This document shows positions 1 through 64,000 of a stretch of 64,000 nucleotides of DNA, in pieces. The stretch comes from an uncultured Croceitalea sp. (GTDB taxonomy: Bacteria; Bacteroidota; Bacteroidia; Flavobacteriales; Flavobacteriaceae): NCBI GenBank assembly GCA_947499565.1, contig CANMOV010000001.1, forward strand, positions 1 through 64,000, given 5' to 3'. Under the pieces are notes generated by a model. It saw only the letters and a program-made list of their open reading frames with translations. It was not told the DNA's origin and ran no database searches. Made by a program: the position numbers and the translations under genes. Positions within the stretch are counted from its first letter, which is position 1. Every line of letters starts with the position of its first letter.

Positions 1-85
1 CCACGTTGATAGGCCGTAGGTGTAAGGGCAGTAATGTCCGTAGCCGAGCGGTACTAATTATCCGTATGCTTGCGCATTGCCCCTC
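1..85 (+). rRNA. 23S ribosomal RNA, 3' end (partial)
   Basis: The first bases match the conserved 3' end of bacterial 23S rRNA: the CCACGTTGATAGGC block, then CAGTAATG, then CGGTACTAATTATCCGT. The gene begins outside the window. The exact 3' end is uncertain, because the 5' strand of its terminal helix is not visible; it lies about 20-25 bases after GGTACTAA. Confidence 0.9.
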
Positions 86-196
86 GGAAGTTCTTAAACT
101 GTCATGGACAGCATTAACTATTCGTTATATATTTAAAAACTACATACCTTAAGTACCTTCTTTTTACTTCGTCCCTATATGTTAAGATATTATGTT

Positions 197-269
197 CAAT
201 TATCAATTGACAACAAGCAATAAACAATTACGTACAATTGTAAATTGTTAACTGTAAGATTGTTTATTG
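197..269. repeat. head-to-head degenerate heptamer arrays in the 23S-5S spacer
   Basis: Five consecutive 7-mers that all begin CAA run on the plus strand (CAATTAT, CAATTGA, CAACAAG, CAATAAA, CAATTAC; 197-231). A matching set runs on the minus strand from 269 back to 234 (CAATAAA, CAATCTT, one extra base, CAGTTAA, CAATTTA, CAATTGT). The two arrays contain a perfect 11-bp inverted repeat, 218-228 with 259-269, so the spacer RNA can fold into a long hairpin. A role in rRNA processing is possible but not shown. Confidence 0.6.
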
Positions 270-280
270 AATTACAATTT

Positions 281-388
281 AGGTGGCCATGGCGACGGGG
301 TTCACCCCTTCCCATCCCGAACAGGGAAGTTAAGCCCGTTTGCGCCGATGGTACTGCTATACCAAGTGGGAGAGTAGGTCGCCGCCTT
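281..388 (+). rRNA. rrf: 5S ribosomal RNA
   Basis: The bases GGTGGCCATGGCGACGGGGT, then CACCCCTTCCCATCCCGAACAG, AAGTTAAGC, and a closing GGGAGAGTAGGTCGCCGCC give the standard 5S secondary structure, with the two ends pairing. It lies about 200 bp after the 23S tail, in the usual 16S-23S-5S order, and is followed by a terminator. Confidence 0.97.
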
Positions 389-394
389 CTTTGA

Positions 395-427
395 AGCCCT
401 TTTACACTACGTAAAGGGGCTTTTTTT
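395..427 (+). terminator. rRNA operon terminator
   Basis: An 11-bp stem (395-405 with 411-421, loop 406-410) is followed directly by a run of T. It closes the rRNA transcript just before the next coding gene. Confidence 0.85.
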
Positions 428-442
428 GTATATATTATAAGA

Positions 443-1060
443 ATGAATTCAAAAGAACAGCTTGAGGAAAAACTTAATACCTATTCTCATGGATTAGGAA
501 TTATCTTAGCTATGGTAGGAGGAATTTTAGTATTAAAGACAGGAGCACATAATCTAAAATTTGAGATAACAATTTATAGCATTTCTTTGGTATTGCTTTT
601 TAGCGCATCTACTATTTATCACGCAGCAACCAACCCTATATTAAAAAAGAAACTAAGGATTTTAGATCATATAAGTATCTATTATCTAATTGCAGGAACA
701 TATACTCCGGTTTGTTTAGCTATACTCAAAGATTCAAAGGGAATACTCCTATTATGTTTAGTTTGGGGAATTGCCTTTTTTGGAACCCTATTAAAACTAT
801 TTTTTACTGGAAAATTTGAAACATTTTCATTAGTATTATATGGAATCATGGGGTGGTTAGTAGTTATTGATTATAGCTACTTAATAACACATATTTCTTC
901 AACAGGGCTTTTTTATTTAGGCCTAGGAGGATTTTTTTATACAGTAGGCATACTTTTTTATGCCGTAAAAAAAATACCCTTTAATCACTTTATTTGGCAC
1001 TTATTTGTTTTGGGAGGCGCTATCTCCCATTGGTGGTGTATTTATAGCATTATAATTTAG
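443..1060 (+). CDS. hemolysin III / PAQR-family membrane protein
   Basis: A 205-residue integral membrane protein with about seven hydrophobic segments. It carries the PAQR/hemolysin III landmarks: an N-terminal His (about 16), a YH pair (59-60), the D-H pair before a long helix (75-76) and a C-terminal NHFIWH...SHWW block with two conserved His. The His and Asp positions are the metal-site residues of this superfamily, some members of which act as hydrolases; the bacterial role is unclear and the name does not imply virulence. It begins 15 bp after the rRNA terminator and is convergent with the ZIP gene, 3 bp away. Confidence 0.88.
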   Translation: MNSKEQLEEKLNTYSHGLGIILAMVGGILVLKTGAHNLKFEITIYSISLVLLFSASTIYHAATNPILKKKLRILDHISIYYLIAGTYTPVCLAILKDSKGILLLCLVWGIAFFGTLLKLFFTGKFETFSLVLYGIMGWLVVIDYSYLITHISSTGLFYLGLGGFFYTVGILFYAVKKIPFNHFIWHLFVLGGAISHWWCIYSIII

Positions 1061-1063
1061 AAT

Positions 1064-1735
1064 TTACAGAAAATAAGCTAAACCTATTCCTAAAATAATT
1101 ACTACTAATTTTCTTAGATTAAAAGCATGTCCTTGGGCACTTTCAAACAAGACTACGGTAGAAATATGTAAAAAAACGCCAATTGCTAACGCGGTAAGTT
1201 CAATACTATAATTACTTATAAAATTTGATTCTATAGCTAATAGACTACCTAAAGGAGTCATAAAAGCGAATAATAGAATAAAAAGTATAGAATACACTCT
1301 TTTTAAACTGGAATTTAAAAGAAAAATAGACAGAATAATGGCTATAGGTACTTTGTGTATTAAAATCCCATAAATAATATTATTCTCCCCGTTTATAGGC
1401 AATCCTTCGATAAGGGCGTGTAAAGAAAGACTAATAAACAATACTACAGGGAAACTATTCTTTTTAATGTCAAAATGTAAATGACCATGTTCAGCACCTT
1501 TTGAGAAGGATTCTAAAATAATCTGGAGCAGGATTCCAGCTAAAATAAATAACGAAACGATTTTAGGTTTTGAAGATTGATATACTTCAGGTAATAATTC
1601 AAAACAAGTAAGCGCCAATAAAAAAGCTCCACTGAATGCTAATAGTAATTTTATACTTTTTTGATTTTTTGGCTTAGCCCAGTAAACAAAAATATAGCTA
1701 ATCAAGACAGCAAAAATGGGTAAGATATAAATCAC
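1064..1735 (-). CDS. ZIP-family metal transporter
   Basis: A 223-residue protein with about seven or eight membrane segments. The ZIP signature is visible: HALIEGLP (106-113) in one central helix and HKVP (127-130) in the next, which form the metal path, and a short His-rich loop (GAEHGHLH, 80-87) before them. Members import or export Zn, Fe or Mn across the inner membrane; the substrate cannot be read from sequence. It has no obvious operon partner. Confidence 0.87.
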   Translation of the reverse strand: MIYILPIFAVLISYIFVYWAKPKNQKSIKLLLAFSGAFLLALTCFELLPEVYQSSKPKIVSLFILAGILLQIILESFSKGAEHGHLHFDIKKNSFPVVLFISLSLHALIEGLPINGENNIIYGILIHKVPIAIILSIFLLNSSLKRVYSILFILLFAFMTPLGSLLAIESNFISNYSIELTALAIGVFLHISTVVLFESAQGHAFNLRKLVVIILGIGLAYFL

Positions 1736-1758
1736 TAAGATTTGTATTTATTAGTTAG

Positions 1759-1790
1759 TTGATATAAGGGCTAAAATTAGCCTATTTTTG
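1759..1790 (+). promoter_or_regulatory. Bacteroidetes-type promoter for the THUMP methyltransferase gene
   Basis: TTG (1759-1761), a 21-bp spacer and TATTTTTG (1783-1790) match the TTG / TAnnTTTG consensus of Bacteroidota. A small hairpin, GGCTA-aaat-TAGCC, lies within the spacer. The start codon is 19 bp downstream. Confidence 0.6.
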
Positions 1791-1809
1791 GCGAACATTT
1801 TTATTTAGT

Positions 1810-2964
1810 ATGGAAGGTAATTTTAAAATGTTAGCCAAAACCTTGTATGGATTTGAGCCGCTATTGGCTAAAGAGTTAAGAAATCTTGGGGCAAGCAATG
1901 TTAGAGAGGGTGTTAGGAATGTAAGTTTTGAAGGAGATACTGGTTTTATGTATAAAGCTAATCTTTCTTTAAGAACCGCTTTAAAAGTATTCAAACCCAT
2001 AAAAAGTTTTAAAGTTTTTAATGAAAAACAACTCTATAGACAGCTATATGACATTGATTGGTCAGATTATTTTGAAAGTAGCCAGACTTTTGCTTTTGAT
2101 ACTACTATGAATTCTGATGTATTTAATAACTCCCTTTTTGTTTCTCAAAGGTCTAAGGATGCATTGGTGGATAAATTTAGAGATGTAGAACGTCAGAGAC
2201 CTTCTGTGAATACTAGTAATCCGGATATTCGAATCAATATTCATATTTTTAATAATGATTGTACAGTATCCTTAGATAGCTCTGGGACATCACTTCATCA
2301 GAGAGGGTACCGAATAGCTACAAATATTGCCCCAATTAATGAGGTGTTAGCTGCAGGACTTTTATTAATGAGCAACTGGGATGGTAGAACAGATTTCCTG
2401 GATCCTATGTGCGGCAGTGGAACGTTTTTAATTGAAGCGGCAATGATAGCATGTAACATACCAGTAAATATTAATAGGGATTCTTTTGCCTTTATGAATT
2501 GGAATAGTTTTGATGAAATACTCTACCAAAAGATTAGAGATTCCAGACTAAATCAAGTAAGAGAGTTTAATCATAGAATTATAGGTTATGATAAAGCTCC
2601 TTCAGCAGTTAGAAAAGCGCAAGAGAATGTGGATAATGCTAACCTTTCAGAATATATTACTATTGAGCGTAAAGACTTTTTTAGAACAGAAAAACCTACT
2701 GAAAATAACTTAAAAATGGTTTTTAACCCACCTTATGGTGAGCGCCTTAATATTGATGTTGAAGAGTTTTATTCAAAAATAGGCGATGCATTAAAGCAAA
2801 ACTACTCCGGTACAAATGCTTGGTTAATTACTGCAAATCTTGATGCATTAAAACATGTAGGCCTTAAACCTTCCCGAAAAATAAAAGTATTTAACGGCAA
2901 ACTAGAATCTAGATTGGTGAATTATGAAATATATGATGGAAGTAAAAAAGCTAAATATAATTAG
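1810..2964 (+). CDS. THUMP-domain class I SAM-dependent RNA methyltransferase (RlmL-like)
   Basis: A 384-residue protein with an N-terminal ferredoxin-like/THUMP RNA-binding half (about 1-165) and a C-terminal Rossmann methyltransferase half. Motif I is DPMCGSGTF (near 198-206), and the N-methyltransferase catalytic motif is NPPYGERL (near 306). The family (UPF0020/YcbY N-terminal half, COG0116) makes N2-methylguanosine in 23S rRNA, G2445 in E. coli; the exact target here is inferred. It is shorter than E. coli RlmKL because the RlmK half is absent. An internal ATG at 1828 is an alternative start. Confidence 0.9.
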   Translation: MEGNFKMLAKTLYGFEPLLAKELRNLGASNVREGVRNVSFEGDTGFMYKANLSLRTALKVFKPIKSFKVFNEKQLYRQLYDIDWSDYFESSQTFAFDTTMNSDVFNNSLFVSQRSKDALVDKFRDVERQRPSVNTSNPDIRINIHIFNNDCTVSLDSSGTSLHQRGYRIATNIAPINEVLAAGLLLMSNWDGRTDFLDPMCGSGTFLIEAAMIACNIPVNINRDSFAFMNWNSFDEILYQKIRDSRLNQVREFNHRIIGYDKAPSAVRKAQENVDNANLSEYITIERKDFFRTEKPTENNLKMVFNPPYGERLNIDVEEFYSKIGDALKQNYSGTNAWLITANLDALKHVGLKPSRKIKVFNGKLESRLVNYEIYDGSKKAKYN

Positions 2965-2973
2965 CAGCATGGA

Positions 2974-3741
2974 CTACTGTTGTGAATTGTTAGTGTCTTC
3001 TTTTTTCTTTTTTGCTTTTTTGTACAGTGGGATAAAATAAGAAATAGAGTAATTGTAACCCACTCCAAATTTACTACCATCAGTTACTTTATTAAATCCT
3101 GGTATCCATAGATTAGGAAATCTTTCTTCGTCATTTTGGGTTATCAAATAAGCCAAACGAACACTAATTCCAGCATATATATTCTTAAATAATTCTGCTT
3201 TCATTCCTAAAACGAATTCTAGCCAAGAGGCATTTCTCCCACTAAACTCTTCTGGAGTATTAACTAAATCTGAAAAATCTTCACTAAAAAAACGGTCACT
3301 GTTGAAAATACGGTAATTATTTAAAGTTTGACTAAACGTACTAAAAGCATAACGCGCACCAATAGTAACAAAGTTTTGCTCACCATACCAATTACCATAG
3401 GTATTATGATCAAAGCCCAATTTTATATAGCTACCAGAAGTAGTATAATTATACAATGCGGTGCTACCTACGCCTTCTGTATCGGTTCTTTTTTCATTAC
3501 CTAACTCAGCTGCAATAAAAAGGTTTTCCTTAAGCCTATAATCTCCCACAAATTCTAATCCGGTATAACCATCTTCAAAAAAGGACAAAATGGGTCTGCT
3601 TAAATCTACTCCTACACGTAATCCATATTTCTGTTTGTATTCCACAGAATCTTTGGGGTTTAAGTCCACAGGTTTGTTTACTTGAGCATAACTCCCAAGC
3701 CCTAAAAAAAGTAATAAGAGGCTAATGAAATATTTTAACAT
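2974..3741 (-). CDS. DUF6048 family outer-membrane-like protein
   Basis: A 255-residue protein with a signal peptide ending near ...GLGSYAQ, then alternating beta-strand sequence (LFIAAELGNE, SYIKLGFDHNTYGN, FVTIGARYAF) and a lysine-rich tail after a terminal aromatic strand. This looks like a small outer-membrane beta-barrel and fits DUF6048. Its start overlaps the end of the DUF6452 lipoprotein gene by 20 bp, so the two are probably co-translated downstream of rlmD. The function is unknown. Confidence 0.75.
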   Translation of the reverse strand: MLKYFISLLLLFLGLGSYAQVNKPVDLNPKDSVEYKQKYGLRVGVDLSRPILSFFEDGYTGLEFVGDYRLKENLFIAAELGNEKRTDTEGVGSTALYNYTTSGSYIKLGFDHNTYGNWYGEQNFVTIGARYAFSTFSQTLNNYRIFNSDRFFSEDFSDLVNTPEEFSGRNASWLEFVLGMKAELFKNIYAGISVRLAYLITQNDEERFPNLWIPGFNKVTDGSKFGVGYNYSISYFIPLYKKAKKKKEDTNNSQQ

Positions 3742-4249
3742 GAATAGCAGTAGGATTATTTGTTATGGTATTTTCAAGTACTGTAATGCGACGTATCCAA
3801 TCTTCGGAGCTTACCGTTCTAATAGTATCTAACTCATTAAAATTTGCTACAAAGCCACAAGCTCTTGATACAAATTGCTCTCCCAGTGTATAGCTAAAAC
3901 CTAGAGTATCTAAAGTGCCGGTTTCTTCCATTGTTGTGGCATCATCAGCTGAATTAATAATAAATTCAAAAGAGGTGTTTAAGGCATCTAAGCGAAGCGG
4001 AATTAGAACAGAATCTGCAACTGTTGAACGGTCAGAAAATGTATCAGAAGAAAAAACACTATCATTATCTATTGCCCGTATGCGCAGGTTTGGGACGGAT
4101 TTAAAAACAGTAGTGTCTTCAGAACTTGCATCATAAAAACCAATAATTAAAAAAGGAGTGTCTCCATCTACGCAAATATCATCTTTTTCGCAGGAAGAAA
4201 AATTGATAAAAACAGCCATGATTATTAAAACAATAAGAACTCTTTTCAT
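3722..4249 (-). CDS. DUF6452 family lipoprotein
   Basis: A 175-residue protein with a lipoprotein signal peptide and lipobox Cys at position 20. The residues after the Cys (E-K-D-D) resemble the flavobacterial lipoprotein export signal, K followed by two acidic residues, so it may be displayed on the cell surface (inference). The rest is a compact beta-rich domain of unknown function. It forms a likely operon rlmD - DUF6452 - DUF6048, a gene order I regard as common in Flavobacteriaceae. Confidence 0.75.
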   Translation of the reverse strand: MKRVLIVLIIMAVFINFSSCEKDDICVDGDTPFLIIGFYDASSEDTTVFKSVPNLRIRAIDNDSVFSSDTFSDRSTVADSVLIPLRLDALNTSFEFIINSADDATTMEETGTLDTLGFSYTLGEQFVSRACGFVANFNELDTIRTVSSEDWIRRITVLENTITNNPTAIHVKIFH

Positions 4250-4273
4250 AGGTTATAAAAGCTACTTAAATTA

Positions 4274-5686
4274 CTATGCCCGCTTGCGTAAAAGTACAAT
4301 ATTTTCAACGTGATGAGTTTGTGGAAACATATCCACCGGTTGAACTTTAATAACTTCATACTTTTCATCTAAAAAGGCTAAATCACGTCCTTGCGTTGCA
4401 CTATTGCAACTTACATAAACGATTTCTTTTGGCGCAACTTTTAACAATTGTTCAACAACTAATTTATGCATGCCATCCCGTGGAGGGTCCGTAATAATCA
4501 CATCTGGTTGGCCATGGCTTGCTATAAAATCATCATCAAAGACAGTTTTCATGTCTCCAACAAAAAATTCCACATTGTCTATTTTATTATGCTTTGCATT
4601 AGCTTTGGCATCCATAATAGCCTCAGGAACAGATTCTATACCAACTACTTTTTTTGCATTTTTTGAAACAAACTGTGCTATGGTTCCTGTTCCAGTGTAA
4701 AGGTCATAGACTAGCTCTTTACCTGTAAGATTTGCAAAATCTCTCGTAATCTTATACAATTCGTATGCTTGTGCCGAGTTAGTTTGATAAAAGGATTTGG
4801 CATTAATTTTAAACTGTAACCCTTCCATTTCTTCGAAAATATGATCTCTTCCAGAAAAACAAATGACATCTTGATTATATATAGTATCGTTTGCTTTTTG
4901 ATTTACTACATATTGTAAAGAAGTTATTTCAGGAAATCTATCTGATAGATTCTTTAACAAAAGTTCTCTCTTGGTTTTATCATCATCATAAAACTGAACT
5001 ACAATCATTATTTCCCCAATAGATGTAGTTCTAATCATTAAAGTTCGCAATAACCCTTTTTGTTGTCTAGGGTTAAAAAAAAGAAACCCATTTTCTTCAG
5101 AAAACTCCTTTACCCATAAACGTATAGCATTGGAAGGGTCTGCTTGTAAATGACATTTTTTTATGTCCAAGATTTTGTCCCACATTCCCGGTATATGGAA
5201 TCCAAGTGCGTTTTTATCGGTGAAAATGGTATCTGATTGCAGTTCTTCTAGGCTTAACCACCTACTATCAGAAAATGAAAACTCCATTTTGTTGCGATAG
5301 AAGTACTTTTCCTTTGAACCTAGAATAGGTTTTGTTTTGGGGAGTGCTACACCCCCGATCCTTTTTAAATTATTCTCAACTTCCTTTTGTTTGTAGTAAA
5401 GTTGATGCTCATAATCCATATGTTGCCATTTGCAACCACCACAAACTCCAAAATGCTCACAAACAGCTTTGGTTCTCTTTTCAGATAGTTTATGAAAATG
5501 AGTTGCAGTGCCCTCAAAATATGCTTTTCGCTTTTTTGTAGTTTGTATATCTACTACATCTCCAGGGATTGCATTAGATAAGAAGATTACACGTCCGTCT
5601 GGTGCTTTAGCAACTGATTTTCCTTTTGCTCCGGCATCTATTACTTCAACATGTTCAAACGTTTGCCGCCTTTTTTTTTTTCGCAT
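4274..5686 (-). CDS. rlmD: 23S rRNA (uracil-5-)-methyltransferase RlmD
   Basis: A 470-residue TrmA/RumA-family enzyme forming m5U1939 in 23S rRNA. It has an N-terminal TRAM domain (about 8-65), an Fe-S cluster motif with Cys 76, 82 and 85, the SAM motif YDLYTGTGTIAQ, a DPPRDG motif, and the catalytic Cys in VSCNSATQGRDL. An upstream in-frame ATG at 5722 exists, but the start at 5686 (MRKKKRRQ) fits the family and agrees with a strong promoter whose predicted transcription start is at or next to this ATG. That makes the mRNA practically leaderless. Confidence 0.95.
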   Translation of the reverse strand: MRKKKRRQTFEHVEVIDAGAKGKSVAKAPDGRVIFLSNAIPGDVVDIQTTKKRKAYFEGTATHFHKLSEKRTKAVCEHFGVCGGCKWQHMDYEHQLYYKQKEVENNLKRIGGVALPKTKPILGSKEKYFYRNKMEFSFSDSRWLSLEELQSDTIFTDKNALGFHIPGMWDKILDIKKCHLQADPSNAIRLWVKEFSEENGFLFFNPRQQKGLLRTLMIRTTSIGEIMIVVQFYDDDKTKRELLLKNLSDRFPEITSLQYVVNQKANDTIYNQDVICFSGRDHIFEEMEGLQFKINAKSFYQTNSAQAYELYKITRDFANLTGKELVYDLYTGTGTIAQFVSKNAKKVVGIESVPEAIMDAKANAKHNKIDNVEFFVGDMKTVFDDDFIASHGQPDVIITDPPRDGMHKLVVEQLLKVAPKEIVYVSCNSATQGRDLAFLDEKYEVIKVQPVDMFPQTHHVENIVLLRKRA

Positions 5687-5690
5687 GGGG

Positions 5691-5722
5691 CAAAAGTAAG
5701 AATAGGTTTCTATAAAGAACAA
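5691..5722 (-). promoter_or_regulatory. promoter of rlmD
   Basis: On the minus strand, TTG (5722-5720), a 21-bp spacer and TACTTTTG (5698-5691) match the Bacteroidota consensus exactly. The -7 box ends 4 bp before the ATG, so transcription is expected to start at or within one or two bases of the start codon. Confidence 0.7.
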
Positions 5723-5806
5723 GTAACTTGTAAAAATGAATTAGTAAAAACATACACTTTTTTTGAACCTTTTCTAAAATGCACTGTCTATTATATAGAA
5801 ACGATT

Positions 5807-6352
5807 ATGAAAGCAACCGAGAAAGTTTTTGATGGTTTAATAGTGCTGGAATACCAAGCGGGGAATAAAAAGTCCTTTCCAATTTTGGTAAATCGTCATC
5901 ATTTAAGGTTGTGTAAGTATTCTTATAGATATACCATGGATATTGAAGCTTCTAAGGATATCGTGCAAGATTCATGGAAAGTTATAATGAGTAAGATATA
6001 TACCCTAAAAGAGCCTAATAGTTTTGGAAGTTGGGCTACCAAAATTGTGATTCGAAAATCTTTGGATTATATAAATAGCGCAAAACGCAATAAAGTTATC
6101 ATTGAAGATTACTACAGAGATTACAAAGTGAATGATGATAGTGGCACCAAGGAATTGGATTTAAAACTACTACTTTCTCTTATTAAAGAGTTGCCTGAAA
6201 ATCAGCGTATGGTTTTAAGACTGTTTTATCTGGAAGAATATTCATTAAAAGAGATTGGTGCCATACTTGACATTTCTGTTGGAACAGCAAAATCTAGATT
6301 GTTCCATGCAAGAGAACGATTAAAAATAATTTTAAAAAATAAGAAACAATGA
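5807..6352 (+). CDS. ECF-type RNA polymerase sigma factor
   Basis: A 181-residue sigma-70 family protein with only regions 2 and 4. Region 2 carries EASKDIVQDSWKVIM. Region 4 is a clear helix-turn-helix (LPENQRMVLRLFYLEEYSLKEIG, then SVGTAKSRLFHARERLK). The reading frame is open back to 5651, but that part overlaps rlmD and its promoter, and the ATG at 5807 gives a normal ECF N-terminus. Its TGA overlaps the ATG of the next gene (ATGA), so the pair is translationally coupled. The regulon is unknown. Confidence 0.88.
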   Translation: MKATEKVFDGLIVLEYQAGNKKSFPILVNRHHLRLCKYSYRYTMDIEASKDIVQDSWKVIMSKIYTLKEPNSFGSWATKIVIRKSLDYINSAKRNKVIIEDYYRDYKVNDDSGTKELDLKLLLSLIKELPENQRMVLRLFYLEEYSLKEIGAILDISVGTAKSRLFHARERLKIILKNKKQ

Positions 6353-6741
6353 AAAATGATATTGAGAAAATAGACAAATTAATAAAAGAGGCTTTAACCA
6401 AAGAAGAAGCAAAATTTTACGATGAACTTGGAGAGCAAAATGTATTTGAAAAATTTGGAGGTGTATTTAAGGGAAAAATGGGCTGGTTAGCTATTATAAT
6501 GAATGTAGTGGTACTTGTGCTTTTTGGGCTATTAGTGTATTGTTTAATTCAATTTTTGAATGTAGAAACCACAAATGAACTTATCAAGTGGGGCGCAGGT
6601 ATGTTTACTTGTATGTTAATGATGAGTATGCTAAAGCTCTATTTCTGGATGCAAATGGATAAAAATGATGTTTTAAGGGAACTTAAAAGATTGGAACTTC
6701 AGATTTCAGCTTTGGCAAATAAAAATAATGGTCAAAATTAG
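6349..6741 (+). CDS. DUF6768-like membrane protein, partner of the ECF sigma factor
   Basis: A 130-residue protein with a charged N-terminus (KIDKLIKEALTKEEAKFYDEL), two membrane helices (about 45-67 and 75-98) and a short charged coiled tail. It is encoded in a 4-bp overlap with the sigma gene, the usual arrangement for a sigma factor and its membrane regulator. I see no zinc-binding anti-sigma motif, so an anti-sigma role is inference from position. It resembles the DUF6768 family of Flavobacteriia. Confidence 0.72.
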   Translation: MKNDIEKIDKLIKEALTKEEAKFYDELGEQNVFEKFGGVFKGKMGWLAIIMNVVVLVLFGLLVYCLIQFLNVETTNELIKWGAGMFTCMLMMSMLKLYFWMQMDKNDVLRELKRLELQISALANKNNGQN

Positions 6742-6780
6742 TAAACTTGCTAAAATTGATTAAATATTTAATAATTTAGC

Positions 6781-6865
6781 GACTCTTCAGGGATGATTTC
6801 TCTCCCACGCTGAATTTTCGAGACTTCGAAAGGATAAAGGTATCGCAGGAATGGTTATTTTTTTA
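6781..6865 (+). promoter_or_regulatory. structured leader upstream of rocD (candidate cis-regulatory RNA)
   Basis: Three hairpins can be drawn. The first is TTCAG + GGGA paired with TCCC + CTGAA (about 6786-6814) with an ACG bulge. The second is TTTCGA-GACT-TCGAAA (about 6815-6831). The third is GATA-aagg-TATC (about 6833-6844), followed by GCAGGAATGG. The 3' part resembles the end of a TPP riboswitch (GGATAA...CGTAGGGAATG), but the other conserved TPP blocks are missing. It ends about 18-30 bp before the rocD start. Confidence 0.4.
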
Positions 6866-6882
6866 ATTTAAACACGATTAAA

Positions 6883-8163
6883 ATGGCTGTTTTAGAACAT
6901 TTAACATCGCAACAAGCGATAGATATAGAAAACAAGTACGGAGCCCACAATTACCACCCACTTCCTGTAGTGTTGCGCAAAGGAGAAGGTGTATTTGTAT
7001 GGGATGTAGAGGGTAAAAAGTATTATGATTTTTTATCCGCTTATTCCGCAGTAAACCAAGGTCATTGCCACCCATCTATTGTTAGAGCAATGGCAGCACA
7101 AGCTCAAACGCTAACCTTAACGTCAAGAGCATTTTATAACGATATGCTTGGTAAGTTTGAAAAGTATGCTACTGATACTTTTAAGTTTGATAAACTGTTG
7201 CCTATGAATACGGGTGCAGAAGCGGTAGAGACTGCTTTAAAAATCTGTAGAAAATGGGCATACGAGAAAAAGGGTATTCCTGAGAATGAGGCAAAAATTA
7301 TTGTTTGCGAGAATAATTTTCATGGTAGAACGACTACAATTATATCATTTTCTAATGATCCCGTAGCACGAAAGAATTTTGGACCTTATACAGAAGGTTT
7401 TGTAAAGATTGAGTATGATAATCTTCAAGCTTTAAAAGATGCTTTGCAGAATACTAAAAATATTGCAGGCTTCTTGGTGGAACCTATTCAAGGAGAAGCG
7501 GGAGTTTATGTACCATCAGAAGGTTATTTGAGTGCAGCTAAAGTACTCTGTGAAGAGCATAATGTATTGTTTATAGCAGATGAAGTACAAACTGGGATTG
7601 CACGCACTGGAAGGCTTTTAGCAACCTGCGGTAATTGCTCATGTACAGATAAACATTGTAGTGATACTCCAGAGGTTAAACCAGATATTTTAATTTTAGG
7701 AAAAGCACTTTCAGGTGGCGCTTACCCAGTATCTGCTGTATTAGCTAATGATGCTATTATGGAAGTGATTCGCCCTGGTAACCATGGAAGCACGTTTGGA
7801 GGTAACCCAATTGCAGCTGCTGTAGGAATAGCAGCTCTTAATGTAATAAAAGATGAAGAGTTAGCAAATAATGCCTATGAGTTAGGCGTACTTTTTAGAG
7901 AGGAACTAAATAAGTTTATTCCAGAATGTGATTTGGTAACTTCAGTCAGAGGTAAAGGATTACTAAATGCGATATTAATCAACGATACTGAGGATAGTTC
8001 TACGGCATGGGACATATGTATGGCTTTAAAAGAGAATGGATTATTGGCTAAACCCACTCATGGTAATATTATCCGTTTTGCACCGCCACTTGTTATGACA
8101 AGAGAACAATTGTTGGACTGCGTTTCAATAATTATAAAAACCTTAAAAGAGTTTAAGAAATAA
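6883..8163 (+). CDS. rocD: ornithine--oxo-acid aminotransferase
   Basis: A 426-residue class III PLP-dependent aminotransferase that converts ornithine plus 2-oxoglutarate to glutamate semialdehyde and glutamate (arginine and proline metabolism). The PLP lysine is K274 in [10 protein letters not shown]; the cofactor Asp is in [12 protein letters not shown]; the HGSTFGGNP block is present. Between GRLLA and the PDILILG strand there is an insertion with four cysteines (C249, C252, C254, C259, spacing CxxCxCx4C), absent from the Bacillus and animal enzymes as I know them; it may bind metal. The gene stands alone behind a structured leader and ends in a terminator. Confidence 0.94.
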
Positions 8164-8190
8164 AAAATCCCCGAAAGGGGATTTTACTTT
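8164..8190 (+). terminator. rocD terminator
   Basis: A 9-bp stem, AAAATCCCC / GGGGATTTT, is closed by a GAAA tetraloop (8164-8185), with a U-rich tail. It can serve as an intrinsic terminator for rocD, and on the other strand for the following convergent gene. Confidence 0.75.
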
Positions 8191-8206
8191 TATAAGATTA
8201 TAATTT

Positions 8207-9520
8207 TTAAGGTTTTGAAGCCCCACTTTTTTTAGCCCGTCTCAACTGGCGTTGAATTTTTTTAATGGCAGATTCAATAGATTTTTCGGGTTCTATAATA
8301 TTATATTCTCCCCAAAAATCTGGATCCGAAAAACCAACAGCTTCTTCGCTAAGGATAATGGACTTCTTTAATCGCTCTTTAAACTTTGGAAGTTTTCCTG
8401 TTTCGTTTTTTTGCCAATCGGTAACAGCCATTTCAGCAGTCATACTATATACGGAGTTAAAAAGTTTATCATCCCAGTCAACTTTAAATTTTAATAGTAC
8501 ATTACTATATCCATAGTACCATTTACCGTTTTTACTTCTGTAATCCACTCGGTATGCCACCTCGGTTGGCCATACATCAACATTCTTTGGTTTTTTTCTA
8601 ACAAATAAGCGTGCCGCAAGTTCCCTATTGGTAATATTTAAATTGTAAACGGCACTTGTCAATGTTTTGTTCTCGGCATCTATATAGAGTTTACCTTGAT
8701 ATAATGGTGTCTCAATTTGAGCCAATTGATTAAAGTTAATCACATATATTAATCGGTCATTAACCCTAGTGGACCTATCAAAAGTAAATTCGTAATCATC
8801 TATGGATTCATTAGTGAATATATAATCAGGATATTTTATAATATCAACATATAGCGTGTTAAAAGGACCACCCTGTAATTTTAATGCTACAGTATCTAAC
8901 TTACTATAATCGGTGCTTTTTCTAGCTTTGTATAATTCAACTGCATCTCTTTTTTCTGATGAATAGGACGTTTTGTATATATTCACAACAGCTTCTGATA
9001 ATGAAACGTTCTTTCTTCTTTTCTTAATTGTTTCCCTGTAAAAAGCAGTCATCAGTGTAGGGTCTTCAAAATAATTCTCTCCTTTTCTTTTTAGGGTTTC
9101 ACGGAACAAGGCTTTAGCATCTTTAGGTGCCTTAATATTAACTTCTGTTAATTGAAGTGCAGAAGTATTTAAACTAATTTTATTTTTAGTAGGTTTTAAA
9201 TCGCTCAATACTACTTTCTTAGTTGTATAACCTATAAATGAAAATACTACTGTACTATTACTTAAAGAAGATGGGACTTTCAATAGAAAATTACCTTCTG
9301 TATTGGATATAGTACTAATATTAGTTCCCTCTAATGTTATTGTTGCAAATACTAAAGGATTGTTATTTTCAGCGTCAATAACTTCTCCTTCATATTGTTT
9401 AAAACCATTTTCGGCTTGAAATGCAAATAATGAAGCATTTGCACTAAAGAATATTAAAGCTAAAATGTAAATTACATTTTTGTATTTTAATTTTAGTGAT
9501 TGTATAGATAAAGTTTTCAT
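8207..9520 (-). CDS. CarboxypepD_reg-like domain secreted protein
   Basis: A 437-residue protein with a signal sequence (about 15-38), a carboxypeptidase-regulatory-like Ig fold (YEGEVIDAENNNPLVFATITLEG... FIGYTTKKVVL, about 42-120), then about 300 residues of beta-rich sequence seen in many Bacteroidota cell-envelope proteins. It has no TonB plug or barrel. The N-terminal fold is the one found at the front of SusC-like receptors. It is likely periplasmic or outer-membrane associated; the role is unknown. Confidence 0.75.
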   Translation of the reverse strand: MKTLSIQSLKLKYKNVIYILALIFFSANASLFAFQAENGFKQYEGEVIDAENNNPLVFATITLEGTNISTISNTEGNFLLKVPSSLSNSTVVFSFIGYTTKKVVLSDLKPTKNKISLNTSALQLTEVNIKAPKDAKALFRETLKRKGENYFEDPTLMTAFYRETIKKRRKNVSLSEAVVNIYKTSYSSEKRDAVELYKARKSTDYSKLDTVALKLQGGPFNTLYVDIIKYPDYIFTNESIDDYEFTFDRSTRVNDRLIYVINFNQLAQIETPLYQGKLYIDAENKTLTSAVYNLNITNRELAARLFVRKKPKNVDVWPTEVAYRVDYRSKNGKWYYGYSNVLLKFKVDWDDKLFNSVYSMTAEMAVTDWQKNETGKLPKFKERLKKSIILSEEAVGFSDPDFWGEYNIIEPEKSIESAIKKIQRQLRRAKKSGASKP

Positions 9521-9669
9521 AGGCTATTTTTAATGCAATTTCACTTCTAAAATAATGATTTTAAAGCGGATATATATTCTTGTCGTTAATATAAATTTAA
9601 ACTTACGCTTTTTGAAGTCCAGATGATTTTAGTGCATTTTAACCTTAATTCATAGCAGAACACATAAAA

Positions 9670-9703
9670 TTGGTACAAAGATGAATGTGCTTTGTTATAT
9701 TTG
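9670..9703 (+). promoter_or_regulatory. promoter in the 9521-9716 intergenic region
   Basis: TTG (9670-9672), a 23-bp spacer and a perfect TATATTTG (9696-9703) lie 13 bp before the ATG at 9717. The spacer is at the long end of the usual range. The rest of the 196-bp gap is AT-rich; I see nothing else in it. Confidence 0.5.
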
Positions 9704-9716
9704 ATTTAGAACACTT

Positions 9717-10160
9717 ATGAAGAGTACGATATTTATTTTAATAACACTTTTGTCATTCAATTTTGGTAATTCACAAATTGATAATGATAAAGTTCTCCAT
9801 TTTGCTGGCGGTGCTTTATTTGGATTGGCTGGTGCTGGAATAGCAAAAGAGATTTCCAACGGAGACCGTTATTGGACTTTTGCGGGAGCAGTTGGTGGAG
9901 CGCTATTAGTAGGCCTGGGTAAAGAAGCAATAGATTCCGGACAAGAAGGGAATAGTTGGGATAATGCAGATGTTTTAGCTACTGCTTTGGGTGGCGTTGC
10001 AGTTGGTTTTACAATTGATATTTTTACGGGTAAAAAGAGAAGGAAACAGGCGAGTGCTAATTCGCTTACCTATGATGAGAATTTAAATATCTTTTTTAAA
10101 AATAGATTACCCTCTTTGGATGAATTACGATTTTCTACTTCTATAATCCATACAGAGTAA
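9717..10160 (+). CDS. small envelope protein, YfiM/DUF2279-like
   Basis: A 147-residue protein with a signal peptide (cleavage near FGNSQ), then IDNDKVLHFAGGALFGLAGAG. The D-K-x-x-H-F-x-x-G motif, with glycine-rich helices and the later GKEAIDSG and WDNADVLATALGG blocks, is typical of YfiM/DUF2279-like and VanZ-like small membrane proteins. It converges with the DUF58 gene, one base apart. The function is not known. Confidence 0.6.
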   Translation: MKSTIFILITLLSFNFGNSQIDNDKVLHFAGGALFGLAGAGIAKEISNGDRYWTFAGAVGGALLVGLGKEAIDSGQEGNSWDNADVLATALGGVAVGFTIDIFTGKKRRKQASANSLTYDENLNIFFKNRLPSLDELRFSTSIIHTE

Positions 10161-10161
10161 G

Positions 10162-11496
10162 TTAGAGCAGACCTCTAGCCTTAATTTCTAAATATTTGTT
10201 TATTGTATTTATAGTTAAATCCTCTGGTTTGGTAAGAATCGTTTGAATACCATACTTTCTTAGTTCATTTACAATAAGCTTCTTTTCGTAGATAAATTTT
10301 TCCGCTATAGTTTGTTCAAAAATTTGTTGTGTTGTTTCCGCTTTCTTATTTGCAAAATCTAATAATTCGGTATTTTCAAAAAAGATTACTACCAATAAGT
10401 GCTGCTTAGAAATTGCTTGTAAATAGGGTAATTGCCGGTTAAGGGCATCTAGGGTTTCAAAGTTGGTATATAACAATAGTAGACTCCGTTGATTTAAATT
10501 TCTTTTTATATCAACATACAATCTGCTAAAATCACTTTCTACAAAATTGCTTTCCAAATTATAGAGTGTTTCTAAAATTAGATTCATTTGAGAACTTCTG
10601 CGCTCAGCAGCTACTCTATTGGCTATAGTATTACTAAAGGAAAACATACCAGCTTTATCATTTTTTTTAAGCGCAATATTACTTATGACCAATGTGGCAT
10701 TAATAGCATAGTCTAAAAGGCTTAACTCATTAAAAGGCATTTTCATTACCCTGCCCTTATCAATTACAGAATAAATAGGTTGTGACTTTTCATCCTGAAA
10801 TTGATTCACCATTAACTGTCCTTTTTTTGCAGTTGCTTTCCAATTTATGTTTCTGATGTCATCTCCTTGAATGTAATCTTTTATTTGTTCAAATTCCATA
10901 GTATGCCCAATACGTCTAATTTTTTTAAGGCCATACTCAAAAAGTCGATTTGTAAAAGCAATTAAATCATACTTTCTAAGTTGAAGAAAAGATGGATATA
11001 CGGGTACTTCCTTGCTACTGTCAAAAGTGATTTTCTTTGCTAAAAACCCAATTGGTGAGCTAACAAAAATATTTAAGCTTCCAAACGAATAAACACCTCT
11101 TTCTGTTGGTCTAACATTATAGTCATATGTTTTAGAACCTCCGCTTTTGACTAAACTATCTAACCCAAAGTCACGCTTTTGAAACTGAAAGGGCAATTCA
11201 TCTATAAGTTTTATACTTGCTTTAAAAAGATAGTTGTTTGCAAGTTGTATTTGTATTGCATTCTCATCACCGTTCGACAGTTTGTCAGGTAGAATACGCT
11301 CAGCATGAATGCCACCTTTTGAAAAGAAAAGTAATAACAAGTCGACCAAAAAGAGTATAAGAAAAACGAAAAATAGAATACGTATAGCACCAAGTATATC
11401 CTGAAAAATAAAGGATAGTAAAAAGCCCACAATTATTGCGGTTAATACTATAAAAAACCTTCTTTTTAGATAAATACTTTTAAATGCCTTTTTCAC
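10162..11496 (-). CDS. DUF58 domain protein (MoxR-associated, vWA-like)
   Basis: A 444-residue protein with two N-terminal membrane helices (about 13-58), a beta-sandwich (about 65-170) and the DUF58 core GDDIRNINWKATAKKGQLMV (211-230). In other DUF58 proteins the next strand has a MIDAS-like D-x-S-x-S; here it is VIDKGRVMKM (D246), so the metal site looks lost. The start is GTG, 5 bp after the moxR stop. It is the last gene of the operon and the presumed substrate or partner of the MoxR ATPase. Confidence 0.87.
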   Translation of the reverse strand: MKKAFKSIYLKRRFFIVLTAIIVGFLLSFIFQDILGAIRILFFVFLILFLVDLLLLFFSKGGIHAERILPDKLSNGDENAIQIQLANNYLFKASIKLIDELPFQFQKRDFGLDSLVKSGGSKTYDYNVRPTERGVYSFGSLNIFVSSPIGFLAKKITFDSSKEVPVYPSFLQLRKYDLIAFTNRLFEYGLKKIRRIGHTMEFEQIKDYIQGDDIRNINWKATAKKGQLMVNQFQDEKSQPIYSVIDKGRVMKMPFNELSLLDYAINATLVISNIALKKNDKAGMFSFSNTIANRVAAERRSSQMNLILETLYNLESNFVESDFSRLYVDIKRNLNQRSLLLLYTNFETLDALNRQLPYLQAISKQHLLVVIFFENTELLDFANKKAETTQQIFEQTIAEKFIYEKKLIVNELRKYGIQTILTKPEDLTINTINKYLEIKARGLL

Positions 11497-11501
11497 GGTT
11501 A

Positions 11502-12500
11502 TTATCTTGGTATTTCTATAGTTTCGATTAATTGCTGAACGACCTTTTGGGCAGTAAAACCTTCCATTTCGCGCTCAGGAGTTAAAATAATGCGATGCGA
11601 AAGTATTGGGCTAGCTACTTTTTTAATATCATCCGGAGTAATAAAATCCCTTCCACTTATAGCTGCTAAGGCTTTAGAAGCATCCATTATAGCAATAGAA
11701 GCTCTTGGCGATGCTCCTAAATATAAATTTGCGTTGGTACGGGTATTATTTACAATTGCTGCTATATACTTTAATAGGTTATCCTCTACAATAATTTGCT
11801 TAATCACATCTTGGTATTCTGCAATTTGTTTAGCCGTCAAGACAGAATTTATTAGGGCTTCAACATTTGTGTTTTTCTGAGCATGTTTGCTCTCTAGGAT
11901 TTGTACTTCTTCTTCTAGTGATGGATAGTTTACATTTATTTTAAAAAGAAAACGGTCTAATTGTGCCTCGGGCAAGCGATAGGTACCTTCTTGTTCAACG
12001 GGATTTTGAGTAGCAAATACTAAAAATGGAGGTTGCATGTCATATTCCTCGCCATCAATAGTAATTTGACGTTCCGCCATTGCTTCAAAAAGTGCGGCTT
12101 GCGTTTTTGCAGGGGCACGGTTAATTTCATCAATTAATATGATATTTGAAAAAATCGGGCCTTTTTTAAATTCAAACTCTGAAGTTTTTACATTGAAAAT
12201 AGAAGTTCCCAAAATATCACTAGGCATTAAATCTGGCGTAAACTGAATACGACTAAAATCTACATTCATTGTTTTGGCTAACAATTTTGCAGTTACTGTT
12301 TTTGCAACACCAGGAACACCTTCAATTAAAGAATGTCCGTTTGCTAAAATTGAAATGATAAGTAGTTCTATCATATCTTTTTGACCAATAATTACCTTCC
12401 CCAATTCTGACTTTATCTGAGATACAGCTTCCTGTAGCTTAGTTAAGTCCACTCTTGAGTTAAACTCTAAAGGATTTTCATCTTGTGTTTTATCTTCCAT
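11502..12500 (-). CDS. MoxR family AAA+ ATPase
   Basis: A 332-residue AAA+ protein with Walker A GVPGVAKT (61-68), Walker B IILIDEINRAP (D124, E125), sensor 1 FATQNPVEQEGTYRLPEAQLDRF, and the C-terminal helical lid with YLGASPRASI (sensor 2 Arg). MoxR proteins act as chaperone-like ATPases that mature neighbouring membrane or vWA proteins. It sits between DUF4350 (1-bp gap) and DUF58 (1-bp gap), the conserved order of this cluster. Confidence 0.95.
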   Translation of the reverse strand: MEDKTQDENPLEFNSRVDLTKLQEAVSQIKSELGKVIIGQKDMIELLIISILANGHSLIEGVPGVAKTVTAKLLAKTMNVDFSRIQFTPDLMPSDILGTSIFNVKTSEFEFKKGPIFSNIILIDEINRAPAKTQAALFEAMAERQITIDGEEYDMQPPFLVFATQNPVEQEGTYRLPEAQLDRFLFKINVNYPSLEEEVQILESKHAQKNTNVEALINSVLTAKQIAEYQDVIKQIIVEDNLLKYIAAIVNNTRTNANLYLGASPRASIAIMDASKALAAISGRDFITPDDIKKVASPILSHRIILTPEREMEGFTAQKVVQQLIETIEIPR

Positions 12501-12501
12501 G

Positions 12502-13710
12502 TTACTTTTTAAATGCAGTTATTTTTTTTGTTAATTCTATCGTGTCTTGTTCGCTATGCGAAGATTTATTTTTTAAATACAATATAAATTCGATAAGCTT
12601 TTTAATTTCTTCAATAGACTTGCCTGATTTAGCTGCTAATTGATGAATAGTTTTTTCATTCAATGTAGAAGTATCAATATAGTAGCGATTGCGTAGCTCG
12701 GCTAAGAAATAATTTAACTTCTTTTGGATTAGGTTGGTGTAATCTTTATTTTGATGATAAAGTGTACCGACAGTTCTTGCAAATTCAACGGATGAATTCT
12801 CTAAGGGTTTTATTACGGGAATAATGCGCTGCTCTCTTTTTGCCTTAAAGATTACAAAGAGTATGAGGCCTACCATCGTTAAATAGTAAACCCATTTTAA
12901 AGCAGTTTGGTTTAAAACAAAACGCATAGGAGAGTCGATGACCACCCTACCAGATTTTTTATAATCGTCCCAATAAAGTGTATTATGATTTAGGTATGAA
13001 AAAGTCTGTGTTATGTATTCTTTATTACCCTTTAAAAGATAATAATTGGAATATGCTTCGGGAGTAGTATGAATAAAAAAAGAACCTTTACCAAAATTGG
13101 TTTTTATAAAATTGGGGGCGGTTATAATTTCTTTATTGGTTCCAGCAATAGTGTTGCTCTTTGCAAATTTTACTCGGCCTAAAATTGTTGTATTACTTGA
13201 ATCTACAGATGAAAAATATGTTTTGGATGCTCCTCTTGAAAATTCAAATTGTTTGTTAGCAAAACTCTTGTGTGTAAGCATAACGCTTACGCTATCTTCT
13301 TTTAAAGAATACTCATAATCCAGACCTATATTTAAAGTATCGTTTAGAAAGTAACTTATAGAAGTTGCAGCTATAAATACATTATTTCCTTTAGAGACAT
13401 AATCAAGCAGTTTATTTGTCTCTTGCTTATCAAGTTGAATATTATTGTTAATAAGGAGATAATTAGACTTTATGGTAGTATCTCTTTGAATCATAAAATC
13501 ATAAACACTTTGTACTACTTTCTCTGATTTACTGTTTGGGAATAATGCGGGTAACTCATTATAAAGCACATAACAACCAAAAGGTATTTTAGATTCCGAA
13601 GTATAAGACGGTCTCCAATTAATCGGTTTAGGGCGCACAATCTCTGTTACTATGATACTAACCAGTACCACTGCAAATATGATTAATATGAATTTTGAAC
13701 GTTTATCCAA
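12502..13710 (-). CDS. DUF4350 domain membrane protein
   Basis: A 402-residue protein with an N-terminal membrane helix (about 7-24), a DUF4350 extracytoplasmic domain that looks like a flavodoxin or glutamine-amidotransferase fold (SNYLLINNNIQLDKQETNKLLDYVSKGNNVFIAA, about 78-112), a second helix (about 272-290) and a cytoplasmic helical tail. The most plausible start is a TTG (MDKRSKFILII); I see no suitable ATG nearby. It follows the DUF4129 gene with one base between. Its biochemical role is unknown. Confidence 0.78.
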   Translation of the reverse strand: MDKRSKFILIIFAVVLVSIIVTEIVRPKPINWRPSYTSESKIPFGCYVLYNELPALFPNSKSEKVVQSVYDFMIQRDTTIKSNYLLINNNIQLDKQETNKLLDYVSKGNNVFIAATSISYFLNDTLNIGLDYEYSLKEDSVSVMLTHKSFANKQFEFSRGASKTYFSSVDSSNTTILGRVKFAKSNTIAGTNKEIITAPNFIKTNFGKGSFFIHTTPEAYSNYYLLKGNKEYITQTFSYLNHNTLYWDDYKKSGRVVIDSPMRFVLNQTALKWVYYLTMVGLILFVIFKAKREQRIIPVIKPLENSSVEFARTVGTLYHQNKDYTNLIQKKLNYFLAELRNRYYIDTSTLNEKTIHQLAAKSGKSIEEIKKLIEFILYLKNKSSHSEQDTIELTKKITAFKK

Positions 13711-13711
13711 A

Positions 13712-14434
13712 CTAATTTGTTATCAGATTATTTAAAGCAGTAAACCTTGCTTTGGCTGTATTGTATTTACTTTCATCAATTGGTTGCTCTCCATACCAAA
13801 TGTAATCGTATAAATAGGCCACTTCTTTAAAACCTAGCTGTATTTGTTGTTGCTGAATTTCGTTTAGATAGTCCGTATTGGTTTTATCAAAATGCCATTC
13901 TATAATGTCTTTTTGAGATAATCGCTTTAAGATTCTCAGAAAGTGATACCTAATTGCCAACCTGTAATTTTTATCTTCTAAAGCAGTATTTAAGAGTGCA
14001 TCTAAATCTAAGTTTTCAATATGCTGTTCCGCCAAGTCTATATCAAAAATAGTTTTGGCTTTTTTTGTAAAAATGGAATTAAACTTTTCATTTACCAATA
14101 CTCTAACTAGCAAATAAATGACTAAACCTCCCATTAAAAAATAAATGAAATACTCTAATAACTTTAGCGCTTGGGGGGAGAGATTTATTCCGAAAATATT
14201 ATTTAAACCCCTTCCTATCCAATTAAAAAAACGACTTAGAAGGTTTTGTGATTCACCAGTTTTAATGTCGTAATTAAAGTCTTCGCCAGTATATTTTTTA
14301 GTGAGGTCTTCATTTAAAGAACGCTCATATAGGGTTGAGGTAGAGTCTATTGGAACTATAGAATCCTTAACCTCTTGAGAAAAAGCGGCAGAATTCAGAA
14401 AAAAGTAAAAAAAGAGGAGTATATATAGTTTCAC
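13712..14434 (-). CDS. DUF4129 domain membrane protein
   Basis: A 240-residue protein with a signal or anchor segment (1-19), a central membrane helix (about 90-111) and a C-terminal cytoplasmic DUF4129 domain (about 140-238) with the typical YRLAIRYHFLRILKRL and WHFDKTNTDYL blocks. In other bacteria DUF4129 is often the C-terminal part of membrane transglutaminases; the transglutaminase part is missing here. The start is GTG and overlaps the upstream stop by one base (TAGTG), which suggests coupled translation. Confidence 0.8.
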   Translation of the reverse strand: MKLYILLFFYFFLNSAAFSQEVKDSIVPIDSTSTLYERSLNEDLTKKYTGEDFNYDIKTGESQNLLSRFFNWIGRGLNNIFGINLSPQALKLLEYFIYFLMGGLVIYLLVRVLVNEKFNSIFTKKAKTIFDIDLAEQHIENLDLDALLNTALEDKNYRLAIRYHFLRILKRLSQKDIIEWHFDKTNTDYLNEIQQQQIQLGFKEVAYLYDYIWYGEQPIDESKYNTAKARFTALNNLITN

Positions 14435-15372
14435 TATTCGCTTTTTCCGATTTGTTCAATTTTACTTCTTGCATTCAAGTTATAAGTTTTCTCATGCAAG
14501 GCATAGTATAAAATTCCATTTACGAACTGTGAAAGACACTGTCCATAAACTGCAATTATTAAAACTAAACAAGTACCTAGGGTATATACTATAGTAGAAA
14601 CTACTGAAGTAGAATAATCTACATTGTTTTCAACTACATGAAAAGTATAAATACCTATTATAACTCCTGGTATTACTAACGCAATAAATATTAAAATACC
14701 TATTAAAAGCCCTAAAATGAAGTTTACGCCTACAGATTTCCAAAAGTTTTTGGTAACCAGATTCCACCCCTCTCCTAAACCTTCTGTTACTCCCTTTTTA
14801 TTTTGAAGCATATCATAAAAAGAAACACCTAGCCATGCAGCAATAAAAAACTGAAGAATATACTGAACAAAAAGCCCAACAATAGGGATGAAAGCAAATA
14901 TTATAGAAACAATAAAGAAGCCTATATAAATTGGAATCATTAAGAGAATAAAAACTAGAATATTTCCAAATTGACTTTTGGTATATTCCCAAACTTCTTT
15001 CCTATCGAAATTGTTATTTTGATTGTCTTCATATTTTATCATATAACTGCTGGCAAGGGCATAGTTTAGCACCATTACCATAATAAAAATGAGAAAGAAT
15101 AATATCCCTCCAGCTATCATATAGATAGTGTACTTCTCTTCTAGTTCTATACCAGAACTAAAACGATTCGGAGTGTTTTCATAAGCTATTAAGCCAATAA
15201 ATCCAGAAACAAGCAAATAACTAGCAATTAATAAGCCAACTAAGAAGATGCCATTATAGCTCAGGAAGACATTAGTGAACTTTTTGATGTTTTGCTTAAA
15301 AAAATCAAAATATGTAGTAATAATATCTCCAAAATCACGATTTACTCGCAGTGGAATGTAATTGTCTGCCAT
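14434..15372 (-). CDS. polytopic membrane protein of the SpoIIM-MoxR cluster
   Basis: A 312-residue protein with six or so hydrophobic helices and a short cytoplasmic N-terminus (PLRVNRDFGDIITTYFDFFKQN). The layout resembles the membrane domain found in glycerophosphodiester phosphodiesterase-associated proteins, but no catalytic motif is present. Its start lies inside the end of the SpoIIM-like gene (38-bp overlap), and its stop overlaps the DUF4129 start by one base, so it is an integral part of the operon. Confidence 0.7.
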   Translation of the reverse strand: MADNYIPLRVNRDFGDIITTYFDFFKQNIKKFTNVFLSYNGIFLVGLLIASYLLVSGFIGLIAYENTPNRFSSGIELEEKYTIYMIAGGILFFLIFIMVMVLNYALASSYMIKYEDNQNNNFDRKEVWEYTKSQFGNILVFILLMIPIYIGFFIVSIIFAFIPIVGLFVQYILQFFIAAWLGVSFYDMLQNKKGVTEGLGEGWNLVTKNFWKSVGVNFILGLLIGILIFIALVIPGVIIGIYTFHVVENNVDYSTSVVSTIVYTLGTCLVLIIAVYGQCLSQFVNGILYYALHEKTYNLNARSKIEQIGKSE

Positions 15373-16321
15373 GTATTTTATTTAGTAATATGGGGTATAA
15401 CCCGTAATAAAAAAGTATTAGTAGAAGTGAAGTGCCGATAATTAAAAAGGCAAGCCAATTAGGCATATCCGTATACCTCGTAATAAAGCCCTCTATAAAG
15501 CCAGCTACTATAAAAAATGGTATCGTACTCACCACAACCTTTAATCCATCTTTTGCCCCTTTCATAAAAGATACGCGTCTGGAATAGGTTTTTGGAAATA
15601 AGATACTATTACCCATTATTAAACCAGCGCAGCCAGCTACTATAATCACCGAAATTTCTATAGTGCCATGCAACCAGATTTGCTTATTAGCTTCAAAAAA
15701 TACGCCCTTAGTGTAAAAGAATGTAATAAATGCGCCAAGCATTACGCCATTACTAAATAGTATATAAGCGGTACCAACACTAGTGATTACTCCAAAAGCA
15801 AATGCTAAGAAAGCTACCCTTATATTGTTAATGGTGATACCCAAAAAAGTACCAATTTCACTACCTCCTTTATAAATTGCTGCCGGGTCACCGTTGGCAA
15901 TATTATTAAGCGTTTCATTAACATAAGCATCACCTAAAATTAATCTAAGAAAAGTACCATCATTAATTGCAGATATACTTCCAATTGCTGTTGCTACAAT
16001 AAAAATTAAGAATGCAACCCCTAATGTTCCTTGGTATTGCCTAAAAAATATAGGAAATTCAGTTATCCAGAAATCCAATATTCGGTTTCCGCTTTCTTTT
16101 TTATTTTTATAAATTTTTTGATGCGCCTGTGAAGCTAAAGCATTTAAATACAATAAAGTCTTGCTTTCTTCGTAATACGTTTGGGCATATGCTAAATCGT
16201 TTGTGAGTTGAATATAACCGTCGGCAAGTTGATCAGGGTCTGTATTTGAGCTAAGATTGATAGCCTTTTCAAATGCTATCCATTTTTCCTTATTTTGCTT
16301 CACAAAAGCGGCTTCGCGCAT
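15335..16321 (-). CDS. stage II sporulation protein M-like membrane protein
   Basis: A 328-residue protein with an N-terminal helical cytoplasmic part (about 1-95) and five or six membrane helices. The SpoIIM-like part includes the GITINNIRVAFLAFAFGVITSVGTAYILFSNGVMLG and WLHGTIEISVIIVAGCAG blocks. Despite its name it has nothing to do with sporulation here, since Flavobacteriia do not form spores. SpoIIM-like and RDD proteins are regular companions of MoxR/DUF58 clusters. It is the first gene of the minus-strand operon and diverges from the RDD gene across 33 bp. Confidence 0.85.
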   Translation of the reverse strand: MREAAFVKQNKEKWIAFEKAINLSSNTDPDQLADGYIQLTNDLAYAQTYYEESKTLLYLNALASQAHQKIYKNKKESGNRILDFWITEFPIFFRQYQGTLGVAFLIFIVATAIGSISAINDGTFLRLILGDAYVNETLNNIANGDPAAIYKGGSEIGTFLGITINNIRVAFLAFAFGVITSVGTAYILFSNGVMLGAFITFFYTKGVFFEANKQIWLHGTIEISVIIVAGCAGLIMGNSILFPKTYSRRVSFMKGAKDGLKVVVSTIPFFIVAGFIEGFITRYTDMPNWLAFLIIGTSLLLILFYYGLYPILLNKIHGRQLHSTASKS

Positions 16322-16354
16322 AAATCGTATTTACCTAGCTAAATTTAATACTTA

Positions 16355-17080
16355 ATGAGTAACCTTCAAATCAATACAACGCAAAATGTTAATCTTAATT
16401 ATAAAATTGTAAGTGTTGGCGAACGAATAGTTGCTTTTTTTATAGATGCTTTTATTTTATATCTGTACGCAATACTTGTGAATTTTATTGGTGATGCAAT
16501 TGGCTATATTTATGAGGATAGATGGACTCAACGTGGTTTGGTGGCTTTAATATTTTTGCCAGCTATGTTCTATAGCCTGGTAATGCATAGTATTTTTAAT
16601 GGACGTACTGTGGGTAAGATGTTACTTAGAATGCGAGTTGTAAAATTTGACGGTAGTCCAGTTCATTGGAGTAATTATTTGGTAAGATGGATGCTACGCT
16701 TAGTTGATATCTGGATTTTTCTTGGTTCTATTGGTTTGCTTACCATACTTTTTTCTGAAAGAAGACAGCGTTTGGGTGATGCTGCTGCAGGCACTGTGGT
16801 AATAAGTACAAAGAATAAAACAAAAGTCTCCCATACAATTTTAGAAGAAGTAGAGGAAGCTTATCAGCCAAAGTTCACTAATGTTACGCTATTGACAGAT
16901 AAAGATGTTAGGCTTATTAAAGAAACGTATCGTATTGCGCGTAAGAGCAATGATTTTAAAACAATGACTGCGCTGCGGGTAAAGGTTGATAGTATTTTAC
17001 AAACCAAATCCGAGCTTTATGATGTTCAGTATTTGGATACTGTGCTAAAAGACTACAACTATTATACTCAAAAATTATAA
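16355..17080 (+). CDS. RDD family membrane protein
   Basis: A 241-residue protein. The RDD domain occupies about 15-155, with the R-x-x-A-x-x-x-D signature (ERIVAFFIDAFIL), a GRTVGKMLLRMRVV loop and an ERRQRLGDAAAGTVVI end. A cytoplasmic helical tail follows. RDD proteins are small transporters or accessory membrane proteins. It is divergent from the SpoIIM-like gene and probably belongs to the same system. The next gene starts 3 bp later. Confidence 0.88.
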   Translation: MSNLQINTTQNVNLNYKIVSVGERIVAFFIDAFILYLYAILVNFIGDAIGYIYEDRWTQRGLVALIFLPAMFYSLVMHSIFNGRTVGKMLLRMRVVKFDGSPVHWSNYLVRWMLRLVDIWIFLGSIGLLTILFSERRQRLGDAAAGTVVISTKNKTKVSHTILEEVEEAYQPKFTNVTLLTDKDVRLIKETYRIARKSNDFKTMTALRVKVDSILQTKSELYDVQYLDTVLKDYNYYTQKL

Positions 17081-17083
17081 GCT

Positions 17084-17692
17084 ATGTTCTATACTGTAAT
17101 TGATATTCTAGGTACAATTGCCTTTGCTATTTCTGGAGTTTTAGTTGCAATGGAAAAAAAGTTGGACTTGTTTGGGGTAATTATTATCGCATTTGTCACT
17201 TCTATAGGTGGAGGAACTTTACGAGATTTATTAATTGGGAACACCCCTGTCGTCTGGATGCGAGATTCAACATATGTAATTACCATACTAAGTACAGCTG
17301 TTTTAGCAATTCTGTTTGTTAACCAGCTCAAATATTTTAGAAAGTCTTTGTTCTTGTTTGATACTATAGGTTTGGGTCTATTCACAATGATTGGAATAGA
17401 AAAAGGTTTGGAATTTGGTCTTTTGCCCGTGATGTGTATTGCTTTGGGCACAATCACTGCAAGTTTTGGAGGGGTAATTCGGGATATACTGTGTAATGAA
17501 ATACCGGTAATATTCAGAAAAGAAATTTATGCTACCCCATGTATCTTAGGTGGTCTTAGTTATTTTTTACTTCAGCAATTGCCCATAGTAGATGCCTACG
17601 CCTATATAGGAGGAATTTTAGTGGTAATCGGTCTTCGCTTGCTAGCTGTAAAATTCAATATACGTTTGCCTAACATTTATAGAACAACCTAA
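17084..17692 (+). CDS. TRIC-type cation channel family protein (UPF0126)
   Basis: A 202-residue membrane protein with two tandem three-helix repeats. Each repeat has the UPF0126/TRIC signature: AISGVLVAMEKKLDLFGVIIIAFVTSIGGGTLRDLL in the first and FGGVIRDILCNEIPVIFRKEIYAT in the second. Bacterial TRIC homologs are trimeric, potassium-permeable channels. It follows the RDD gene and ends convergently with the cyclophilin gene, the two stop codons interlocking in the four bases CTAA. Confidence 0.88.
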   Translation: MFYTVIDILGTIAFAISGVLVAMEKKLDLFGVIIIAFVTSIGGGTLRDLLIGNTPVVWMRDSTYVITILSTAVLAILFVNQLKYFRKSLFLFDTIGLGLFTMIGIEKGLEFGLLPVMCIALGTITASFGGVIRDILCNEIPVIFRKEIYATPCILGGLSYFLLQQLPIVDAYAYIGGILVVIGLRLLAVKFNIRLPNIYRTT

Positions 17693-18402
17693 AGTACTTC
17701 TGCTTTTAGGATATAGACATTTTGCATTGGCCAGTCACCTTTGTCCACAGGAACATTGTTTATTTTGTCAACAACACTCATCCCTTCTATAACTCTTCCA
17801 AATGGTGTGTAATTGCCATCTAGATGATAAGAACCTGGTTTGGTTACTACGATAAAGAATTCAAATGGAGAAGCTAATTTATGTGGATTGTCTATTTCGC
17901 CGCTTGGCATAGAAATAACACCTCTATGGTGTTTATGTCCTTTTTTGGCATCTGGTGGGAGTAAATACCTACCTATTTTACTTCTTTTTTTACTTGTATC
18001 TCTATTATCAGAATTACCTCCCTGAATGATAAAATTTTTAACTACTCTATGGAACATCGTATTATCAAAATAGTTCTGCCTAGTTAGATAAATAAAATTT
18101 GCTCTATGGTATGGCACATTATCATATAATTCAATGGTAAAACTACCTAAACTGGTTGTTAGTTTAACCTTGTTTTTTTTAAGTGTTTTTTCGTAATCAA
18201 AGAAAAAATCAATTGCATTTTCTTCCGTAAGGAGAAAAGGTTCTTCAACTTCTTTTTTCTTTATTGCTTTGGAAGCTAAAGAATCAGTTTCTATTGTTAG
18301 GATTTGTTTTTTACTAGATTGCTGTTTCTTTTCCTTGGTTTCACCACAGCTAATAAATAATAATAGTATACTTGTAATAAAAGCGATATTCTTTTTAAGC
18401 AT
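17689..18402 (-). CDS. cyclophilin-type peptidyl-prolyl isomerase lipoprotein
   Basis: A 237-residue lipoprotein (lipobox Cys at 19) with a low-complexity Lys/Ser linker and a cyclophilin domain (about 75-237). The core motif RANFIYLTRQNYFDNTMFHRVVKNFIIQGG is present with the catalytic Arg, as are FEFFIVV and the later F-G-R-V. It helps proline isomerization during folding in the periplasm or at the outer membrane. Its start codon shares the CATG with the divergent NUDIX gene. Confidence 0.9.
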   Translation of the reverse strand: MLKKNIAFITSILLLFISCGETKEKKQQSSKKQILTIETDSLASKAIKKKEVEEPFLLTEENAIDFFFDYEKTLKKNKVKLTTSLGSFTIELYDNVPYHRANFIYLTRQNYFDNTMFHRVVKNFIIQGGNSDNRDTSKKRSKIGRYLLPPDAKKGHKHHRGVISMPSGEIDNPHKLASPFEFFIVVTKPGSYHLDGNYTPFGRVIEGMSVVDKINNVPVDKGDWPMQNVYILKAEVL

Positions 18403-19042
18403 GGATTTTACTGATTTTTACAAACAGGCTACTAAAATAAAAAATCTGGATTTGCCTGGTGACGAATCTCATTTTAAAATGGAGCCTGAAATAAGAAAAC
18501 AATGGCGTGATTCTGAAAAGATTGCTAAGCGTAAGCCTAAGAGAGCAGCTGTTATGGCGCTATTTTATCCAAATGTATCCCAAGAAACACAACTATTACT
18601 CATTTTAAGAAAGACTTATAAAGGTGTTCATTCCAATCAGATTGGATTCCCGGGAGGGAAAGTAGAGCCTGAGGATAAAGATTTAGAGATTACAGCACTT
18701 AGGGAAACCCACGAAGAAGTAGGTGTTTTGCCAGATAGTATTGAAGTTCTTAAACAGTTAACAGCGTTATACATACCACCTAGTAATTTTATGGTACAAC
18801 CTTACCTTGGACTATATGCCGAACCAAAACCTTTTAAAATCCAGGAGAGCGAAGTAGAGGCAGTAGTTGAGGTCTTATTTTCTGATTTTATGGATGATGA
18901 AAATTTGATATATCAAAATTTGACCACCTCCTATGCAAATAATATAGATGTACCAGCCTTTAAATTAAATGGTTACGTAGTATGGGGTGCAACCGCTATG
19001 ATGCTTAGTGAAATCAAAGAACTTTTAAAGCAAGTGCTTTAG
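18401..19042 (+). CDS. CoA pyrophosphatase-like NUDIX hydrolase
   Basis: A 213-residue protein with the NUDIX box GGKVEPEDKDLEITALRETHEEVG and, just before it, the CoA-type block LILRKTYKGVHSNQIGFPGG. It probably hydrolyses CoA or related dinucleotides and acyl-CoA. The frame is open upstream to 18269 inside the cyclophilin gene, but the ATG at 18401 gives the normal length. This ATG overlaps the minus-strand ATG of the neighbour by two bases. Confidence 0.88.
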   Translation: MDFTDFYKQATKIKNLDLPGDESHFKMEPEIRKQWRDSEKIAKRKPKRAAVMALFYPNVSQETQLLLILRKTYKGVHSNQIGFPGGKVEPEDKDLEITALRETHEEVGVLPDSIEVLKQLTALYIPPSNFMVQPYLGLYAEPKPFKIQESEVEAVVEVLFSDFMDDENLIYQNLTTSYANNIDVPAFKLNGYVVWGATAMMLSEIKELLKQVL

Positions 19043-19077
19043 TACCTATTTTGTAAATTAGCTTTTCAAACCAACTT

Positions 19078-19887
19078 ATGGGAATTTTTAAAGAAAATCC
19101 TTTTGGCCATATTTTATTTTTAAAAAAGTGGCTTATCCGAATTTTGGGGGTAATGACCCATTCTAGATACAAGGGCTTTAATACCTTGGATATAGAAGGG
19201 TCCGATGTTATACGAAATTTGCCAGATAAGAATGTTCTTTTTGTTAGTAACCATCAAACCTATTTTGCGGATGTAGTAGCCATGTTTCATGTTTTTAATG
19301 CAAGTTTAAAGGGTAGGGACGATAGTATAAGGAATGTCGGTTATTTATGGAATCCAAAATTGAACTTTTACTACGTAGCTGCTAAAGAAACAATGGGTAA
19401 AAGTCTATTAACAAAGATTCTTGCTTATGCGGGTTCTATTAGTATTGAACGTACTTGGAGAGCGGATGGTCAAGATGTGAATAGACAAGTGAAAATGAGC
19501 GATATCTCTAGTATTGGTATTGCTTTAGAAGATGGTTGGGTAGTTACTTTTCCTCAGGGAACAACAAAACCTTGGAAGCCCTTGAGAAAGGGGACGGCCC
19601 ATATTATAAAAAGATATAAACCTGTTGTTGTACCAGTTGTTATAGATGGTTTTAGGAGGTCTTTTGATAAAAAAGGATTATATATTAAGAAAAAGGGTAT
19701 TCTACAGTCTATGCAAATTAAAGAACCGCTAGACATTGATTATGCCAATGAATCGATAGAGCAAATTATTGAAAAGCTAGAATATGCAATTGAGCAGCAT
19801 CCTTCATTTCTTCATGTAATTCCGGAATCCGAGATGGCAGCGTATGAAGCAGACCATCAAAAAAGGAGATACAGTCACAAATCTTAG
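19078..19887 (+). CDS. 1-acyl-sn-glycerol-3-phosphate acyltransferase (PlsC family)
   Basis: A 269-residue acyltransferase. Motif I is NHQTYFADV (NHx4D). Motif III is FPQGTTKPW, and a third conserved block is VVPVVIDGFRRSF. It transfers an acyl chain to lysophosphatidic acid or a related acceptor at the inner membrane. It runs in the same direction as the NUDIX gene and ends with its TAG interlocked with the opposite TAA (TTAG) of the next gene. Confidence 0.87.
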   Translation: MGIFKENPFGHILFLKKWLIRILGVMTHSRYKGFNTLDIEGSDVIRNLPDKNVLFVSNHQTYFADVVAMFHVFNASLKGRDDSIRNVGYLWNPKLNFYYVAAKETMGKSLLTKILAYAGSISIERTWRADGQDVNRQVKMSDISSIGIALEDGWVVTFPQGTTKPWKPLRKGTAHIIKRYKPVVVPVVIDGFRRSFDKKGLYIKKKGILQSMQIKEPLDIDYANESIEQIIEKLEYAIEQHPSFLHVIPESEMAAYEADHQKRRYSHKS

Positions 19888-20531
19888 ACTTCCAACTTTT
19901 TTAACTCACGATAATTAAGGTTTAATCTTTTTAATAATATTCCATAAAGAAGTCTGTAAAAAAGCCAAAGTAATATTCCAAACAGAACTATTGTAAATAG
20001 CAGTAGAAGCCCAACTATAAACCAAATTAATATTGGATTTCCAGCTTCGGAAATACGTTGGGATAAATCTGCGTACTCTGCATTATAAAAGATAGATTCT
20101 AGGAATACAATAATCATAAGTGTCGCAAATAATCCAAGATTAAACCAGACATATTGCATTACTGTCTTACGGGTGATTATTATTTTTTTCATTAATGCTC
20201 TAGCAGAATCAGTAGTGTTTATTTTTTTATAGTTTAAGTAGAATTTAAAAATAAAGTACACAATTACTACATAGCCAACAATTTCTATTATATTTTCTAT
20301 AGTTTGAAAAGTCTTGGCTCCACGCCCTGTTAACTCATCATTCTCTATTGGAATAAATGACATGGCTATCCAAAATAGAAATTCTATAATACTAATATAG
20401 AATATCCACTTAACAATGGAAGATGACTTTTTCCAAATCATCTTATAGATTTCGTCAAATGACAATTTTGGAAGGTGCTCTTCCTTCTTTTGCCAATCCT
20501 TCTTTAAAAGTTCTAATTCGTCCATCATCAT
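19884..20531 (-). CDS. membrane protein, partner of the ECF sigma factor
   Basis: A 215-residue protein with a charged N-terminal segment (ELELLKKDWQKKEEHLPKLSFDEIYKMIWKKSS) and four membrane helices (about 38-58, 78-97, 118-140, 158-190). The start is ambiguous because three ATGs occur in a row. It begins 2 bp after the sigma gene stop. No anti-sigma zinc motif is seen, so a role as membrane regulator is inferred only from position. Confidence 0.7.
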   Translation of the reverse strand: MMMDELELLKKDWQKKEEHLPKLSFDEIYKMIWKKSSSIVKWIFYISIIEFLFWIAMSFIPIENDELTGRGAKTFQTIENIIEIVGYVVIVYFIFKFYLNYKKINTTDSARALMKKIIITRKTVMQYVWFNLGLFATLMIIVFLESIFYNAEYADLSQRISEAGNPILIWFIVGLLLLFTIVLFGILLWLFYRLLYGILLKRLNLNYRELKKLEV

Positions 20532-20533
20532 AC

Positions 20534-21028
20534 TTACGGATTTAGGATGGTCCTTAGTTTGTTTTTTATACGATTCATTTTTACTCTAGCATTAACTTCG
20601 GTTATACCCAGCGTTGCTGCTATTTCAGAATAATCTTTATCTTCTAAATACAGAAATACAAGTGCCTTGTCAATATCACCTAGCTGCTTTACAGCATCAT
20701 AGATGAGTTTCAATTGCCTTTCTTCTGTATCATCATATTCGTCGGTCTTAATCTTATAAATTACACTATTAAAATCTTGAGTTTTAACCCTTCTTTTCGA
20801 TTTTCTGTATAGGGTAATAGCTGTATTTAAAGCAACACGATACATCCATGTGCTAAATTTTGCTTCTCCTCGAAATTTTGGATACGCCTTCCATAATTGA
20901 ATAGTTATCTCTTGGAACAAGTCATTGTGTGAGTCTCTATCGCTAGTATAGAGACTGCATACCTTATGAACAATATTCTGATTGCTCTCTAATTCGGTCA
21001 CAAATTTGTGTTCCAGGTCTTTATTCAC
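20534..21028 (-). CDS. ECF-type RNA polymerase sigma factor
   Basis: A 164-residue sigma factor with region 2 (DSHNDLFQEITIQLWKAYPKFRGEAKFSTWMYRVALNTAITLYRK) and region 4 (GDIDKALVFLYLEDKDYSEIAATLGITEVNARVKMNRIKNKLR). The best start is a GTG (MNKDLEHKFV). Its own promoter is not obvious. It pairs with the membrane protein downstream. Confidence 0.9.
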   Translation of the reverse strand: MNKDLEHKFVTELESNQNIVHKVCSLYTSDRDSHNDLFQEITIQLWKAYPKFRGEAKFSTWMYRVALNTAITLYRKSKRRVKTQDFNSVIYKIKTDEYDDTEERQLKLIYDAVKQLGDIDKALVFLYLEDKDYSEIAATLGITEVNARVKMNRIKNKLRTILNP

Positions 21029-21105
21029 AGATAGGTTGGTGGATAGTTTAAATGTTAGTAGTTACGTTTTGACAATTGTTACAATTTTAAGGTACTTTTT
21101 ATTAG

Positions 21106-21140
21106 TAAGCATTAAGCATTAAGCATTAAGCATTAAGCAG
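21106..21140. repeat. heptamer tandem array, unit TAAGCAT (CATTAAG phase)
   Basis: Four perfect copies of TAAGCAT are followed by one TAAGCAG. They lie in the gap between the ECF sigma gene start and the M20 peptidase stop. A second array with a different 7-bp unit follows 20 bp later. Confidence 0.95.
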
Positions 21141-21160
21141 AAAAGTTGAAAATATAATTT

Positions 21161-21202
21161 CATCTAACATCTAACATCTAACATCTAACATCTAACATCT
21201 AA
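21161..21202. repeat. heptamer tandem array, unit CATCTAA
   Basis: Six perfect copies of CATCTAA, followed by CATCG. The array ends 5 bp before the stop codon of the M20 gene, so it is in the 3' untranslated region of that mRNA. No hairpin terminator is seen there. Confidence 0.95.
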
Positions 21203-21207
21203 CATCG

Positions 21208-22635
21208 CTACTTTCTATAATCCAATGCCGGTGGCCTATCACCTAATAATGGTTTATACACAAAACCTTTGCCTCTTTTTTCTTCAAATTCAATTTTTGC
21301 TTTTTTAATAAGATCTTCATTGCTAAATAAATCAATAGCTGTAGCTGTGAGGGTTTTGGCGGCAACCATCATACCTTTAGTACCGATAGAAGTTCCTCCG
21401 GCAGCAACAGCCTGCCAACTATGCGCTGGTGTCCCCGGTACCCAGGTAGCCGTGCCAAAACCAACCGTAGGGACTACAAAACTTACGTCGCCAACATCTG
21501 TAGAACCATACGCTCTTGCAGTTTCTTTGTAGGGTTGCACATCTATGGATCGTGACTCGTTCAACTCTTTTTGTCCTAAACTCAAAGCTATTTTATTGCC
21601 AAAAGCTTTTTCTTCATCTGTATACGTAAAACCTCCAATTTTTGTTAGATTGGAATGCACTAGTTTTTGAAGTGTTAAATTTGGTAAAAGCTCATGAACA
21701 CCATTAACTATCTCATACTCCATTGTAGTTTCAGTTCCTAAGGCAGCACCTTCTCCGGCTTTTATAATACGCTCAAAAATACCACGAACAATATCTCTTC
21801 TATTATGCCGTGCATAATAATAAACTTCAGCAAAATCCGGTACTACATTTGGGGCTTTTCCACCATCGGTAATAACGTAATGAATTCTAGCTTCTTGTGG
21901 AATATGTTCTCGCATCATATTCACCATAACATTCATGGCTTCAACAGCATCTAACGAAGAACGTCCCATTTCTGGAGCACCAGCAGCATGAGCCGAAACC
22001 CCATGGAATCTAAACTTTGCTGATATGTTTGCCAACGCAGCTGCTGCACTAGCAGCATTTTGTGAACTAGGATGCCAATGGAGCGCAATATCTACATCAT
22101 CAAAAAGACCTTCTCTAGACATATAGACCTTAGCACCTCCGCCTTCTTCTGCTGGGCAACCATAAAAGCGAATTGTTCCGGATTGTTTGTTGGCTTTCAT
22201 CCAATCTTTAACCGCAATCGCTGCAGCTGAAGAAGCCGTGCCAAATAAATGATGTCCACAGGCATGACCAGCAACTTTTCCGGCTGATTTTTTCTCTGGT
22301 ACTGCTTGTTGAGATAATCCAGGCAAGGCATCAAATTCGCCTAAAATTGCAATAACCGGATATCCAGAACCATATTCTGCTGTAAAGGCTGTAGGTATTT
22401 CTGCTACTCCAGTTTTTATCTGAAAACCTTCTTCTTGCAATGTTTTTTGTAAAAGATTAGAACTCTTGGTTTCTTGATATCCCATTTCTGCATAGTTCCA
22501 TATCTCTTGTGCTATGGCTTCATATGCTTCGCTTTTAGAATCAATTGCAGCTAGCATATCTTGCTTGGATTTTTGAGCTGTAATTAAATTACAAATCAAG
22601 AAGGATGCTATTAGAAAGAATAATTTAATTTTCAT
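21208..22635 (-). CDS. secreted M20 family amidohydrolase (AbgB-like)
   Basis: A 475-residue protein with a signal peptide (cleavage near ITAQ) and an M20D amidohydrolase fold. Metal ligands are visible in HACGHHLFG and EEGGGAKVYMSREG, with later ALHWHP; the dimerization domain lies between (about 205-330). It resembles p-aminobenzoyl-glutamate hydrolase subunit B and related amidohydrolases and probably acts in the periplasm. The true substrate is unknown. Confidence 0.87.
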   Translation of the reverse strand: MKIKLFFLIASFLICNLITAQKSKQDMLAAIDSKSEAYEAIAQEIWNYAEMGYQETKSSNLLQKTLQEEGFQIKTGVAEIPTAFTAEYGSGYPVIAILGEFDALPGLSQQAVPEKKSAGKVAGHACGHHLFGTASSAAAIAVKDWMKANKQSGTIRFYGCPAEEGGGAKVYMSREGLFDDVDIALHWHPSSQNAASAAAALANISAKFRFHGVSAHAAGAPEMGRSSLDAVEAMNVMVNMMREHIPQEARIHYVITDGGKAPNVVPDFAEVYYYARHNRRDIVRGIFERIIKAGEGAALGTETTMEYEIVNGVHELLPNLTLQKLVHSNLTKIGGFTYTDEEKAFGNKIALSLGQKELNESRSIDVQPYKETARAYGSTDVGDVSFVVPTVGFGTATWVPGTPAHSWQAVAAGGTSIGTKGMMVAAKTLTATAIDLFSNEDLIKKAKIEFEEKRGKGFVYKPLLGDRPPALDYRK

Positions 22636-22715
22636 GGTTTTGATTGGTTTTTTGTCTAATGATAAATATACTAAAATGCTTTTCAGAAAATTAATGTTAA
22701 CCTATGGCTTATTTG

Positions 22716-22723
22716 TAAATTTG
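22716..22723 (+). promoter_or_regulatory. -7 box upstream of the NDH-2 gene
   Basis: A perfect TAAATTTG lies 16 bp before the ATG at 22740. No clear TTG is seen at the right distance upstream, so only the -7 element is called. Confidence 0.45.
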
Positions 22724-22739
22724 CATTTCAATAAAGACT

Positions 22740-24026
22740 ATGAATATTCCGCAGTCAAGTTTTCCAAGAGTAATCATAATAGGTGGTGGTTTTGGAGGTA
22801 TTTCCCTTGCAAAAAAATTACATAAAAAAGAGTTTCAAGTTGTGTTATTGGATAAGCACAACTATCATACTTTTCAACCTTTACTATATCAAGTATCAAC
22901 TGGAGGACTCGAACCAGACTCTATTGCTTACCCTATTCGGAAAGTGATACACGATTTCCCCAACACCTATTTTAGACTCGCTAAAGTAGAAGCTGTAGAT
23001 ACTGACGCAAATTTGGTAAAGACCAATATTGGAGAATTAAAATATGATTATTTAGTAGTTGCTACTGGTTCTACAACCAATTTCTTTGGAAATAAAGCCA
23101 TCGAGAGTAATAGTATGTCGATGAAATCTATTCCAGAATCTTTAAACTTAAGGAGTTTAATTCTAGAGAATTTTGAACAAGCTTTACTAACGGACGATTT
23201 GCATGAACGTGAAGCACTAATGAATTTTGTTATTGTTGGTGGTGGACCTACCGGAGTAGAATTAGCAGGAGCACTTGCTGAGATTAAAAAAGGCATATTA
23301 CCTAAAGATTACCCAGATTTGGATACGCGTAGAGCTCAAATTAATCTAGTACAGGGGGGTGATAGAATATTACCTGCGATGAGTAAAATTGCTTCAAAAA
23401 AGGCAGAGCAATTCTTAGAAGGACTTGGGGTTAACGTATGGAAAAATACAAGGGTTAATGATTATGATGGAAAAGTCGCAACTACAAACACAGACACTAT
23501 TTTTAGAACAGAAACTTTAGTTTGGGCGGCTGGAGTACAAGCAGTTTGCGTTAAAGGACTGGATGCTAAAGATTTGTTGTGTCGAGGAAATAGACTTAAG
23601 GTTAATCAGTTTCATCAAGTAGCCGGTTTTGAACATATTTTTGCCCTTGGTGATGTAGCTCAAATGGAATCTGAATTGTATCCTGATGGTCATCCTATGA
23701 TGGCACAACCAGCAATGCAACAAGGTGAAAATTTAGGCAAGAACTTGATAAGAATGTCCGAAAACAAACCTTTGTTACCATTTACGTATAATGATAAAGG
23801 TAGTATGGCAACTGTTGGCAGAAACAAAGCTGTTGCTGACTTACCTAAATTTAAATCTCAAGGTGTTTTTGCCTGGTTTATTTGGATGTTTGTGCACCTC
23901 TATTTTCTTATAGGGTTTAGAAATAGGGTAGTGGTCTTTATTAATTGGGTATACAATTATATAAAGTTTGATAGAGAAGCGCGGTTAATTATCCGTCCTT
24001 TTAAGAAAAATTATATAAATAAATAG
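22740..24026 (+). CDS. ndh: type II NADH dehydrogenase
   Basis: A 428-residue FAD/NAD(P) oxidoreductase with two Rossmann motifs: IIIGGGFGGISLAKKL near the N-terminus for FAD and FVIVGGGPTGVELAGALAE (about 160-180) for NADH. It has the quinone-site block QPAMQQGENL and the C-terminal membrane-binding helix (FAWFIWMFVHLYFLIGFRNRVVV). It passes electrons from NADH to quinone without pumping protons. Its length and domain order match NDH-2. Confidence 0.92.
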   Translation: MNIPQSSFPRVIIIGGGFGGISLAKKLHKKEFQVVLLDKHNYHTFQPLLYQVSTGGLEPDSIAYPIRKVIHDFPNTYFRLAKVEAVDTDANLVKTNIGELKYDYLVVATGSTTNFFGNKAIESNSMSMKSIPESLNLRSLILENFEQALLTDDLHEREALMNFVIVGGGPTGVELAGALAEIKKGILPKDYPDLDTRRAQINLVQGGDRILPAMSKIASKKAEQFLEGLGVNVWKNTRVNDYDGKVATTNTDTIFRTETLVWAAGVQAVCVKGLDAKDLLCRGNRLKVNQFHQVAGFEHIFALGDVAQMESELYPDGHPMMAQPAMQQGENLGKNLIRMSENKPLLPFTYNDKGSMATVGRNKAVADLPKFKSQGVFAWFIWMFVHLYFLIGFRNRVVVFINWVYNYIKFDREARLIIRPFKKNYINK

Positions 24027-24039
24027 TTTAAATTTGAGT

Positions 24040-24375
24040 ATGTCTCTAAGCACATTTCCTTTTTACAATCCATTATACGAACCGAATTTATCACTTAATG
24101 CATTCCTTCTTACGATAGGATTGTTAATTACTATTCTGTTAATAAACATGTTGTTTTTTGATTTTTTAAATGAAGTTTTTGATAAAAAGGAAAATAATCA
24201 TAAAAAACTTCCTATTTCTGAGTCAGTCATCCTAGTAAAATCTAACCCTCTATTATTATGCAGGTTTGAAAAAGCAAATGGGAGTATTTCGCAAAAAATT
24301 ATTGTTATTGTTTTGTCTTTATTAATCTGTTTTCAAGTATTTGCGTCTCTTTTAAACCCTTTTCATTTATTTTAA
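24040..24375 (+). CDS. small membrane protein of unknown function
   Basis: A 111-residue protein with two membrane helices (about 20-43 and 86-108) joined by a short charged loop. The frame can be read from a TTG at 24034, but the ATG at 24040 is preferred. It follows ndh by 13 bp and may share its transcript. Its end overlaps the convergent GH13 gene by 9 bp. I do not recognise a family. Confidence 0.55.
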   Translation: MSLSTFPFYNPLYEPNLSLNAFLLTIGLLITILLINMLFFDFLNEVFDKKENNHKKLPISESVILVKSNPLLLCRFEKANGSISQKIIVIVLSLLICFQVFASLLNPFHLF

Positions 24376-26058
24376 TTCATAAACTAATGCTTGATAGGGT
24401 TTTAGCTTAAATCTAGTATTTGATTGTTCTGCTTTAGCTTTGTCATTAGAAATTAATAGTAAAGCTTTATTATAGGAAATCTCATTTACCTCTACAGTTG
24501 TTTCTTTTTCAGAAAAACTTAATAGGATAAGGTATTTTTCTGATTCGAAAGTTCTCGTATAAGCATATATTTCTTCATTGTTTGCCAGTAACAAATCGTA
24601 CTTGCCGTAGACTAAACCTAAATGTGACTTACGAACTTGTACCATTTTTTTGAAATAACTTAGGACAGAAGCGGAATCATTTTCTTGGGTTTCAACATTA
24701 ATTCCCGAAGCAAAATTCGTATTTACTTTTATCCAAGGTTCTTCAGTTGTAAAACCTGCATTTTTACTATTATCCCATTGCATAGGAGTTCTCGCATTAT
24801 CACGTGCAGCTTCTTTCTCATTTTCTAAAAAATCTACTAAGCTTATGTTGTTTTGCTTTAAAAGCTCATACCTATTAATAGTATTAATGTCTTTGTAATC
24901 TTCAATACTATTAAAGCGCGCGTTGGTCATTCCAATTTCATCTCCAAAATAAAAATAGGGCGTACCTTTCATAGTTAATAGGAAAGTATGTAACATGGTT
25001 GCAGAATTGTGCCAATGCTCTGGAGCATCATTAGCCCACCTGCTCACGCTTCGTGGAAAATCATGATTACTTAAATACATGCTTCCCCAACCTTTTTCAG
25101 CAAAAGCTTTATCCCAATCGGAGTGTATTTTTTTAAATTCTGTCAGTTTCCATTTGTCTTGTCGCATCCAAAACACTTCATCCCCGTCGCGATCTAATGA
25201 CATTAAATCAAAATGAAAAAACATGTTCAGTTCTTGTCTATCTTCATTTACAAAGTCTAAAGCCTTATCTAATGTAATCCCAGGAGCCTCTCCAACGGTC
25301 ATTATATCATACTTAGACAATACTTGTTGGTTCATTTCATGTAAAAATTCATGTAACCTTGGTCCCTCGGAATAATATAAAACAAAATTGCCTTTATATT
25401 TTTTTGGTAGCTCCGGATACTCAATATCTTTTGAAATAAATGGTATAACATCCATACGAAAACCATCTACGCCTTTATCAAACCAAAAACGAATTGCATC
25501 ATAAATTTCTTCGCGTACTTTAGGGTTTTCCCACTTTAAGTCAGGTTGTTTTACAGAAAAGTAGTGCAGGTAATAAGCATCCGTTAGCTTATCGTATTTC
25601 CAGGCATTACCATCCACATCAAAATAACTCCACCTTTTTGGAGGTGTTCCTTTTTCTGCAGGCCACCAATGGTAGTAATCCCTGTATTTATTATCTCTGG
25701 ACTTTCTTGATTCTTGAAACCAAAAATGTTCATCACTTGTATGGTTGGCAACTAAATCCATAACCAATTTTAGACCTCTAGACTTCATAACAGATAAAAG
25801 GGTATCAAATTCAGTCATTGTTCCAAACTCACCCATAATGGATTTATAATCACTTATATCATATCCATTATCATCATTAGGGGATTGGTAAATGGGACAG
25901 AGCCAAATAATATCAACTCCAAGACTTTTGATATAATCTAATCTTTTTGTGATTCCATTTAAATCGCCAATACCATTGCCAGTAGTGTCTTGAAAACTTC
26001 TAGGATAAATTTGGTAGACTACACCTTCTTTCCACCATTGTCTTTTCATAGCTGCCAT
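24367..26058 (-). CDS. GH13 alpha-glucosidase (oligo-1,6-glucosidase type)
   Basis: A 563-residue (beta/alpha)8 glycoside hydrolase of family 13. Conserved regions: DLVANHTS, GFRMDVIPF (catalytic nucleophile Asp), TVGEAPG (acid/base Glu) and LSNHDFPR (transition-state Asp). The GDLNGITKRLDYIKSLG start and PMQWD near the C-terminus are typical of alpha-glucosidases and oligo-1,6-glucosidases. It has no signal peptide, so it is cytoplasmic. The start may be the first or the fourth codon (MKRQWW). It lies just downstream of xerD on the same strand. Confidence 0.9.
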   Translation of the reverse strand: MAAMKRQWWKEGVVYQIYPRSFQDTTGNGIGDLNGITKRLDYIKSLGVDIIWLCPIYQSPNDDNGYDISDYKSIMGEFGTMTEFDTLLSVMKSRGLKLVMDLVANHTSDEHFWFQESRKSRDNKYRDYYHWWPAEKGTPPKRWSYFDVDGNAWKYDKLTDAYYLHYFSVKQPDLKWENPKVREEIYDAIRFWFDKGVDGFRMDVIPFISKDIEYPELPKKYKGNFVLYYSEGPRLHEFLHEMNQQVLSKYDIMTVGEAPGITLDKALDFVNEDRQELNMFFHFDLMSLDRDGDEVFWMRQDKWKLTEFKKIHSDWDKAFAEKGWGSMYLSNHDFPRSVSRWANDAPEHWHNSATMLHTFLLTMKGTPYFYFGDEIGMTNARFNSIEDYKDINTINRYELLKQNNISLVDFLENEKEAARDNARTPMQWDNSKNAGFTTEEPWIKVNTNFASGINVETQENDSASVLSYFKKMVQVRKSHLGLVYGKYDLLLANNEEIYAYTRTFESEKYLILLSFSEKETTVEVNEISYNKALLLISNDKAKAEQSNTRFKLKPYQALVYELK

Positions 26059-26084
26059 TAATACAAATAAGCTTTAAAAATAGG

Positions 26085-26981
26085 TTATTTTCTGGGATGA
26101 AACTCATTTAAAACCTTAGCTAAATGTGTTCTATTTACATGCATATATACCTCTGTAGTTGTAATGCTTTCATGACCAAGCATTTGCTGGATTGATCTTA
26201 AGTCGGCCCCATTCTCTAATAGGTGAGTGGCAAAAGAATGTCTAAAGGTATGTGGACTTATATTTTTTTGTAACCCTATTTTGTCTGCTAATTGTTTAAT
26301 TATAGTAAAAATCATAGCTCGTGTGAGCTGTTTTCCTCTTCTATTAAGAAAGACAAAGTCTTCATGACCTACTCCAATTTTTTGATGAACCCTAACTTCA
26401 TTTCGATATAAATTAATATATCTTTTATTGAGTTTACTAATAGGAACAAAACGCTGCTTGTCTCCCTTACCGGTTACTTTTATAAATTCTTCATCAAAAT
26501 ATAAATCTGATAATCTTAAATTGGTTAATTCAGAGACACGAAGTCCGCAGCCATATAGTGTTTCTAGTATTGCTCTATTCCGCTCACCTTCTGGTTTAGA
26601 AAGGTCTATTGCAGAAATTAAATTGTTAATTTCATCAGTTGATAAAGTGTCCGGTAGTTTTCTGCCAATTTTAGGAGACTCGATTAAATCCATAGGATTT
26701 TCTAATCTAAAATCTTCAAAAACTAAATAATTAAAGAAACCTTTAAGTCCAGAAATAATTCTCGCTTGCGATCTTGGATTTACAATTTTTGCTACTTCAT
26801 AAACAAATTGCTGAACTGTTTCTTTTGAAATTGAAATTGGGTTTTCCAAAATGTTAGACTCGGTCAAAAAGTTAATAAGTTTTTGAATATCAAGCGTATA
26901 GTTTTTAATGGAATTTTCAGAGAGACCACGTTCAATCTTAAGGTAATGGGTGTAATCTTGCAATGCTTGACTCCATTTCAT
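26085..26981 (-). CDS. xerD: site-specific tyrosine recombinase XerD
   Basis: A 298-residue tyrosine recombinase with an N-terminal SAM-like core-binding domain (about 1-90) and a C-terminal catalytic domain. It carries the R...H-x-x-R...Y residues in YGCGLRVSELTNL, SPHTFRHSFATHLLENGADLRSIQQMLGH and TTEVYMHVN. It resolves chromosome dimers together with XerC. A longer frame begins at 27020, but the ATG at 26981 (MKWSQALQDY) fits the family length. Confidence 0.93.
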   Translation of the reverse strand: MKWSQALQDYTHYLKIERGLSENSIKNYTLDIQKLINFLTESNILENPISISKETVQQFVYEVAKIVNPRSQARIISGLKGFFNYLVFEDFRLENPMDLIESPKIGRKLPDTLSTDEINNLISAIDLSKPEGERNRAILETLYGCGLRVSELTNLRLSDLYFDEEFIKVTGKGDKQRFVPISKLNKRYINLYRNEVRVHQKIGVGHEDFVFLNRRGKQLTRAMIFTIIKQLADKIGLQKNISPHTFRHSFATHLLENGADLRSIQQMLGHESITTTEVYMHVNRTHLAKVLNEFHPRK

Positions 26982-27090
26982 TTTATAAAGATACATTAGA
27001 TTATAAAACCTATTTTCCACATAAAAATGAGTTTTTACAACTGATTTTTAACATATTACAACTTTAATTATCTAATGATGGCGAAGATGA

Positions 27091-27098
27091 TAAGTTTG
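27091..27098 (+). promoter_or_regulatory. -7 box upstream of the first OMP gene
   Basis: A perfect TAAGTTTG lies 29 bp before the ATG at 27128. A clear -33 TTG is not seen. Confidence 0.4.
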
Positions 27099-27127
27099 CA
27101 TTCTATAACAACCATACAACTTACATT

Positions 27128-27640
27128 ATGAAAACATTTATAGCTACCCTAGTTTTAATAGCTACTTCTTTATCGCTTCAGGCACAGGTAGATAGAACAA
27201 ATTTTAGAGCAGGCCTAAACGCTGGTATAATTACTGGAGAAGTTTCAGATTTTTATAGCTTTAGTCTTGGCGTGGACTTGCAGTATGTTTGGGGCCTTTC
27301 TAAGGAAATTGATCTAGGTCTTGCAACAGGTTTTAATAATGCATTTGGTGAGGAAGAGTCATCTACCAATGGCGGAATTACAACAACTACGGAATTTGCC
27401 AATTTACAATATATTCCTGCGGCTGTGGCACTTAGAATTTATCCTTCCTATGGCTTTAAACTAGGAGGTGACTTAGGATATGCTATTGGTGTTAGTGATG
27501 GTTTTGATGGTGGTCTGTACTATAGACCAATGATAGGAGTAGATATCAATGGAACTACAGAGATAAATGCATCCTTTTCAGCAATTAGTAATGATGGTAC
27601 CTTTGCTACCATAATGATTGGAGTACTTTTCTTATTTTAA
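27128..27640 (+). CDS. small outer-membrane beta-barrel protein
   Basis: A 170-residue protein with a signal peptide (cleavage at SLQAQ), then alternating amphipathic strands (FSLGVDLQYVWGL, IDLGLATGFNNAFG, YIPAAVALRIYP, GFKLGGDLGYAIGVSDG, YYRPMIGVDI, ATIMIGVLFLF), the last ending in F. This is the shape of an eight-stranded outer-membrane barrel. It is the first of three barrel genes between xerD and aroQ. The function is unknown. Confidence 0.75.
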   Translation: MKTFIATLVLIATSLSLQAQVDRTNFRAGLNAGIITGEVSDFYSFSLGVDLQYVWGLSKEIDLGLATGFNNAFGEEESSTNGGITTTTEFANLQYIPAAVALRIYPSYGFKLGGDLGYAIGVSDGFDGGLYYRPMIGVDINGTTEINASFSAISNDGTFATIMIGVLFLF

Positions 27641-27667
27641 TACTACCAGTTATATCATATAATTTTT

Positions 27668-27697
27668 AAAAAGAGCCTAAAAGGCTCTTTTTTTTAT
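27668..27697 (+). terminator. intrinsic terminator
   Basis: An 11-bp stem (AAAAAGAGCCT with AGGCTCTTTTT; three-base loop 27679-27681) is followed by T residues, directly after the first barrel gene. Confidence 0.85.
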
Positions 27698-27716
27698 TAT
27701 AACTATAGCGTAAAAA

Positions 27717-27742
27717 TTGAAATTAAAAGTTTTATATATTTG
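27717..27742 (+). promoter_or_regulatory. promoter of the second OMP gene
   Basis: TATATTTG (27735-27742) is a perfect -7 box 27 bp before the ATG. A TTG at 27717-27719 is 15 bp upstream, shorter than usual, so the -33 assignment is weak. Confidence 0.45.
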
Positions 27743-27769
27743 ATTATCAATATACTAAACACTATAATT

Positions 27770-28372
27770 ATGAAAAGAACATTTTTTACAATTGCTATAG
27801 GTATTACAAGCCTTTTTTTCGCACAGGCTCAGGGTAATATAAAGTTTGGCATTACTGGAGGTTTATTAAATTCTGATGCTAATATTGATTTATCCGTTGG
27901 AGATATTTTCGATATTACTTCTATTGATGCTGTTAACGAAACTGGTTTTTATATAGGTGTAATTAGTGATTTCGAAATTTCCGATTCCTTTCACGTACAA
28001 CCGGAACTTACTTACGGAAGTGCGGGAGACCTATCATTCGTTTATTTACCTGTAATGGCAAAGTATTATATTTTATTAAATAAGCTGCATATTCAGGCGG
28101 GTCCCCAATTTAGTTTTTCTTCTAATTTAGATGATATTAAGGGAGCAATTCAGGATATAGACGGGGTACTGGGAACAAATTCTAATTTAGACGATGTTTT
28201 GAAAACTGTTGGTATTGATTTCGGTTTTGGCGCTGGGTTTGATATTTCAAATCAATTTACGATTCAAGCTAGGTATGCTTTTGAACTAACGGATAGATAT
28301 TCTGGTCCTTTAGGAAACTCATTGGATATTAAAGGAGCTACTTTAAATGTAGGTTTCGCCTATTTCTTTTGA
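27770..28372 (+). CDS. porin-family outer-membrane beta-barrel protein (paralog A)
   Basis: A 200-residue protein with a signal peptide ending at FFAQAQ and an OMP_b-brl-type barrel ending in a C-terminal aromatic (VGFAYFF). It is clearly homologous to the next gene: the blocks YLPVMAKYYILLNKLHIQAGPQ and VGIDFGFGAGFDISNQFTIQARYAFEL recur there with small changes. An upstream in-frame ATG at 27740 is rejected because the signal peptide begins at MKRTFF. Confidence 0.82.
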   Translation: MKRTFFTIAIGITSLFFAQAQGNIKFGITGGLLNSDANIDLSVGDIFDITSIDAVNETGFYIGVISDFEISDSFHVQPELTYGSAGDLSFVYLPVMAKYYILLNKLHIQAGPQFSFSSNLDDIKGAIQDIDGVLGTNSNLDDVLKTVGIDFGFGAGFDISNQFTIQARYAFELTDRYSGPLGNSLDIKGATLNVGFAYFF

Positions 28373-28431
28373 TATATACTTATAGTTTTGAATTTCATTT
28401 ATATCTTTATTAAATAACTTAAAATTTACAC

Positions 28432-28914
28432 ATGAGAAAATTATTTATTTGTTGTCTATTTAGTTTAACTATTTCTACAATATCTTTTGCGCAAGAAGGT
28501 TTTGCAGTGAAGGCAGGTATCAATAATGTAACTCTGGATCTTGATGGTTTTGGTTCTGAAAGTGAGCTAGGTTTTTTCTTAGGAGGTAGCTACACTTTTG
28601 AAACCAATTGTGCAGTCCAAATTGAACCTTCAGTTTTAGTAAGTATTGTTGATGATTTAACAGCACTTTATATTCCTGTAATGGCAAAATACCCAATCTC
28701 TGATCAGTTCAACATTCAAGCTGGACCACAAATTAATTACTTGTTAGAAGATGTTGATCAAGGCGCTTTTGGACTTGATTTAGGCGTAGGGGCTGGCTTT
28801 GATATTGATGCTAACTGGTTTGTTGAGGCAAGATATGCATTTGAAATAGTGCGAGATTTAGATGGTTTGAATATTAATACGTTAACTGCTGGAGTTGGTT
28901 ATAGATTTAACTAA
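28432..28914 (+). CDS. porin-family outer-membrane beta-barrel protein (paralog B)
   Basis: A 160-residue secreted barrel protein (signal peptide cleaved near SFAQ). It matches paralog A in YIPVMAKYPISDQFNIQAGPQ and LDLGVGAGFDIDANWFVEARYAFEI, but its middle is shorter by about 40 residues, including the loop that holds the repeated NLDD segment in paralog A. The pair came from a local duplication. A terminator follows. Confidence 0.82.
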   Translation: MRKLFICCLFSLTISTISFAQEGFAVKAGINNVTLDLDGFGSESELGFFLGGSYTFETNCAVQIEPSVLVSIVDDLTALYIPVMAKYPISDQFNIQAGPQINYLLEDVDQGAFGLDLGVGAGFDIDANWFVEARYAFEIVRDLDGLNINTLTAGVGYRFN

Positions 28915-28934
28915 GCTGCCTAAAAATAAAATCT

Positions 28935-28963
28935 AAAAGGAAGCCAACGTGCTTCCTTTTTTT
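28935..28963 (+). terminator. intrinsic terminator
   Basis: A 10-bp stem, AAAAGGAAGC / GCTTCCTTTT, with a six-base loop and a T tract, directly after paralog B. Confidence 0.85.
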
Positions 28964-28993
28964 ATGCCCTTAAATTATTATTACTTTTACTTT

Positions 28994-29410
28994 ATGAAGT
29001 TAATTATCATTAATGGCCCTAACCTAAACCTTTTGGGTAAACGTGAACCAGAAGTGTATGGCAACACTACTTTTGAAGACTATTTTTTAAAATTACAGTC
29101 TAAGTTCAAGAATATTCAACTAGAATATTTTCAATCAAATATCGAAGGTGAAATAATAGATAAACTACAAGAAGTTGGTTTTTCCCATGATGGTATTATC
29201 TTAAATGCTGCTTCTTATACCCATACTTCTGTTGGGATTGGTGATGCAGTAAAGGCTATTGAAACACCTGTTGTTGAGGTACATATTTCTAATACTTTTA
29301 CAAGGGAGGACTTTAGACATACGTCATATATATCTTCGGGAGCAAAGGGAGTTATTCTTGGTTTTGGATTGCAGAGCTATGATTTGGCAATACAAAGCTT
29401 TGATAATTAG
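28994..29410 (+). CDS. aroQ: type II 3-dehydroquinate dehydratase
   Basis: A 138-residue enzyme of the shikimate pathway that dehydrates 3-dehydroquinate. The N-terminal IINGPNLNLLGKREPEVYG with the catalytic Tyr, ILNAASYTHTSVGIGDA and VEVHISNTFTREDFRH (catalytic His) are all present. The frame is open upstream to 28949, but the ATG at 28994 gives the family start MKLIIINGPN. It lies after the three barrel genes. Confidence 0.95.
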   Translation: MKLIIINGPNLNLLGKREPEVYGNTTFEDYFLKLQSKFKNIQLEYFQSNIEGEIIDKLQEVGFSHDGIILNAASYTHTSVGIGDAVKAIETPVVEVHISNTFTREDFRHTSYISSGAKGVILGFGLQSYDLAIQSFDN

Positions 29411-29468
29411 TTGTTTAAAAACGTCCCTTTCGAGCATTTTTTACGTAAATAAGTAAAACCCCGCTGCT

Positions 29469-30653
29469 ATGAAGGTTCTTAAAAGTATTACCCTAGTATT
29501 TATTTTTCTTCTTTTTTCATGCGAAACAGAAGAATTTAACAACAATTCAAATGACGATATGGATGATACTGGAGAAGAGATGCCCAGTGAATCTATAGTC
29601 TTAGCAAATGCCTTTCCTAATTTAAGTTTTACACAACCTTTAGATTTTCAATCTCCAGATGATGGCTCAAATAGGGTATTCATTGGTGAGAAAGGAGGAA
29701 GTATTAGAGTATTTGACAATGACTCTGATGTCATGGAAACAACTGTTTTTTTAGATTTAAGGGGTACTATTTCCACCTCAAGTGAACAAGGCTTATTAGG
29801 TTTTGCTTTCCATCCTAGTTTTGAAAGTAATGGTTATGTATTTGTATGTTACACGCCATCGGAAAGACTTTCTGTTATTTCTAGATTTACAGTTTCTAGT
29901 ACAAATCAAAATGCTGTAGACCTAACTAGTGAATTGGTTGTCATTGAAATACCTCAACCAGCTACAAATCATAATGGAGGCCAAATTGCTTTTCATACAG
30001 ATGGGTATTTATATATAGCTATGGGCGATGGCGGAGGAAGTGGTGACCCGCATGGAAATGCACAAAACAGAACTAATTTATTGGGTAATATCCTTAGAAT
30101 TGATGTTGATAATACGCAAGCAGGATTAAACTATGCGATTCCTTCAAATAATCCATTTATTAGTGATACAAGTGTAAGAGATGAAATTTTCGCATATGGT
30201 TTTCGAAACCCCTGGAGAATGAGTTTTGATACTACCACAGGAAAATTGTGGACTGGAGATGTTGGTCAGAATGAGATTGAAGAGATTGATATTGTAGAAA
30301 TTGGTGGTAATTATGGTTGGAAGCTTTTTGAAGGTACCTCCTGCTTCTCTGGCGATTGTGATGATACAGGTCTAATTCCCCCAATTTTTGAGTATAACCA
30401 AGATAATGGAGATCGGTCTATAACTGGAGGTTATGTCTATAGAGGAGATGCTATATCCACATTACAGGGAAAATATGTGTATGGGGACTTTGTAAGTGGA
30501 AGAATATGGACATTAACCGAAGATGGAAGTGCTAATGAATTACTTCTTGAATCGGGATTAAATATTGCTTCTTTCGGAACTGATGCTAGCCAAGAACTTT
30601 ATTTATGTGCTTTTGACGGAAATATTTACAAGTTTGTAGTTTCCGAAAATTAG
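29469..30653 (+). CDS. PQQ-dependent sugar dehydrogenase-like lipoprotein
   Basis: A 394-residue protein with a lipoprotein signal (Cys 18, followed by ETEE), an acidic Asn/Asp linker and a six-bladed beta-propeller of the soluble glucose/aldose dehydrogenase family. Typical blocks: GLLGFAFHPSF, NHNGGQIAFHTDGYLYIAMGDGGG, GNILRIDVDN, YGFRNPWRMSFD, and GDVGQNEIEEIDIVEIGGNYGW. Members oxidize sugars with PQQ and calcium, but many homologs lack activity. The stop interlocks with the next gene (TTAG). Confidence 0.85.
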   Translation: MKVLKSITLVFIFLLFSCETEEFNNNSNDDMDDTGEEMPSESIVLANAFPNLSFTQPLDFQSPDDGSNRVFIGEKGGSIRVFDNDSDVMETTVFLDLRGTISTSSEQGLLGFAFHPSFESNGYVFVCYTPSERLSVISRFTVSSTNQNAVDLTSELVVIEIPQPATNHNGGQIAFHTDGYLYIAMGDGGGSGDPHGNAQNRTNLLGNILRIDVDNTQAGLNYAIPSNNPFISDTSVRDEIFAYGFRNPWRMSFDTTTGKLWTGDVGQNEIEEIDIVEIGGNYGWKLFEGTSCFSGDCDDTGLIPPIFEYNQDNGDRSITGGYVYRGDAISTLQGKYVYGDFVSGRIWTLTEDGSANELLLESGLNIASFGTDASQELYLCAFDGNIYKFVVSEN

Positions 30654-30928
30654 TTTCCTTTCAGATATTTTTTATCAATATAAAAGGTCCCAAATGGAAG
30701 TAGAGATGCTATAAAAAATATAACAAATCTTTTAATACTCCATTTACGTTCCCAGCAAACGATACCAGCCAAGACTACAAAAAGAATGAATAAAATACCA
30801 TGAGCCATACCAACTACTTTGTTAGGCTCACCAATTTCTGCCCAGTATTTTAAAGGCATTGTTAACCCAAAAATTAACAAATAAGATATTCCCTCAAGAA
30901 TGGCAGTTGCCCTAAAGATTTTTAGCAA
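30650..30928 (-). CDS. DUF3817 membrane protein
   Basis: A 92-residue protein with three membrane helices and the DUF3817 pattern: RATAILEGISYLLIFGLTMPLKY, then GMAHGILFILFV and a C-terminal LPFGTFYIDKKYL. Small DUF3817 proteins occur in many bacteria; the function is not established. It lies 9 bp downstream of lpdA on the same strand. Confidence 0.87.
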   Translation of the reverse strand: MLKIFRATAILEGISYLLIFGLTMPLKYWAEIGEPNKVVGMAHGILFILFVVLAGIVCWERKWSIKRFVIFFIASLLPFGTFYIDKKYLKGN

Positions 30929-30937
30929 AATTATTCG

Positions 30938-32329
30938 TTATAAATGGATAACTTCATCGTACGCTGCAGCAACAGCTTCCATAACAGCTTCACTCATAGT
31001 AGGGTGCGGATGAACTGCTTTAAGAACCTCATGACCGGTAGTTTCTAATTTTCTGCCTAATACTGCTTCGGCAATCATATCAGTAACACCGGCGCCAATC
31101 ATATGACATCCTAGCCATTCCCCGTATTTAGCATCAAAAATCACTTTTACAAAACCATCAGAATTACCCGAAGCTTTGGCTTTTCCACTAGCTGAAAATG
31201 GGAACTTACCAACTTTAATGTCATACCCTTTTTCTTTGGCTTGCTTCTCTGTTAAACCAACAGAAGCAATTTCTGGCGAGCAATACGTACAACCTGGTAT
31301 ATTACCATAGTCCAATGCCTCAACATGCATTCCTGCAATTTTTTCTACACAAAGAATACCTTCTGCAGATGCAACGTGTGCTAACGCTTGCCCTGGAGTA
31401 ACATCTCCAATAGCATAGTAACCTGGGATATTAGTTTGATAATAATCGTTAACTAAAATTTTATCCCTGTCTGTGGCAATACCTACTTCTTCAAGACCTA
31501 TATTCTCAATATTCGTTTTAATACCAACAGCAGATAGTACAATATCTGCTTCCAATACTTCTTCGCCTTTAGCAGTTTTTATTGTTGCTTTAACACCACT
31601 TCCAGAAGTATCAACTTTAGTTACTTCTGCTGAGGTTTTTATCTTTATTCCTGTCTTTTTAAAGCTACGTTCCAATTGCTTAGAAACGTCTTCATCTTCA
31701 ACAGGTACAATGTTTGGTAAATATTCAACAACCGTTACCTCTGTACCCATACTATTATAAAAATATGCGAACTCTATGCCTATAGCACCGCTTCCAACAA
31801 CAATCATTTTCTTAGGCTGGGTTTCTAAAGTCATTGCTTCACGATAGCCAATAACTTTTTTTCCATCTTGCGGAAGACTGGGTAATTCACGACTTCTTGC
31901 TCCAGTTGCGATAATAATGTGATTAGCACTATATTCCGCTGGATCTCCGTTTTCACCTTTAACAACTACTTTTTTGCCAGGAAGCACTTTTCCATATCCG
32001 TTTAAGACTTCAATTTTATTTTTTTTCATTAAAAATTGAACTCCTTTGCTCATACCATCAGCAACTCCTCTACTTCTTTTAACAACAGCATCAAAATCAT
32101 GCTCTACTTTCTTAGCACTTAGACCATAATCTTCGGCATGTTTTAGATATTCAAAAACTTGGGCAGATTTTAATAGTGCTTTTGTAGGGATGCATCCCCA
32201 ATTTAGGCAAACCCCACCAAGATTTTCTTTTTCAACTATTGCGGTTTTTAAACCTAATTGCGAAGCTCTAATAGCAGTTACATAACCTCCTGGGCCACTA
32301 CCTAAAACAATAACATCAAAATTGCTCAT
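30938..32329 (-). CDS. lpdA: dihydrolipoyl dehydrogenase
   Basis: A 463-residue pyridine nucleotide-disulfide oxidoreductase with FAD motif VIVLGSGPGGYVTAIRA, redox-active pair C41/C46 in GGVCLNWGCIPTK, NAD motif VVGSGAIGIEFAYFYNSMG, a second FAD site YAIGDV and the C-terminal H-P-H-P-T-x-S-E (active-site His and Glu). It is the E3 component of 2-oxo acid dehydrogenase complexes and of the glycine cleavage system. The E1/E2 genes are not in this window. Confidence 0.96.
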   Translation of the reverse strand: MSNFDVIVLGSGPGGYVTAIRASQLGLKTAIVEKENLGGVCLNWGCIPTKALLKSAQVFEYLKHAEDYGLSAKKVEHDFDAVVKRSRGVADGMSKGVQFLMKKNKIEVLNGYGKVLPGKKVVVKGENGDPAEYSANHIIIATGARSRELPSLPQDGKKVIGYREAMTLETQPKKMIVVGSGAIGIEFAYFYNSMGTEVTVVEYLPNIVPVEDEDVSKQLERSFKKTGIKIKTSAEVTKVDTSGSGVKATIKTAKGEEVLEADIVLSAVGIKTNIENIGLEEVGIATDRDKILVNDYYQTNIPGYYAIGDVTPGQALAHVASAEGILCVEKIAGMHVEALDYGNIPGCTYCSPEIASVGLTEKQAKEKGYDIKVGKFPFSASGKAKASGNSDGFVKVIFDAKYGEWLGCHMIGAGVTDMIAEAVLGRKLETTGHEVLKAVHPHPTMSEAVMEAVAAAYDEVIHL

Positions 32330-32362
32330 TCCGTAAAGATTTTAGTTGTTAAAATGGAGGTG

Positions 32363-32370
32363 CAAAGATA
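32363..32370 (-). promoter_or_regulatory. -7 box of lpdA
   Basis: On the minus strand TATCTTTG (32370-32363) fits TAnnTTTG, 33 bp before the lpdA ATG. The -33 element is not clear. Confidence 0.4.
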
Positions 32371-32474
32371 GTGAAGAGTTACAAGTTTTTTGTAATCTCA
32401 TATAAGGTTTTGTTAAACGCAGATAAGAAAAAGCGCTATAGTACCTTTAAACTAAAGGATTAATGCAATGATTG

Positions 32475-32879
32475 CTAATCTTTGGAAGAATCAAATCCAA
32501 TACTAACAGAGTTTATACAATAGCGTTGCCCTGTAGTTTCTCTTGGCCCATCATTAAAAACATGCCCTAAATGACTTCCACAATTAGCACAGACCGTCTC
32601 TGTGCGAATCATACCATGCGTGGTATCTTTTATATATTCAATAGCACCTTCTACTGCCTCATCAAAAGAAGGCCAACCACAGCCACTCTCAAATTTGTGT
32701 TCACTTTCAAACAACTTCGCTTTGCAAGCTTTACAATGGTAATCACCATTTTTAAAGTGTAGATTGAGTTCACCAGTATGAGGTCTTTCGGTACCTTTTT
32801 GTCTAAGCACGTAATACTCTTCTGGAGTAAGTTCTTCTTTCCACTCTGCCTCCGTTTTTTCTACGCCGTATTTTTTCAT
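32475..32879 (-). CDS. msrB: peptide-methionine (R)-S-oxide reductase MsrB, cytosolic
   Basis: A 134-residue MsrB with no signal sequence. The zinc Cys pairs are in CKACK and [12 protein letters not shown]; the catalytic Cys is in RYCINSVSI. It reduces methionine-R-sulfoxide in proteins. It is the second gene of a tandem pair, overlapping the lipoprotein MsrB stop by 4 bp. Confidence 0.94.
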
Positions 32880-33382
32880 TTGGAATCTGGTATAAAATCT
32901 AGTGCTGCACCATTAATACAATGCCTTTTTCCAGTCGTTTCGCTAGGGCCGTCATTAAAAACGTGTCCTAAGTGGCCACCGCATGTTGCACAGTGTTCTT
33001 CTGTTCTTGCATAACCAATCTTATAATCAACGTCATAAGCTATGTTTCCTTCAATTCCTTGGTCAAAAGAAGGCCAGCCCGTACCAGACTTAAATTTATT
33101 TTCGCTTTTAAAAAGAGGTGTGGCGCAACCTGCGCAAACATAAGTGCCCTTTTCTTTATTGTTTAATAAATCACTGCTAAAAGAATTTTCTGTAGCCGCT
33201 TTGCGAAGCACGTAGTATTCTATATCTGTAAGCTCTGCACGCCATTCTGCATCAGTCTTTGTTACTGGATAGACTGTTTTTTCTTTATTCTTTGCAGTAC
33301 TTTTTTCTTTTTCTTCTTGTGAAATTCCTTTACATCCTGAAAGGACTAAAAGAATCACAAATGCAATATTTTTTCCCATCAA
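32876..33382 (-). CDS. msrB: peptide-methionine (R)-S-oxide reductase MsrB, lipoprotein form
   Basis: A 168-residue MsrB with a lipoprotein signal (lipobox Cys at about 17), a charged linker and a complete MsrB domain: zinc pairs CAGCA and [12 protein letters not shown], catalytic Cys in RHCINGAAL. It should act in the periplasm, whereas its neighbour acts in the cytosol. The two domains are clearly similar, so the pair is a duplication with division of compartments. Confidence 0.92.
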
Positions 33383-33423
33383 TTTTATTTTTTTAATAAG
33401 ACGTATTTTTTACTGAGTCCTTT

Positions 33424-33431
33424 CAAATTTA
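33424..33431 (-). promoter_or_regulatory. -7 box of the msrB pair
   Basis: On the minus strand TAAATTTG (33431-33424) fits the consensus and lies 41 bp before the ATG of the lipoprotein msrB. A TTG occurs 24 bp upstream, which is rather far. Confidence 0.4.
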
Positions 33432-33448
33432 GACATTTAATAAAACGA

Positions 33449-33480
33449 AAAAACCCAAATCCGAATAGAAATGGGTTTTA
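33449..33480 (-). terminator. terminator of the collagen-like lipoprotein gene
   Basis: On the minus strand AAAACCCA pairs with TGGGTTTT across a 14-base loop and is followed by a T run. It ends the collagen-like gene just before the msrB promoter. Confidence 0.6.
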
Positions 33481-33500
33481 ATTTTATGTATTTGTAGTTA

Positions 33501-34070
33501 TTAGTTTACTACAGACGTATTTATAGCATCTGTGTTTAGTTTTAGTGAACTCATTACGGCATCTAAATTTGATACATCAATATCGTTATCTACACCAAAT
33601 TCTGCTGGTACAACTGCGATTCTAAAGATTTGATCGTCTGTATCACCTGCAGGCAATGTTGCTAGGTCAAAGTCCGATTCTAAAAATATATTTACGTCAA
33701 AAAAAGTATGGTCATAGTTATATTGTAAGAGACCTTGGTCAATAATTCGAGTTTGTGGCAATAGTCTCCAAACATCAATTGGGTCACCACCATCAGGATC
33801 ATCTAATTGTTCAAATAGAATATATACCAGAACTACATCTGACTCAAAAACTTCAACGGTATCTGGAAAATCAAAGGAAATAGCATACTCATTTGCTGCT
33901 GAAAAAGTGCCTTGTATTTCTAAGACTGTTCCAAGAATATTTACTCCATCCTGACCGTCGAGACCATTTAAGCCGTTTAAACCGTCAAACCCCGGAGGTC
34001 CTTGGGGTCCTTCACAGGACATAAAAAAGAAAACTGCTAATGCACCTAGAATAAGTTTGATTTTTTGCAT
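33501..34070 (-). CDS. collagen-like lipoprotein
   Basis: A 189-residue lipoprotein (Cys 19) whose mature N-terminus is a run of seven Gly-x-y triplets: GPQ GPP GFD GLN GLN GLD GQD. A beta-rich globular domain of about 140 residues follows. Short collagen-like stalks right after the lipid anchor occur in several Bacteroidota surface lipoproteins. The frame extends upstream to 34142, but the ATG at 34070 gives a normal signal peptide. The function is unknown. Confidence 0.75.
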   Translation of the reverse strand: MQKIKLILGALAVFFFMSCEGPQGPPGFDGLNGLNGLDGQDGVNILGTVLEIQGTFSAANEYAISFDFPDTVEVFESDVVLVYILFEQLDDPDGGDPIDVWRLLPQTRIIDQGLLQYNYDHTFFDVNIFLESDFDLATLPAGDTDDQIFRIAVVPAEFGVDNDIDVSNLDAVMSSLKLNTDAINTSVVN

Positions 34071-34237
34071 AATTTTTGATTTTGAATTGAAATGGTTTTT
34101 ATTTTTCATCTGTTCTGAACAAGTAATCAAAAAGCGTTCCATTTTTTATAATCAATAACTGAGTATTGTAATTATGTATAAGAATTCATGTATCTTTCTT
34201 AAAGATGTGTAATATTGTATTCACTTAACTAAATAAC

Positions 34238-36133
34238 ATGGCAGCCATTATTGCGCATAGTCTTTTTACAGATTTTGATATTGATTTATTTAAAGGTGGA
34301 AAGCATTATCGTCTATACGAAAAACTAGGGGCTCACCTGACCGAAGTTAATGGAGTAAAAGGTACTTATTTTGCCGTTTGGGCTCCTTCAGCTAAAAATG
34401 TAGCTGTTGTAGGGGACTTTAACTTTTGGAACGGTGAGGAACACTTGCTCAATGTGCGTTGGGATTCAAGTGGTATATGGGAAGGTTTTATACCTGGTGT
34501 AGCTAAAGGTGCTATTTATAAATACAAGATTACATCTAACAATAGTGGTATTATAACTGAAAAGGCGGACCCCTTTGCTAGATTTTGTGAACATCCCCCT
34601 AATACTGCATCTGTTATTTGGGATGCATCATACAAATGGGACGATAAAAAATGGATGGATTCTAGGGTAAAACACAATGCTTTAGATAAACCGTATTCAG
34701 TTTATGAAGTGCATCTAGGTTCTTGGAAAAGAAAAGAGGATAATGAATTTCTTTCCTATATTGAGTTAGCAGATGATTTGGTTAACTATGTAAAAGAAAT
34801 GGGCTTTACTCATATTGAGTTTATGCCAATTATGGAATACCCCTATGACCCATCTTGGGGTTACCAGCTTACAGGTTATTTTGCCCCAACGTCACGTTTT
34901 GGTAAGCCAGAAGATTTTAAGTTACTTGTTGATAAACTACATCAAGCTGGTATCGGAGTAATTTTGGATTGGGTGCCATCGCATTTTCCTGAAGATGCAC
35001 ATGGACTAGGTTTTTTTGATGGATCTCATTTATATGAGCATCCCGATAGAAGACGTGGGTATCACCCAGATTGGAAAAGTTTGATTTTCAATTATGGGAG
35101 AAATGAAGTGCGCGCTTTTTTAATAAGTAATGCTATTTTTTGGCTAGATCAATATCATGTAGATGGTTTACGTGTAGATGCTGTAGCTTCCATGCTTTAT
35201 TTGGATTATTCTCGTGAAGAAGGGGAATGGGAACCAAACATGTATGGTAATAATGAGAACTTGGAGGCCATGTCCTTTATTAGAGAAATGAACCAAGAGG
35301 TCTATGCTAGTTTTGATGGTGTGCAGACAATAGCAGAAGAATCAACCGCTTTCTCCGGAGTTTCTAAACCTGTTCATTTTGGCGGCCTAGGTTTTGGAAT
35401 GAAATGGATGATGGGTTGGATGCATGACACCCTAGAATACTTCAAAAAAGAACCTATTTATAGAAAGCATCATCAAAATGATTTAACATTTAGTATGACC
35501 TATGCTTTTACCGAAAACTTTATGTTGCCTTTTTCCCATGATGAGGTTGTTTATGGCAAACAGTCGTTAGTATATAGAATGCCCGGAGATGAGTGGCAAC
35601 GTTTTGCGAACCTAAGATTGCTTTTTGGCTATATGTTTACGCATCCTGGAGCTAACCTAATCTTTATGGGGGGAGAATTTGGACAGACAGCTGAGTGGAA
35701 TTTTCAACAAAGTCTAGATTGGCATCTTACAGAATATGACTTTCATTCTGGCATTCAAAATGTAATAAAGGATTTAAATACTATTTATAAGAATTACCCG
35801 GCGCTGCACGAAAAGCAATTTAGCCCAGAAGGTTTTGAATGGATAGATTATGGCGACAGTGAAAATTCTGTACTTACATACGTAAGAAAAGGGCATGATG
35901 CTAAAAATGATTTAATCATTGTTTGCAATCTAACTCCTGTACCTAGAGCGGATTATCAAATTGGAGTTTCTAAAGTCACACAATTAAAACAAATCTTTAA
36001 TAGTGATGACGCTAAATATGGTGGAAGTAGTGTAAGTAAGAAAACAATAAAGCCATCTAAGAAGGCAATGCATGGTAGAGATTATTCTTTTATATCCACA
36101 TTACCACCACTAAGTATACAGATTTTTAAGTAG
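34238..36133 (+). CDS. glgB: 1,4-alpha-glucan branching enzyme GlgB
   Basis: A 631-residue GH13_9 enzyme with an N-terminal CBM48 (about 25-110; GTYFAVWAPSAKNVAVVGDFNFWNG) and the catalytic barrel. Catalytic regions: DWVPSHF, GLRVDAVASMLYLDY (nucleophile Asp), IAEESTAF (acid/base Glu) and FSHDEVVYGK. It lacks the extra N-terminal module of the E. coli enzyme, so it is of the shorter type. It forms alpha-1,6 branches in glycogen. The GH31 glucosidase gene follows by 101 bp. Confidence 0.95.
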   Translation: MAAIIAHSLFTDFDIDLFKGGKHYRLYEKLGAHLTEVNGVKGTYFAVWAPSAKNVAVVGDFNFWNGEEHLLNVRWDSSGIWEGFIPGVAKGAIYKYKITSNNSGIITEKADPFARFCEHPPNTASVIWDASYKWDDKKWMDSRVKHNALDKPYSVYEVHLGSWKRKEDNEFLSYIELADDLVNYVKEMGFTHIEFMPIMEYPYDPSWGYQLTGYFAPTSRFGKPEDFKLLVDKLHQAGIGVILDWVPSHFPEDAHGLGFFDGSHLYEHPDRRRGYHPDWKSLIFNYGRNEVRAFLISNAIFWLDQYHVDGLRVDAVASMLYLDYSREEGEWEPNMYGNNENLEAMSFIREMNQEVYASFDGVQTIAEESTAFSGVSKPVHFGGLGFGMKWMMGWMHDTLEYFKKEPIYRKHHQNDLTFSMTYAFTENFMLPFSHDEVVYGKQSLVYRMPGDEWQRFANLRLLFGYMFTHPGANLIFMGGEFGQTAEWNFQQSLDWHLTEYDFHSGIQNVIKDLNTIYKNYPALHEKQFSPEGFEWIDYGDSENSVLTYVRKGHDAKNDLIIVCNLTPVPRADYQIGVSKVTQLKQIFNSDDAKYGGSSVSKKTIKPSKKAMHGRDYSFISTLPPLSIQIFK

Positions 36134-36234
36134 AAAACCAGTTACTACATCGTTATAGTTTTATTCTGTTGAAAACATCTTTTTATAATCTCAGTCTAAT
36201 GTTCTTTTTTTGTTAGTCTGATAAATGAAATTCT

Positions 36235-38634
36235 ATGATTACGAATACCGAAATTGAGAGACGGGGCAACCAGCACCCTAATCAAATTACTGAGTTTAGA
36301 CAGGATAATGATAAGTTATACTTTACAACTCAGAATGGGGTAATTTTAGAGTTAACAGTTATGCGAGATAGCGCAATTAGATTTCGCTATGCTACAGAAC
36401 ATGTATTTGAACCAGATTTTTCATATGCTATAAGCGATGATGTAAGTTTGGGTTATAATGAGTTAGATGTTAAAGAGGAGCCGCCAGAATATGTAATTAC
36501 TACTGGTAAGATTAAAATATATATAAAAAAGTCAAATTTAAAAGTTCAAATCACTGATTTAGAGGATAATATTATTAATGAAGATGAGAAAGGTTTTCAT
36601 TGGGAAGAAAGCTATGATTATGGTGGGAATATCGTTAAAATGAGTAAAGTCACTCAATCTGCCGAAAGTTATTACGGTATGGGTGATAAAGCTTCACATA
36701 CCAATTTAAAAGGTAAGCGAGTAAATAATTGGAATACAGACTCATACGCTTATGGAAAGGACCAGGAGCCTTTGTATAAGTCAATCCCTTTTTATGTAGG
36801 CTTAAACAAGGATATAGCCTACGGAATATTTTTTGATAACTCATTTAGAACTCATTTTGATTTTGCTCATGAAAGAAGAAGCACTACTAGTTTTTGGGCA
36901 GATGGTGGTGAAATGAATTATTATTTCTTCTATGGACCCAAGATTTCTCAAGTAGTTGAAGCGTATACGAACTTAACAGGGGTACCAGAATTACCTCCTT
37001 TATGGGCTCTAGGTTTTCACCAATCTAAATGGAGTTATTATCCAGAAAAGAATGTAAAAGATATTGCTGGTAAGTTTCGAGAGCTAAAAATCCCGTGTGA
37101 TGCTATTTATTTGGATATTGATTACATGGAAGGTTTCCGATGTTTTACTTGGGATCATCAACGTTTTCCTAACCCTAAAAAAATGGTTGAGGAATTGCAG
37201 GAGGACGGTTTTAAAACTGTTACAATGATTGATCCTGGTATTAAAATTGATCGAGATTATTGGGTTTATCAGCAGGCAATGGATAATGGTTTCTTCTGTC
37301 GTAGGGCGGATGGTCCACATTTTAAAGGAAAAGTATGGCCCGGGGAATGTAAGTTTCCAGATTTTACCGACCCGGAAGTGCGAGAATGGTGGGCAGGATT
37401 GTATAAAGAAATGATAGCAGATATTGGTGTGCACGGCGTTTGGAATGATATGAATGAGCCTGCAGTAATGGAAGTCCCTTCTAAAACGGCAAATTTAGAT
37501 GTAAGGCATGATTATGACGGCCATCCATGCAGTCATAGAAAAGCACACAATATATATGGCATGCAGATGATACGCGCCACTTTTGATGGAATTAAAAAAT
37601 TTAGTTTTCCACAACGTCCATTTGTTTTAACTAGAGCTGGGTATTCAGGTACACAACGTTATTGTGCTACTTGGACAGGGGATAATGTTGCCACTTGGGA
37701 GCATTTATGGATTGCTAATGTTCAAATGCAAAGAATGTGCATGAGTGGGTATTCGTTTGTAGGTTCTGATATTGGAGGTTTTGCAGAACAACCTAATGGC
37801 GAATTATTTGCTAGATGGATACAGTTAGGTGTTTTCCATCCTTTTTGTAGAGTACATTCTAGTGGTGATCACGGAGAACAAGAACCATGGTCTTTTGGGA
37901 CCGAGGTTACAGATATCGTTAGAAAGTTTATTGAACTTAGGTACGAGTTGTTGCCTTATTTGTACACTATGTTTTATAAATATATCAAAGAAGGGCTCCC
38001 TATGCTTCAGTCAATGGTCTTTTATGACCAAGAGGATACTCAAACACATTTTAGAACAGACGAATTCTTATTTGGAGAACAAATCTTGGTTTGTCCTGTG
38101 CAAGAGCCCAATTCTCAAGGTAGAAGAATGTACATTCCAAGGGGTAAATGGTATAATTATTGGACAGAAGAAGTAGTAGACGGTGGTGCAGAAAAATGGG
38201 TTTCTGCCGGGATAGATAAAATCCCACTTTTTATCAAAGAAGGTGCGATGATTCCTAAATACCCTGTTCAGCAATATGTGGGTGAGAAGAAAATTGAACA
38301 GTTAAAAGTAGATGTTTATTTTAAAGACGGTGTAGAAACTTCAACAGTGTATGAAGACCAGCAAGATGGTTATGATTATAAAAAAGGACGTTATAGTCTG
38401 CGTAATTTTAGATTAAAAGGCAAGATTGATGGAATGAGCATTCAACAATTTAAAGATGGCAGTTATATTACAGAATACGAGACGATAAAACTTCATTTTC
38501 ATGGGCTTCCCTTTAAAATAAAAACAATTGAAATAGATAATGAAAAAGTTGATGCTGCATCTGTAAAGCTAAACGGAAACAATAGTATTGAGGTAAGTAA
38601 AGACTTTACATCATTATATATTTCGGCTAAATAA
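36235..38634 (+). CDS. glycoside hydrolase family 31 (alpha-glucosidase)
   Basis: A 799-residue cytoplasmic protein with an N-terminal beta-sandwich (about 1-215), the GH31 barrel and C-terminal beta domains. The nucleophile Asp lies in GVWNDMNEP, the acid/base Asp in WTGDN. GFHQSKWSYYPEKNV and the DIDYMEG motif are typical of alpha-glucosidases. It releases glucose from the non-reducing ends of alpha-glucans. It sits next to glgB, so a role in glycogen or maltodextrin turnover is likely. Confidence 0.93.
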   Translation: MITNTEIERRGNQHPNQITEFRQDNDKLYFTTQNGVILELTVMRDSAIRFRYATEHVFEPDFSYAISDDVSLGYNELDVKEEPPEYVITTGKIKIYIKKSNLKVQITDLEDNIINEDEKGFHWEESYDYGGNIVKMSKVTQSAESYYGMGDKASHTNLKGKRVNNWNTDSYAYGKDQEPLYKSIPFYVGLNKDIAYGIFFDNSFRTHFDFAHERRSTTSFWADGGEMNYYFFYGPKISQVVEAYTNLTGVPELPPLWALGFHQSKWSYYPEKNVKDIAGKFRELKIPCDAIYLDIDYMEGFRCFTWDHQRFPNPKKMVEELQEDGFKTVTMIDPGIKIDRDYWVYQQAMDNGFFCRRADGPHFKGKVWPGECKFPDFTDPEVREWWAGLYKEMIADIGVHGVWNDMNEPAVMEVPSKTANLDVRHDYDGHPCSHRKAHNIYGMQMIRATFDGIKKFSFPQRPFVLTRAGYSGTQRYCATWTGDNVATWEHLWIANVQMQRMCMSGYSFVGSDIGGFAEQPNGELFARWIQLGVFHPFCRVHSSGDHGEQEPWSFGTEVTDIVRKFIELRYELLPYLYTMFYKYIKEGLPMLQSMVFYDQEDTQTHFRTDEFLFGEQILVCPVQEPNSQGRRMYIPRGKWYNYWTEEVVDGGAEKWVSAGIDKIPLFIKEGAMIPKYPVQQYVGEKKIEQLKVDVYFKDGVETSTVYEDQQDGYDYKKGRYSLRNFRLKGKIDGMSIQQFKDGSYITEYETIKLHFHGLPFKIKTIEIDNEKVDAASVKLNGNNSIEVSKDFTSLYISAK

Positions 38635-38670
38635 AATTTTGTAATTTACTAGATATAAACACTATACTAA

Positions 38671-39480
38671 ATGAAAAAATTAATTTTAACCATGGCTATT
38701 TTTTTAGCCGTTGTAGCATGTAAGACTAACCCTTTTACAGGGAAGAGTACTTTAAACTTTTATCCCAATAGTCAAGTTTTTCCTATGGCTTTTGCGGAAT
38801 ATGATCAATTTTTAGGGGCCAATAAAGTGGTAACTGGAACAGCGGAAGCTAAAATGATTACCAATGTTGGTCAGAGGATTGCATCAGCGGCAGAACGCTG
38901 GTTAGATGCAAATGGACATCCGGGTTATCTAAAAGATTACCAATGGGAATATAATCTTGTAAATGATAAAACAGTTAATGCGTGGTGTATGCCTGGAGGT
39001 AAAATTGTTTTCTACACAGGAATACTGCCAATAACGCAAACGGAAACTGGTGTTGCGGTAGTTATGGGACACGAGGTTGCACATGCGCTCGCGGACCATG
39101 GAGCACAGCGAATGAGCGCAAGTACATTACAACAAGTTGGCGCCGTTGCCGGTAATGTGGCAATTAAAGATGAAAAACTGTTGAATGCATTTAACTCTTC
39201 TTATGGGGTAGTAAGTACTGTTGCTGGTATGTTGCCTTTTAGCAGAGGTCATGAAACTGAAGCAGATAGAATTGGACTTCAAATTATGGCTATTGCGGGA
39301 TACAATCCCGAAGAAGCTGCACAATTATGGAGGAGAATGAAAGCTAATAGTGGGGGACAGGCACCTCCTGAATTTTTGAGTACACACCCTTCCAATGATA
39401 CGCGTATTAATAACCTTACGGCGTGGGCACCAGCTGCAAAACAAGAAGCGGCTAAGTTTGGAGTTACCTCTTTTAAGTAA
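38671..39480 (+). CDS. M48 family metallopeptidase lipoprotein
   Basis: A 269-residue lipoprotein (Cys 17) with the HExxH zinc motif HEVAH (134-138), the third ligand Glu in HETEADRIGL, and the NAWCMPGGKIVFYTGIL block of the M48 family (LoiP/YcaL/BepA-like). It probably removes damaged outer-membrane proteins in the periplasm. It follows the GH31 gene by 36 bp and is followed by a terminator. Confidence 0.9.
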   Translation: MKKLILTMAIFLAVVACKTNPFTGKSTLNFYPNSQVFPMAFAEYDQFLGANKVVTGTAEAKMITNVGQRIASAAERWLDANGHPGYLKDYQWEYNLVNDKTVNAWCMPGGKIVFYTGILPITQTETGVAVVMGHEVAHALADHGAQRMSASTLQQVGAVAGNVAIKDEKLLNAFNSSYGVVSTVAGMLPFSRGHETEADRIGLQIMAIAGYNPEEAAQLWRRMKANSGGQAPPEFLSTHPSNDTRINNLTAWAPAAKQEAAKFGVTSFK

Positions 39481-39503
39481 AGAGTTATATAATATATAAT
39501 TTA

Positions 39504-39540
39504 AAAAGCTGCATTTTTTAATGCAGCTTTTCTATTTTTA
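39504..39540 (+). terminator. intrinsic terminator
   Basis: An 11-bp stem, AAAAGCTGCAT / ATGCAGCTTTT (39504-39531), with a T-rich tail after the M48 gene. Confidence 0.82.
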
Positions 39541-39545
39541 TAACT

Positions 39546-40868
39546 ATGACAACTGTACTAACCTTAAAAGGGACAAAAAAATTATTAAACGCCTGGGCCT
39601 TTTACGACTGGGCAAATTCAGTTTATAGTTTAGTAATATCATCTGCAATTTTTCCAATTTTTTACGGAGCATTATTTCGTGTTGAAGAGATTGAAAAGAT
39701 AACTGTATTTGGAGGGGAGATTTCTCGTGCACCATTAATTAGTTATGTTACCTCAGCAGCTTTTATCTTTATAGCAATTGTGACACCACTTATTTCTGGT
39801 ATAGCAGATTATTTAGGCAATAAGAGGGTTTTTCTCAAATTCTTTTGCTATCTAGGAGCTGCTTCGTGTATTGGATTATACTGGTTTTCTCTTGAAAACA
39901 TTTATTTTGGACTTATCTGTTATTTCTTTGGACTGGTTGGTTTTTGGGTCAGTTTTGCAATTAACAACTCTTATTTGCCGGATATAGCTTATCCCGAGCA
40001 ACAGGATGGTATTAGTGCAAAAGGTTTTTCGTTGGGTTATATAGGGAGCGTGATACTATTACTTTTCAACCTTGCTATGGTCATGAAGCCAGATATATTT
40101 GGTATTACGGATAGTGGAGGAGAAGTTGCCGAAATAAAGGCAATGAAATATTCTTTTGTTACTGTGGGTATTTGGTGGATACTTTTTAGTCAATATACTT
40201 TTATGCATTTACCAAAAGGATACAAGCGAGAAGGTGAACGTAAGAATATTGTTTTAAATGGTTTTAGAGAGCTCAAAAGTGTATGGAATCAACTCGGTTC
40301 GGAATTAAAGTTAAAAAGATATTTAACAGCTTTTTTTGTATACAGTATGGCTGTACAAACCATCATGTTAATTGCAACTTATTTTGGGGAAGAAGAAATT
40401 AATTGGGGAGGAGACAGTGAACGCACAACAGGTTTAATCGTAAGCATATTAATAATTCAAGTTATTGCAATTGGTGGAGCGATGTTAACTGCAAAAGCTT
40501 CAAAACGTTTTGGAAATATTAATACTTTAATTGTAGTCAATATTTTTTGGGTTTTACTCTGCGTATATGCCTATTTTCTGCAAACACCTACAGATTTTTA
40601 TATTGCAGCCGGACTTGTTGGAATTGTAATGGGTGGTATTCAGGCATTATCACGATCTACATACTCTAAGTTCTTACCAGAAACAACTGATACTACTTCG
40701 TTTTTTAGTTTTTATGATGTTGCTGAAAAAATAGGGATTGTCATCGGAACATTAATGTATGGTGCAGTTGCACAATTAACGGGTAGTATGCGAAATAGCA
40801 CTATTTTCTTAGGTGTTTTCTTCTTGATAGGAGCTTTTTTACTCCTTAAAGTAGAGAAGAAAAAGTAA
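39546..40868 (+). CDS. UMF1/Atg22-type MFS transporter
   Basis: A 440-residue membrane protein with about 12 helices. It matches the UMF1 (Atg22-like) branch of MFS: LNAWAFYDWANSVYSLVISSAIFPIFY at the N-terminus, NNSYLPDIA, then the C-terminal block GIQALSRSTYSKFLPETTDTTSFFSFYDVAEKIGIVIGT. Substrates of bacterial members are not known. It starts 15 bp after the terminator stem. Confidence 0.88.
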   Translation: MTTVLTLKGTKKLLNAWAFYDWANSVYSLVISSAIFPIFYGALFRVEEIEKITVFGGEISRAPLISYVTSAAFIFIAIVTPLISGIADYLGNKRVFLKFFCYLGAASCIGLYWFSLENIYFGLICYFFGLVGFWVSFAINNSYLPDIAYPEQQDGISAKGFSLGYIGSVILLLFNLAMVMKPDIFGITDSGGEVAEIKAMKYSFVTVGIWWILFSQYTFMHLPKGYKREGERKNIVLNGFRELKSVWNQLGSELKLKRYLTAFFVYSMAVQTIMLIATYFGEEEINWGGDSERTTGLIVSILIIQVIAIGGAMLTAKASKRFGNINTLIVVNIFWVLLCVYAYFLQTPTDFYIAAGLVGIVMGGIQALSRSTYSKFLPETTDTTSFFSFYDVAEKIGIVIGTLMYGAVAQLTGSMRNSTIFLGVFFLIGAFLLLKVEKKK

Positions 40869-40874
40869 CTTTGT
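40867..40874 (+). promoter_or_regulatory. -7 box overlapping the MFS stop codon
   Basis: TAACTTTG fits TAnnTTTG; its first three bases are the stop codon of the MFS gene. It lies 31 bp before the ATG at 40906. The -33 element is unclear. Confidence 0.35.
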
Positions 40875-40905
40875 GTAATTCATTCATCAATCAAAACATA
40901 CAATC

Positions 40906-41304
40906 ATGAAATTTAAACTATTAGTAATCCTATTTTTTGGAGGCTTTTTGTTACACTCTCAAGAAAAGTCTCAAATTTCTACTATGGAATTTGTTGAAAT
41001 TCTTAACAATAATAAAGCTGAAGCATTGTATTATTTTAGCAATAATTGGAAAGTGCTAAGAGAAAAGGCACTTGCTCAAAATGATATTACTGGCTTTAAT
41101 ATTATGGAAAATGAAAAAAGCAAAGAAGCACCCTTTGATTTGATTCTTATGACCAGTTACGGGAATGAAGAAAAGTATTTGAATCGGGAAAAGGCCTTCC
41201 AAACATTAATTTCAGAAAGCGGAGGTCTCAAGTTGTTGAACAAGAAAAAACCTTCGGAATTTAGAAGATCTGTTTTTGGTATAGAAAATGTAAAGCATCA
41301 CTAA
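40906..41304 (+). CDS. secreted protein of unknown function
   Basis: A 132-residue protein with a signal peptide (cleavage near LLHSQ) and a helical-looking mature part (TMEFVEILNNNKAEALYYFSNNWKVLREKAL). The ending KKPSEFRRSVFGIENVKHH is basic. I do not recognise a family beyond small secreted flavobacterial proteins. It has its own -7 box and terminator, so it is a separate transcription unit. Confidence 0.6.
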   Translation: MKFKLLVILFFGGFLLHSQEKSQISTMEFVEILNNNKAEALYYFSNNWKVLREKALAQNDITGFNIMENEKSKEAPFDLILMTSYGNEEKYLNREKAFQTLISESGGLKLLNKKKPSEFRRSVFGIENVKHH

Positions 41305-41305
41305 T

Positions 41306-41341
41306 AAAAAGCCCTAACTTAATAATAGTTAGGGCTTTTTC
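41306..41341 (+). terminator. intrinsic terminator, possibly bidirectional
   Basis: A 14-bp stem, AAAAAGCCCTAACT / AGTTAGGGCTTTTT (41306-41319 with 41327-41340). The A and T tracts on both sides would allow it to work in both directions; the convergent head-GIN gene ends 41 bp away. Confidence 0.88.
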
Positions 41342-41381
41342 GTTTATTGATTGATGTGGTTGTTTTTTGATTGTAAACTCA

Positions 41382-42104
41382 TTAGTAACTTGAGATATCG
41401 CCAGAACCTGAAGTCTTGGTGTCAATCTTCTTAGGGTTTCCTTTATAACGAATATCTCCGGATCCAGAAACTCTGGCTTTTAGCATTTGATTTGCCGTTA
41501 CTTTTATATCTGCAGAACCTGAAACTTGTGCAGTAACAAACTCAGCATCTAAATCATAGGCTTTTATATCTCCAGAACCAGATACTTGAACATCTAAATC
41601 ATTGGTTTTCCCAGATAAGTTAATATCTCCAGAGCCAGACATTGAAGCATCTATAGAATTTGCTTCAATAGCTAATGTAATATCCCCAGAGCCAGACATT
41701 TTTGTCTTAAAATCATCAGCTTTTATTTTTGTCTCTCCTACAATATCTCCTGAACCGGAAAGCGCTACCATATCTACAGATTCTACAGGTACTGTTATGT
41801 AAATTCCAGAATTCCAATTAGATGGTTTAAGATTTACACCTTTTTCTGTTTTAATAACTAGCTTTCCATCTTTTACTTCAGTTTTTATGTATTCCAGAAG
41901 ATTTTCTTCTCCTTTTAGCGTTAATTCACCTTCGTTACCATCGACCAAATTTACATCAAACCAGCCGGCGACAGCTATTGCATCGTAATCACCTACAGAT
42001 CTTTCAATTGTGACCGTTTTTCCATTTCCTTTTACTCTTTTTCCCCATTGGGCTGTTGCTACAACAGTGCAGAGTGCTAAACTTAATGTTAATAATTTTT
42101 TCAT
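41382..42104 (-). CDS. head-GIN domain (DUF2807) putative adhesin
   Basis: A 240-residue secreted protein (signal peptide ends at TAQ). The mature part is a DUF2807 beta-solenoid made of turns of about 19 residues, each with SGSGDI or a near copy; I count seven turns (six SGSGDI, one SGSADI). The start at 42104 (MKKLLTLSL) is chosen over an in-frame ATG at 42164, which would lie inside the neighbour. It is the last gene of the sigma/anti-sigma operon. Confidence 0.86.
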   Translation of the reverse strand: MKKLLTLSLALCTVVATAQWGKRVKGNGKTVTIERSVGDYDAIAVAGWFDVNLVDGNEGELTLKGEENLLEYIKTEVKDGKLVIKTEKGVNLKPSNWNSGIYITVPVESVDMVALSGSGDIVGETKIKADDFKTKMSGSGDITLAIEANSIDASMSGSGDINLSGKTNDLDVQVSGSGDIKAYDLDAEFVTAQVSGSADIKVTANQMLKARVSGSGDIRYKGNPKKIDTKTSGSGDISSY

Positions 42105-42129
42105 GATTGTGTTTTTAGTTTCTTGATTA

Positions 42130-43227
42130 TTAATTTTTATAAAATGATATTCCTCCGTAATCACTAGTTATATTGACTGAATTACCTGAGTTTTCTTTTC
42201 CATAATATCCCTTGTAATACTTATCAGAAGATTTTTCTTTGCTAACATTTATTGTAAAATCATCTTTACCACTTACACCTGCATATTCCGTAGAAATTTC
42301 AAAATCAAAATAATATCCAGAATCGTAACCTATTTTAATCCCAGTATAATCAGATTTTATATAAATATTACCCGCATCTGAAGCCATCTTACCGATTTTT
42401 ACAGATCCATAATCTGATGTGACCGAAACGTTACCGTGTACTTCTCCTAATTTTACACCTATATAGTCTCCATTCCCTTGTACATTTTTTACATTTTTCA
42501 CTTCCATAGATCCATAATCCGATGAGTAATCTAGACTCCCCATTTCCCCAATGATTGCATTGGTGTAATCTGCTTTAACAGTTAGGTCTCCAGCTTTTTC
42601 AACAGTAAATCCTGAGTAATCGGCAATAATTTCTCCACTATTAATATACTCAAAAGTTGAGCGAGAAGTATAATCAAACCTTAATTCATTATTTCTTCCA
42701 CGTAATTCGCCTATTTCCATTTTTCCATAATCGCAGTTAATCTTTGCATGACCATCTACTCTATCCACATAAATATTTCCGTAGTCATTATTTAGATTAA
42801 TACTATTCTTAACGGGTAGTTTTATGGTGTAGTTAACTTGTACGTTAACATTGTTCTTTTTACCCCAGTTCCAGCCCCAGTTTCGACCTTTATCACCAAA
42901 TCTTGTAATCGCAGAAACAAGGCTACTGTTGTTTTCAAAGTCTACATCAATCTCATTTAATCGGCTTTTAACTTTTTCTTCATTATTGCCATTGGTTTTT
43001 ATATGTACTTCAATCATAACCTTGTTTTGGTCCCAAGAAGTAATATTTAAGTTACCATAGCTGTTCCTAACTTTAAGCAGTGCATCTGAGTTTACATTAA
43101 ACTCTTTCTTAATGGTTTTTTCTTTGGTATACTTGCCTTTTCCGCCTCCACCAAAACTTGCGTTTATGGTAAATGGCACCAATAAAAGGGTTAATATTAG
43201 ATATTTAGATAGTAAAGTTTGCATCAT
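42130..43227 (-). CDS. DUF4097-like beta-solenoid surface protein with DYG repeats
   Basis: A 365-residue protein with a signal peptide (ends near INA), a Gly/Lys-rich stretch and a right-handed repeat pattern. The core is built from short turns containing D-Y-G/T/S, for example NNDYGNIYV, NCDYGKMEI, SSDYGSMEV, TSDYGSVKI, KSDYTGIKI, TSDYGGISF; I count about eleven turns with a spacing near 20-24 residues. It resembles DUF4097/adhesin-like proteins. Its 5' end overlaps the anti-sigma-like gene by 23 bp. It may be the effector of this sigma operon. Confidence 0.75.
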   Translation of the reverse strand: MMQTLLSKYLILTLLLVPFTINASFGGGGKGKYTKEKTIKKEFNVNSDALLKVRNSYGNLNITSWDQNKVMIEVHIKTNGNNEEKVKSRLNEIDVDFENNSSLVSAITRFGDKGRNWGWNWGKKNNVNVQVNYTIKLPVKNSINLNNDYGNIYVDRVDGHAKINCDYGKMEIGELRGRNNELRFDYTSRSTFEYINSGEIIADYSGFTVEKAGDLTVKADYTNAIIGEMGSLDYSSDYGSMEVKNVKNVQGNGDYIGVKLGEVHGNVSVTSDYGSVKIGKMASDAGNIYIKSDYTGIKIGYDSGYYFDFEISTEYAGVSGKDDFTINVSKEKSSDKYYKGYYGKENSGNSVNITSDYGGISFYKN

Positions 43228-43768
43228 TATATGATTTTAAGTTTTTAATGTCTTCGATATTGTTTAATACTTCTTTTAGCAAATCAATTCTAGTTTGAAA
43301 GTTGATTATCATTGCATTAAGTATAATTTTACTGTTTCCTCCATTAACAAGCTCTTGTTCTAATTTTTTATAATCGCCATCAAGCTTATTTAATTGTAAT
43401 AGCGTATCATCCACTAATCTTGCAGTCTCAGGAGTTTTTTCGTTTTTTAATTGTTCAACTTGCTCCTCAATTAAGCTTGCAAAATAGAACTCGGTTTTAG
43501 TTACCTCTGGAGAGATTTCAACAACTTGTTCTTTTATAGTTGGTTGGTTGGTGAAAAATTGTAAACCAAGAACGCATAATAGCACTACAGATGCCGCTAT
43601 GGATAAAGGTCTTAACCAGTTTCTCTTCTTCTTTTGTAAACTGACAACGCCTTTTGATTGATTTAATTTTTCTAAAAATCGCTGTTCATGATTTCCCTCT
43701 GGGCTCTCAAAGTCAAAATCCTTATTCAATCTTTCAAACAATTCTTCTATGTTATCTTTCTCTTTCAT
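43205..43768 (-). CDS. putative membrane anti-sigma factor
   Basis: A 187-residue protein with a cytoplasmic acidic helical N-terminus (about 1-46), one membrane helix (about 53-70) and a long periplasmic coiled-coil part (TEFYFASLIEEQVEQLKNE...LNNIEDIKNLKSYN). No zinc HxxxCxxC motif is seen. It begins 2 bp after the sigma gene and overlaps the next gene, so a sigma-regulator role is likely from position. Confidence 0.75.
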   Translation of the reverse strand: MKEKDNIEELFERLNKDFDFESPEGNHEQRFLEKLNQSKGVVSLQKKKRNWLRPLSIAASVVLLCVLGLQFFTNQPTIKEQVVEISPEVTKTEFYFASLIEEQVEQLKNEKTPETARLVDDTLLQLNKLDGDYKKLEQELVNGGNSKIILNAMIINFQTRIDLLKEVLNNIEDIKNLKSYNDANFTI

Positions 43769-43770
43769 AG

Positions 43771-44328
43771 TTAAGCATTTACTGTTAACCGCTTTCTTAA
43801 ATTTTCTTTAGCTCTAGAAATTGTAGTTCTACAATTTGCGTAGCTTATATTCATTATTTCACTTATTTCTTCATAGTCATAACCTTCAATTAAATGTAAG
43901 GTCAAAGAAACTCTGTAATTGTCTTTTAAACTTTTCATGGTTTCCATCACTTTTTGAGCCTTCAGTTCAGTATAACCATTGTGATCTAAAGCAACTCCAT
44001 CATTATCTTCGACCTTGTACAATACTTCATTTAAATCAGAAGTTTGATTCTTCTGTTGTTTTCTGTAATGATAGATACTGTTGTTAATCACAATTCTTTT
44101 CAACCATGCCCCAAAGGTTACTTCACCTTTAAATGTATGCAGCTTCATAAACGCGTTTAGAAATGACTCTTGCATAACATCTTCTGCTTCGGCTGTGTGT
44201 TTTACAATTCGTAAAGCTGTATTGTACATTGCTTTATAATACCTGTTGTAAATTTCTAGTTGGGCACTTTGCTTCCCTTCTAGACACAATTGCAACAATG
44301 CGTCAGTATGTTCATTTTTGTGGCTCAA
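43771..44328 (-). CDS. ECF-type RNA polymerase sigma factor
   Basis: A 185-residue ECF sigma factor with region 2 (IVKHTAEAEDVMQESFLNAFMKLHTFKGEVTFGAWLKRIVINNSIYHYRK) and region 4 (KDNYRVSLTLHLIEGYDYEEISEIMNISYANCRTTISRAKENLRKRL). The only fitting start is a TTG (MSHKNEHTD), 12 bp from a perfect palindrome. It heads an operon with the anti-sigma-like protein and two adhesin-like proteins, and is divergent from lon. Confidence 0.92.
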   Translation of the reverse strand: MSHKNEHTDALLQLCLEGKQSAQLEIYNRYYKAMYNTALRIVKHTAEAEDVMQESFLNAFMKLHTFKGEVTFGAWLKRIVINNSIYHYRKQQKNQTSDLNEVLYKVEDNDGVALDHNGYTELKAQKVMETMKSLKDNYRVSLTLHLIEGYDYEEISEIMNISYANCRTTISRAKENLRKRLTVNA

Positions 44329-44340
44329 AAAGTGAATGGT

Positions 44341-44360
44341 TTGTCTTATAGATAAGACAA
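44341..44360. promoter_or_regulatory. 20-bp perfect palindrome upstream of the ECF operon
   Basis: TTGTCTTATAGATAAGACAA is a 9-bp perfect inverted repeat with a two-base centre. It lies 12 bp before the TTG start of the sigma gene, in the region shared with the divergent lon gene. It could be an operator site or a short RNA hairpin in the leader. Confidence 0.6.
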
Positions 44361-44459
44361 TTTAGTGTTTGTTACACTTTCTTTTATTTTTTTTCATTTT
44401 CAGTGGCATAAGAATTGCATTTAGGTAATAGAATAAGATTAATATGTTATGTTAATCCC

Positions 44460-44488
44460 TTTGATAATAGCATTTTAAGCTATTTTGG
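44460..44488 (+). promoter_or_regulatory. probable promoter of lon
   Basis: TTTG (44460-44463), a 17-bp spacer and TATTTTGG (44481-44488), one base short of TAnnTTTG, lie 43-60 bp before the possible start codons. The spacer holds a small hairpin, AATAGC-attttaa-GCTATT. Confidence 0.4.
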
Positions 44489-44530
44489 GAGGCAGATAGG
44501 AATAATAAAAACTATTTGTTCGATGACAGA

Positions 44531-46999
44531 ATGACCGATATCGATATTATGGGAGAAGTAAAATTCACAAATTTTGACAATATGTCTATGCAGGGAATAG
44601 ATGAAGAGGCTGAATTAATTCCGTTGTTAACTCCGGAAGATGAAGAAGAAATGAATAATGAGACACTGCCAGAAACCTTACCGGTTTTGCCATTGCGCAA
44701 TACAGTATTGTTCCCAGGGGTAGTGATTCCTATTACTGCTGGTAGAGATAAATCCATTAGTTTAATAAAAGATGCCAATACTGGTAATAAAACTATAGGT
44801 GTTGTTTCCCAAAAAGATGCTGAAACAGAAGACCCAGAAGTGAAGGATATAAATACACTAGGGACTGTAGCTCGTATTCTAAGGGTTTTGCAAATGCCAG
44901 ATGGCAACACTACTGTTATTATACAAGGTAAGAAACGTTTTGAAATAGCTGAGATTCTTACAGAAGATCCTTATATGACAGCTACAATTCGTGAAGCAGG
45001 TGAGACTAGACCAGATCAAAAGGATGAGGAGTTCTTGGCGATTATTGAGTCGATAAAAGATTTGGCTTTTAAAATAATTAAGGACAATCCGAATATACCT
45101 AGTGAGGCTACTTTTGCGATTAAGAACATTCAGAGTAATTCTTTCTTAATAAATTTTGTATCGTCTAATTTAAATCTGGGTGTTGCTGAAAAACAGCATT
45201 TACTTGAAATCCCGGATTTACAAGATCGTGCTTTAGCCACTTTAAAGTATATGAACCTTGAGTTCCAGAAATTGGAATTGAAGAACGATATTCAATCTAA
45301 GGTCCGTAGTGATATGGATCAGCAACAACGGGAGTATTTTCTACATCAGCAGATGAAGACCATCCAGGAAGAGTTAGGTGGGGTTTCATATGAGGAAGAA
45401 GTTGATGAAATGAAGGTGAAAGCCAAGAAAAAGAAATGGGATAAAAAAGTAAAGGAACATTTTGAAAAGGAATTGGCAAAAATGCAACGAATGAACCCGC
45501 AGGTTGCAGAGTATTCCATTCAAAGAAACTATTTAGACCTATTCTTGGATTTACCATGGAATGAGTTTTCAAATGATAAATTTGATTTAAAAAGAGCTGA
45601 GAAAATTCTTGACCGTGACCATTATGGTTTAGAAGATGTAAAGCGAAGAATTATAGAATACTTGGCAGTGCTTAAGCTAAGGAATGATATGAAATCGCCA
45701 ATTCTTTGCTTATATGGACCTCCAGGGGTAGGTAAAACTTCTTTAGGAAAGTCGGTTGCGGAAGCTCTTGGAAGAGAATATGTACGTATGTCTTTGGGAG
45801 GTTTACGTGACGAAGCAGAAATACGTGGTCACCGTAAAACCTACATTGGCGCTATGCCCGGTAGAATTGTCCAGAGTCTTAAAAAGGCTGGCACTTCTAA
45901 CCCTGTGTTTATTTTGGATGAGATAGATAAATTGTCAAACAGCCACCAAGGAGACCCATCATCTGCAATGTTAGAAGTTTTAGATCCTGAACAGAATAGC
46001 GAGTTTTATGATAACTTCTTAGAAATGGGTTATGACCTTTCTAAGGTAATGTTTATCGCAACAGCAAATAATTTAGGTTCTATCCAACCAGCACTTCGTG
46101 ATCGTATGGAGATTATAAATGTTTCTGGTTACACAATAGAAGAGAAGGTAGAGATTGCTAAAAAGCACTTGTTGCCAAAACAGCTTAAGGAACATGGTCT
46201 AGATGCAAAGCATTTAAAGATTGGAAAATCCCAAATGGAAAAAATTGTTGAGGGTTATACCAGAGAATCTGGAGTACGGTCATTAGAAAAGCAATTGGCT
46301 AAGATGGTACGTTATGCTGCTAAAAATATTGCTACCGAAGAAGAATATGATATAAAAGTAGCCAATGAAACTATTGAGAAAGTTTTAGGTCCTGCACGTT
46401 TAGAACGTGATAAATATGAAAACAATGAGGTTGCTGGTGTGGTAACTGGATTAGCATGGACAAGTGTTGGCGGAGATATCCTATTTATAGAGTCTATTCT
46501 ATCCAAAGGAAAAGGGACTTTAAATATTACCGGGAATTTAGGCAAAGTGATGAAGGAATCTGCTACGATTGCTTTGGAATACATAAAATCAAATGCCGAT
46601 TCTTTTGGGATTAGCTCAGAAGTTTTTAGCAACTATAATGTTCATATTCACGTTCCTGAAGGAGCAACCCCAAAAGATGGTCCAAGTGCTGGTATAACAA
46701 TGCTTACCTCTTTAGTTTCTTTATTTACCCAACGGAAAGTAAAAAAGAGCTTGGCTATGACAGGTGAGATTACTTTAAGAGGTAAGGTACTTCCAGTTGG
46801 TGGAATTAAAGAGAAAATCCTAGCTGCTAAAAGAGCTCGTATTAAAGAAATTATTCTTTGTGAAGAGAATAGAAAAGACATTTTAGAAATAAAAGAGGCT
46901 TATTTAAAAGGACTAACTTTTCATTATGTTAGTGATATGAGTGAGGTAATTGAGATTGCTGTGACAAAGCAGAAGGTAAAGAATGCGAAAAAGCTATAA
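44531..46999 (+). CDS. lon: ATP-dependent protease Lon (endopeptidase La)
   Basis: An 822-residue protease with an N-terminal Lon substrate-binding domain ([23 protein letters not shown]), a coiled middle (about 200-310), AAA+ module (Walker [10 protein letters not shown] near 396, Walker B FILDEIDK) and serine-lysine protease domain (PKDGPSAG, Ser about 719; Lys about 43 residues later). It degrades misfolded and regulatory proteins. The frame extends to a TTG at 44516; ATGs at 44531 and 44549 are both possible. The later one gives a start ([10 protein letters not shown]) more like other flavobacterial Lon. Confidence 0.96.
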
Positions 47000-47040
47000 A
47001 CCGTTTCTTGAAATTCTAGAATCTTAGGTATTTTTAGGTT

Positions 47041-47733
47041 ATGAGAAAAATTACCATTGCAATTGACGGATATTCCTCTACAGGTAAAAGTACTATCGCT
47101 AAGCGTTTAGCGAATGCTTTGGGTTATGTGTTTATAGATACTGGCGCAATGTATAGAGCGGTTACTTATTTTGCGTTGGAAAAAGGTTTGATTGCTAACG
47201 GTAAAGTTGATGTTGATTCCTTGGTAAGTTCACTTTCTCAAATACAATTAAAGTTTGTTCCCAATCCCAGCCTAGGGAAGTCAGAGATGTTTTTAAATGG
47301 CGATAATGTTGAGCGTGATATTCGCACGATGAACGTTTCAGAACATGTAAGTCAGGTTGCAATTATTGGGGAGGTTCGCGAGAAATTAGTGGCGCTACAG
47401 CAACAAATGGGAAAGGAAAAAGGAATTGTAATGGACGGTCGTGACATTGGCACAGTTGTCTTTCCGAACGCTGAACTTAAACTATTTATGACTGCTTCAC
47501 CCGAAACAAGGGCTAATAGGAGGTATAAGGAGTTATTAGATAGGGGAGAAGAAGTAACTTTTGAAGCGGTATTAAAAAATGTTCGCGAACGAGATTATAT
47601 AGATTCACACAGAGAAATATCACCTTTAAAAAAGGCTGAGGATGCTATTGAATTTGATAATAGTGATATGGGTCTAGACGAACAATTTGAACGTGTGCAT
47701 AATTATACGTTAAGAATAATTGCTTCCAAATAA
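47041..47733 (+). CDS. cmk: (d)CMP kinase
   Basis: A 230-residue nucleoside monophosphate kinase with a P-loop (GYSSTGKST, about 7-15), the DTGAMYRAVTYFAL block, VMDGRDIGTVVFPNAELKLFMTAS and ANRRYKELLDRGEEV lid region. It phosphorylates CMP and dCMP. It starts 41 bp after lon and is followed by a terminator. Confidence 0.96.
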   Translation: MRKITIAIDGYSSTGKSTIAKRLANALGYVFIDTGAMYRAVTYFALEKGLIANGKVDVDSLVSSLSQIQLKFVPNPSLGKSEMFLNGDNVERDIRTMNVSEHVSQVAIIGEVREKLVALQQQMGKEKGIVMDGRDIGTVVFPNAELKLFMTASPETRANRRYKELLDRGEEVTFEAVLKNVRERDYIDSHREISPLKKAEDAIEFDNSDMGLDEQFERVHNYTLRIIASK

Positions 47734-47762
47734 AAAGACGCCCTTCAGAGGCGTCTTTTCTT
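47733..47762 (+). terminator. intrinsic terminator after cmk
   Basis: A 10-bp stem, AAAAGACGCC / GGCGTCTTTT (47733-47742 with 47750-47759), with a seven-base loop and T-rich tail. Confidence 0.85.
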
Positions 47763-47781
47763 TATATTCTTTTTTAACATA

Positions 47782-48162
47782 CTAGATATTAGGAATCACC
47801 AAAACTTGATCCGGATGAATTACATCTGGATTTTTCAAAATATTGGTATTCGCTTCAAAAATCTTGTTGTATTTCATGGCATCCCCATAGTAATGCTTAG
47901 CAATTTTACTTAAAGATTCTCCGCTAGCAACAGTATGTCTATGATAAACAGAATCGTCACTTACTGTAATATTTGCTTTAACGTCAGAAGCGCCTTCGCC
48001 TCCTAATTGCTTTATTTTATCCCAAAGTAAGTCTTTTTCGTAAGGTGTATTTGCTTCACCTTTAATCTTAAGAACGCCACCTTCTTCTGATACGTCTCCA
48101 TTTTTGATTCCAAGTTGTTGACCTAAATCCAATACACCTTGATATTTTGCTTTAACACTCAT
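47782..48162 (-). CDS. LysM domain protein, Kbp (YgaU)-like
   Basis: A 126-residue protein without a signal peptide. The N-terminal half (about 1-65) is BON-like (VSEEGGVLKIKGEANTPYEKDLLWDKIKQLGGEGASDVKANITV). The C-terminal half (about 73-125) is a LysM domain: HTVASGESLSKIAKHYYGDAMKYNKIFEAN and DQVLVIP. The layout matches E. coli Kbp, a cytoplasmic potassium-binding protein, but the function here is inferred. Confidence 0.85.
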   Translation of the reverse strand: MSVKAKYQGVLDLGQQLGIKNGDVSEEGGVLKIKGEANTPYEKDLLWDKIKQLGGEGASDVKANITVSDDSVYHRHTVASGESLSKIAKHYYGDAMKYNKIFEANTNILKNPDVIHPDQVLVIPNI

Positions 48163-48276
48163 AATGTCTTAATTAATTTAATGGTTACTATTAGGAAACA
48201 AGATACTCATAAAAGTCACATTTGGGCGTAAATTTTTAGTAAACCTGAATAAATTACTGGGTCTTTGGTTTAATAC

Positions 48277-48307
48277 TTTGTATAACAACAAATTAATTGT
48301 ATTTTTG
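48277..48307 (+). promoter_or_regulatory. promoter of rpsA
   Basis: TTTG (48277-48280), a 19-bp spacer and TATTTTTG (48300-48307) match the Bacteroidota consensus in every position. It is the best promoter in the window and predicts a leader of about 110 bases. Confidence 0.75.
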
Positions 48308-48363
48308 CGCTCCTTTTTAGCGAATAATCAAGAGAAAAAAGGGAAACATATAATTATAACAAC

Positions 48364-48402
48364 TTCTATAGTCATCGTTTAACTCTTGTAAGCACTATAG
48401 AA
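48364..48402 (+). promoter_or_regulatory. leader hairpin of rpsA
   Basis: TTCTATAGT (48364-48372) is a perfect reverse complement of ACTATAGAA (48394-48402), separated by 21 bases. The hairpin ends 19 bp before the rpsA start codon. An autoregulatory binding site for S1 is possible. Confidence 0.5.
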
Positions 48403-48421
48403 TACAAATTTTAATCAGCAA

Positions 48422-50281
48422 ATGGCTGAAGAAAAAAAAGCAAAAGCAGCTAAGGCTGTTGAAGCAACAGAAGCAGCTACCGAAACACTACAAGAGGTAG
48501 CACCAAAGGAAGAAACTCCAAAACAAGACCCACAAGAATTTTTGAACAGCTTCGATTGGGATAAATACGAAGAGGGTATTGAGCGTGTAGACGATTCTAA
48601 ATTAGAAGAGTTTGAAAAGCTAGTAGCAGAGAACTTTGTGGACACAGCAGATGCTGAGGTTGTAGAAGGTAAAGTTGTACACATGACTGACCGTGAAGCA
48701 ATTATCGACATTAATGCAAAGTCTGAAGGTGTTATCTCGTTAAATGAGTTTCGTTATAATCCAGATTTAAAACCTGGCGATACTGTAGAAGTGTTAATTG
48801 ATATCCGCGAAGATAAAACGGGACAATTAGTACTTTCTCACAGAAAAGCTAGAACCATAATGGCATGGGATCGTGTAAATGCGGCTCATGATAAGGAAGA
48901 AATTGTTCAAGGTTTCGTTAAGTGCAGAACTAAAGGTGGTATGATTGTAGATGTCTTTGGCATTGAGGCTTTCTTGCCAGGTTCTCAGATTGATGTTAAG
49001 CCAATCCGTGATTACGATCAGTACGTTGGAAAAACAATGGAATTTAAAGTGGTTAAAATTAACCATGAATTTAAAAACGTTGTTGTATCTCACAAAGCAC
49101 TTATTGAAGCGGATATTGAAGAACAGAAAAAAGAAATCATCGGTCAGCTTGAAAAAGGTCAAGTATTGGAAGGTATTGTGAAGAACGTTACTTCTTACGG
49201 TGTCTTTATTGATCTTGGAGGTGTAGATGGATTAATTCACATTACAGATCTTTCTTGGAGTAGAATTAATCACCCTAATGAGGTTGTTGAGCTAGACCAG
49301 AAACTTAATGTGGTAATCCTTGATTTTGATGATAACAAATCTAGAATCCAATTAGGTCTTAAGCAATTAGAGAAACATCCATGGGATGCTCTTGGTGATG
49401 AGATTAAAGTAGGTGACAAAGTAAAAGGTAAGGTTGTTGTAATCGCTGATTATGGTGCATTTATCGAAGTTGCTGAAGGCGTTGAAGGTCTAATCCACGT
49501 TTCTGAAATGTCATGGTCAACGCATTTGAGGTCTGCACAAGACTTCGTAAAAGTTGGTGATGAGGTAGAAGCGGTTGTATTAACGCTAGATAGAGAAGAC
49601 AGAAAAATGTCTCTAGGTATTAAGCAAATGACTCCAGACCCATGGACAGATATCACATCTAAATATCCTGTAGGTTCTAAGCATAAAGGTATTGTTAGAA
49701 ACTTTACCAATTTTGGTGTCTTTGTAGAGATGGAAGAAGGTATTGATGGTTTAATTTATATCTCGGACCTTTCTTGGACTAAGAAAATTAAGCATCCTTC
49801 AGAATTTGTAAATGTTAGTGATACTTTAGAAGTTGAAGTTCTTGAGCTAGATGTTGAAGGAAGAAAGCTTAGTTTAGGTCACAAACAGACTACAGAAAAC
49901 CCTTGGGACAAATATGCAGACGAGTTTGCTGAAGGTACACTTCACAAGGCAGCTGTTACTGATATTGTAGATAAAGGTGCCACTGTTGTATTTAATGATG
50001 ATATTACTGGCTTTATTCCATCTAGACATATGGAAAAAGAAGACGGTAAGAAAATCACTAAAGGAGAAGAAGTTGAATTTAAGATTATTGAATTCAACAA
50101 AGACTTCAAACGTGTTGTAGCTAGTCATACAGCCTTGTTCAGAGAACAAGAGGAGCGTAATGTAAAAGCTGCTAAGAAGAAGATGGCTAAGGCGGCAGAT
50201 GAGTCAGCAACTACATTAGGTGATGCTAATTCTGCATTACAAGCATTAAAGGACAAAATGGAGGCAGACTCTAAAAAATAG
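48422..50281 (+). CDS. rpsA: 30S ribosomal protein S1
   Basis: A 619-residue protein with a charged, Ala/Glu-rich N-terminal extension (about 1-45) and six S1 RNA-binding domains. Clear repeats: KGQVLEGIVKNVTSYGVFIDLGGVDGLIHITDLSW, KVKGKVVVIADYGAFIEVAEGVEGLIHVSEMSW and KHKGIVRNFTNFGVFVEMEEGIDGLIYISDLSW, with divergent domains at both ends. It delivers mRNA to the ribosome. The long leader with a hairpin suggests autoregulation. Confidence 0.97.
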   Translation: MAEEKKAKAAKAVEATEAATETLQEVAPKEETPKQDPQEFLNSFDWDKYEEGIERVDDSKLEEFEKLVAENFVDTADAEVVEGKVVHMTDREAIIDINAKSEGVISLNEFRYNPDLKPGDTVEVLIDIREDKTGQLVLSHRKARTIMAWDRVNAAHDKEEIVQGFVKCRTKGGMIVDVFGIEAFLPGSQIDVKPIRDYDQYVGKTMEFKVVKINHEFKNVVVSHKALIEADIEEQKKEIIGQLEKGQVLEGIVKNVTSYGVFIDLGGVDGLIHITDLSWSRINHPNEVVELDQKLNVVILDFDDNKSRIQLGLKQLEKHPWDALGDEIKVGDKVKGKVVVIADYGAFIEVAEGVEGLIHVSEMSWSTHLRSAQDFVKVGDEVEAVVLTLDREDRKMSLGIKQMTPDPWTDITSKYPVGSKHKGIVRNFTNFGVFVEMEEGIDGLIYISDLSWTKKIKHPSEFVNVSDTLEVEVLELDVEGRKLSLGHKQTTENPWDKYADEFAEGTLHKAAVTDIVDKGATVVFNDDITGFIPSRHMEKEDGKKITKGEEVEFKIIEFNKDFKRVVASHTALFREQEERNVKAAKKKMAKAADESATTLGDANSALQALKDKMEADSKK

Positions 50282-50301
50282 TCTTTTTAAAATAGATTTT
50301 T

Positions 50302-50336
50302 AAAAGCCCTTGATTAATAATCAAGGGCTTTTTGTT
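50302..50336 (+). terminator. intrinsic terminator after rpsA
   Basis: A 14-bp perfect stem, AAAAGCCCTTGATT / AATCAAGGGCTTTT, with a three-base loop and T run. Confidence 0.9.
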
Positions 50337-50365
50337 TCTTGTACTACTGCTTATAAAGAATTGTG

Positions 50366-50373
50366 TATTTTTG
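50366..50373 (+). promoter_or_regulatory. -7 box of the pyrR-pyrB operon
   Basis: A perfect TATTTTTG lies 23 bp before the pyrR ATG. The nearest good TTG is 24 bp upstream of it, at the long end. The leader is too short for a PyrR-type attenuator. Confidence 0.5.
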
Positions 50374-50396
50374 TAGCCCAAACGATTCGGGAGTTT

Positions 50397-50936
50397 ATGA
50401 GTCAAAAAGTACTGCTTTCCGCCAAAGAAATTCATATTATACTTCACCGTTTGGCTTGTCAGTTATTAGAAAACCATTTAGACTTTTCAAATACAGTGTT
50501 AGTTGGAATTCAACCAAGAGGAGTTTTCCTGGCTAATCGATTAACTCAAGTCCTTAAGGAAGATTATAAAGTCAAAAATGTTAACCTAGGTTCCTTAGAT
50601 ATAACATTCTATAGAGATGACTTTAGAAGAGGAGATAAAATCCATGAAGCGAATAAAACCAAAATTGACTTTTTAGTAGAAAATAAGAAAGTAGTCTTTA
50701 TAGATGACGTTTTATATACGGGAAGGAGTATACGAGCTGCATTAACGGCAATACAGTCTTTTGGAAGGCCTGAAGAAATAGAACTGCTAACTTTAATAGA
50801 CAGAAGGTTTAGTAGGCATTTACCTATACAGCCAAACTATAGAGGACGGCAGGTTGATGCAATTAACGATGAAAAAGTAAAAGTAATGTGGAAAGAGAAC
50901 GACGGAAAAGATGCCGTTTATCTTATAAGCGACTAA
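50397..50936 (+). CDS. pyrR: bifunctional PyrR: pyr operon regulator / uracil phosphoribosyltransferase
   Basis: A 179-residue type I phosphoribosyltransferase. The PRPP loop is VVFIDDVLYTGRSIRAAL; other family blocks are VGIQPRGVFLANRL and ITFYRDDFRR. The frame is open upstream to 50310 across the terminator, but the ATG at 50397 (MSQKVLLSAKEI) is right for the family and sits after the -7 box. No PyrR-binding loop is visible in the short leader, so regulation by attenuation of this operon is doubtful. Confidence 0.93.
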   Translation: MSQKVLLSAKEIHIILHRLACQLLENHLDFSNTVLVGIQPRGVFLANRLTQVLKEDYKVKNVNLGSLDITFYRDDFRRGDKIHEANKTKIDFLVENKKVVFIDDVLYTGRSIRAALTAIQSFGRPEEIELLTLIDRRFSRHLPIQPNYRGRQVDAINDEKVKVMWKENDGKDAVYLISD

Positions 50937-50940
50937 AAAA

Positions 50941-51867
50941 ATGAGTGAATTAAGTGTTAATCATTTATTGGGAATAAAATATCTAAACAAAAAGGATATT
51001 GAACTCATTTTTGAAACTGCTGACCATTTTAAAGAAGTTATCAACCGTTCCATTAAAAAGGTTCCCACCTTACGTGATATAACTATCGCAAATATATTTT
51101 TTGAGAATAGTACAAGAACAAAACTTTCATTCGAACTAGCAGAAAAAAGACTTTCAGCAGATGTTATTAATTTTTCTGCAGCCCAATCTTCAGTTAGAAA
51201 AGGTGAAACATTAATTGATACAGTTAACAATATTTTGTCTATGAAGGTGGATATGGTTGTAATGCGACATCCTAACCCTGGTGCAGGAATCTTCCTTTCA
51301 AAACATGTTAACGCTTCGATAATAAACGCAGGTGACGGAGCACATGAACATCCAACACAAGCACTATTGGATTCGTATTCCATTAGAGAAAAACTTGGCG
51401 ATGTCGCTGGTAAAAATGTGGTAATCGTAGGTGATATTTTACATTCTAGAGTTGCACTCTCAAATATCTTCGCCTTAAAATTGCAAAAAGCTAATGTAAA
51501 GGTTTGTGGTCCTAAAACACTAATCCCTAAACATATAGAATCCTTAGGAATAGAAGTTGAAACAGACTTAAAAAAAGCTTTAGAGTGGTGTGATGTTGCT
51601 AACATGTTGCGGGTGCAAAATGAACGAATGGATGTAAGTTACTTTCCAACCACTCGAGAATATACTCAGCAATTTGGTGTTAATAAAGCTTTGCTAGATA
51701 GTTTAAGTAAAGAAATAGTTATCATGCATCCTGGTCCAATAAATAGAGGTGTAGAAATAACTAGCGATGTGGCAGATTCAAATCAATCTATTATCTTAGA
51801 GCAAGTAGAAAATGGAGTAGCCATACGAATGGCTGTTATCTATTTACTCGCTTCTAAAATTAAGTGA
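50941..51867 (+). CDS. pyrB: aspartate carbamoyltransferase catalytic subunit
   Basis: A 308-residue enzyme of pyrimidine synthesis. The carbamoyl phosphate motif is FFENSTRTKLSFELAEKRL; also present are HEHPTQALLDSYSI and HPGPINRGVEI. It is the PyrR-partnered type, with no PyrI regulatory subunit gene next to it. It starts 4 bp after pyrR and the next gene starts 1 bp after it. Confidence 0.96.
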   Translation: MSELSVNHLLGIKYLNKKDIELIFETADHFKEVINRSIKKVPTLRDITIANIFFENSTRTKLSFELAEKRLSADVINFSAAQSSVRKGETLIDTVNNILSMKVDMVVMRHPNPGAGIFLSKHVNASIINAGDGAHEHPTQALLDSYSIREKLGDVAGKNVVIVGDILHSRVALSNIFALKLQKANVKVCGPKTLIPKHIESLGIEVETDLKKALEWCDVANMLRVQNERMDVSYFPTTREYTQQFGVNKALLDSLSKEIVIMHPGPINRGVEITSDVADSNQSIILEQVENGVAIRMAVIYLLASKIK

Positions 51868-51868
51868 T

Positions 51869-52201
51869 ATGATTTTTGATAAAGAAGGTACTACAACCAT
51901 AGTTTTTCAAGAAAATATTTCTTTAAATACGTTTTTGGAAAACTTAAAGAAAGCTTATGACAAGCTAAAACATGACCACATTATTGTGAATCTATTTTCA
52001 TTTGAGAAACTAAATTCAAATGATGTTTTGGAGTTTTTAGAGTTATCCAATTCACACAGAGCTTCAAAAAAATCATTTGTCTTGGTAACAGAAAAAGTTT
52101 CATATGAAGAAGTGCCAGATGAAATTTGTTTAGTTCCAACAATCCAAGAAGCAAAAGATATTATAGAAATGGAAGAAATAGAGCGAGACCTTGAAATTTA
52201 A
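51869..52201 (+). CDS. STAS-like conserved hypothetical protein
   Basis: A 110-residue acidic cytoplasmic protein with a STAS-like alpha/beta pattern (FDKEGTTTIVFQENISLNTFLENLKKAYDKLKHDHIIVNLFS, then FVLVTEKVSYEEVPDEICLVPTIQEAKDIIEMEEIE). Related genes sit between pyrB and rnz in Flavobacteriia and, as I recall, are sometimes labelled ribonuclease Z by neighbourhood; it has no nuclease motif. The function is unknown. Confidence 0.65.
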   Translation: MIFDKEGTTTIVFQENISLNTFLENLKKAYDKLKHDHIIVNLFSFEKLNSNDVLEFLELSNSHRASKKSFVLVTEKVSYEEVPDEICLVPTIQEAKDIIEMEEIERDLEI

Positions 52202-52215
52202 TTAAAAATGTATAA

Positions 52216-52572
52216 TTGAGAAGGGAAAATGTTATTAATACTAAAAGCTTTCAATTTGCATTGAGTGTTATTGATTTAGTTAAAGAAATTCAATCCTCTA
52301 AAAAAGAATTTGTCCTTACAAAACAGATACTTAGGTCTGGTACTGCAATTGGAGCTTTAGTGAGAGAAGCAGAACATGCGGAAAGTAAAAAAGATTTTAT
52401 CCATAAGATGTCTATAGGATTGAAGGAAGCAAACGAAACGGATTACTGGTTAGAATTACTATATCAATCGGAATATATTTTAAAACCTAGATATGATTTT
52501 TTAAAAGATGGAATAACGCAGGTTATTAGGATTTTGGTAAGCATTGTTAAATCTGCTAAGTCTAGTTCATGA
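52216..52572 (+). CDS. four-helix bundle protein (23S rRNA IVS-type)
   Basis: A 118-residue helical protein of the S23/four-helix-bundle family: NVINTKSFQFALSVIDLVKEIQSSKKEFVLTKQILRSGTAIGALVREAEHAESKKDFIHKMSIGLKEANETDYWLELL. The only in-frame start that keeps the family N-terminus is a TTG at 52216; the ATG just before it is out of frame and meets a stop. These genes are accessory and often occur at varying sites. Here it separates the STAS-like gene from rnz, and a heptamer array follows it. Confidence 0.8.
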   Translation: MRRENVINTKSFQFALSVIDLVKEIQSSKKEFVLTKQILRSGTAIGALVREAEHAESKKDFIHKMSIGLKEANETDYWLELLYQSEYILKPRYDFLKDGITQVIRILVSIVKSAKSSS

Positions 52573-52589
52573 CTACCGAAAAAAGGTTT

Positions 52590-52617
52590 CAATTTTCAAT
52601 TTTCAACTTTCCATTTA
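52590..52617. repeat. heptamer array, units CAATTTT/CAACTTT/CCATTTA
   Basis: Four 7-mers in a row (CAATTTT, CAATTTT, CAACTTT, CCATTTA) end one base before the rnz ATG, so the array forms the ribosome-binding region of rnz. Confidence 0.7.
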
Positions 52618-52618
52618 G

Positions 52619-53524
52619 ATGAAGCTCACCATTCTAGGCTGTTATTCTGCAACTCCGCGCACGCTTACAAATCCCACTGCTCAATTGCTTGAGATAAGAA
52701 ATCATATGTTTTTAATTGATTGTGGGGAAGGCACTCAAGTACAACTTCGAAAACATAAATTAAAGTTTTCTCGGATAAGACATATTTTTATTTCTCATTT
52801 ACATGGAGACCATTTTTTTGGACTTCCTGGATTAATTTCAACTTTTCGTTTATTAGGTAGAGAGTCAGAACTTCATATTTACGGACCTAAAGGAATTAAA
52901 GAAGCAATTACGCTATTTCTAAAGTTAGGAGATTCATGGACAAATTATCCTTTACTTTTTCATGAACTAAGTTCAAAAAAATCTGAGCTAATTTTTGAAG
53001 ATGATAAAGTTTTGGTTAGAACAATCCCATTAAATCATAGAATATATACCAATGGTTTCTTATTCATAGAAAAAATGGCACCTAGAGTGCTAAATATTGA
53101 AGCTGCTATCAAATTTGGAATAGATAAAAGTGAGTTTGTGAATATTAAGAATGGTAAAGATGGAACCTCCAAAGAAGGAAAATCGATTCCTAATCCCGAA
53201 CTTACTATAGACCCTCCAAAACCAAAGCGTTATGCCTTCTGCAGTGATACAGCTTATAAAGAGGATATTGTACCATTAATAGAAGAGGTAGATTTGCTTT
53301 ACCATGAATCAACTTTCCTAGAAACAGAACAGCGTCTATGTGCTAAGACAAAGCATTCTACAGCTGCGGAAGCAGCAACTATAGCTAAGAAAGCAAATGT
53401 AAATAAGCTGTTATTGGGACATTATTCTACACGCTATAAATCCTTAGAACTTTTTAAGGAAGAAGCGAAACCTATTTTTGAGAATGTTGATATAGCTGAA
53501 GATGGTAAAGTCTTTGAAATTTAA
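52619..53524 (+). CDS. rnz: ribonuclease Z (tRNA 3' endonuclease)
   Basis: A 301-residue metallo-beta-lactamase-fold nuclease. The metal motif is SHLHGDHFFGLPGL (HxHxDH); other ligands are in CSDTAY and KHSTAAEAATIA, with LLLGHYSTRY near the end. It cuts the 3' trailer of tRNA precursors. The N-terminus LGCYSATPRTLTNPTAQLLEI is typical. Confidence 0.96.
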   Translation: MKLTILGCYSATPRTLTNPTAQLLEIRNHMFLIDCGEGTQVQLRKHKLKFSRIRHIFISHLHGDHFFGLPGLISTFRLLGRESELHIYGPKGIKEAITLFLKLGDSWTNYPLLFHELSSKKSELIFEDDKVLVRTIPLNHRIYTNGFLFIEKMAPRVLNIEAAIKFGIDKSEFVNIKNGKDGTSKEGKSIPNPELTIDPPKPKRYAFCSDTAYKEDIVPLIEEVDLLYHESTFLETEQRLCAKTKHSTAAEAATIAKKANVNKLLLGHYSTRYKSLELFKEEAKPIFENVDIAEDGKVFEI

Positions 53525-53551
53525 CTTAAGGTAACACTTATTTTAAATTTT

Positions 53552-53565
53552 CCCTTCTCCCTTCT
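53552..53565. repeat. short heptamer repeat, CCCTTCT twice
   Basis: Two perfect copies of CCCTTCT in the 62-bp gap before pdxH. It is short, but fits the 7-bp period seen at other sites. Confidence 0.45.
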
Positions 53566-53586
53566 TTTGCTGAACTTTGTGATATC

Positions 53587-54234
53587 ATGCAAAAAGATTT
53601 AAGTAATTACCGCAAATCATATGAGAAGAGTGAATTAAATGAATCTCTTATCGATAAAAACCCGCTCCAACAATTTCAGAAATGGTTTTATGAGGTGGAA
53701 AAGATGGGAGGCATAGATGAGCCTAATGCAATGACTATCTCAACAGTTGGTCTGGATGGTTTTCCTAAGAATAGAGTTGTTTTAATGAAGAAGTTTACGC
53801 ATGAAGGTTTTATTTTTTACACAAATTACCTTAGCGAAAAAGGAAAAGCACTTGAAAGTAACCCTTCTACATGTTTATCTTTTTTCTGGCCAAATATGGA
53901 AAGACAAATAATTATAAAGGGTAGCGCAGAGAAAATCGCTAAAAACCTTTCTGATGGTTATTTTGAGTCTCGTCCTTTAGGCAGTAAGCTGGGAGCAATA
54001 GTTTCGGAGCAAAGCGAAGTAGTAGCTTCAAGAGAGGTTTTAGAAAACCGCTTAACGCAGTTAGAAAAAGACTTTGAAAATAAAGAAGTTAATAGACCGG
54101 ACCATTGGGGAGGGTATCTAGTAAAACCAGTATCTGTAGAATTTTGGCAAGGAAGACCAAATAGGTTACATGATAGAATACGATATACCTTACTAGAGGA
54201 CCTAAATTGGAAGATAGAACGCTTACAACCCTAA
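53587..54234 (+). CDS. pdxH: pyridoxamine 5'-phosphate oxidase
   Basis: A 215-residue FMN enzyme that makes pyridoxal 5'-phosphate. The pattern AMTISTVGLDGFPKNRVVLMKKF, FYTNYLSEKGKALESNP, and the C-terminal VEFWQGRPNRLHDRIRY are diagnostic. It is transcribed in the direction of rnz, 62 bp away. Confidence 0.95.
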   Translation: MQKDLSNYRKSYEKSELNESLIDKNPLQQFQKWFYEVEKMGGIDEPNAMTISTVGLDGFPKNRVVLMKKFTHEGFIFYTNYLSEKGKALESNPSTCLSFFWPNMERQIIIKGSAEKIAKNLSDGYFESRPLGSKLGAIVSEQSEVVASREVLENRLTQLEKDFENKEVNRPDHWGGYLVKPVSVEFWQGRPNRLHDRIRYTLLEDLNWKIERLQP

Positions 54235-54241
54235 GAGGTTT

Positions 54242-54266
54242 TGTCATGCTGAGCATGTCGAAGCAT
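54242..54266. repeat. REP-like intergenic element (TCATGCTGAG...GTCGAAGCAT)
   Basis: The sequence TGTCATGCTGAGCATGTCGAAGCAT contains an ATGCT/AGCAT inverted repeat. It looks like a copy of an interspersed repeat (TCATGCTGAGCNNNGTCGAAGCAT) that I know from many Bacteroidota and other genomes. Only one copy is present here, between pdxH and the SixA gene. Confidence 0.55.
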
Positions 54267-54280
54267 AAAAAATAAATCTT

Positions 54281-54766
54281 ATGAGAACTATCATATTTGT
54301 TAGACATGGTAAATCTTCTTGGGAACTTAATGTAAGTGACCAAGACAGGCCGTTAAAAGAAAGAGGAATAAACGACGCACATTTAGTATCCAAAGTCTTA
54401 AAATCTTGGGGGGTACATATTGATTTCACTTTTTCTAGTCCAGCGAATAGAGCTTTACATACCTGTATGATTTTCTTAAGAAATCTAGATTTTGACTTGA
54501 ATAAGTTGTTAGTAAGTAGCGAATTATATGATTTTTCGGGAGAAAGTGTCTTAAGATTTTTAAAGCAAGTGAGTAATGATTATAAAACTATTTTAGTTTT
54601 TGGACACAATTATGCTTTAACTACACTTGTAAATACGCTAGGAGATCGGTATATTGAAAATGTTCCTACATCAGGATTAACAAAGATTGAGTTTTCAATA
54701 GAAAATTGGGAGAAAATTACAAAAGGAAAAACGACAGAAGTTGTTTTTCCAAAAGAGCTACGATAG
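54281..54766 (+). CDS. SixA-like phosphohistidine phosphatase
   Basis: A 161-residue histidine-phosphatase-superfamily protein: IFVRHGKSSWELN (catalytic RHG), DRPLKERGINDA, SSPANRALHTC and GHNYALTTLV (second His). It is of the short SixA type, removing phosphate from histidine of phosphotransfer proteins. Its stop lies 1 base before the ppk1 start, so the two are coupled. Confidence 0.87.
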   Translation: MRTIIFVRHGKSSWELNVSDQDRPLKERGINDAHLVSKVLKSWGVHIDFTFSSPANRALHTCMIFLRNLDFDLNKLLVSSELYDFSGESVLRFLKQVSNDYKTILVFGHNYALTTLVNTLGDRYIENVPTSGLTKIEFSIENWEKITKGKTTEVVFPKELR

Positions 54767-54767
54767 C

Positions 54768-56849
54768 ATGACTAAACCTCAAAACGAGTATGTAAACAGA
54801 GAAATTAGCTGGTTGCATTTTAATGATAGAGTATTACAAGAAAGTGCGGATAAGAATGTACCTTTAATAGAACGGCTGCGTTTTTTAGGTATTTTCAGTA
54901 ATAATCTGGATGAATTCTTTAAAGTACGTTATGCTACGGTAAAGCGCATTGTTGAAGCCGGAAAAAGTGGAAAAAGTGTTCTAGGTGGCGAAAAAGCTAA
55001 AGATTTGCTAGAAGAGATTACACAAGTTGTAATTAAACAACAATCAAAGAGCTTAGAAATATTAAGAAAAATAGAAGCCGAATTAGCTACTGAGAATATT
55101 CAAATTATTAACGAAACTGAAGTTTCTGTCAAACAAGGAGAGTTTCTAAAAGACTATTTTTTACGTAAAGTAAACCCAGAGTTAATTACGATTATATTAA
55201 ATAACCTTACCGAGTTTCCTACACTTAAAGATACAGCAGCATATCTGGCTGTGAAAATGGTTCTTAAGAAGGAACAAAGTGGCTTTTTAAAGCGTAAAAC
55301 TGAAATGCAATACGCTTTAATTGAGATTCCAAAAGGGATTGATCGTTTTGTAGAGTTACCAAAAGAAAACGGTAAAAACTATATTATAATTCTAGATGAT
55401 TTAATCCGCTTTTGTTTGGACGACATATTTACCATGTTTGATTACGAAGAGATTTCTGCTCACATGATTAAGATTACTAGAGATGCAGAATTGGATATAG
55501 ACAATGATTTGAGCAAAAGTTTTATAGAGAAGATTTCTTCTAGTGTTGAGCATAGAAAGATTGGTGACCCAGTTCGTTTTGTATATGACAAAAAAATAAG
55601 AATAGATACTTTGCGATTCCTTAAAGAAAAAATGAATATTGAGGAAACGGATAGTGTTATACCGGGTGGAAGATACCATAACCGTAGGGATTATATGGGT
55701 TTTCCAAGTTTGGGAAGACAAGATTTGTTATATGATAAAATCACCCCGCTACCAGTCAAAGGTCTTGGATTAGAAGGTAGTATCTTGGAGAGGATAGCTA
55801 AAAAAGACTATCTAATATATACACCTTATCATACCTACTCCTACGTAATTAAATTTTTAAAAGAAGCTGCTTTAGATCCTTTAGTAAAGTCGATACAAAT
55901 TACGGTATACAGGTTAGCAAGTAACTCACAGGTTGCTGCGGCACTTATAAATGCTGCCAAAAACGGAAAACAAGTAACCGTACAGATTGAGTTACAAGCT
56001 CGTTTTGATGAGCAGGCTAATATAGAATATGCCAATCAACTTCAAGAAGAGGGAATTAAATTAATTTTTGGCATTCCTGGACTTAAAGTGCATAGTAAAA
56101 TATGTTTAATTGACAGGGAAGAATCGGGTAAGACCAAACGTTATGGATTTATAAGTACTGGAAATTTTAACGAGTCCACTGCAAAAATCTATACGGATTA
56201 CACTTTATTTACAGCGCATGAACCAATATTAAAAGAGCTGCAAAAAGTATTTAATTTCTTCGAAACCACCTATAAAATAAATAAGTACAAGCATCTAATT
56301 GTATCGCCTCATTATACAAAAAATGTATTCAGTAAGCTTATTGATAATGAAATTGCAAATGCCTTAGTAGGTAAAGAAGCGTATATTAAAATTAAAATGA
56401 ACAGCTTTACTTCCTTTAAAATGGTTGATAAGCTTTATGAAGCAAGTAGGGCTGGTGTTAAAGTGCAATTAATTATTAGAGGTATTTGCTGTTTAATTCC
56501 AGGTGTGGAAGGGCTTAGTGAAAATATTGAAGCTATTAGTGTTGTAGATAAGTTTTTAGAGCATCCTAGATTATTCATTTTTGGTAATGAGGGTAATCCG
56601 AAAGTTTATATTTCTTCAGCAGATTGGATGACAAGAAATCTAGATAATCGTGTCGAAGTGGGCTGTCCTATCTATAATGAAGAAGTAAAGGAGGAGTTAT
56701 TGGAAACCTTTGAAATTTCATGGAATGATAATGTTAAAGCAAGGGTCTTTTCCTCAAAACATGATAATGCATATAAGAAAGATGACAAGCCAAAAGTACG
56801 TTCGCAATTTGCACTATATGAGTACTATCGGAAAAAGCTAGAAGCATAA
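54768..56849 (+). CDS. ppk1: polyphosphate kinase 1
   Basis: A 693-residue enzyme that polymerizes phosphate from ATP. It has the N, H, C1 and C2 domains of PPK1. The phosphorylated His is H442 in VHSKICLIDR, and the second catalytic His is H599 in LEHPRL. The frame is open back to 54741, but the ATG at 54768 (MTKPQNEYVNREISWLHFNDRVL) is right for the family. It is encoded one base after the SixA-like gene. Confidence 0.96.
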   Translation: MTKPQNEYVNREISWLHFNDRVLQESADKNVPLIERLRFLGIFSNNLDEFFKVRYATVKRIVEAGKSGKSVLGGEKAKDLLEEITQVVIKQQSKSLEILRKIEAELATENIQIINETEVSVKQGEFLKDYFLRKVNPELITIILNNLTEFPTLKDTAAYLAVKMVLKKEQSGFLKRKTEMQYALIEIPKGIDRFVELPKENGKNYIIILDDLIRFCLDDIFTMFDYEEISAHMIKITRDAELDIDNDLSKSFIEKISSSVEHRKIGDPVRFVYDKKIRIDTLRFLKEKMNIEETDSVIPGGRYHNRRDYMGFPSLGRQDLLYDKITPLPVKGLGLEGSILERIAKKDYLIYTPYHTYSYVIKFLKEAALDPLVKSIQITVYRLASNSQVAAALINAAKNGKQVTVQIELQARFDEQANIEYANQLQEEGIKLIFGIPGLKVHSKICLIDREESGKTKRYGFISTGNFNESTAKIYTDYTLFTAHEPILKELQKVFNFFETTYKINKYKHLIVSPHYTKNVFSKLIDNEIANALVGKEAYIKIKMNSFTSFKMVDKLYEASRAGVKVQLIIRGICCLIPGVEGLSENIEAISVVDKFLEHPRLFIFGNEGNPKVYISSADWMTRNLDNRVEVGCPIYNEEVKEELLETFEISWNDNVKARVFSSKHDNAYKKDDKPKVRSQFALYEYYRKKLEA

Positions 56850-56850
56850 T

Positions 56851-57432
56851 TTAGCCGTGAATAGTTTCTTTATTACCTAGATTTTTCATGATTTGTGCTT
56901 CATAATCTAGTAAGTCTTGCCATTTCTGATTTACTTCTTCAAGTTCACCATATTTGCGGGCGAATTTTAAAAACATGGTATAGTGGCTTGCCTCGCTAAC
57001 CATTAACTTATAGTAAAATTCTGAAAGCTCTTTGTCTTCCAGTTCTTCAGATAGTAATCTAAAGCGTTCGCAACTTCTTGCTTCAATTAAAGCAGCATAC
57101 AAAAGGCGATGGACTAATTGGGTAGTCCGACTTCCTCCCTTTGGAAAGAACTTTAATAATTGTAGTACGTATTCGTCCTTACGGTCTCTCCCTAATATAG
57201 CTCCACGTTTTAGAATCAAATCGTGAACCATTTTAAAATGCCCCATTTCTTCCCTAGAAAGCGCTATCATCTCCTGCGTTAGCTCTGTATACTCCGGAAA
57301 TGAAACTATTAGTGAGATAGCAGTGCTAGCTGCTTTTTGTTCACAATAGGCATGATCCGTTAATATTTCTTCAATATTCTTTTCAACGATATTCACCCAC
57401 CTTGGGTCTGTTGGTAATTTTAAGCCTAACAT
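56851..57432 (-). CDS. miaE: tRNA 2-methylthio-N6-isopentenyladenosine hydroxylase MiaE
   Basis: A 193-residue ferritin-like diiron protein. The ligands sit in AYCEQKAAS, SREEMGHF, EARSCERF and SEASHYTMF. It hydroxylates the isopentenyl group of ms2i6A at position 37 of tRNA. It starts 9 bp after the dnaX stop, on the same strand, and converges with ppk1, one base apart. Confidence 0.92.
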   Translation of the reverse strand: MLGLKLPTDPRWVNIVEKNIEEILTDHAYCEQKAASTAISLIVSFPEYTELTQEMIALSREEMGHFKMVHDLILKRGAILGRDRKDEYVLQLLKFFPKGGSRTTQLVHRLLYAALIEARSCERFRLLSEELEDKELSEFYYKLMVSEASHYTMFLKFARKYGELEEVNQKWQDLLDYEAQIMKNLGNKETIHG

Positions 57433-57441
57433 TTTAAGTAA

Positions 57442-59172
57442 TTAAAGATCTAAATCAAATTCTTTTCGCAACAAATCTATTACAGGATTTTTTTCTTTGA
57501 GTTTTTCATATTTCTCTTCGGGAGTAAAAGCGAATTTTTTTGAGGTCTCTTCATTCACAGTTATTTGAAGCGAAATCTCATAATTATTCAACTTTTCTTT
57601 TAGATAATTTAGCATTAGGCTTTGCTCACGCTCAACCTCTTTTTTCATAGTTGAATTTGGAAGTTCTATCCAGATTATAGTATCACTTTTTAGTTTTGGA
57701 ATATCAGCATTTAAATTAGAAGCTAGTATCTTCTTTCCTTTATCATCTAACTTTTTTACAAAATTTGCCCAATGCTGTTGCATATCATTCTCAGTAAAAG
57801 ACTCTTTTGGTTTTTCTTCTTCCTTTATTGAATTACTTTTTGTATTCTCATGTTCTTTTTTAGCTTTTAAGCTAGAAATAGAAAGTCCTGATACTCTATT
57901 TGGTAAATTCTTTAATTCAATCTTGGGAGCAGGTATTTTCTCAGTTTTTACCTGTTCAATGGGTTTATCAATAGTTTTTGATACTTCTAATTTCTCCTTT
58001 TCTGGAGAAGGAACCGCTACGATTTCTTCTGAAATTGAGTATGAAGGAGTTTTGGTATAATCTTGAGTTCTAAAATAAGTGGCCGGAACTATAAAATCAG
58101 TCTTTTTTTTTTCGGTATCAAAAGTTATAGATGCTAACTTCATTAAAGCTAATTCTACTAACAAGCGTTGGTTTTTACTTGTTCTATAGTTTAAATCACA
58201 GGTGTTAGCTATATCTAATGCCTTAATTAGAAATTGTTGTGGTGCCTTTTGCGCTTGAGTTCTATATTGTTCTTTCGTAGTTTCACCAACTTCTAATAAG
58301 GAGATTGTTTCTTGATGCTGGCAAACAAGCAAATCTCTAAAGTGAGAAGCTAATCCGTTAATAAAATGATGTCCATCAAAACCAAGCGATAGTGTTTTAT
58401 TAAATAAGACTAAAAGTTCTGGGATTTTATTCTCTAAAATTAAATTGGTGCTTTCAAAAAAAGTATCGTAATCAAGAACATTTAAGTTTTCCGTTACTGC
58501 TTTTCTAGTCAGGTTCTTTCCCGAAAAACTTACCACTCTATCAAATATTGATAAAGCGTCTCGCATTGCACCATCAGCTTTTTGTGCAATTATGTGTAAC
58601 GCATCCTCTTCAGCAGTTACCCCTTGCTCTTCAGCAATATACTTTAAGTATTCAGCGGCATCTTTTACTGTAATTCGCTTAAAGTCAAAAATCTGACACC
58701 TGGAAAGAATGGTGGGTATGATTTTATGTTTCTCGGTAGTTGCTAAGATAAAAATAGCATGCTTGGGAGGTTCTTCTAGAGTTTTTAAAAATGCATTGAA
58801 TGCAGATTGCGATAGCATATGCACTTCATCAATAATATAGACCTTGTATTTACCTACCTGTGGCGGAATACGCACTTGATCTATTAAGCTTCTAATATCA
58901 TCTACAGAGTTATTAGAAGCAGCATCTAATTCGAAAATATTAAACGCAAAATCCTCGTCAGTACTTTCGGTTCCATCAGAATTAATTTTTTTTGCTAGAA
59001 TACGTGCACATGTGGTTTTACCAACTCCTCTTGGTCCACAAAAAAGCAACGCTTGAGCAAGGTGATTATTCTCAATAGCATTTGTCAACGTATTGGTAAT
59101 AGACTGTTGCCCAACAACATCTTTAAAAGATTGGGGTCTATATTTTCTGGCTGAGACTACAAAAGGTTCCAA
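57442..59172 (-). CDS. dnaX: DNA polymerase III subunit gamma/tau
   Basis: A 576-residue clamp-loader ATPase: Walker A GPRGVGKT (46-53), ELDAASNNSVDDIRSL, YIIDEVHMLS (Walker B), TILSRCQIFDFKRI (Arg finger), domains II-III to about 365, then a charged tail replacing the usual tau region. The four Cys of the bacterial zinc module that normally lies between Walker A and ELDAAS are missing; that stretch is short and acidic (about 62-80). The start is TTG (MEPFVVSARKY), as no in-frame ATG fits. Confidence 0.94.
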   Translation of the reverse strand: MEPFVVSARKYRPQSFKDVVGQQSITNTLTNAIENNHLAQALLFCGPRGVGKTTCARILAKKINSDGTESTDEDFAFNIFELDAASNNSVDDIRSLIDQVRIPPQVGKYKVYIIDEVHMLSQSAFNAFLKTLEEPPKHAIFILATTEKHKIIPTILSRCQIFDFKRITVKDAAEYLKYIAEEQGVTAEEDALHIIAQKADGAMRDALSIFDRVVSFSGKNLTRKAVTENLNVLDYDTFFESTNLILENKIPELLVLFNKTLSLGFDGHHFINGLASHFRDLLVCQHQETISLLEVGETTKEQYRTQAQKAPQQFLIKALDIANTCDLNYRTSKNQRLLVELALMKLASITFDTEKKKTDFIVPATYFRTQDYTKTPSYSISEEIVAVPSPEKEKLEVSKTIDKPIEQVKTEKIPAPKIELKNLPNRVSGLSISSLKAKKEHENTKSNSIKEEEKPKESFTENDMQQHWANFVKKLDDKGKKILASNLNADIPKLKSDTIIWIELPNSTMKKEVEREQSLMLNYLKEKLNNYEISLQITVNEETSKKFAFTPEEKYEKLKEKNPVIDLLRKEFDLDL

Positions 59173-59195
59173 TACAACAAAATTTTGATGCTATA

Positions 59196-59203
59196 CAAAT
59201 ATA
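59196..59203 (-). promoter_or_regulatory. -7 box of dnaX
   Basis: On the minus strand TATATTTG (59203-59196), 23 bp before the TTG start of dnaX. The -33 element is unclear. Confidence 0.4.
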
Positions 59204-59268
59204 AAAATAGCGAATGCTATAACGACTAGTATCGCCTATTTAAGCCATATTTTTATTAACAATTGCTT

Positions 59269-59276
59269 TACCTTTG
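59269..59276 (+). promoter_or_regulatory. -7 box of rnpB
   Basis: TACCTTTG, a perfect match to TAnnTTTG, ends 4-5 bp before the first base of the RNase P RNA. The position agrees with the transcription start expected from the RNA structure. Confidence 0.65.
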
Positions 59277-59280
59277 CGAC

Positions 59281-59584
59281 TAGCAGGTCACCTTATCGCT
59301 GCGTTTTGAACTTAGTTCACAACGGAGAGGAAAGTCCGGACACCATAGTGCAGTATAGCGGGTAACACCCGTCATCCGTTTAAGCGGAGCGGACAAGTGC
59401 AACAGAAAGCAAGTACAGTTCGGCTGTAGTGAAATCAGGTAAACTCTATACGGTGAAACGTCATGTAAACCAATGTTTGAGGGCTGCACGCTCAAATTGG
59501 AGGGTAGACGGTTAGAGCTTTTAGGCAACTAAAGGCCTAGATAAATGATAAGGCTTAGACAGAATCCGGCTTATGACCTGCTTT
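59281..59584 (+). ncRNA. rnpB: RNase P RNA, bacterial class A
   Basis: The conserved core is present: GAGGAAAGTCCGGACACC near the 5' end, then CAACAGAAAGCAAGTACAG, GGTGAAACG, GGAGGGTAGACGGTTAGAG and AGACAGAATCCGGCTTATG at the 3' end. The ends pair as helix P1 (AGCAGGTCA with TGACCTGCT, 59282-59290 with 59574-59582) and a T run follows. It is the catalytic RNA that cuts tRNA 5' leaders. Its last 14 bases overlap the 3' end of the convergent rsmD gene. Confidence 0.96.
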
Positions 59585-60116
59585 TTTCAAAAAAACTAAA
59601 AATACTACTGCCATATTTCCGTTTTTCACTAAAATGGGATAGCTCACTTAAGTCTGTTTGTTCAGAATGTTCAATGATTAGTAAGCCATCATCTTGCAAT
59701 AATTCATTTGCAAAAACTAACTCCGGTATTTTAGAAAATTTAGAAACTTCAAAATTATAGGGTGGATCTGCAAAAATAACATCGTACTTACTTTTAGAGC
59801 GTTCTAAAAATTTGAAAACATCACTTTTTAAAGTCGTTATATCAAAGTCTAGCTCTTTGGCTGTTTTAGAAATAAATTGAACACAACCAGAATTACCATC
59901 TATTGCAGTGGTATTTGTAGCTCCTCTTGAAGCAAATTCAAAACTTATATTTCCAGTTCCAGAAAATAAATCCAATACTGCTAAATCCTCAAAGTAATAT
60001 TTGTTGTTTAAAATATTAAATAAAGCCTCTTTGGCCATATCGGTAGTAGGTCTAACAGGTAGCTTTTTAGGAGCTGTTAGTCGCTTCCCTTTATATTTTC
60101 CGGAGATAATTCGCAT
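59571..60116 (-). CDS. rsmD: 16S rRNA (guanine966-N2)-methyltransferase RsmD
   Basis: A 181-residue methyltransferase: MRIISGKYKGKRL at the N-terminus, the SAM motif VLDLFSGTGNISFEFASRGA and the catalytic FADPPYNF. It methylates G966 in 16S rRNA. It is the last gene of a likely DUF3822 - rsmD operon, 4 bp after the previous gene. Its stop codon lies right beside the terminal helix of RNase P RNA on the opposite strand. Confidence 0.93.
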   Translation of the reverse strand: MRIISGKYKGKRLTAPKKLPVRPTTDMAKEALFNILNNKYYFEDLAVLDLFSGTGNISFEFASRGATNTTAIDGNSGCVQFISKTAKELDFDITTLKSDVFKFLERSKSKYDVIFADPPYNFEVSKFSKIPELVFANELLQDDGLLIIEHSEQTDLSELSHFSEKRKYGSSIFSFFEKSRS

Positions 60117-60120
60117 AAAA

Positions 60121-60945
60121 CTAGTTAAGCAAAGTAAAATCTATAGATTCTTTATTTTCTTCTTCAAAGCTATAGGAATTATGTTTTGGAAGAAAAACGG
60201 ATACTTTTTTAATGTAGGTGTAACAAGTTTCAAAGAGCTCATCACCTTCCTCAATCTTTCCAAAAAGTTTAAGTTTTATATTTTTGGGGTCTAGTTGAAG
60301 TTGTTCAAAAGTAAACAGAATGTAGTACAAGAAATCTTCTTTTGTACGGTATTGAAATTGGTTGTACAACAATATTTTTTTTTGAGCCAAGACAACAAGT
60401 TCCAATTCTCTTTCGGCTACATATACATAGCAAATGGATTTGGAACTAGGTTTTTGTAGCAATAAAGTTTGTAATAATGCACTGCTACTATGCTTAAATT
60501 CGAACTCTCCAAAATTGTCAAAGATATAGTTGTTGATATTTGTGAAAGGGACATAAACACTAACAATATCTTGATTCTCTATTTCGTCATACACAATATC
60601 ATCGTTTGCTAACAATTTGGTATTGAATTTTAAATAATTGGCGAGCTCATTTTTATCAAATAAGGCTTTGGGGACTAGACTAAATAAATTGTTTTTATGA
60701 ACAACAAGAACTTCTGAAAAATGCTTTGTGAGGATGTTATGTTTTTCAAATAGTGTTTTTAATTCTTTTAAAAGCAAATAAGGAGTAGATTCTATTTTAA
60801 AAAGAACAGTATCAGATAAAACTACTTTATTAACCACTGTGTCTACAATACAAAAAGAAAGTCCATTCAAACTAATTTGAATGGACAGTTTCTTGAAAGA
60901 GTTTAATAAACTTTTTTCTTCGTTATTAGTTATCTTTTCTGTCAT
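60121..60945 (-). CDS. DUF3822 family protein
   Basis: A 274-residue protein of the actin-like-fold DUF3822 family found in Bacteroidota: an N-terminal LSIQISLNGLSFCIVD, then a middle region and a C-terminal VSVFLPKH. The frame starts at 60966, but the ATG at 60945 (MTEKITNNEE) is a more usual start. It overlaps the previous gene and is followed closely by rsmD; this order is common in the phylum. Its function is unknown. Confidence 0.82.
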   Translation of the reverse strand: MTEKITNNEEKSLLNSFKKLSIQISLNGLSFCIVDTVVNKVVLSDTVLFKIESTPYLLLKELKTLFEKHNILTKHFSEVLVVHKNNLFSLVPKALFDKNELANYLKFNTKLLANDDIVYDEIENQDIVSVYVPFTNINNYIFDNFGEFEFKHSSSALLQTLLLQKPSSKSICYVYVAERELELVVLAQKKILLYNQFQYRTKEDFLYYILFTFEQLQLDPKNIKLKLFGKIEEGDELFETCYTYIKKVSVFLPKHNSYSFEEENKESIDFTLLN

Positions 60946-61573
60946 AGAGTGGTGGCCAGTTACCATTGGTGCTCACATCAGTTAACGAACCTACTTTAAT
61001 TTCCGAACCATTTACCTCTTCTACACTATTATAGGCATTCTCTTTAGATTTTAAATCTTCAGGTTGGTCATATAAGACTACATTCTTTTTAACCTTTACT
61101 TCAAAAACGGGTGCTTTATACCCACTTTTATCAATAATATCTGCTTTCATTTCAAACTTTTCTCCGTTTTGACCATGAGGGACATTCATCATGGTTTTGA
61201 AACGATCATCATTTTTGAAAAGTGAATCTTTTACTTTTACCATACCCAATGTATCAATAACAACAGAATCTTGTTGAAGTTCAATCTGATAAACTTTATC
61301 AAAACGCATGAAAGAAGTATCTCTTTGTTGCGTAATAGTATAATTACCTGTGTCTATAAATTGAATAAGACTGTTAAAATTACCAGCATATCTTCCATTA
61401 ACAGATTTATAAGCTTCTTGTGAATCTCTAATGTCTTTTAGCTTGCTGATTACATCAGAAAATCGTTCTTCACGAACTTTATTAAATTCTATAGGTGCAT
61501 TGATTGATTTGTAAATTAGATATCCTAATCCGATACATACAATCCAAAGAACTACTTGTAAAATGCTTTTCAT
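60926..61573 (-). CDS. membrane-anchored protein with a pilin-like segment
   Basis: A 215-residue protein with one N-terminal membrane helix (about 5-20), then FSDVISKLKDIRDSQEAYKSVNGRYAGNFNSLIQFIDTG, a pattern like the region after the helix in type IV pilins and pseudopilins, and a beta-rich tail. No prepilin cleavage motif is present, so a pilin role is not claimed. It is upstream of and overlaps DUF3822. Confidence 0.65.
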   Translation of the reverse strand: MKSILQVVLWIVCIGLGYLIYKSINAPIEFNKVREERFSDVISKLKDIRDSQEAYKSVNGRYAGNFNSLIQFIDTGNYTITQQRDTSFMRFDKVYQIELQQDSVVIDTLGMVKVKDSLFKNDDRFKTMMNVPHGQNGEKFEMKADIIDKSGYKAPVFEVKVKKNVVLYDQPEDLKSKENAYNSVEEVNGSEIKVGSLTDVSTNGNWPPLYDRKDN

Positions 61574-61641
61574 TAGTGTACGAGTTAATTAAATTTAGTG
61601 GTTTAGACAAATCTACAATTTTTTTTCAATCACGAAAGTTT

Positions 61642-61668
61642 TTGCCTTAAAAATCATCCCTATATTTG
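61642..61668 (+). promoter_or_regulatory. promoter of the RecD-like helicase gene
   Basis: TTG (61642-61644), a short 16-bp spacer and a perfect TATATTTG (61661-61668). The ATG is at 61676, only 7 bp after the -7 box, so the leader should be only about 2-4 bases. Confidence 0.5.
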
Positions 61669-61675
61669 GGGCTTT

Positions 61676-63115
61676 ATGACCCATTTTACTGCAATTGATT
61701 TTCATAAGGTTTTAGTTGAAAAATTCCCACATTCACCAACTGAATTGCAAGACGTTACCTTGCATAAGTTGGCAGATTTTGTATTGTCCAAAGAAAAAGA
61801 AAGGCTCTTTTTACTTAAGGGATATGCAGGAACAGGAAAAACTACAATTATCGGAAGCCTAGTTAAAAACTTATGGCATGCGAAAATGAAATCCGTTTTA
61901 ATGGCGCCAACGGGCAGAGCAGCAAAAGTAATGTCTGTATATGCAAAGACAAAAGCTTTTACTATTCATAAGAAAATTTATTTCCCTAAAAAACAGGCGA
62001 GTGGCGCAATACAATTTACATTAGCCCCTAATAAACATAGAGATACGGTATTTATAGTCGATGAAGCATCTATGATTCCCGATGCTCCTGCAGATTCTAA
62101 GCTTTTTGAAAATGGGTCTTTGTTAGATGACTTAATCTTTTATGTCTATTCCGGCCACAATTGTAAATTAATTTTAATAGGCGATACGGCTCAGTTACCG
62201 CCGGTAAAGTTAGAACTAAGCCCAGCTTTAGATGAGAACAAACTAGAATTACATTATAATAAGTCGGTTACAAAAATTGAGTTGGATGAGGTAATGCGGC
62301 AAACTAGTGATTCTGGCATTCTTTTTAATGCGACCAATCTTAGAGAACAACTACAAAGCGATTTTTTTGATGAGTTTAAATTTCATCTAAGTTTATTTCA
62401 GGACATTGTCCGGTTAGTAGATGGGCATGAAATACAAGAGGCTATAGACGCTTCATATTCTCAAAATGGTAAGGAAGAAACAGCGATTATAGTACGTTCA
62501 AATAAGAGAGCTAATTTATATAATGAAAATATTAGGGAACGTATACTCTTCTTAGAAAATCAAATTTCAGTAGGGGATTTTATGATGGTAGTGAAGAATA
62601 ATTATTTTTGGCTTAAACCAACTTCAGAAGCAGGTTTCATAGCCAATGGCGATATTATTGAGATTTTAGAACTCTTTTCCATCAAAGAACTATATGGATT
62701 TTCATTTGCAGAGGTAAAAGTTCAAATGGTTGATTATCCAAATCAAAAACCCTTTGAAACTGTATTACTTTTAGATACCATTAAGGCAGAAACGCCTTCG
62801 TTACCATATGAAGAGAGTAACCGATTGTATCAAGAAGTTTCAAAAGATTTTGCTCATGAAAAATCAAAATACAAGAAGTTTCTAAGCGTTAAGAACAACA
62901 AATATTTTAATGCCTTACAGGTCAAATTTTCTTATGCTATTACGTGTCACAAATCACAAGGGGGGCAATGGAATACTATTTTTGTAGAGCAACCTTATTT
63001 ACCAAATGGTATAGATAAAGATTATTTGCGTTGGTTATATACAGCAGTAACAAGAGCTAAAAATCAGCTTTACCTTATTGGATTTAAGGATGATTTTTTT
63101 GTTGGTGAGGAATAG
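61676..63115 (+). CDS. RecD-like ATP-dependent DNA helicase
   Basis: A 479-residue SF1B helicase: motif I LLKGYAGTGKTT (about 47-58), motif II VFIVDEASM (about 126-134), motif III LILIGDTAQLPPV, UvrD_C_2-like block with CHKSQGGQW, and motif VI YTAVTRAKNQLYLI. It lacks the N-terminal extension of RecD2, so it is a short RecD/Pif1-like form common in Bacteroidota. The next ATG would delete the Walker A motif, so the start at 61676 is well supported. Confidence 0.9.
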   Translation: MTHFTAIDFHKVLVEKFPHSPTELQDVTLHKLADFVLSKEKERLFLLKGYAGTGKTTIIGSLVKNLWHAKMKSVLMAPTGRAAKVMSVYAKTKAFTIHKKIYFPKKQASGAIQFTLAPNKHRDTVFIVDEASMIPDAPADSKLFENGSLLDDLIFYVYSGHNCKLILIGDTAQLPPVKLELSPALDENKLELHYNKSVTKIELDEVMRQTSDSGILFNATNLREQLQSDFFDEFKFHLSLFQDIVRLVDGHEIQEAIDASYSQNGKEETAIIVRSNKRANLYNENIRERILFLENQISVGDFMMVVKNNYFWLKPTSEAGFIANGDIIEILELFSIKELYGFSFAEVKVQMVDYPNQKPFETVLLLDTIKAETPSLPYEESNRLYQEVSKDFAHEKSKYKKFLSVKNNKYFNALQVKFSYAITCHKSQGGQWNTIFVEQPYLPNGIDKDYLRWLYTAVTRAKNQLYLIGFKDDFFVGEE

Positions 63116-63142
63116 CCTATTTTAGTATAAATCGTTTCAAAA

Positions 63143-63715
63143 ATGACACCGGAAACAATCATAAGTATATTTTTAGGTATAGGTCTAGCAGCTTCTACAG
63201 GCTTTAGAGTATTTCTACCTTTATTTGCGTTAAGTCTAGCTTCATACTTTGGAGTTTGGGACTTGAATGAAAGCTGGCAATGGATAGGTAGTTTAGCTGC
63301 TGTAATCACTTTAGGCGTAGCTACAGTAGCAGAAGTATTTGCGTACTTTATACCATGGGTAGATAATGCTTTGGATAGTATTGCAATACCATTGGCGGCA
63401 ATTGCTGGTACTGCAGTTATGGTCTCTACAGTTGCAAACCTAGATCCGGTAATTACTTGGTCATTGGCTATTATAGCTGGTGGAGGCACAGCCGCTGCGA
63501 TAAAAGGTGCAAATGCTACAGGTAGATTAACATCAACCGCAACAACCGGAGGTTTTGCAAACCCTGTTGTATCAACAGTAGAAACAGGAACCGCAGTTGT
63601 GGTATCTACAGCTTCTATATTTGCTCCAATTTTAGCTGCTGTTTTAGTAGTCATTATACTAGCTATTATATTTAAAATATATAGGAAACTCCGACCTAAG
63701 ACTCGAACCCAATAA
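63143..63715 (+). CDS. DUF4126 membrane protein
   Basis: A 190-residue protein with about five membrane helices and the DUF4126 pattern: GIGLAASTGFRVFLPLFALSLAS, then FAYFIPWVDNALDSIAIPLAAIAGT, and repeated Ala/Thr/Gly-rich segments (AAIKGANATGRLTSTATTGGFANPVVSTVETG). The tail is basic. Function unknown. It follows the helicase by 27 bp, and the kdsB start lies 17 bp after it. Confidence 0.85.
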   Translation: MTPETIISIFLGIGLAASTGFRVFLPLFALSLASYFGVWDLNESWQWIGSLAAVITLGVATVAEVFAYFIPWVDNALDSIAIPLAAIAGTAVMVSTVANLDPVITWSLAIIAGGGTAAAIKGANATGRLTSTATTGGFANPVVSTVETGTAVVVSTASIFAPILAAVLVVIILAIIFKIYRKLRPKTRTQ

Positions 63716-63732
63716 GATAATTTTCTAGGAAA

Positions 63733-64000
63733 GTGAAGATAATTTCAATGATTCCCGCTCGTTATCAAGCCTCAAGGTTTCCCGCAAAATTAATGCAAGA
63801 TTTAGGTGGAAAACCGGTCATTTTAAGAACTTATGAGGCCACAGTAGCTACTCAACTTTTTGATGATGTATATGTGGTTACAGATAGTGATATCATTTTT
63901 ACACTCATTGTAGATAATGGAGGAAAAGCCATAATGAGCAAAGAAACACATGAAAGTGGAAGCGACAGAATTGCGGAAGCAGTTGCTGACATGGAAGTGG
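63733..64000 (+). CDS. kdsB: 3-deoxy-manno-octulosonate cytidylyltransferase, 5' part (partial)
   Basis: The frame runs to the end of the window without a stop: [37 protein letters not shown] and [16 protein letters not shown] are the N-terminal nucleotidyltransferase motifs of KdsB, which makes CMP-Kdo for lipopolysaccharide. The start is a GTG at 63733, giving the family N-terminus [11 protein letters not shown]; the first ATG would remove five residues. The 3' part is outside the window. Confidence 0.93.

Follow-up and report, generated by a model that had tools for sequence, protein, structure and literature searches.

Tandem arrays built on a seven-nucleotide unit are an established bacterial kind (Mrazek 2007 as cited; MacGregor 2015, PMC4679880; Rehm 2015, PMC4692102), and the described systems include the GGGNATC-type repeats and the TAACTGA direct repeats. 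In the available text of the two later papers (PMC4692102 and PMC4679880), Mrazek et al. 2007 are cited for the finding that heptanucleotides are the most abundant class of long simple sequence repeats with units of 5-11 nt in most genomes, and for the proposal, a polymerase-slippage idea, that the polymerase is in contact with DNA over a length of seven. As far as that text goes, the bacterial favour for 7-nt tandem units has been noted since 2007, with its mechanism only conjectured. A paper on prokaryote satellites, in the part available, names heptamer-derived families as well (PMC6749651).

Two such arrays lie close together in the window (the whole stretch of 64,000 nucleotides from an uncultured Croceitalea sp. 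that was analysed), 3' of a peptidase gene and 5' of a sigma factor gene, both on the minus strand (Table 1). Gene calls come from a simple longest-ORF script and not from a gene finder; the Pfam domains of the two genes agree with the original prediction, which had placed the arrays between an ECF sigma gene and the end of an M20 peptidase gene. The adjacency of two perfect arrays also stands, with small corrections to the sizes: array 2, previously counted as six copies, is four bases longer than that, and the gap put at 20 bp is 21 bp. A single base (21207) separates the M20 stop codon from array 2, which reads TTAGATG on the gene strand.

Table 1. Features at the two-array locus (positions in the window)
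Feature	Position	Strand	Description
ECF-type sigma factor gene	20534-21028	minus	Pfam Sigma70_r2 and Sigma70_r4_2; start at 21028
Promoter-like element TGTAACA-N15-CTACTAA	21055-21083	minus	upstream of the ECF sigma gene, between it and array 1
Heptamer array 1	21106-21139		unit TAAGCAT (ATGCTTA on minus), 4.9 copies, 34 bp, perfect
Spacer between arrays 1 and 2	21140-21160		21 bp
Heptamer array 2	21161-21206	minus	CATCTAA, i.e. TTAGATG on the minus (gene-sense) strand, 6.6 copies, 46 bp, perfect
M20-family peptidase gene	21208-22635	minus	stop codon 21208-21210; Pfam M20_dimer and Peptidase_M20

Both arrays are perfect tandem 7-nt copies beyond chance length, as heptameric long simple sequence repeats are defined. 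A chance origin is ruled out by third-order Markov simulations, as the two period-7 runs of at least three copies observed in the window compare with a mean of 0.00 in 30 simulations, and none of the 30 simulated windows held a period-7 run of three copies. To call the two units unrelated, as had been done, is fair, though TAA and CAT occur in both, because their best match over all rotations and both strands leaves three of the seven bases different, the commonest value for random unit pairs. The arrays lie outside both flanking genes and outside the promoter-like element, so that neither falls in a coding frame or, probably, between promoter elements, as a repeat in a phase-variation locus does. 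The window also holds a third, imperfect period-7 array (TTTCAAT, 52587-52616, 4.3 copies, 86%).

How might such arrays arise? We put a probability of about 0.6 on their being products of mutational copying with a preferred step of seven, the units turning over over time. This reading is drawn from the excess of period 7 among long arrays, the clustering of unlike arrays, the absence of arrays from the M20-sigma site in congeners, the unlike heptamers found behind the zwf gene, and the strand-polar placement of arrays, each set out below. The process would copy the preceding stretch of about seven bases repeatedly in non-coding DNA, perhaps through slippage during replication in steps that are preferably 7 and less often 8; the core replisome would do the copying, and the gap just behind the M20 stop would be a permissive, perhaps favoured, spot for it. 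The period would then stay while units turn over, either through errors that are expanded again or because arrays are lost and others born anew, and arrays 1 and 2 themselves would be without function.

The original prediction had proposed a mechanism that prefers the period, to be judged by whether a repeat census shows an excess of 7-bp units. Our sample of the own genome comprised 800 kb of evenly spaced stretches plus the window, 864 kb in all (22% of the genome), and at a threshold of at least 14 matched bases (three copies at period 7, 3.3 at period 6, 2.75 at period 8) its perfect arrays of period 4-12 number three, all of period 7: the two reported ones and CAAGCAC x5.1. Counts for periods 7, 6 and 8 are 3, 0 and 0, or 1, 0 and 0 without the window. 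In 2.38 Mb of pooled stretches, 39 of the 65 arrays of period 2-12 at the same threshold have period 7, followed by 18 of period 8, four of 12, two of 6 and one each of 3 and 11, with none of period 2, 4, 5, 9 or 10; about half of this sequence comes from genomes picked for TTAGATG arrays, 38 of the 39 heptamer arrays come from genomes picked for arrays, and one genome (G300) alone supplies 23 of them. One stretch with six arrays, L289, includes a locus picked for its array and is the same place as the named locus L160. Around at least 117 TTAGATG x4 loci, the other arrays of period 3-12 comprise at least 70 of period 7, at least nine of period 8, at least one of 11 and at least two of 12.

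At 10 or more matched bases the picture in the own sample is a different one: seven arrays of period 6 (2.0 expected), seven of period 7 (1.3 expected), two of period 8, nine of period 12 (2.3 expected) and nine of period 21 (2.7 expected), so that period 7 is no more conspicuous than 6, 12 or 21. The stretches of eleven relatives (20 stretches, 400 kb) gave no period-7 array at 14 matched bases or more, and one among seven arrays of seven periods at 12 or more; octamers lead heptamers in G320 (6 vs 2), and so do hexamers in G323 (2 vs 0). The preferred period is upheld for long arrays, where period 7 leads 6 and 8 in the own sample (by three arrays, two of them the reported ones), in the pooled stretches and in the insect symbiont Portiera considered below; the lower threshold, the relatives and G320 and G323 count against it. 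Since period 7 is unremarkable at the lower threshold and the relatives' stretches are almost without heptamer arrays, the heptamer-making process is patchy, as is the census excess.

That different 7-bp units should stand side by side had also been remarked upon, and this proves to be a habit. Among 41 period-7 arrays in the stretches and the window, there are 13 neighbour pairs within 200 bp where 0.14 would be expected, and seven of the 13 join unlike units (four in L289, one in the window, one in L245 and one in L254). Such neighbours are already in print for other species, as the available text of MacGregor 2015 (PMC4679880) describes gaps of Gramella, Aequorivita and Elizabethkingia that each contain several heptamer arrays.

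The 0.35-Mb genome of Portiera is packed with repeats: of the 76 arrays of period 2-15 in 180 of its 352 kb, 64 are heptameric, with many units, the counts for periods 7, 6 and 8 at 14 or more matched bases being 64, 7 and 1, and unlike heptamer arrays often abut and share bases. Unlike heptamer arrays are chained in its gaps (L093, L358-L366), several of them with little C on one strand across hundreds of bases. A core-replication origin of the repeats is plausible because the Portiera of the whitefly Bemisia tabaci, in the available text of PMC7821994, is without dnaQ and repeat-rich, with many microsatellites. Could arrays 1 and 2 descend from a single older array that was split while its unit drifted? 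The spacer of 21 bases is 3 x 7, the units have TAA and CAT in common, and the base-sharing neighbours in Portiera would fit; against this, inspection by eye finds no clear heptamer pattern in the spacer and the two units are as distant as random pairs, and we rate such a split as very unlikely.

The place behind zwf allows period and letters to be considered separately. In the own genome, Pfam domains identify zwf (glucose-6-phosphate dehydrogenase) followed by a gene of the 6-phosphogluconolactonase family (pgl), and directly behind the zwf stop stands GTGCTTG x5. At the same stop, one congener (G002) has CAGTAAG x6, 3 bases behind; another (G004) has TTAGGAG x7, 2 bases behind; and a third (G006) has a decayed GTTGTTG-like array, judged by eye to begin 4 bases behind, whose lag-7 score was reached by none of 2000 mononucleotide shuffles. 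The gap is without an array in G007 and G001, while G003 has another upstream neighbour and G005 gave no match. Among other genera of the family, 14 of 16 loci were readable (L329-L340, L343 and L344, with L341 and L342 unreadable and the weaker matches L345-L357 outside the comparison) and none of the 14 has an array; six of these gaps exceed 45 nt, and their best lag-7 score is 13 of 28. The four zwf units are 2-5 substitutions apart in their best rotation, as are random pairs of equal composition, and in each of them G exceeds C on the gene strand. Comparison of these relatives suggests that a place and its seven-letter spacing can persist while the letters change.

At the M20-sigma site itself, the sigma orthologues of seven congeners were compared (L010-L016). 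The end of the M20 gene adjoins the sigma gene in six of them (L010-L015, judged by eye from the DNA), the seventh (L016) having a different neighbour beside the sigma gene, and no perfect array of period 4-11 with at least 12 matched bases occurs in any of the seven loci. Arrays 1 and 2 are probably recent at this site, because they are absent from the congener loci. A second CATCTAA array in the own genome (G000:C1:1244329-1244374), 46 bp and so of the same length as array 2, lies 1.22 Mb away, its first bases overlapping the TGA stop of an amidohydrolase gene. At the orthologous stop, congener G004 reads TAG and then TTAGATGTTGGATGTTAG, and five others (G001, G002, G003, G006 and G007) have TAA and no array; G005 (L312) was left out because the script chose another reading frame. 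Short GTCGAG...CGAGACC or CACACTGAGCCTGTCGAAGTG sequences, which we take to be REP-like, adjoin arrays in L005 and L318 and also occur in L320, a congener's gap that has no array.

The two units differ in how widely they occur. TAAGCAT x3 is found in the own genome alone among 395 genomes of the phylum searched (0 of 394 others), its reversed control in seven of the 395, and it is absent from all 19 array-bearing genomes, which rules it out as a widespread unit. TTAGATG arrays occur in 11 of 299 family genomes, own included, with no occurrence of the reversed control, and the record titles among the matches listed place the unit in several phyla. The claim that the mechanism prefers the period and 'not the sequence' thus survives in part, set against this recurrence of TTAGATG and its strand-specific placement. 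Array length differs between species: orthologous TTAGATG sites in two Aquimarina species measure 61 bp (Aquimarina macrocephali, L118 3952-4012) and 572 bp (Aquimarina megaterium, L191 reverse strand 2070-2641), in both cases 3-5 nt from the genes on either side. Four loci (L133, L142, L148 and L168) also share the position of a CATCTAA array of about 4-5 copies, immediately before the start of rplP (L16); they are from a Kaistella genome bin, Amniculibacterium and two unclassified Bacteroidetes bins, and the keeping of this array in four loci hints that single arrays may come under selection.

One could also read the arrays as regulatory RNA, with UUAGAUG repeats behind stops or UAACAUC before starts binding a protein and tuning transcript ends or translation. 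The rplP array would suit such a role, as would the crowding of TTAGATG-sense arrays close behind stops (at most 20 nt away in 30 of 41 cases), and a translational role has been proposed for the TAACTGA repeats in the available text of MacGregor 2015 (PMC4679880). However, arrays are absent in the six congeners with the same M20-sigma pair, and the changing unit behind zwf leaves no fixed binding sequence there. The original prediction had also supposed that the arrays affect mRNA 3' ends, for which our results give no support: no terminator-like site was found at the arrays, and their folding is like that of shuffled sequences, so that there is no sign of a terminator or structured RNA. We therefore consider regulation through RNA unlikely.

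The arrays also leave the promoter-like element upstream of the sigma gene untouched. This element is present in nine of 12 orthologous sigma loci (L009-L020, own included) if variants of its second half are allowed, these having been picked after inspecting the sequences; the CTACTAA half itself is present in six of the 12, and the exact TGTAACA-N15-CTACTAA form does not occur in the 800 kb of own-genome stretches. It may be an autoregulated ECF promoter, which it resembles.

Mutational copying leaves the placement of arrays on the two strands unexplained. For TTAGATG we began from 130 loci; 30 of them, at a contig edge or lacking a gene on one side, were set aside, and merging by flanking-gene similarity reduced the other 100 to 84 sites. 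Coding sequence lies closer to the 5' edge of the TTAGATG strand at 67 of the 84 and to the 3' edge at 17 (p 3.5e-8; medians 15 and 137 nt). When TTAGATG-like arrays were instead grouped by place and left uncollapsed, the counts came out lower (65/89; 70/95; 70/94 without the duplicate stretch). The corresponding figure for CATCTAA-sense arrays within 20 nt behind a stop is 3 of 49, against the 30 of 41 given above; before starts the sense difference is weak (16/43 vs 6/35, p 0.08). In other units, the 5' edge of the G-richer strand is nearer to coding sequence in 29 of 37 clusters, and in 19 of 21 if strongly skewed. Six of 43 clusters were excluded for want of G/C skew, as were clusters within ORFs, and the 29 of 37 divide into 22 of 26 in stretches and window and 7 of 11 in named loci. 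The first such count was 17 of 23 at a skew of at least 0.2 (p 0.035), and 29 of 37 was reached after more stretches and a slightly lower threshold. All p-values on polarity are exploratory, thresholds and added stretches having been chosen along the way. Array 2 follows the pattern, with the 5' edge of its G-richer strand 1 nt behind the M20 stop, and array 1, with equal G and C, cannot be oriented.

Background composition is rejected as the cause, since random skewed 28-mers in array-free gaps show the same placement in 659 of 1205 (55%) and 247 of 442 (56%) cases vs 67 of 84 and 29 of 37 for arrays. There is no background skew behind stops (-0.009, 0.027), and before starts there is a C excess on the sense strand (-0.153, -0.141), in the same direction as the arrays. 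The one-strand G/C bias of units is, in each of three sets, modestly above that of intergenic 7-mers (25/35 vs 0.588; 18/36 vs 0.339; 19/45 vs 0.376). Among the 30 stop-adjacent sites, stops inside the array included, the stop is TAG in 21, in register with the TAG of the unit in 15, and array ends show some preference for fixed phases, 27 of the 84 beginning at the first T.

Might G-quadruplex formation cause both the polarity and the abundance, as discussed for GGGNATC heptamers? The same polarity is reported for GGGNATC-type repeats in the available text of Rehm 2015 (PMC4692102), where quadruplexes are discussed, and units here without GG on either strand reach 11 of 15, not significant alone (p 0.12). 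However, TTAGATG is polar without two adjacent G, and other units without GGG stand at 22 of 29 (p 0.008). As TTAGATG shows the polarity without an adjacent G pair, this argues that quadruplex formation is not a necessary cause of it, and we give the quadruplex explanation hardly any credence.

Polar extension would address the placement more directly: at a break or stall close to a gene edge, the G-richer strand would gain repeats at its 3' end in a telomerase-like way, leaving the older units beside the gene. The 5' edge of the G-richer strand is indeed nearer to coding sequence whatever the direction of the gene, in convergent gene pairs alone in 14 of 15 cases, and degenerate units are more often on the gene side (26 vs 8 of the 84 sites, the rest tied). 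Against it, the reverse-transcriptase domain PF00078 (RVT_1) has no match in the own genome (G000, 97% complete), RVT_1 domains occur in three of 11 TTAGATG-bearing genomes vs eight of 19 others (including G002 and G004, which have other heptamer arrays), and Portiera, with its long gaps, has no polarity (9 of 24). Addition driven by a reverse transcriptase with this domain is rejected for want of any association, and extension from a strand end appears to us decidedly unlikely.

Mutational copying with a preferred step of seven, which we favour, must still answer for the polarity (67/84; 29/37) and for the pull of stop codons (30/41 vs 3/49), neither of which plain slippage predicts. Also counted against it are the recurrence of TTAGATG in several phyla among the matches listed, the rplP array kept in four loci, the missing polarity in Portiera and the patchiness. 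Perhaps bacterial heptamer arrays all come from a single general kind of strand-polar copying, which would fix their period (7, sometimes 8) and their direction (the G-richer strand running away from coding sequence) and leave the letters free, so that species after species would fill a given gap behind a stop with a different heptamer; we offer this tentatively and are inclined to doubt it.

What, then, does this locus add? A zwf-type site with unlike heptamers and a repeat-packed Portiera make the 7-nt question testable, since they allow the period to be told apart from the sequence, and the polarity limits the strand and the end at which growth can take place. By title or abstract, in a search that reached few subscription journals, we found no paper on TTAGATG arrays, on polarity of non-quadruplex heptamers or on unit replacement at one site. 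To the extent of the available text, the arrays resemble the TAACTGA direct repeats (MacGregor 2015, PMC4679880) as heptamers in Bacteroidota gaps with several arrays per gap, whereas neither unit here is TAACTGA, most TAACTGA repeats in Maribeggiatoa precede start codons and array 2 stands behind a stop, and no regulatory network is seen here. With the GGGNATC-type repeats of Xanthomonas and Nostoc, as the available text of Rehm et al. 2015 (PMC4692102) describes them, our arrays have in common the period of 7, the intergenic location, the 5' edge of the repeat strand near an ORF whatever its orientation, and array lengths that vary among related genomes. They differ from these in that TAAGCAT and CATCTAA are without G runs, having three or more adjacent G in a unit on neither strand, in that the unit at one site (zwf) differs between congeners, and in that arrays are few in the own-genome sample. 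Compared with Mrazek et al. 2007 (as cited), a site with unlike units in congeners and the polarity of units without G runs both go beyond what was described.
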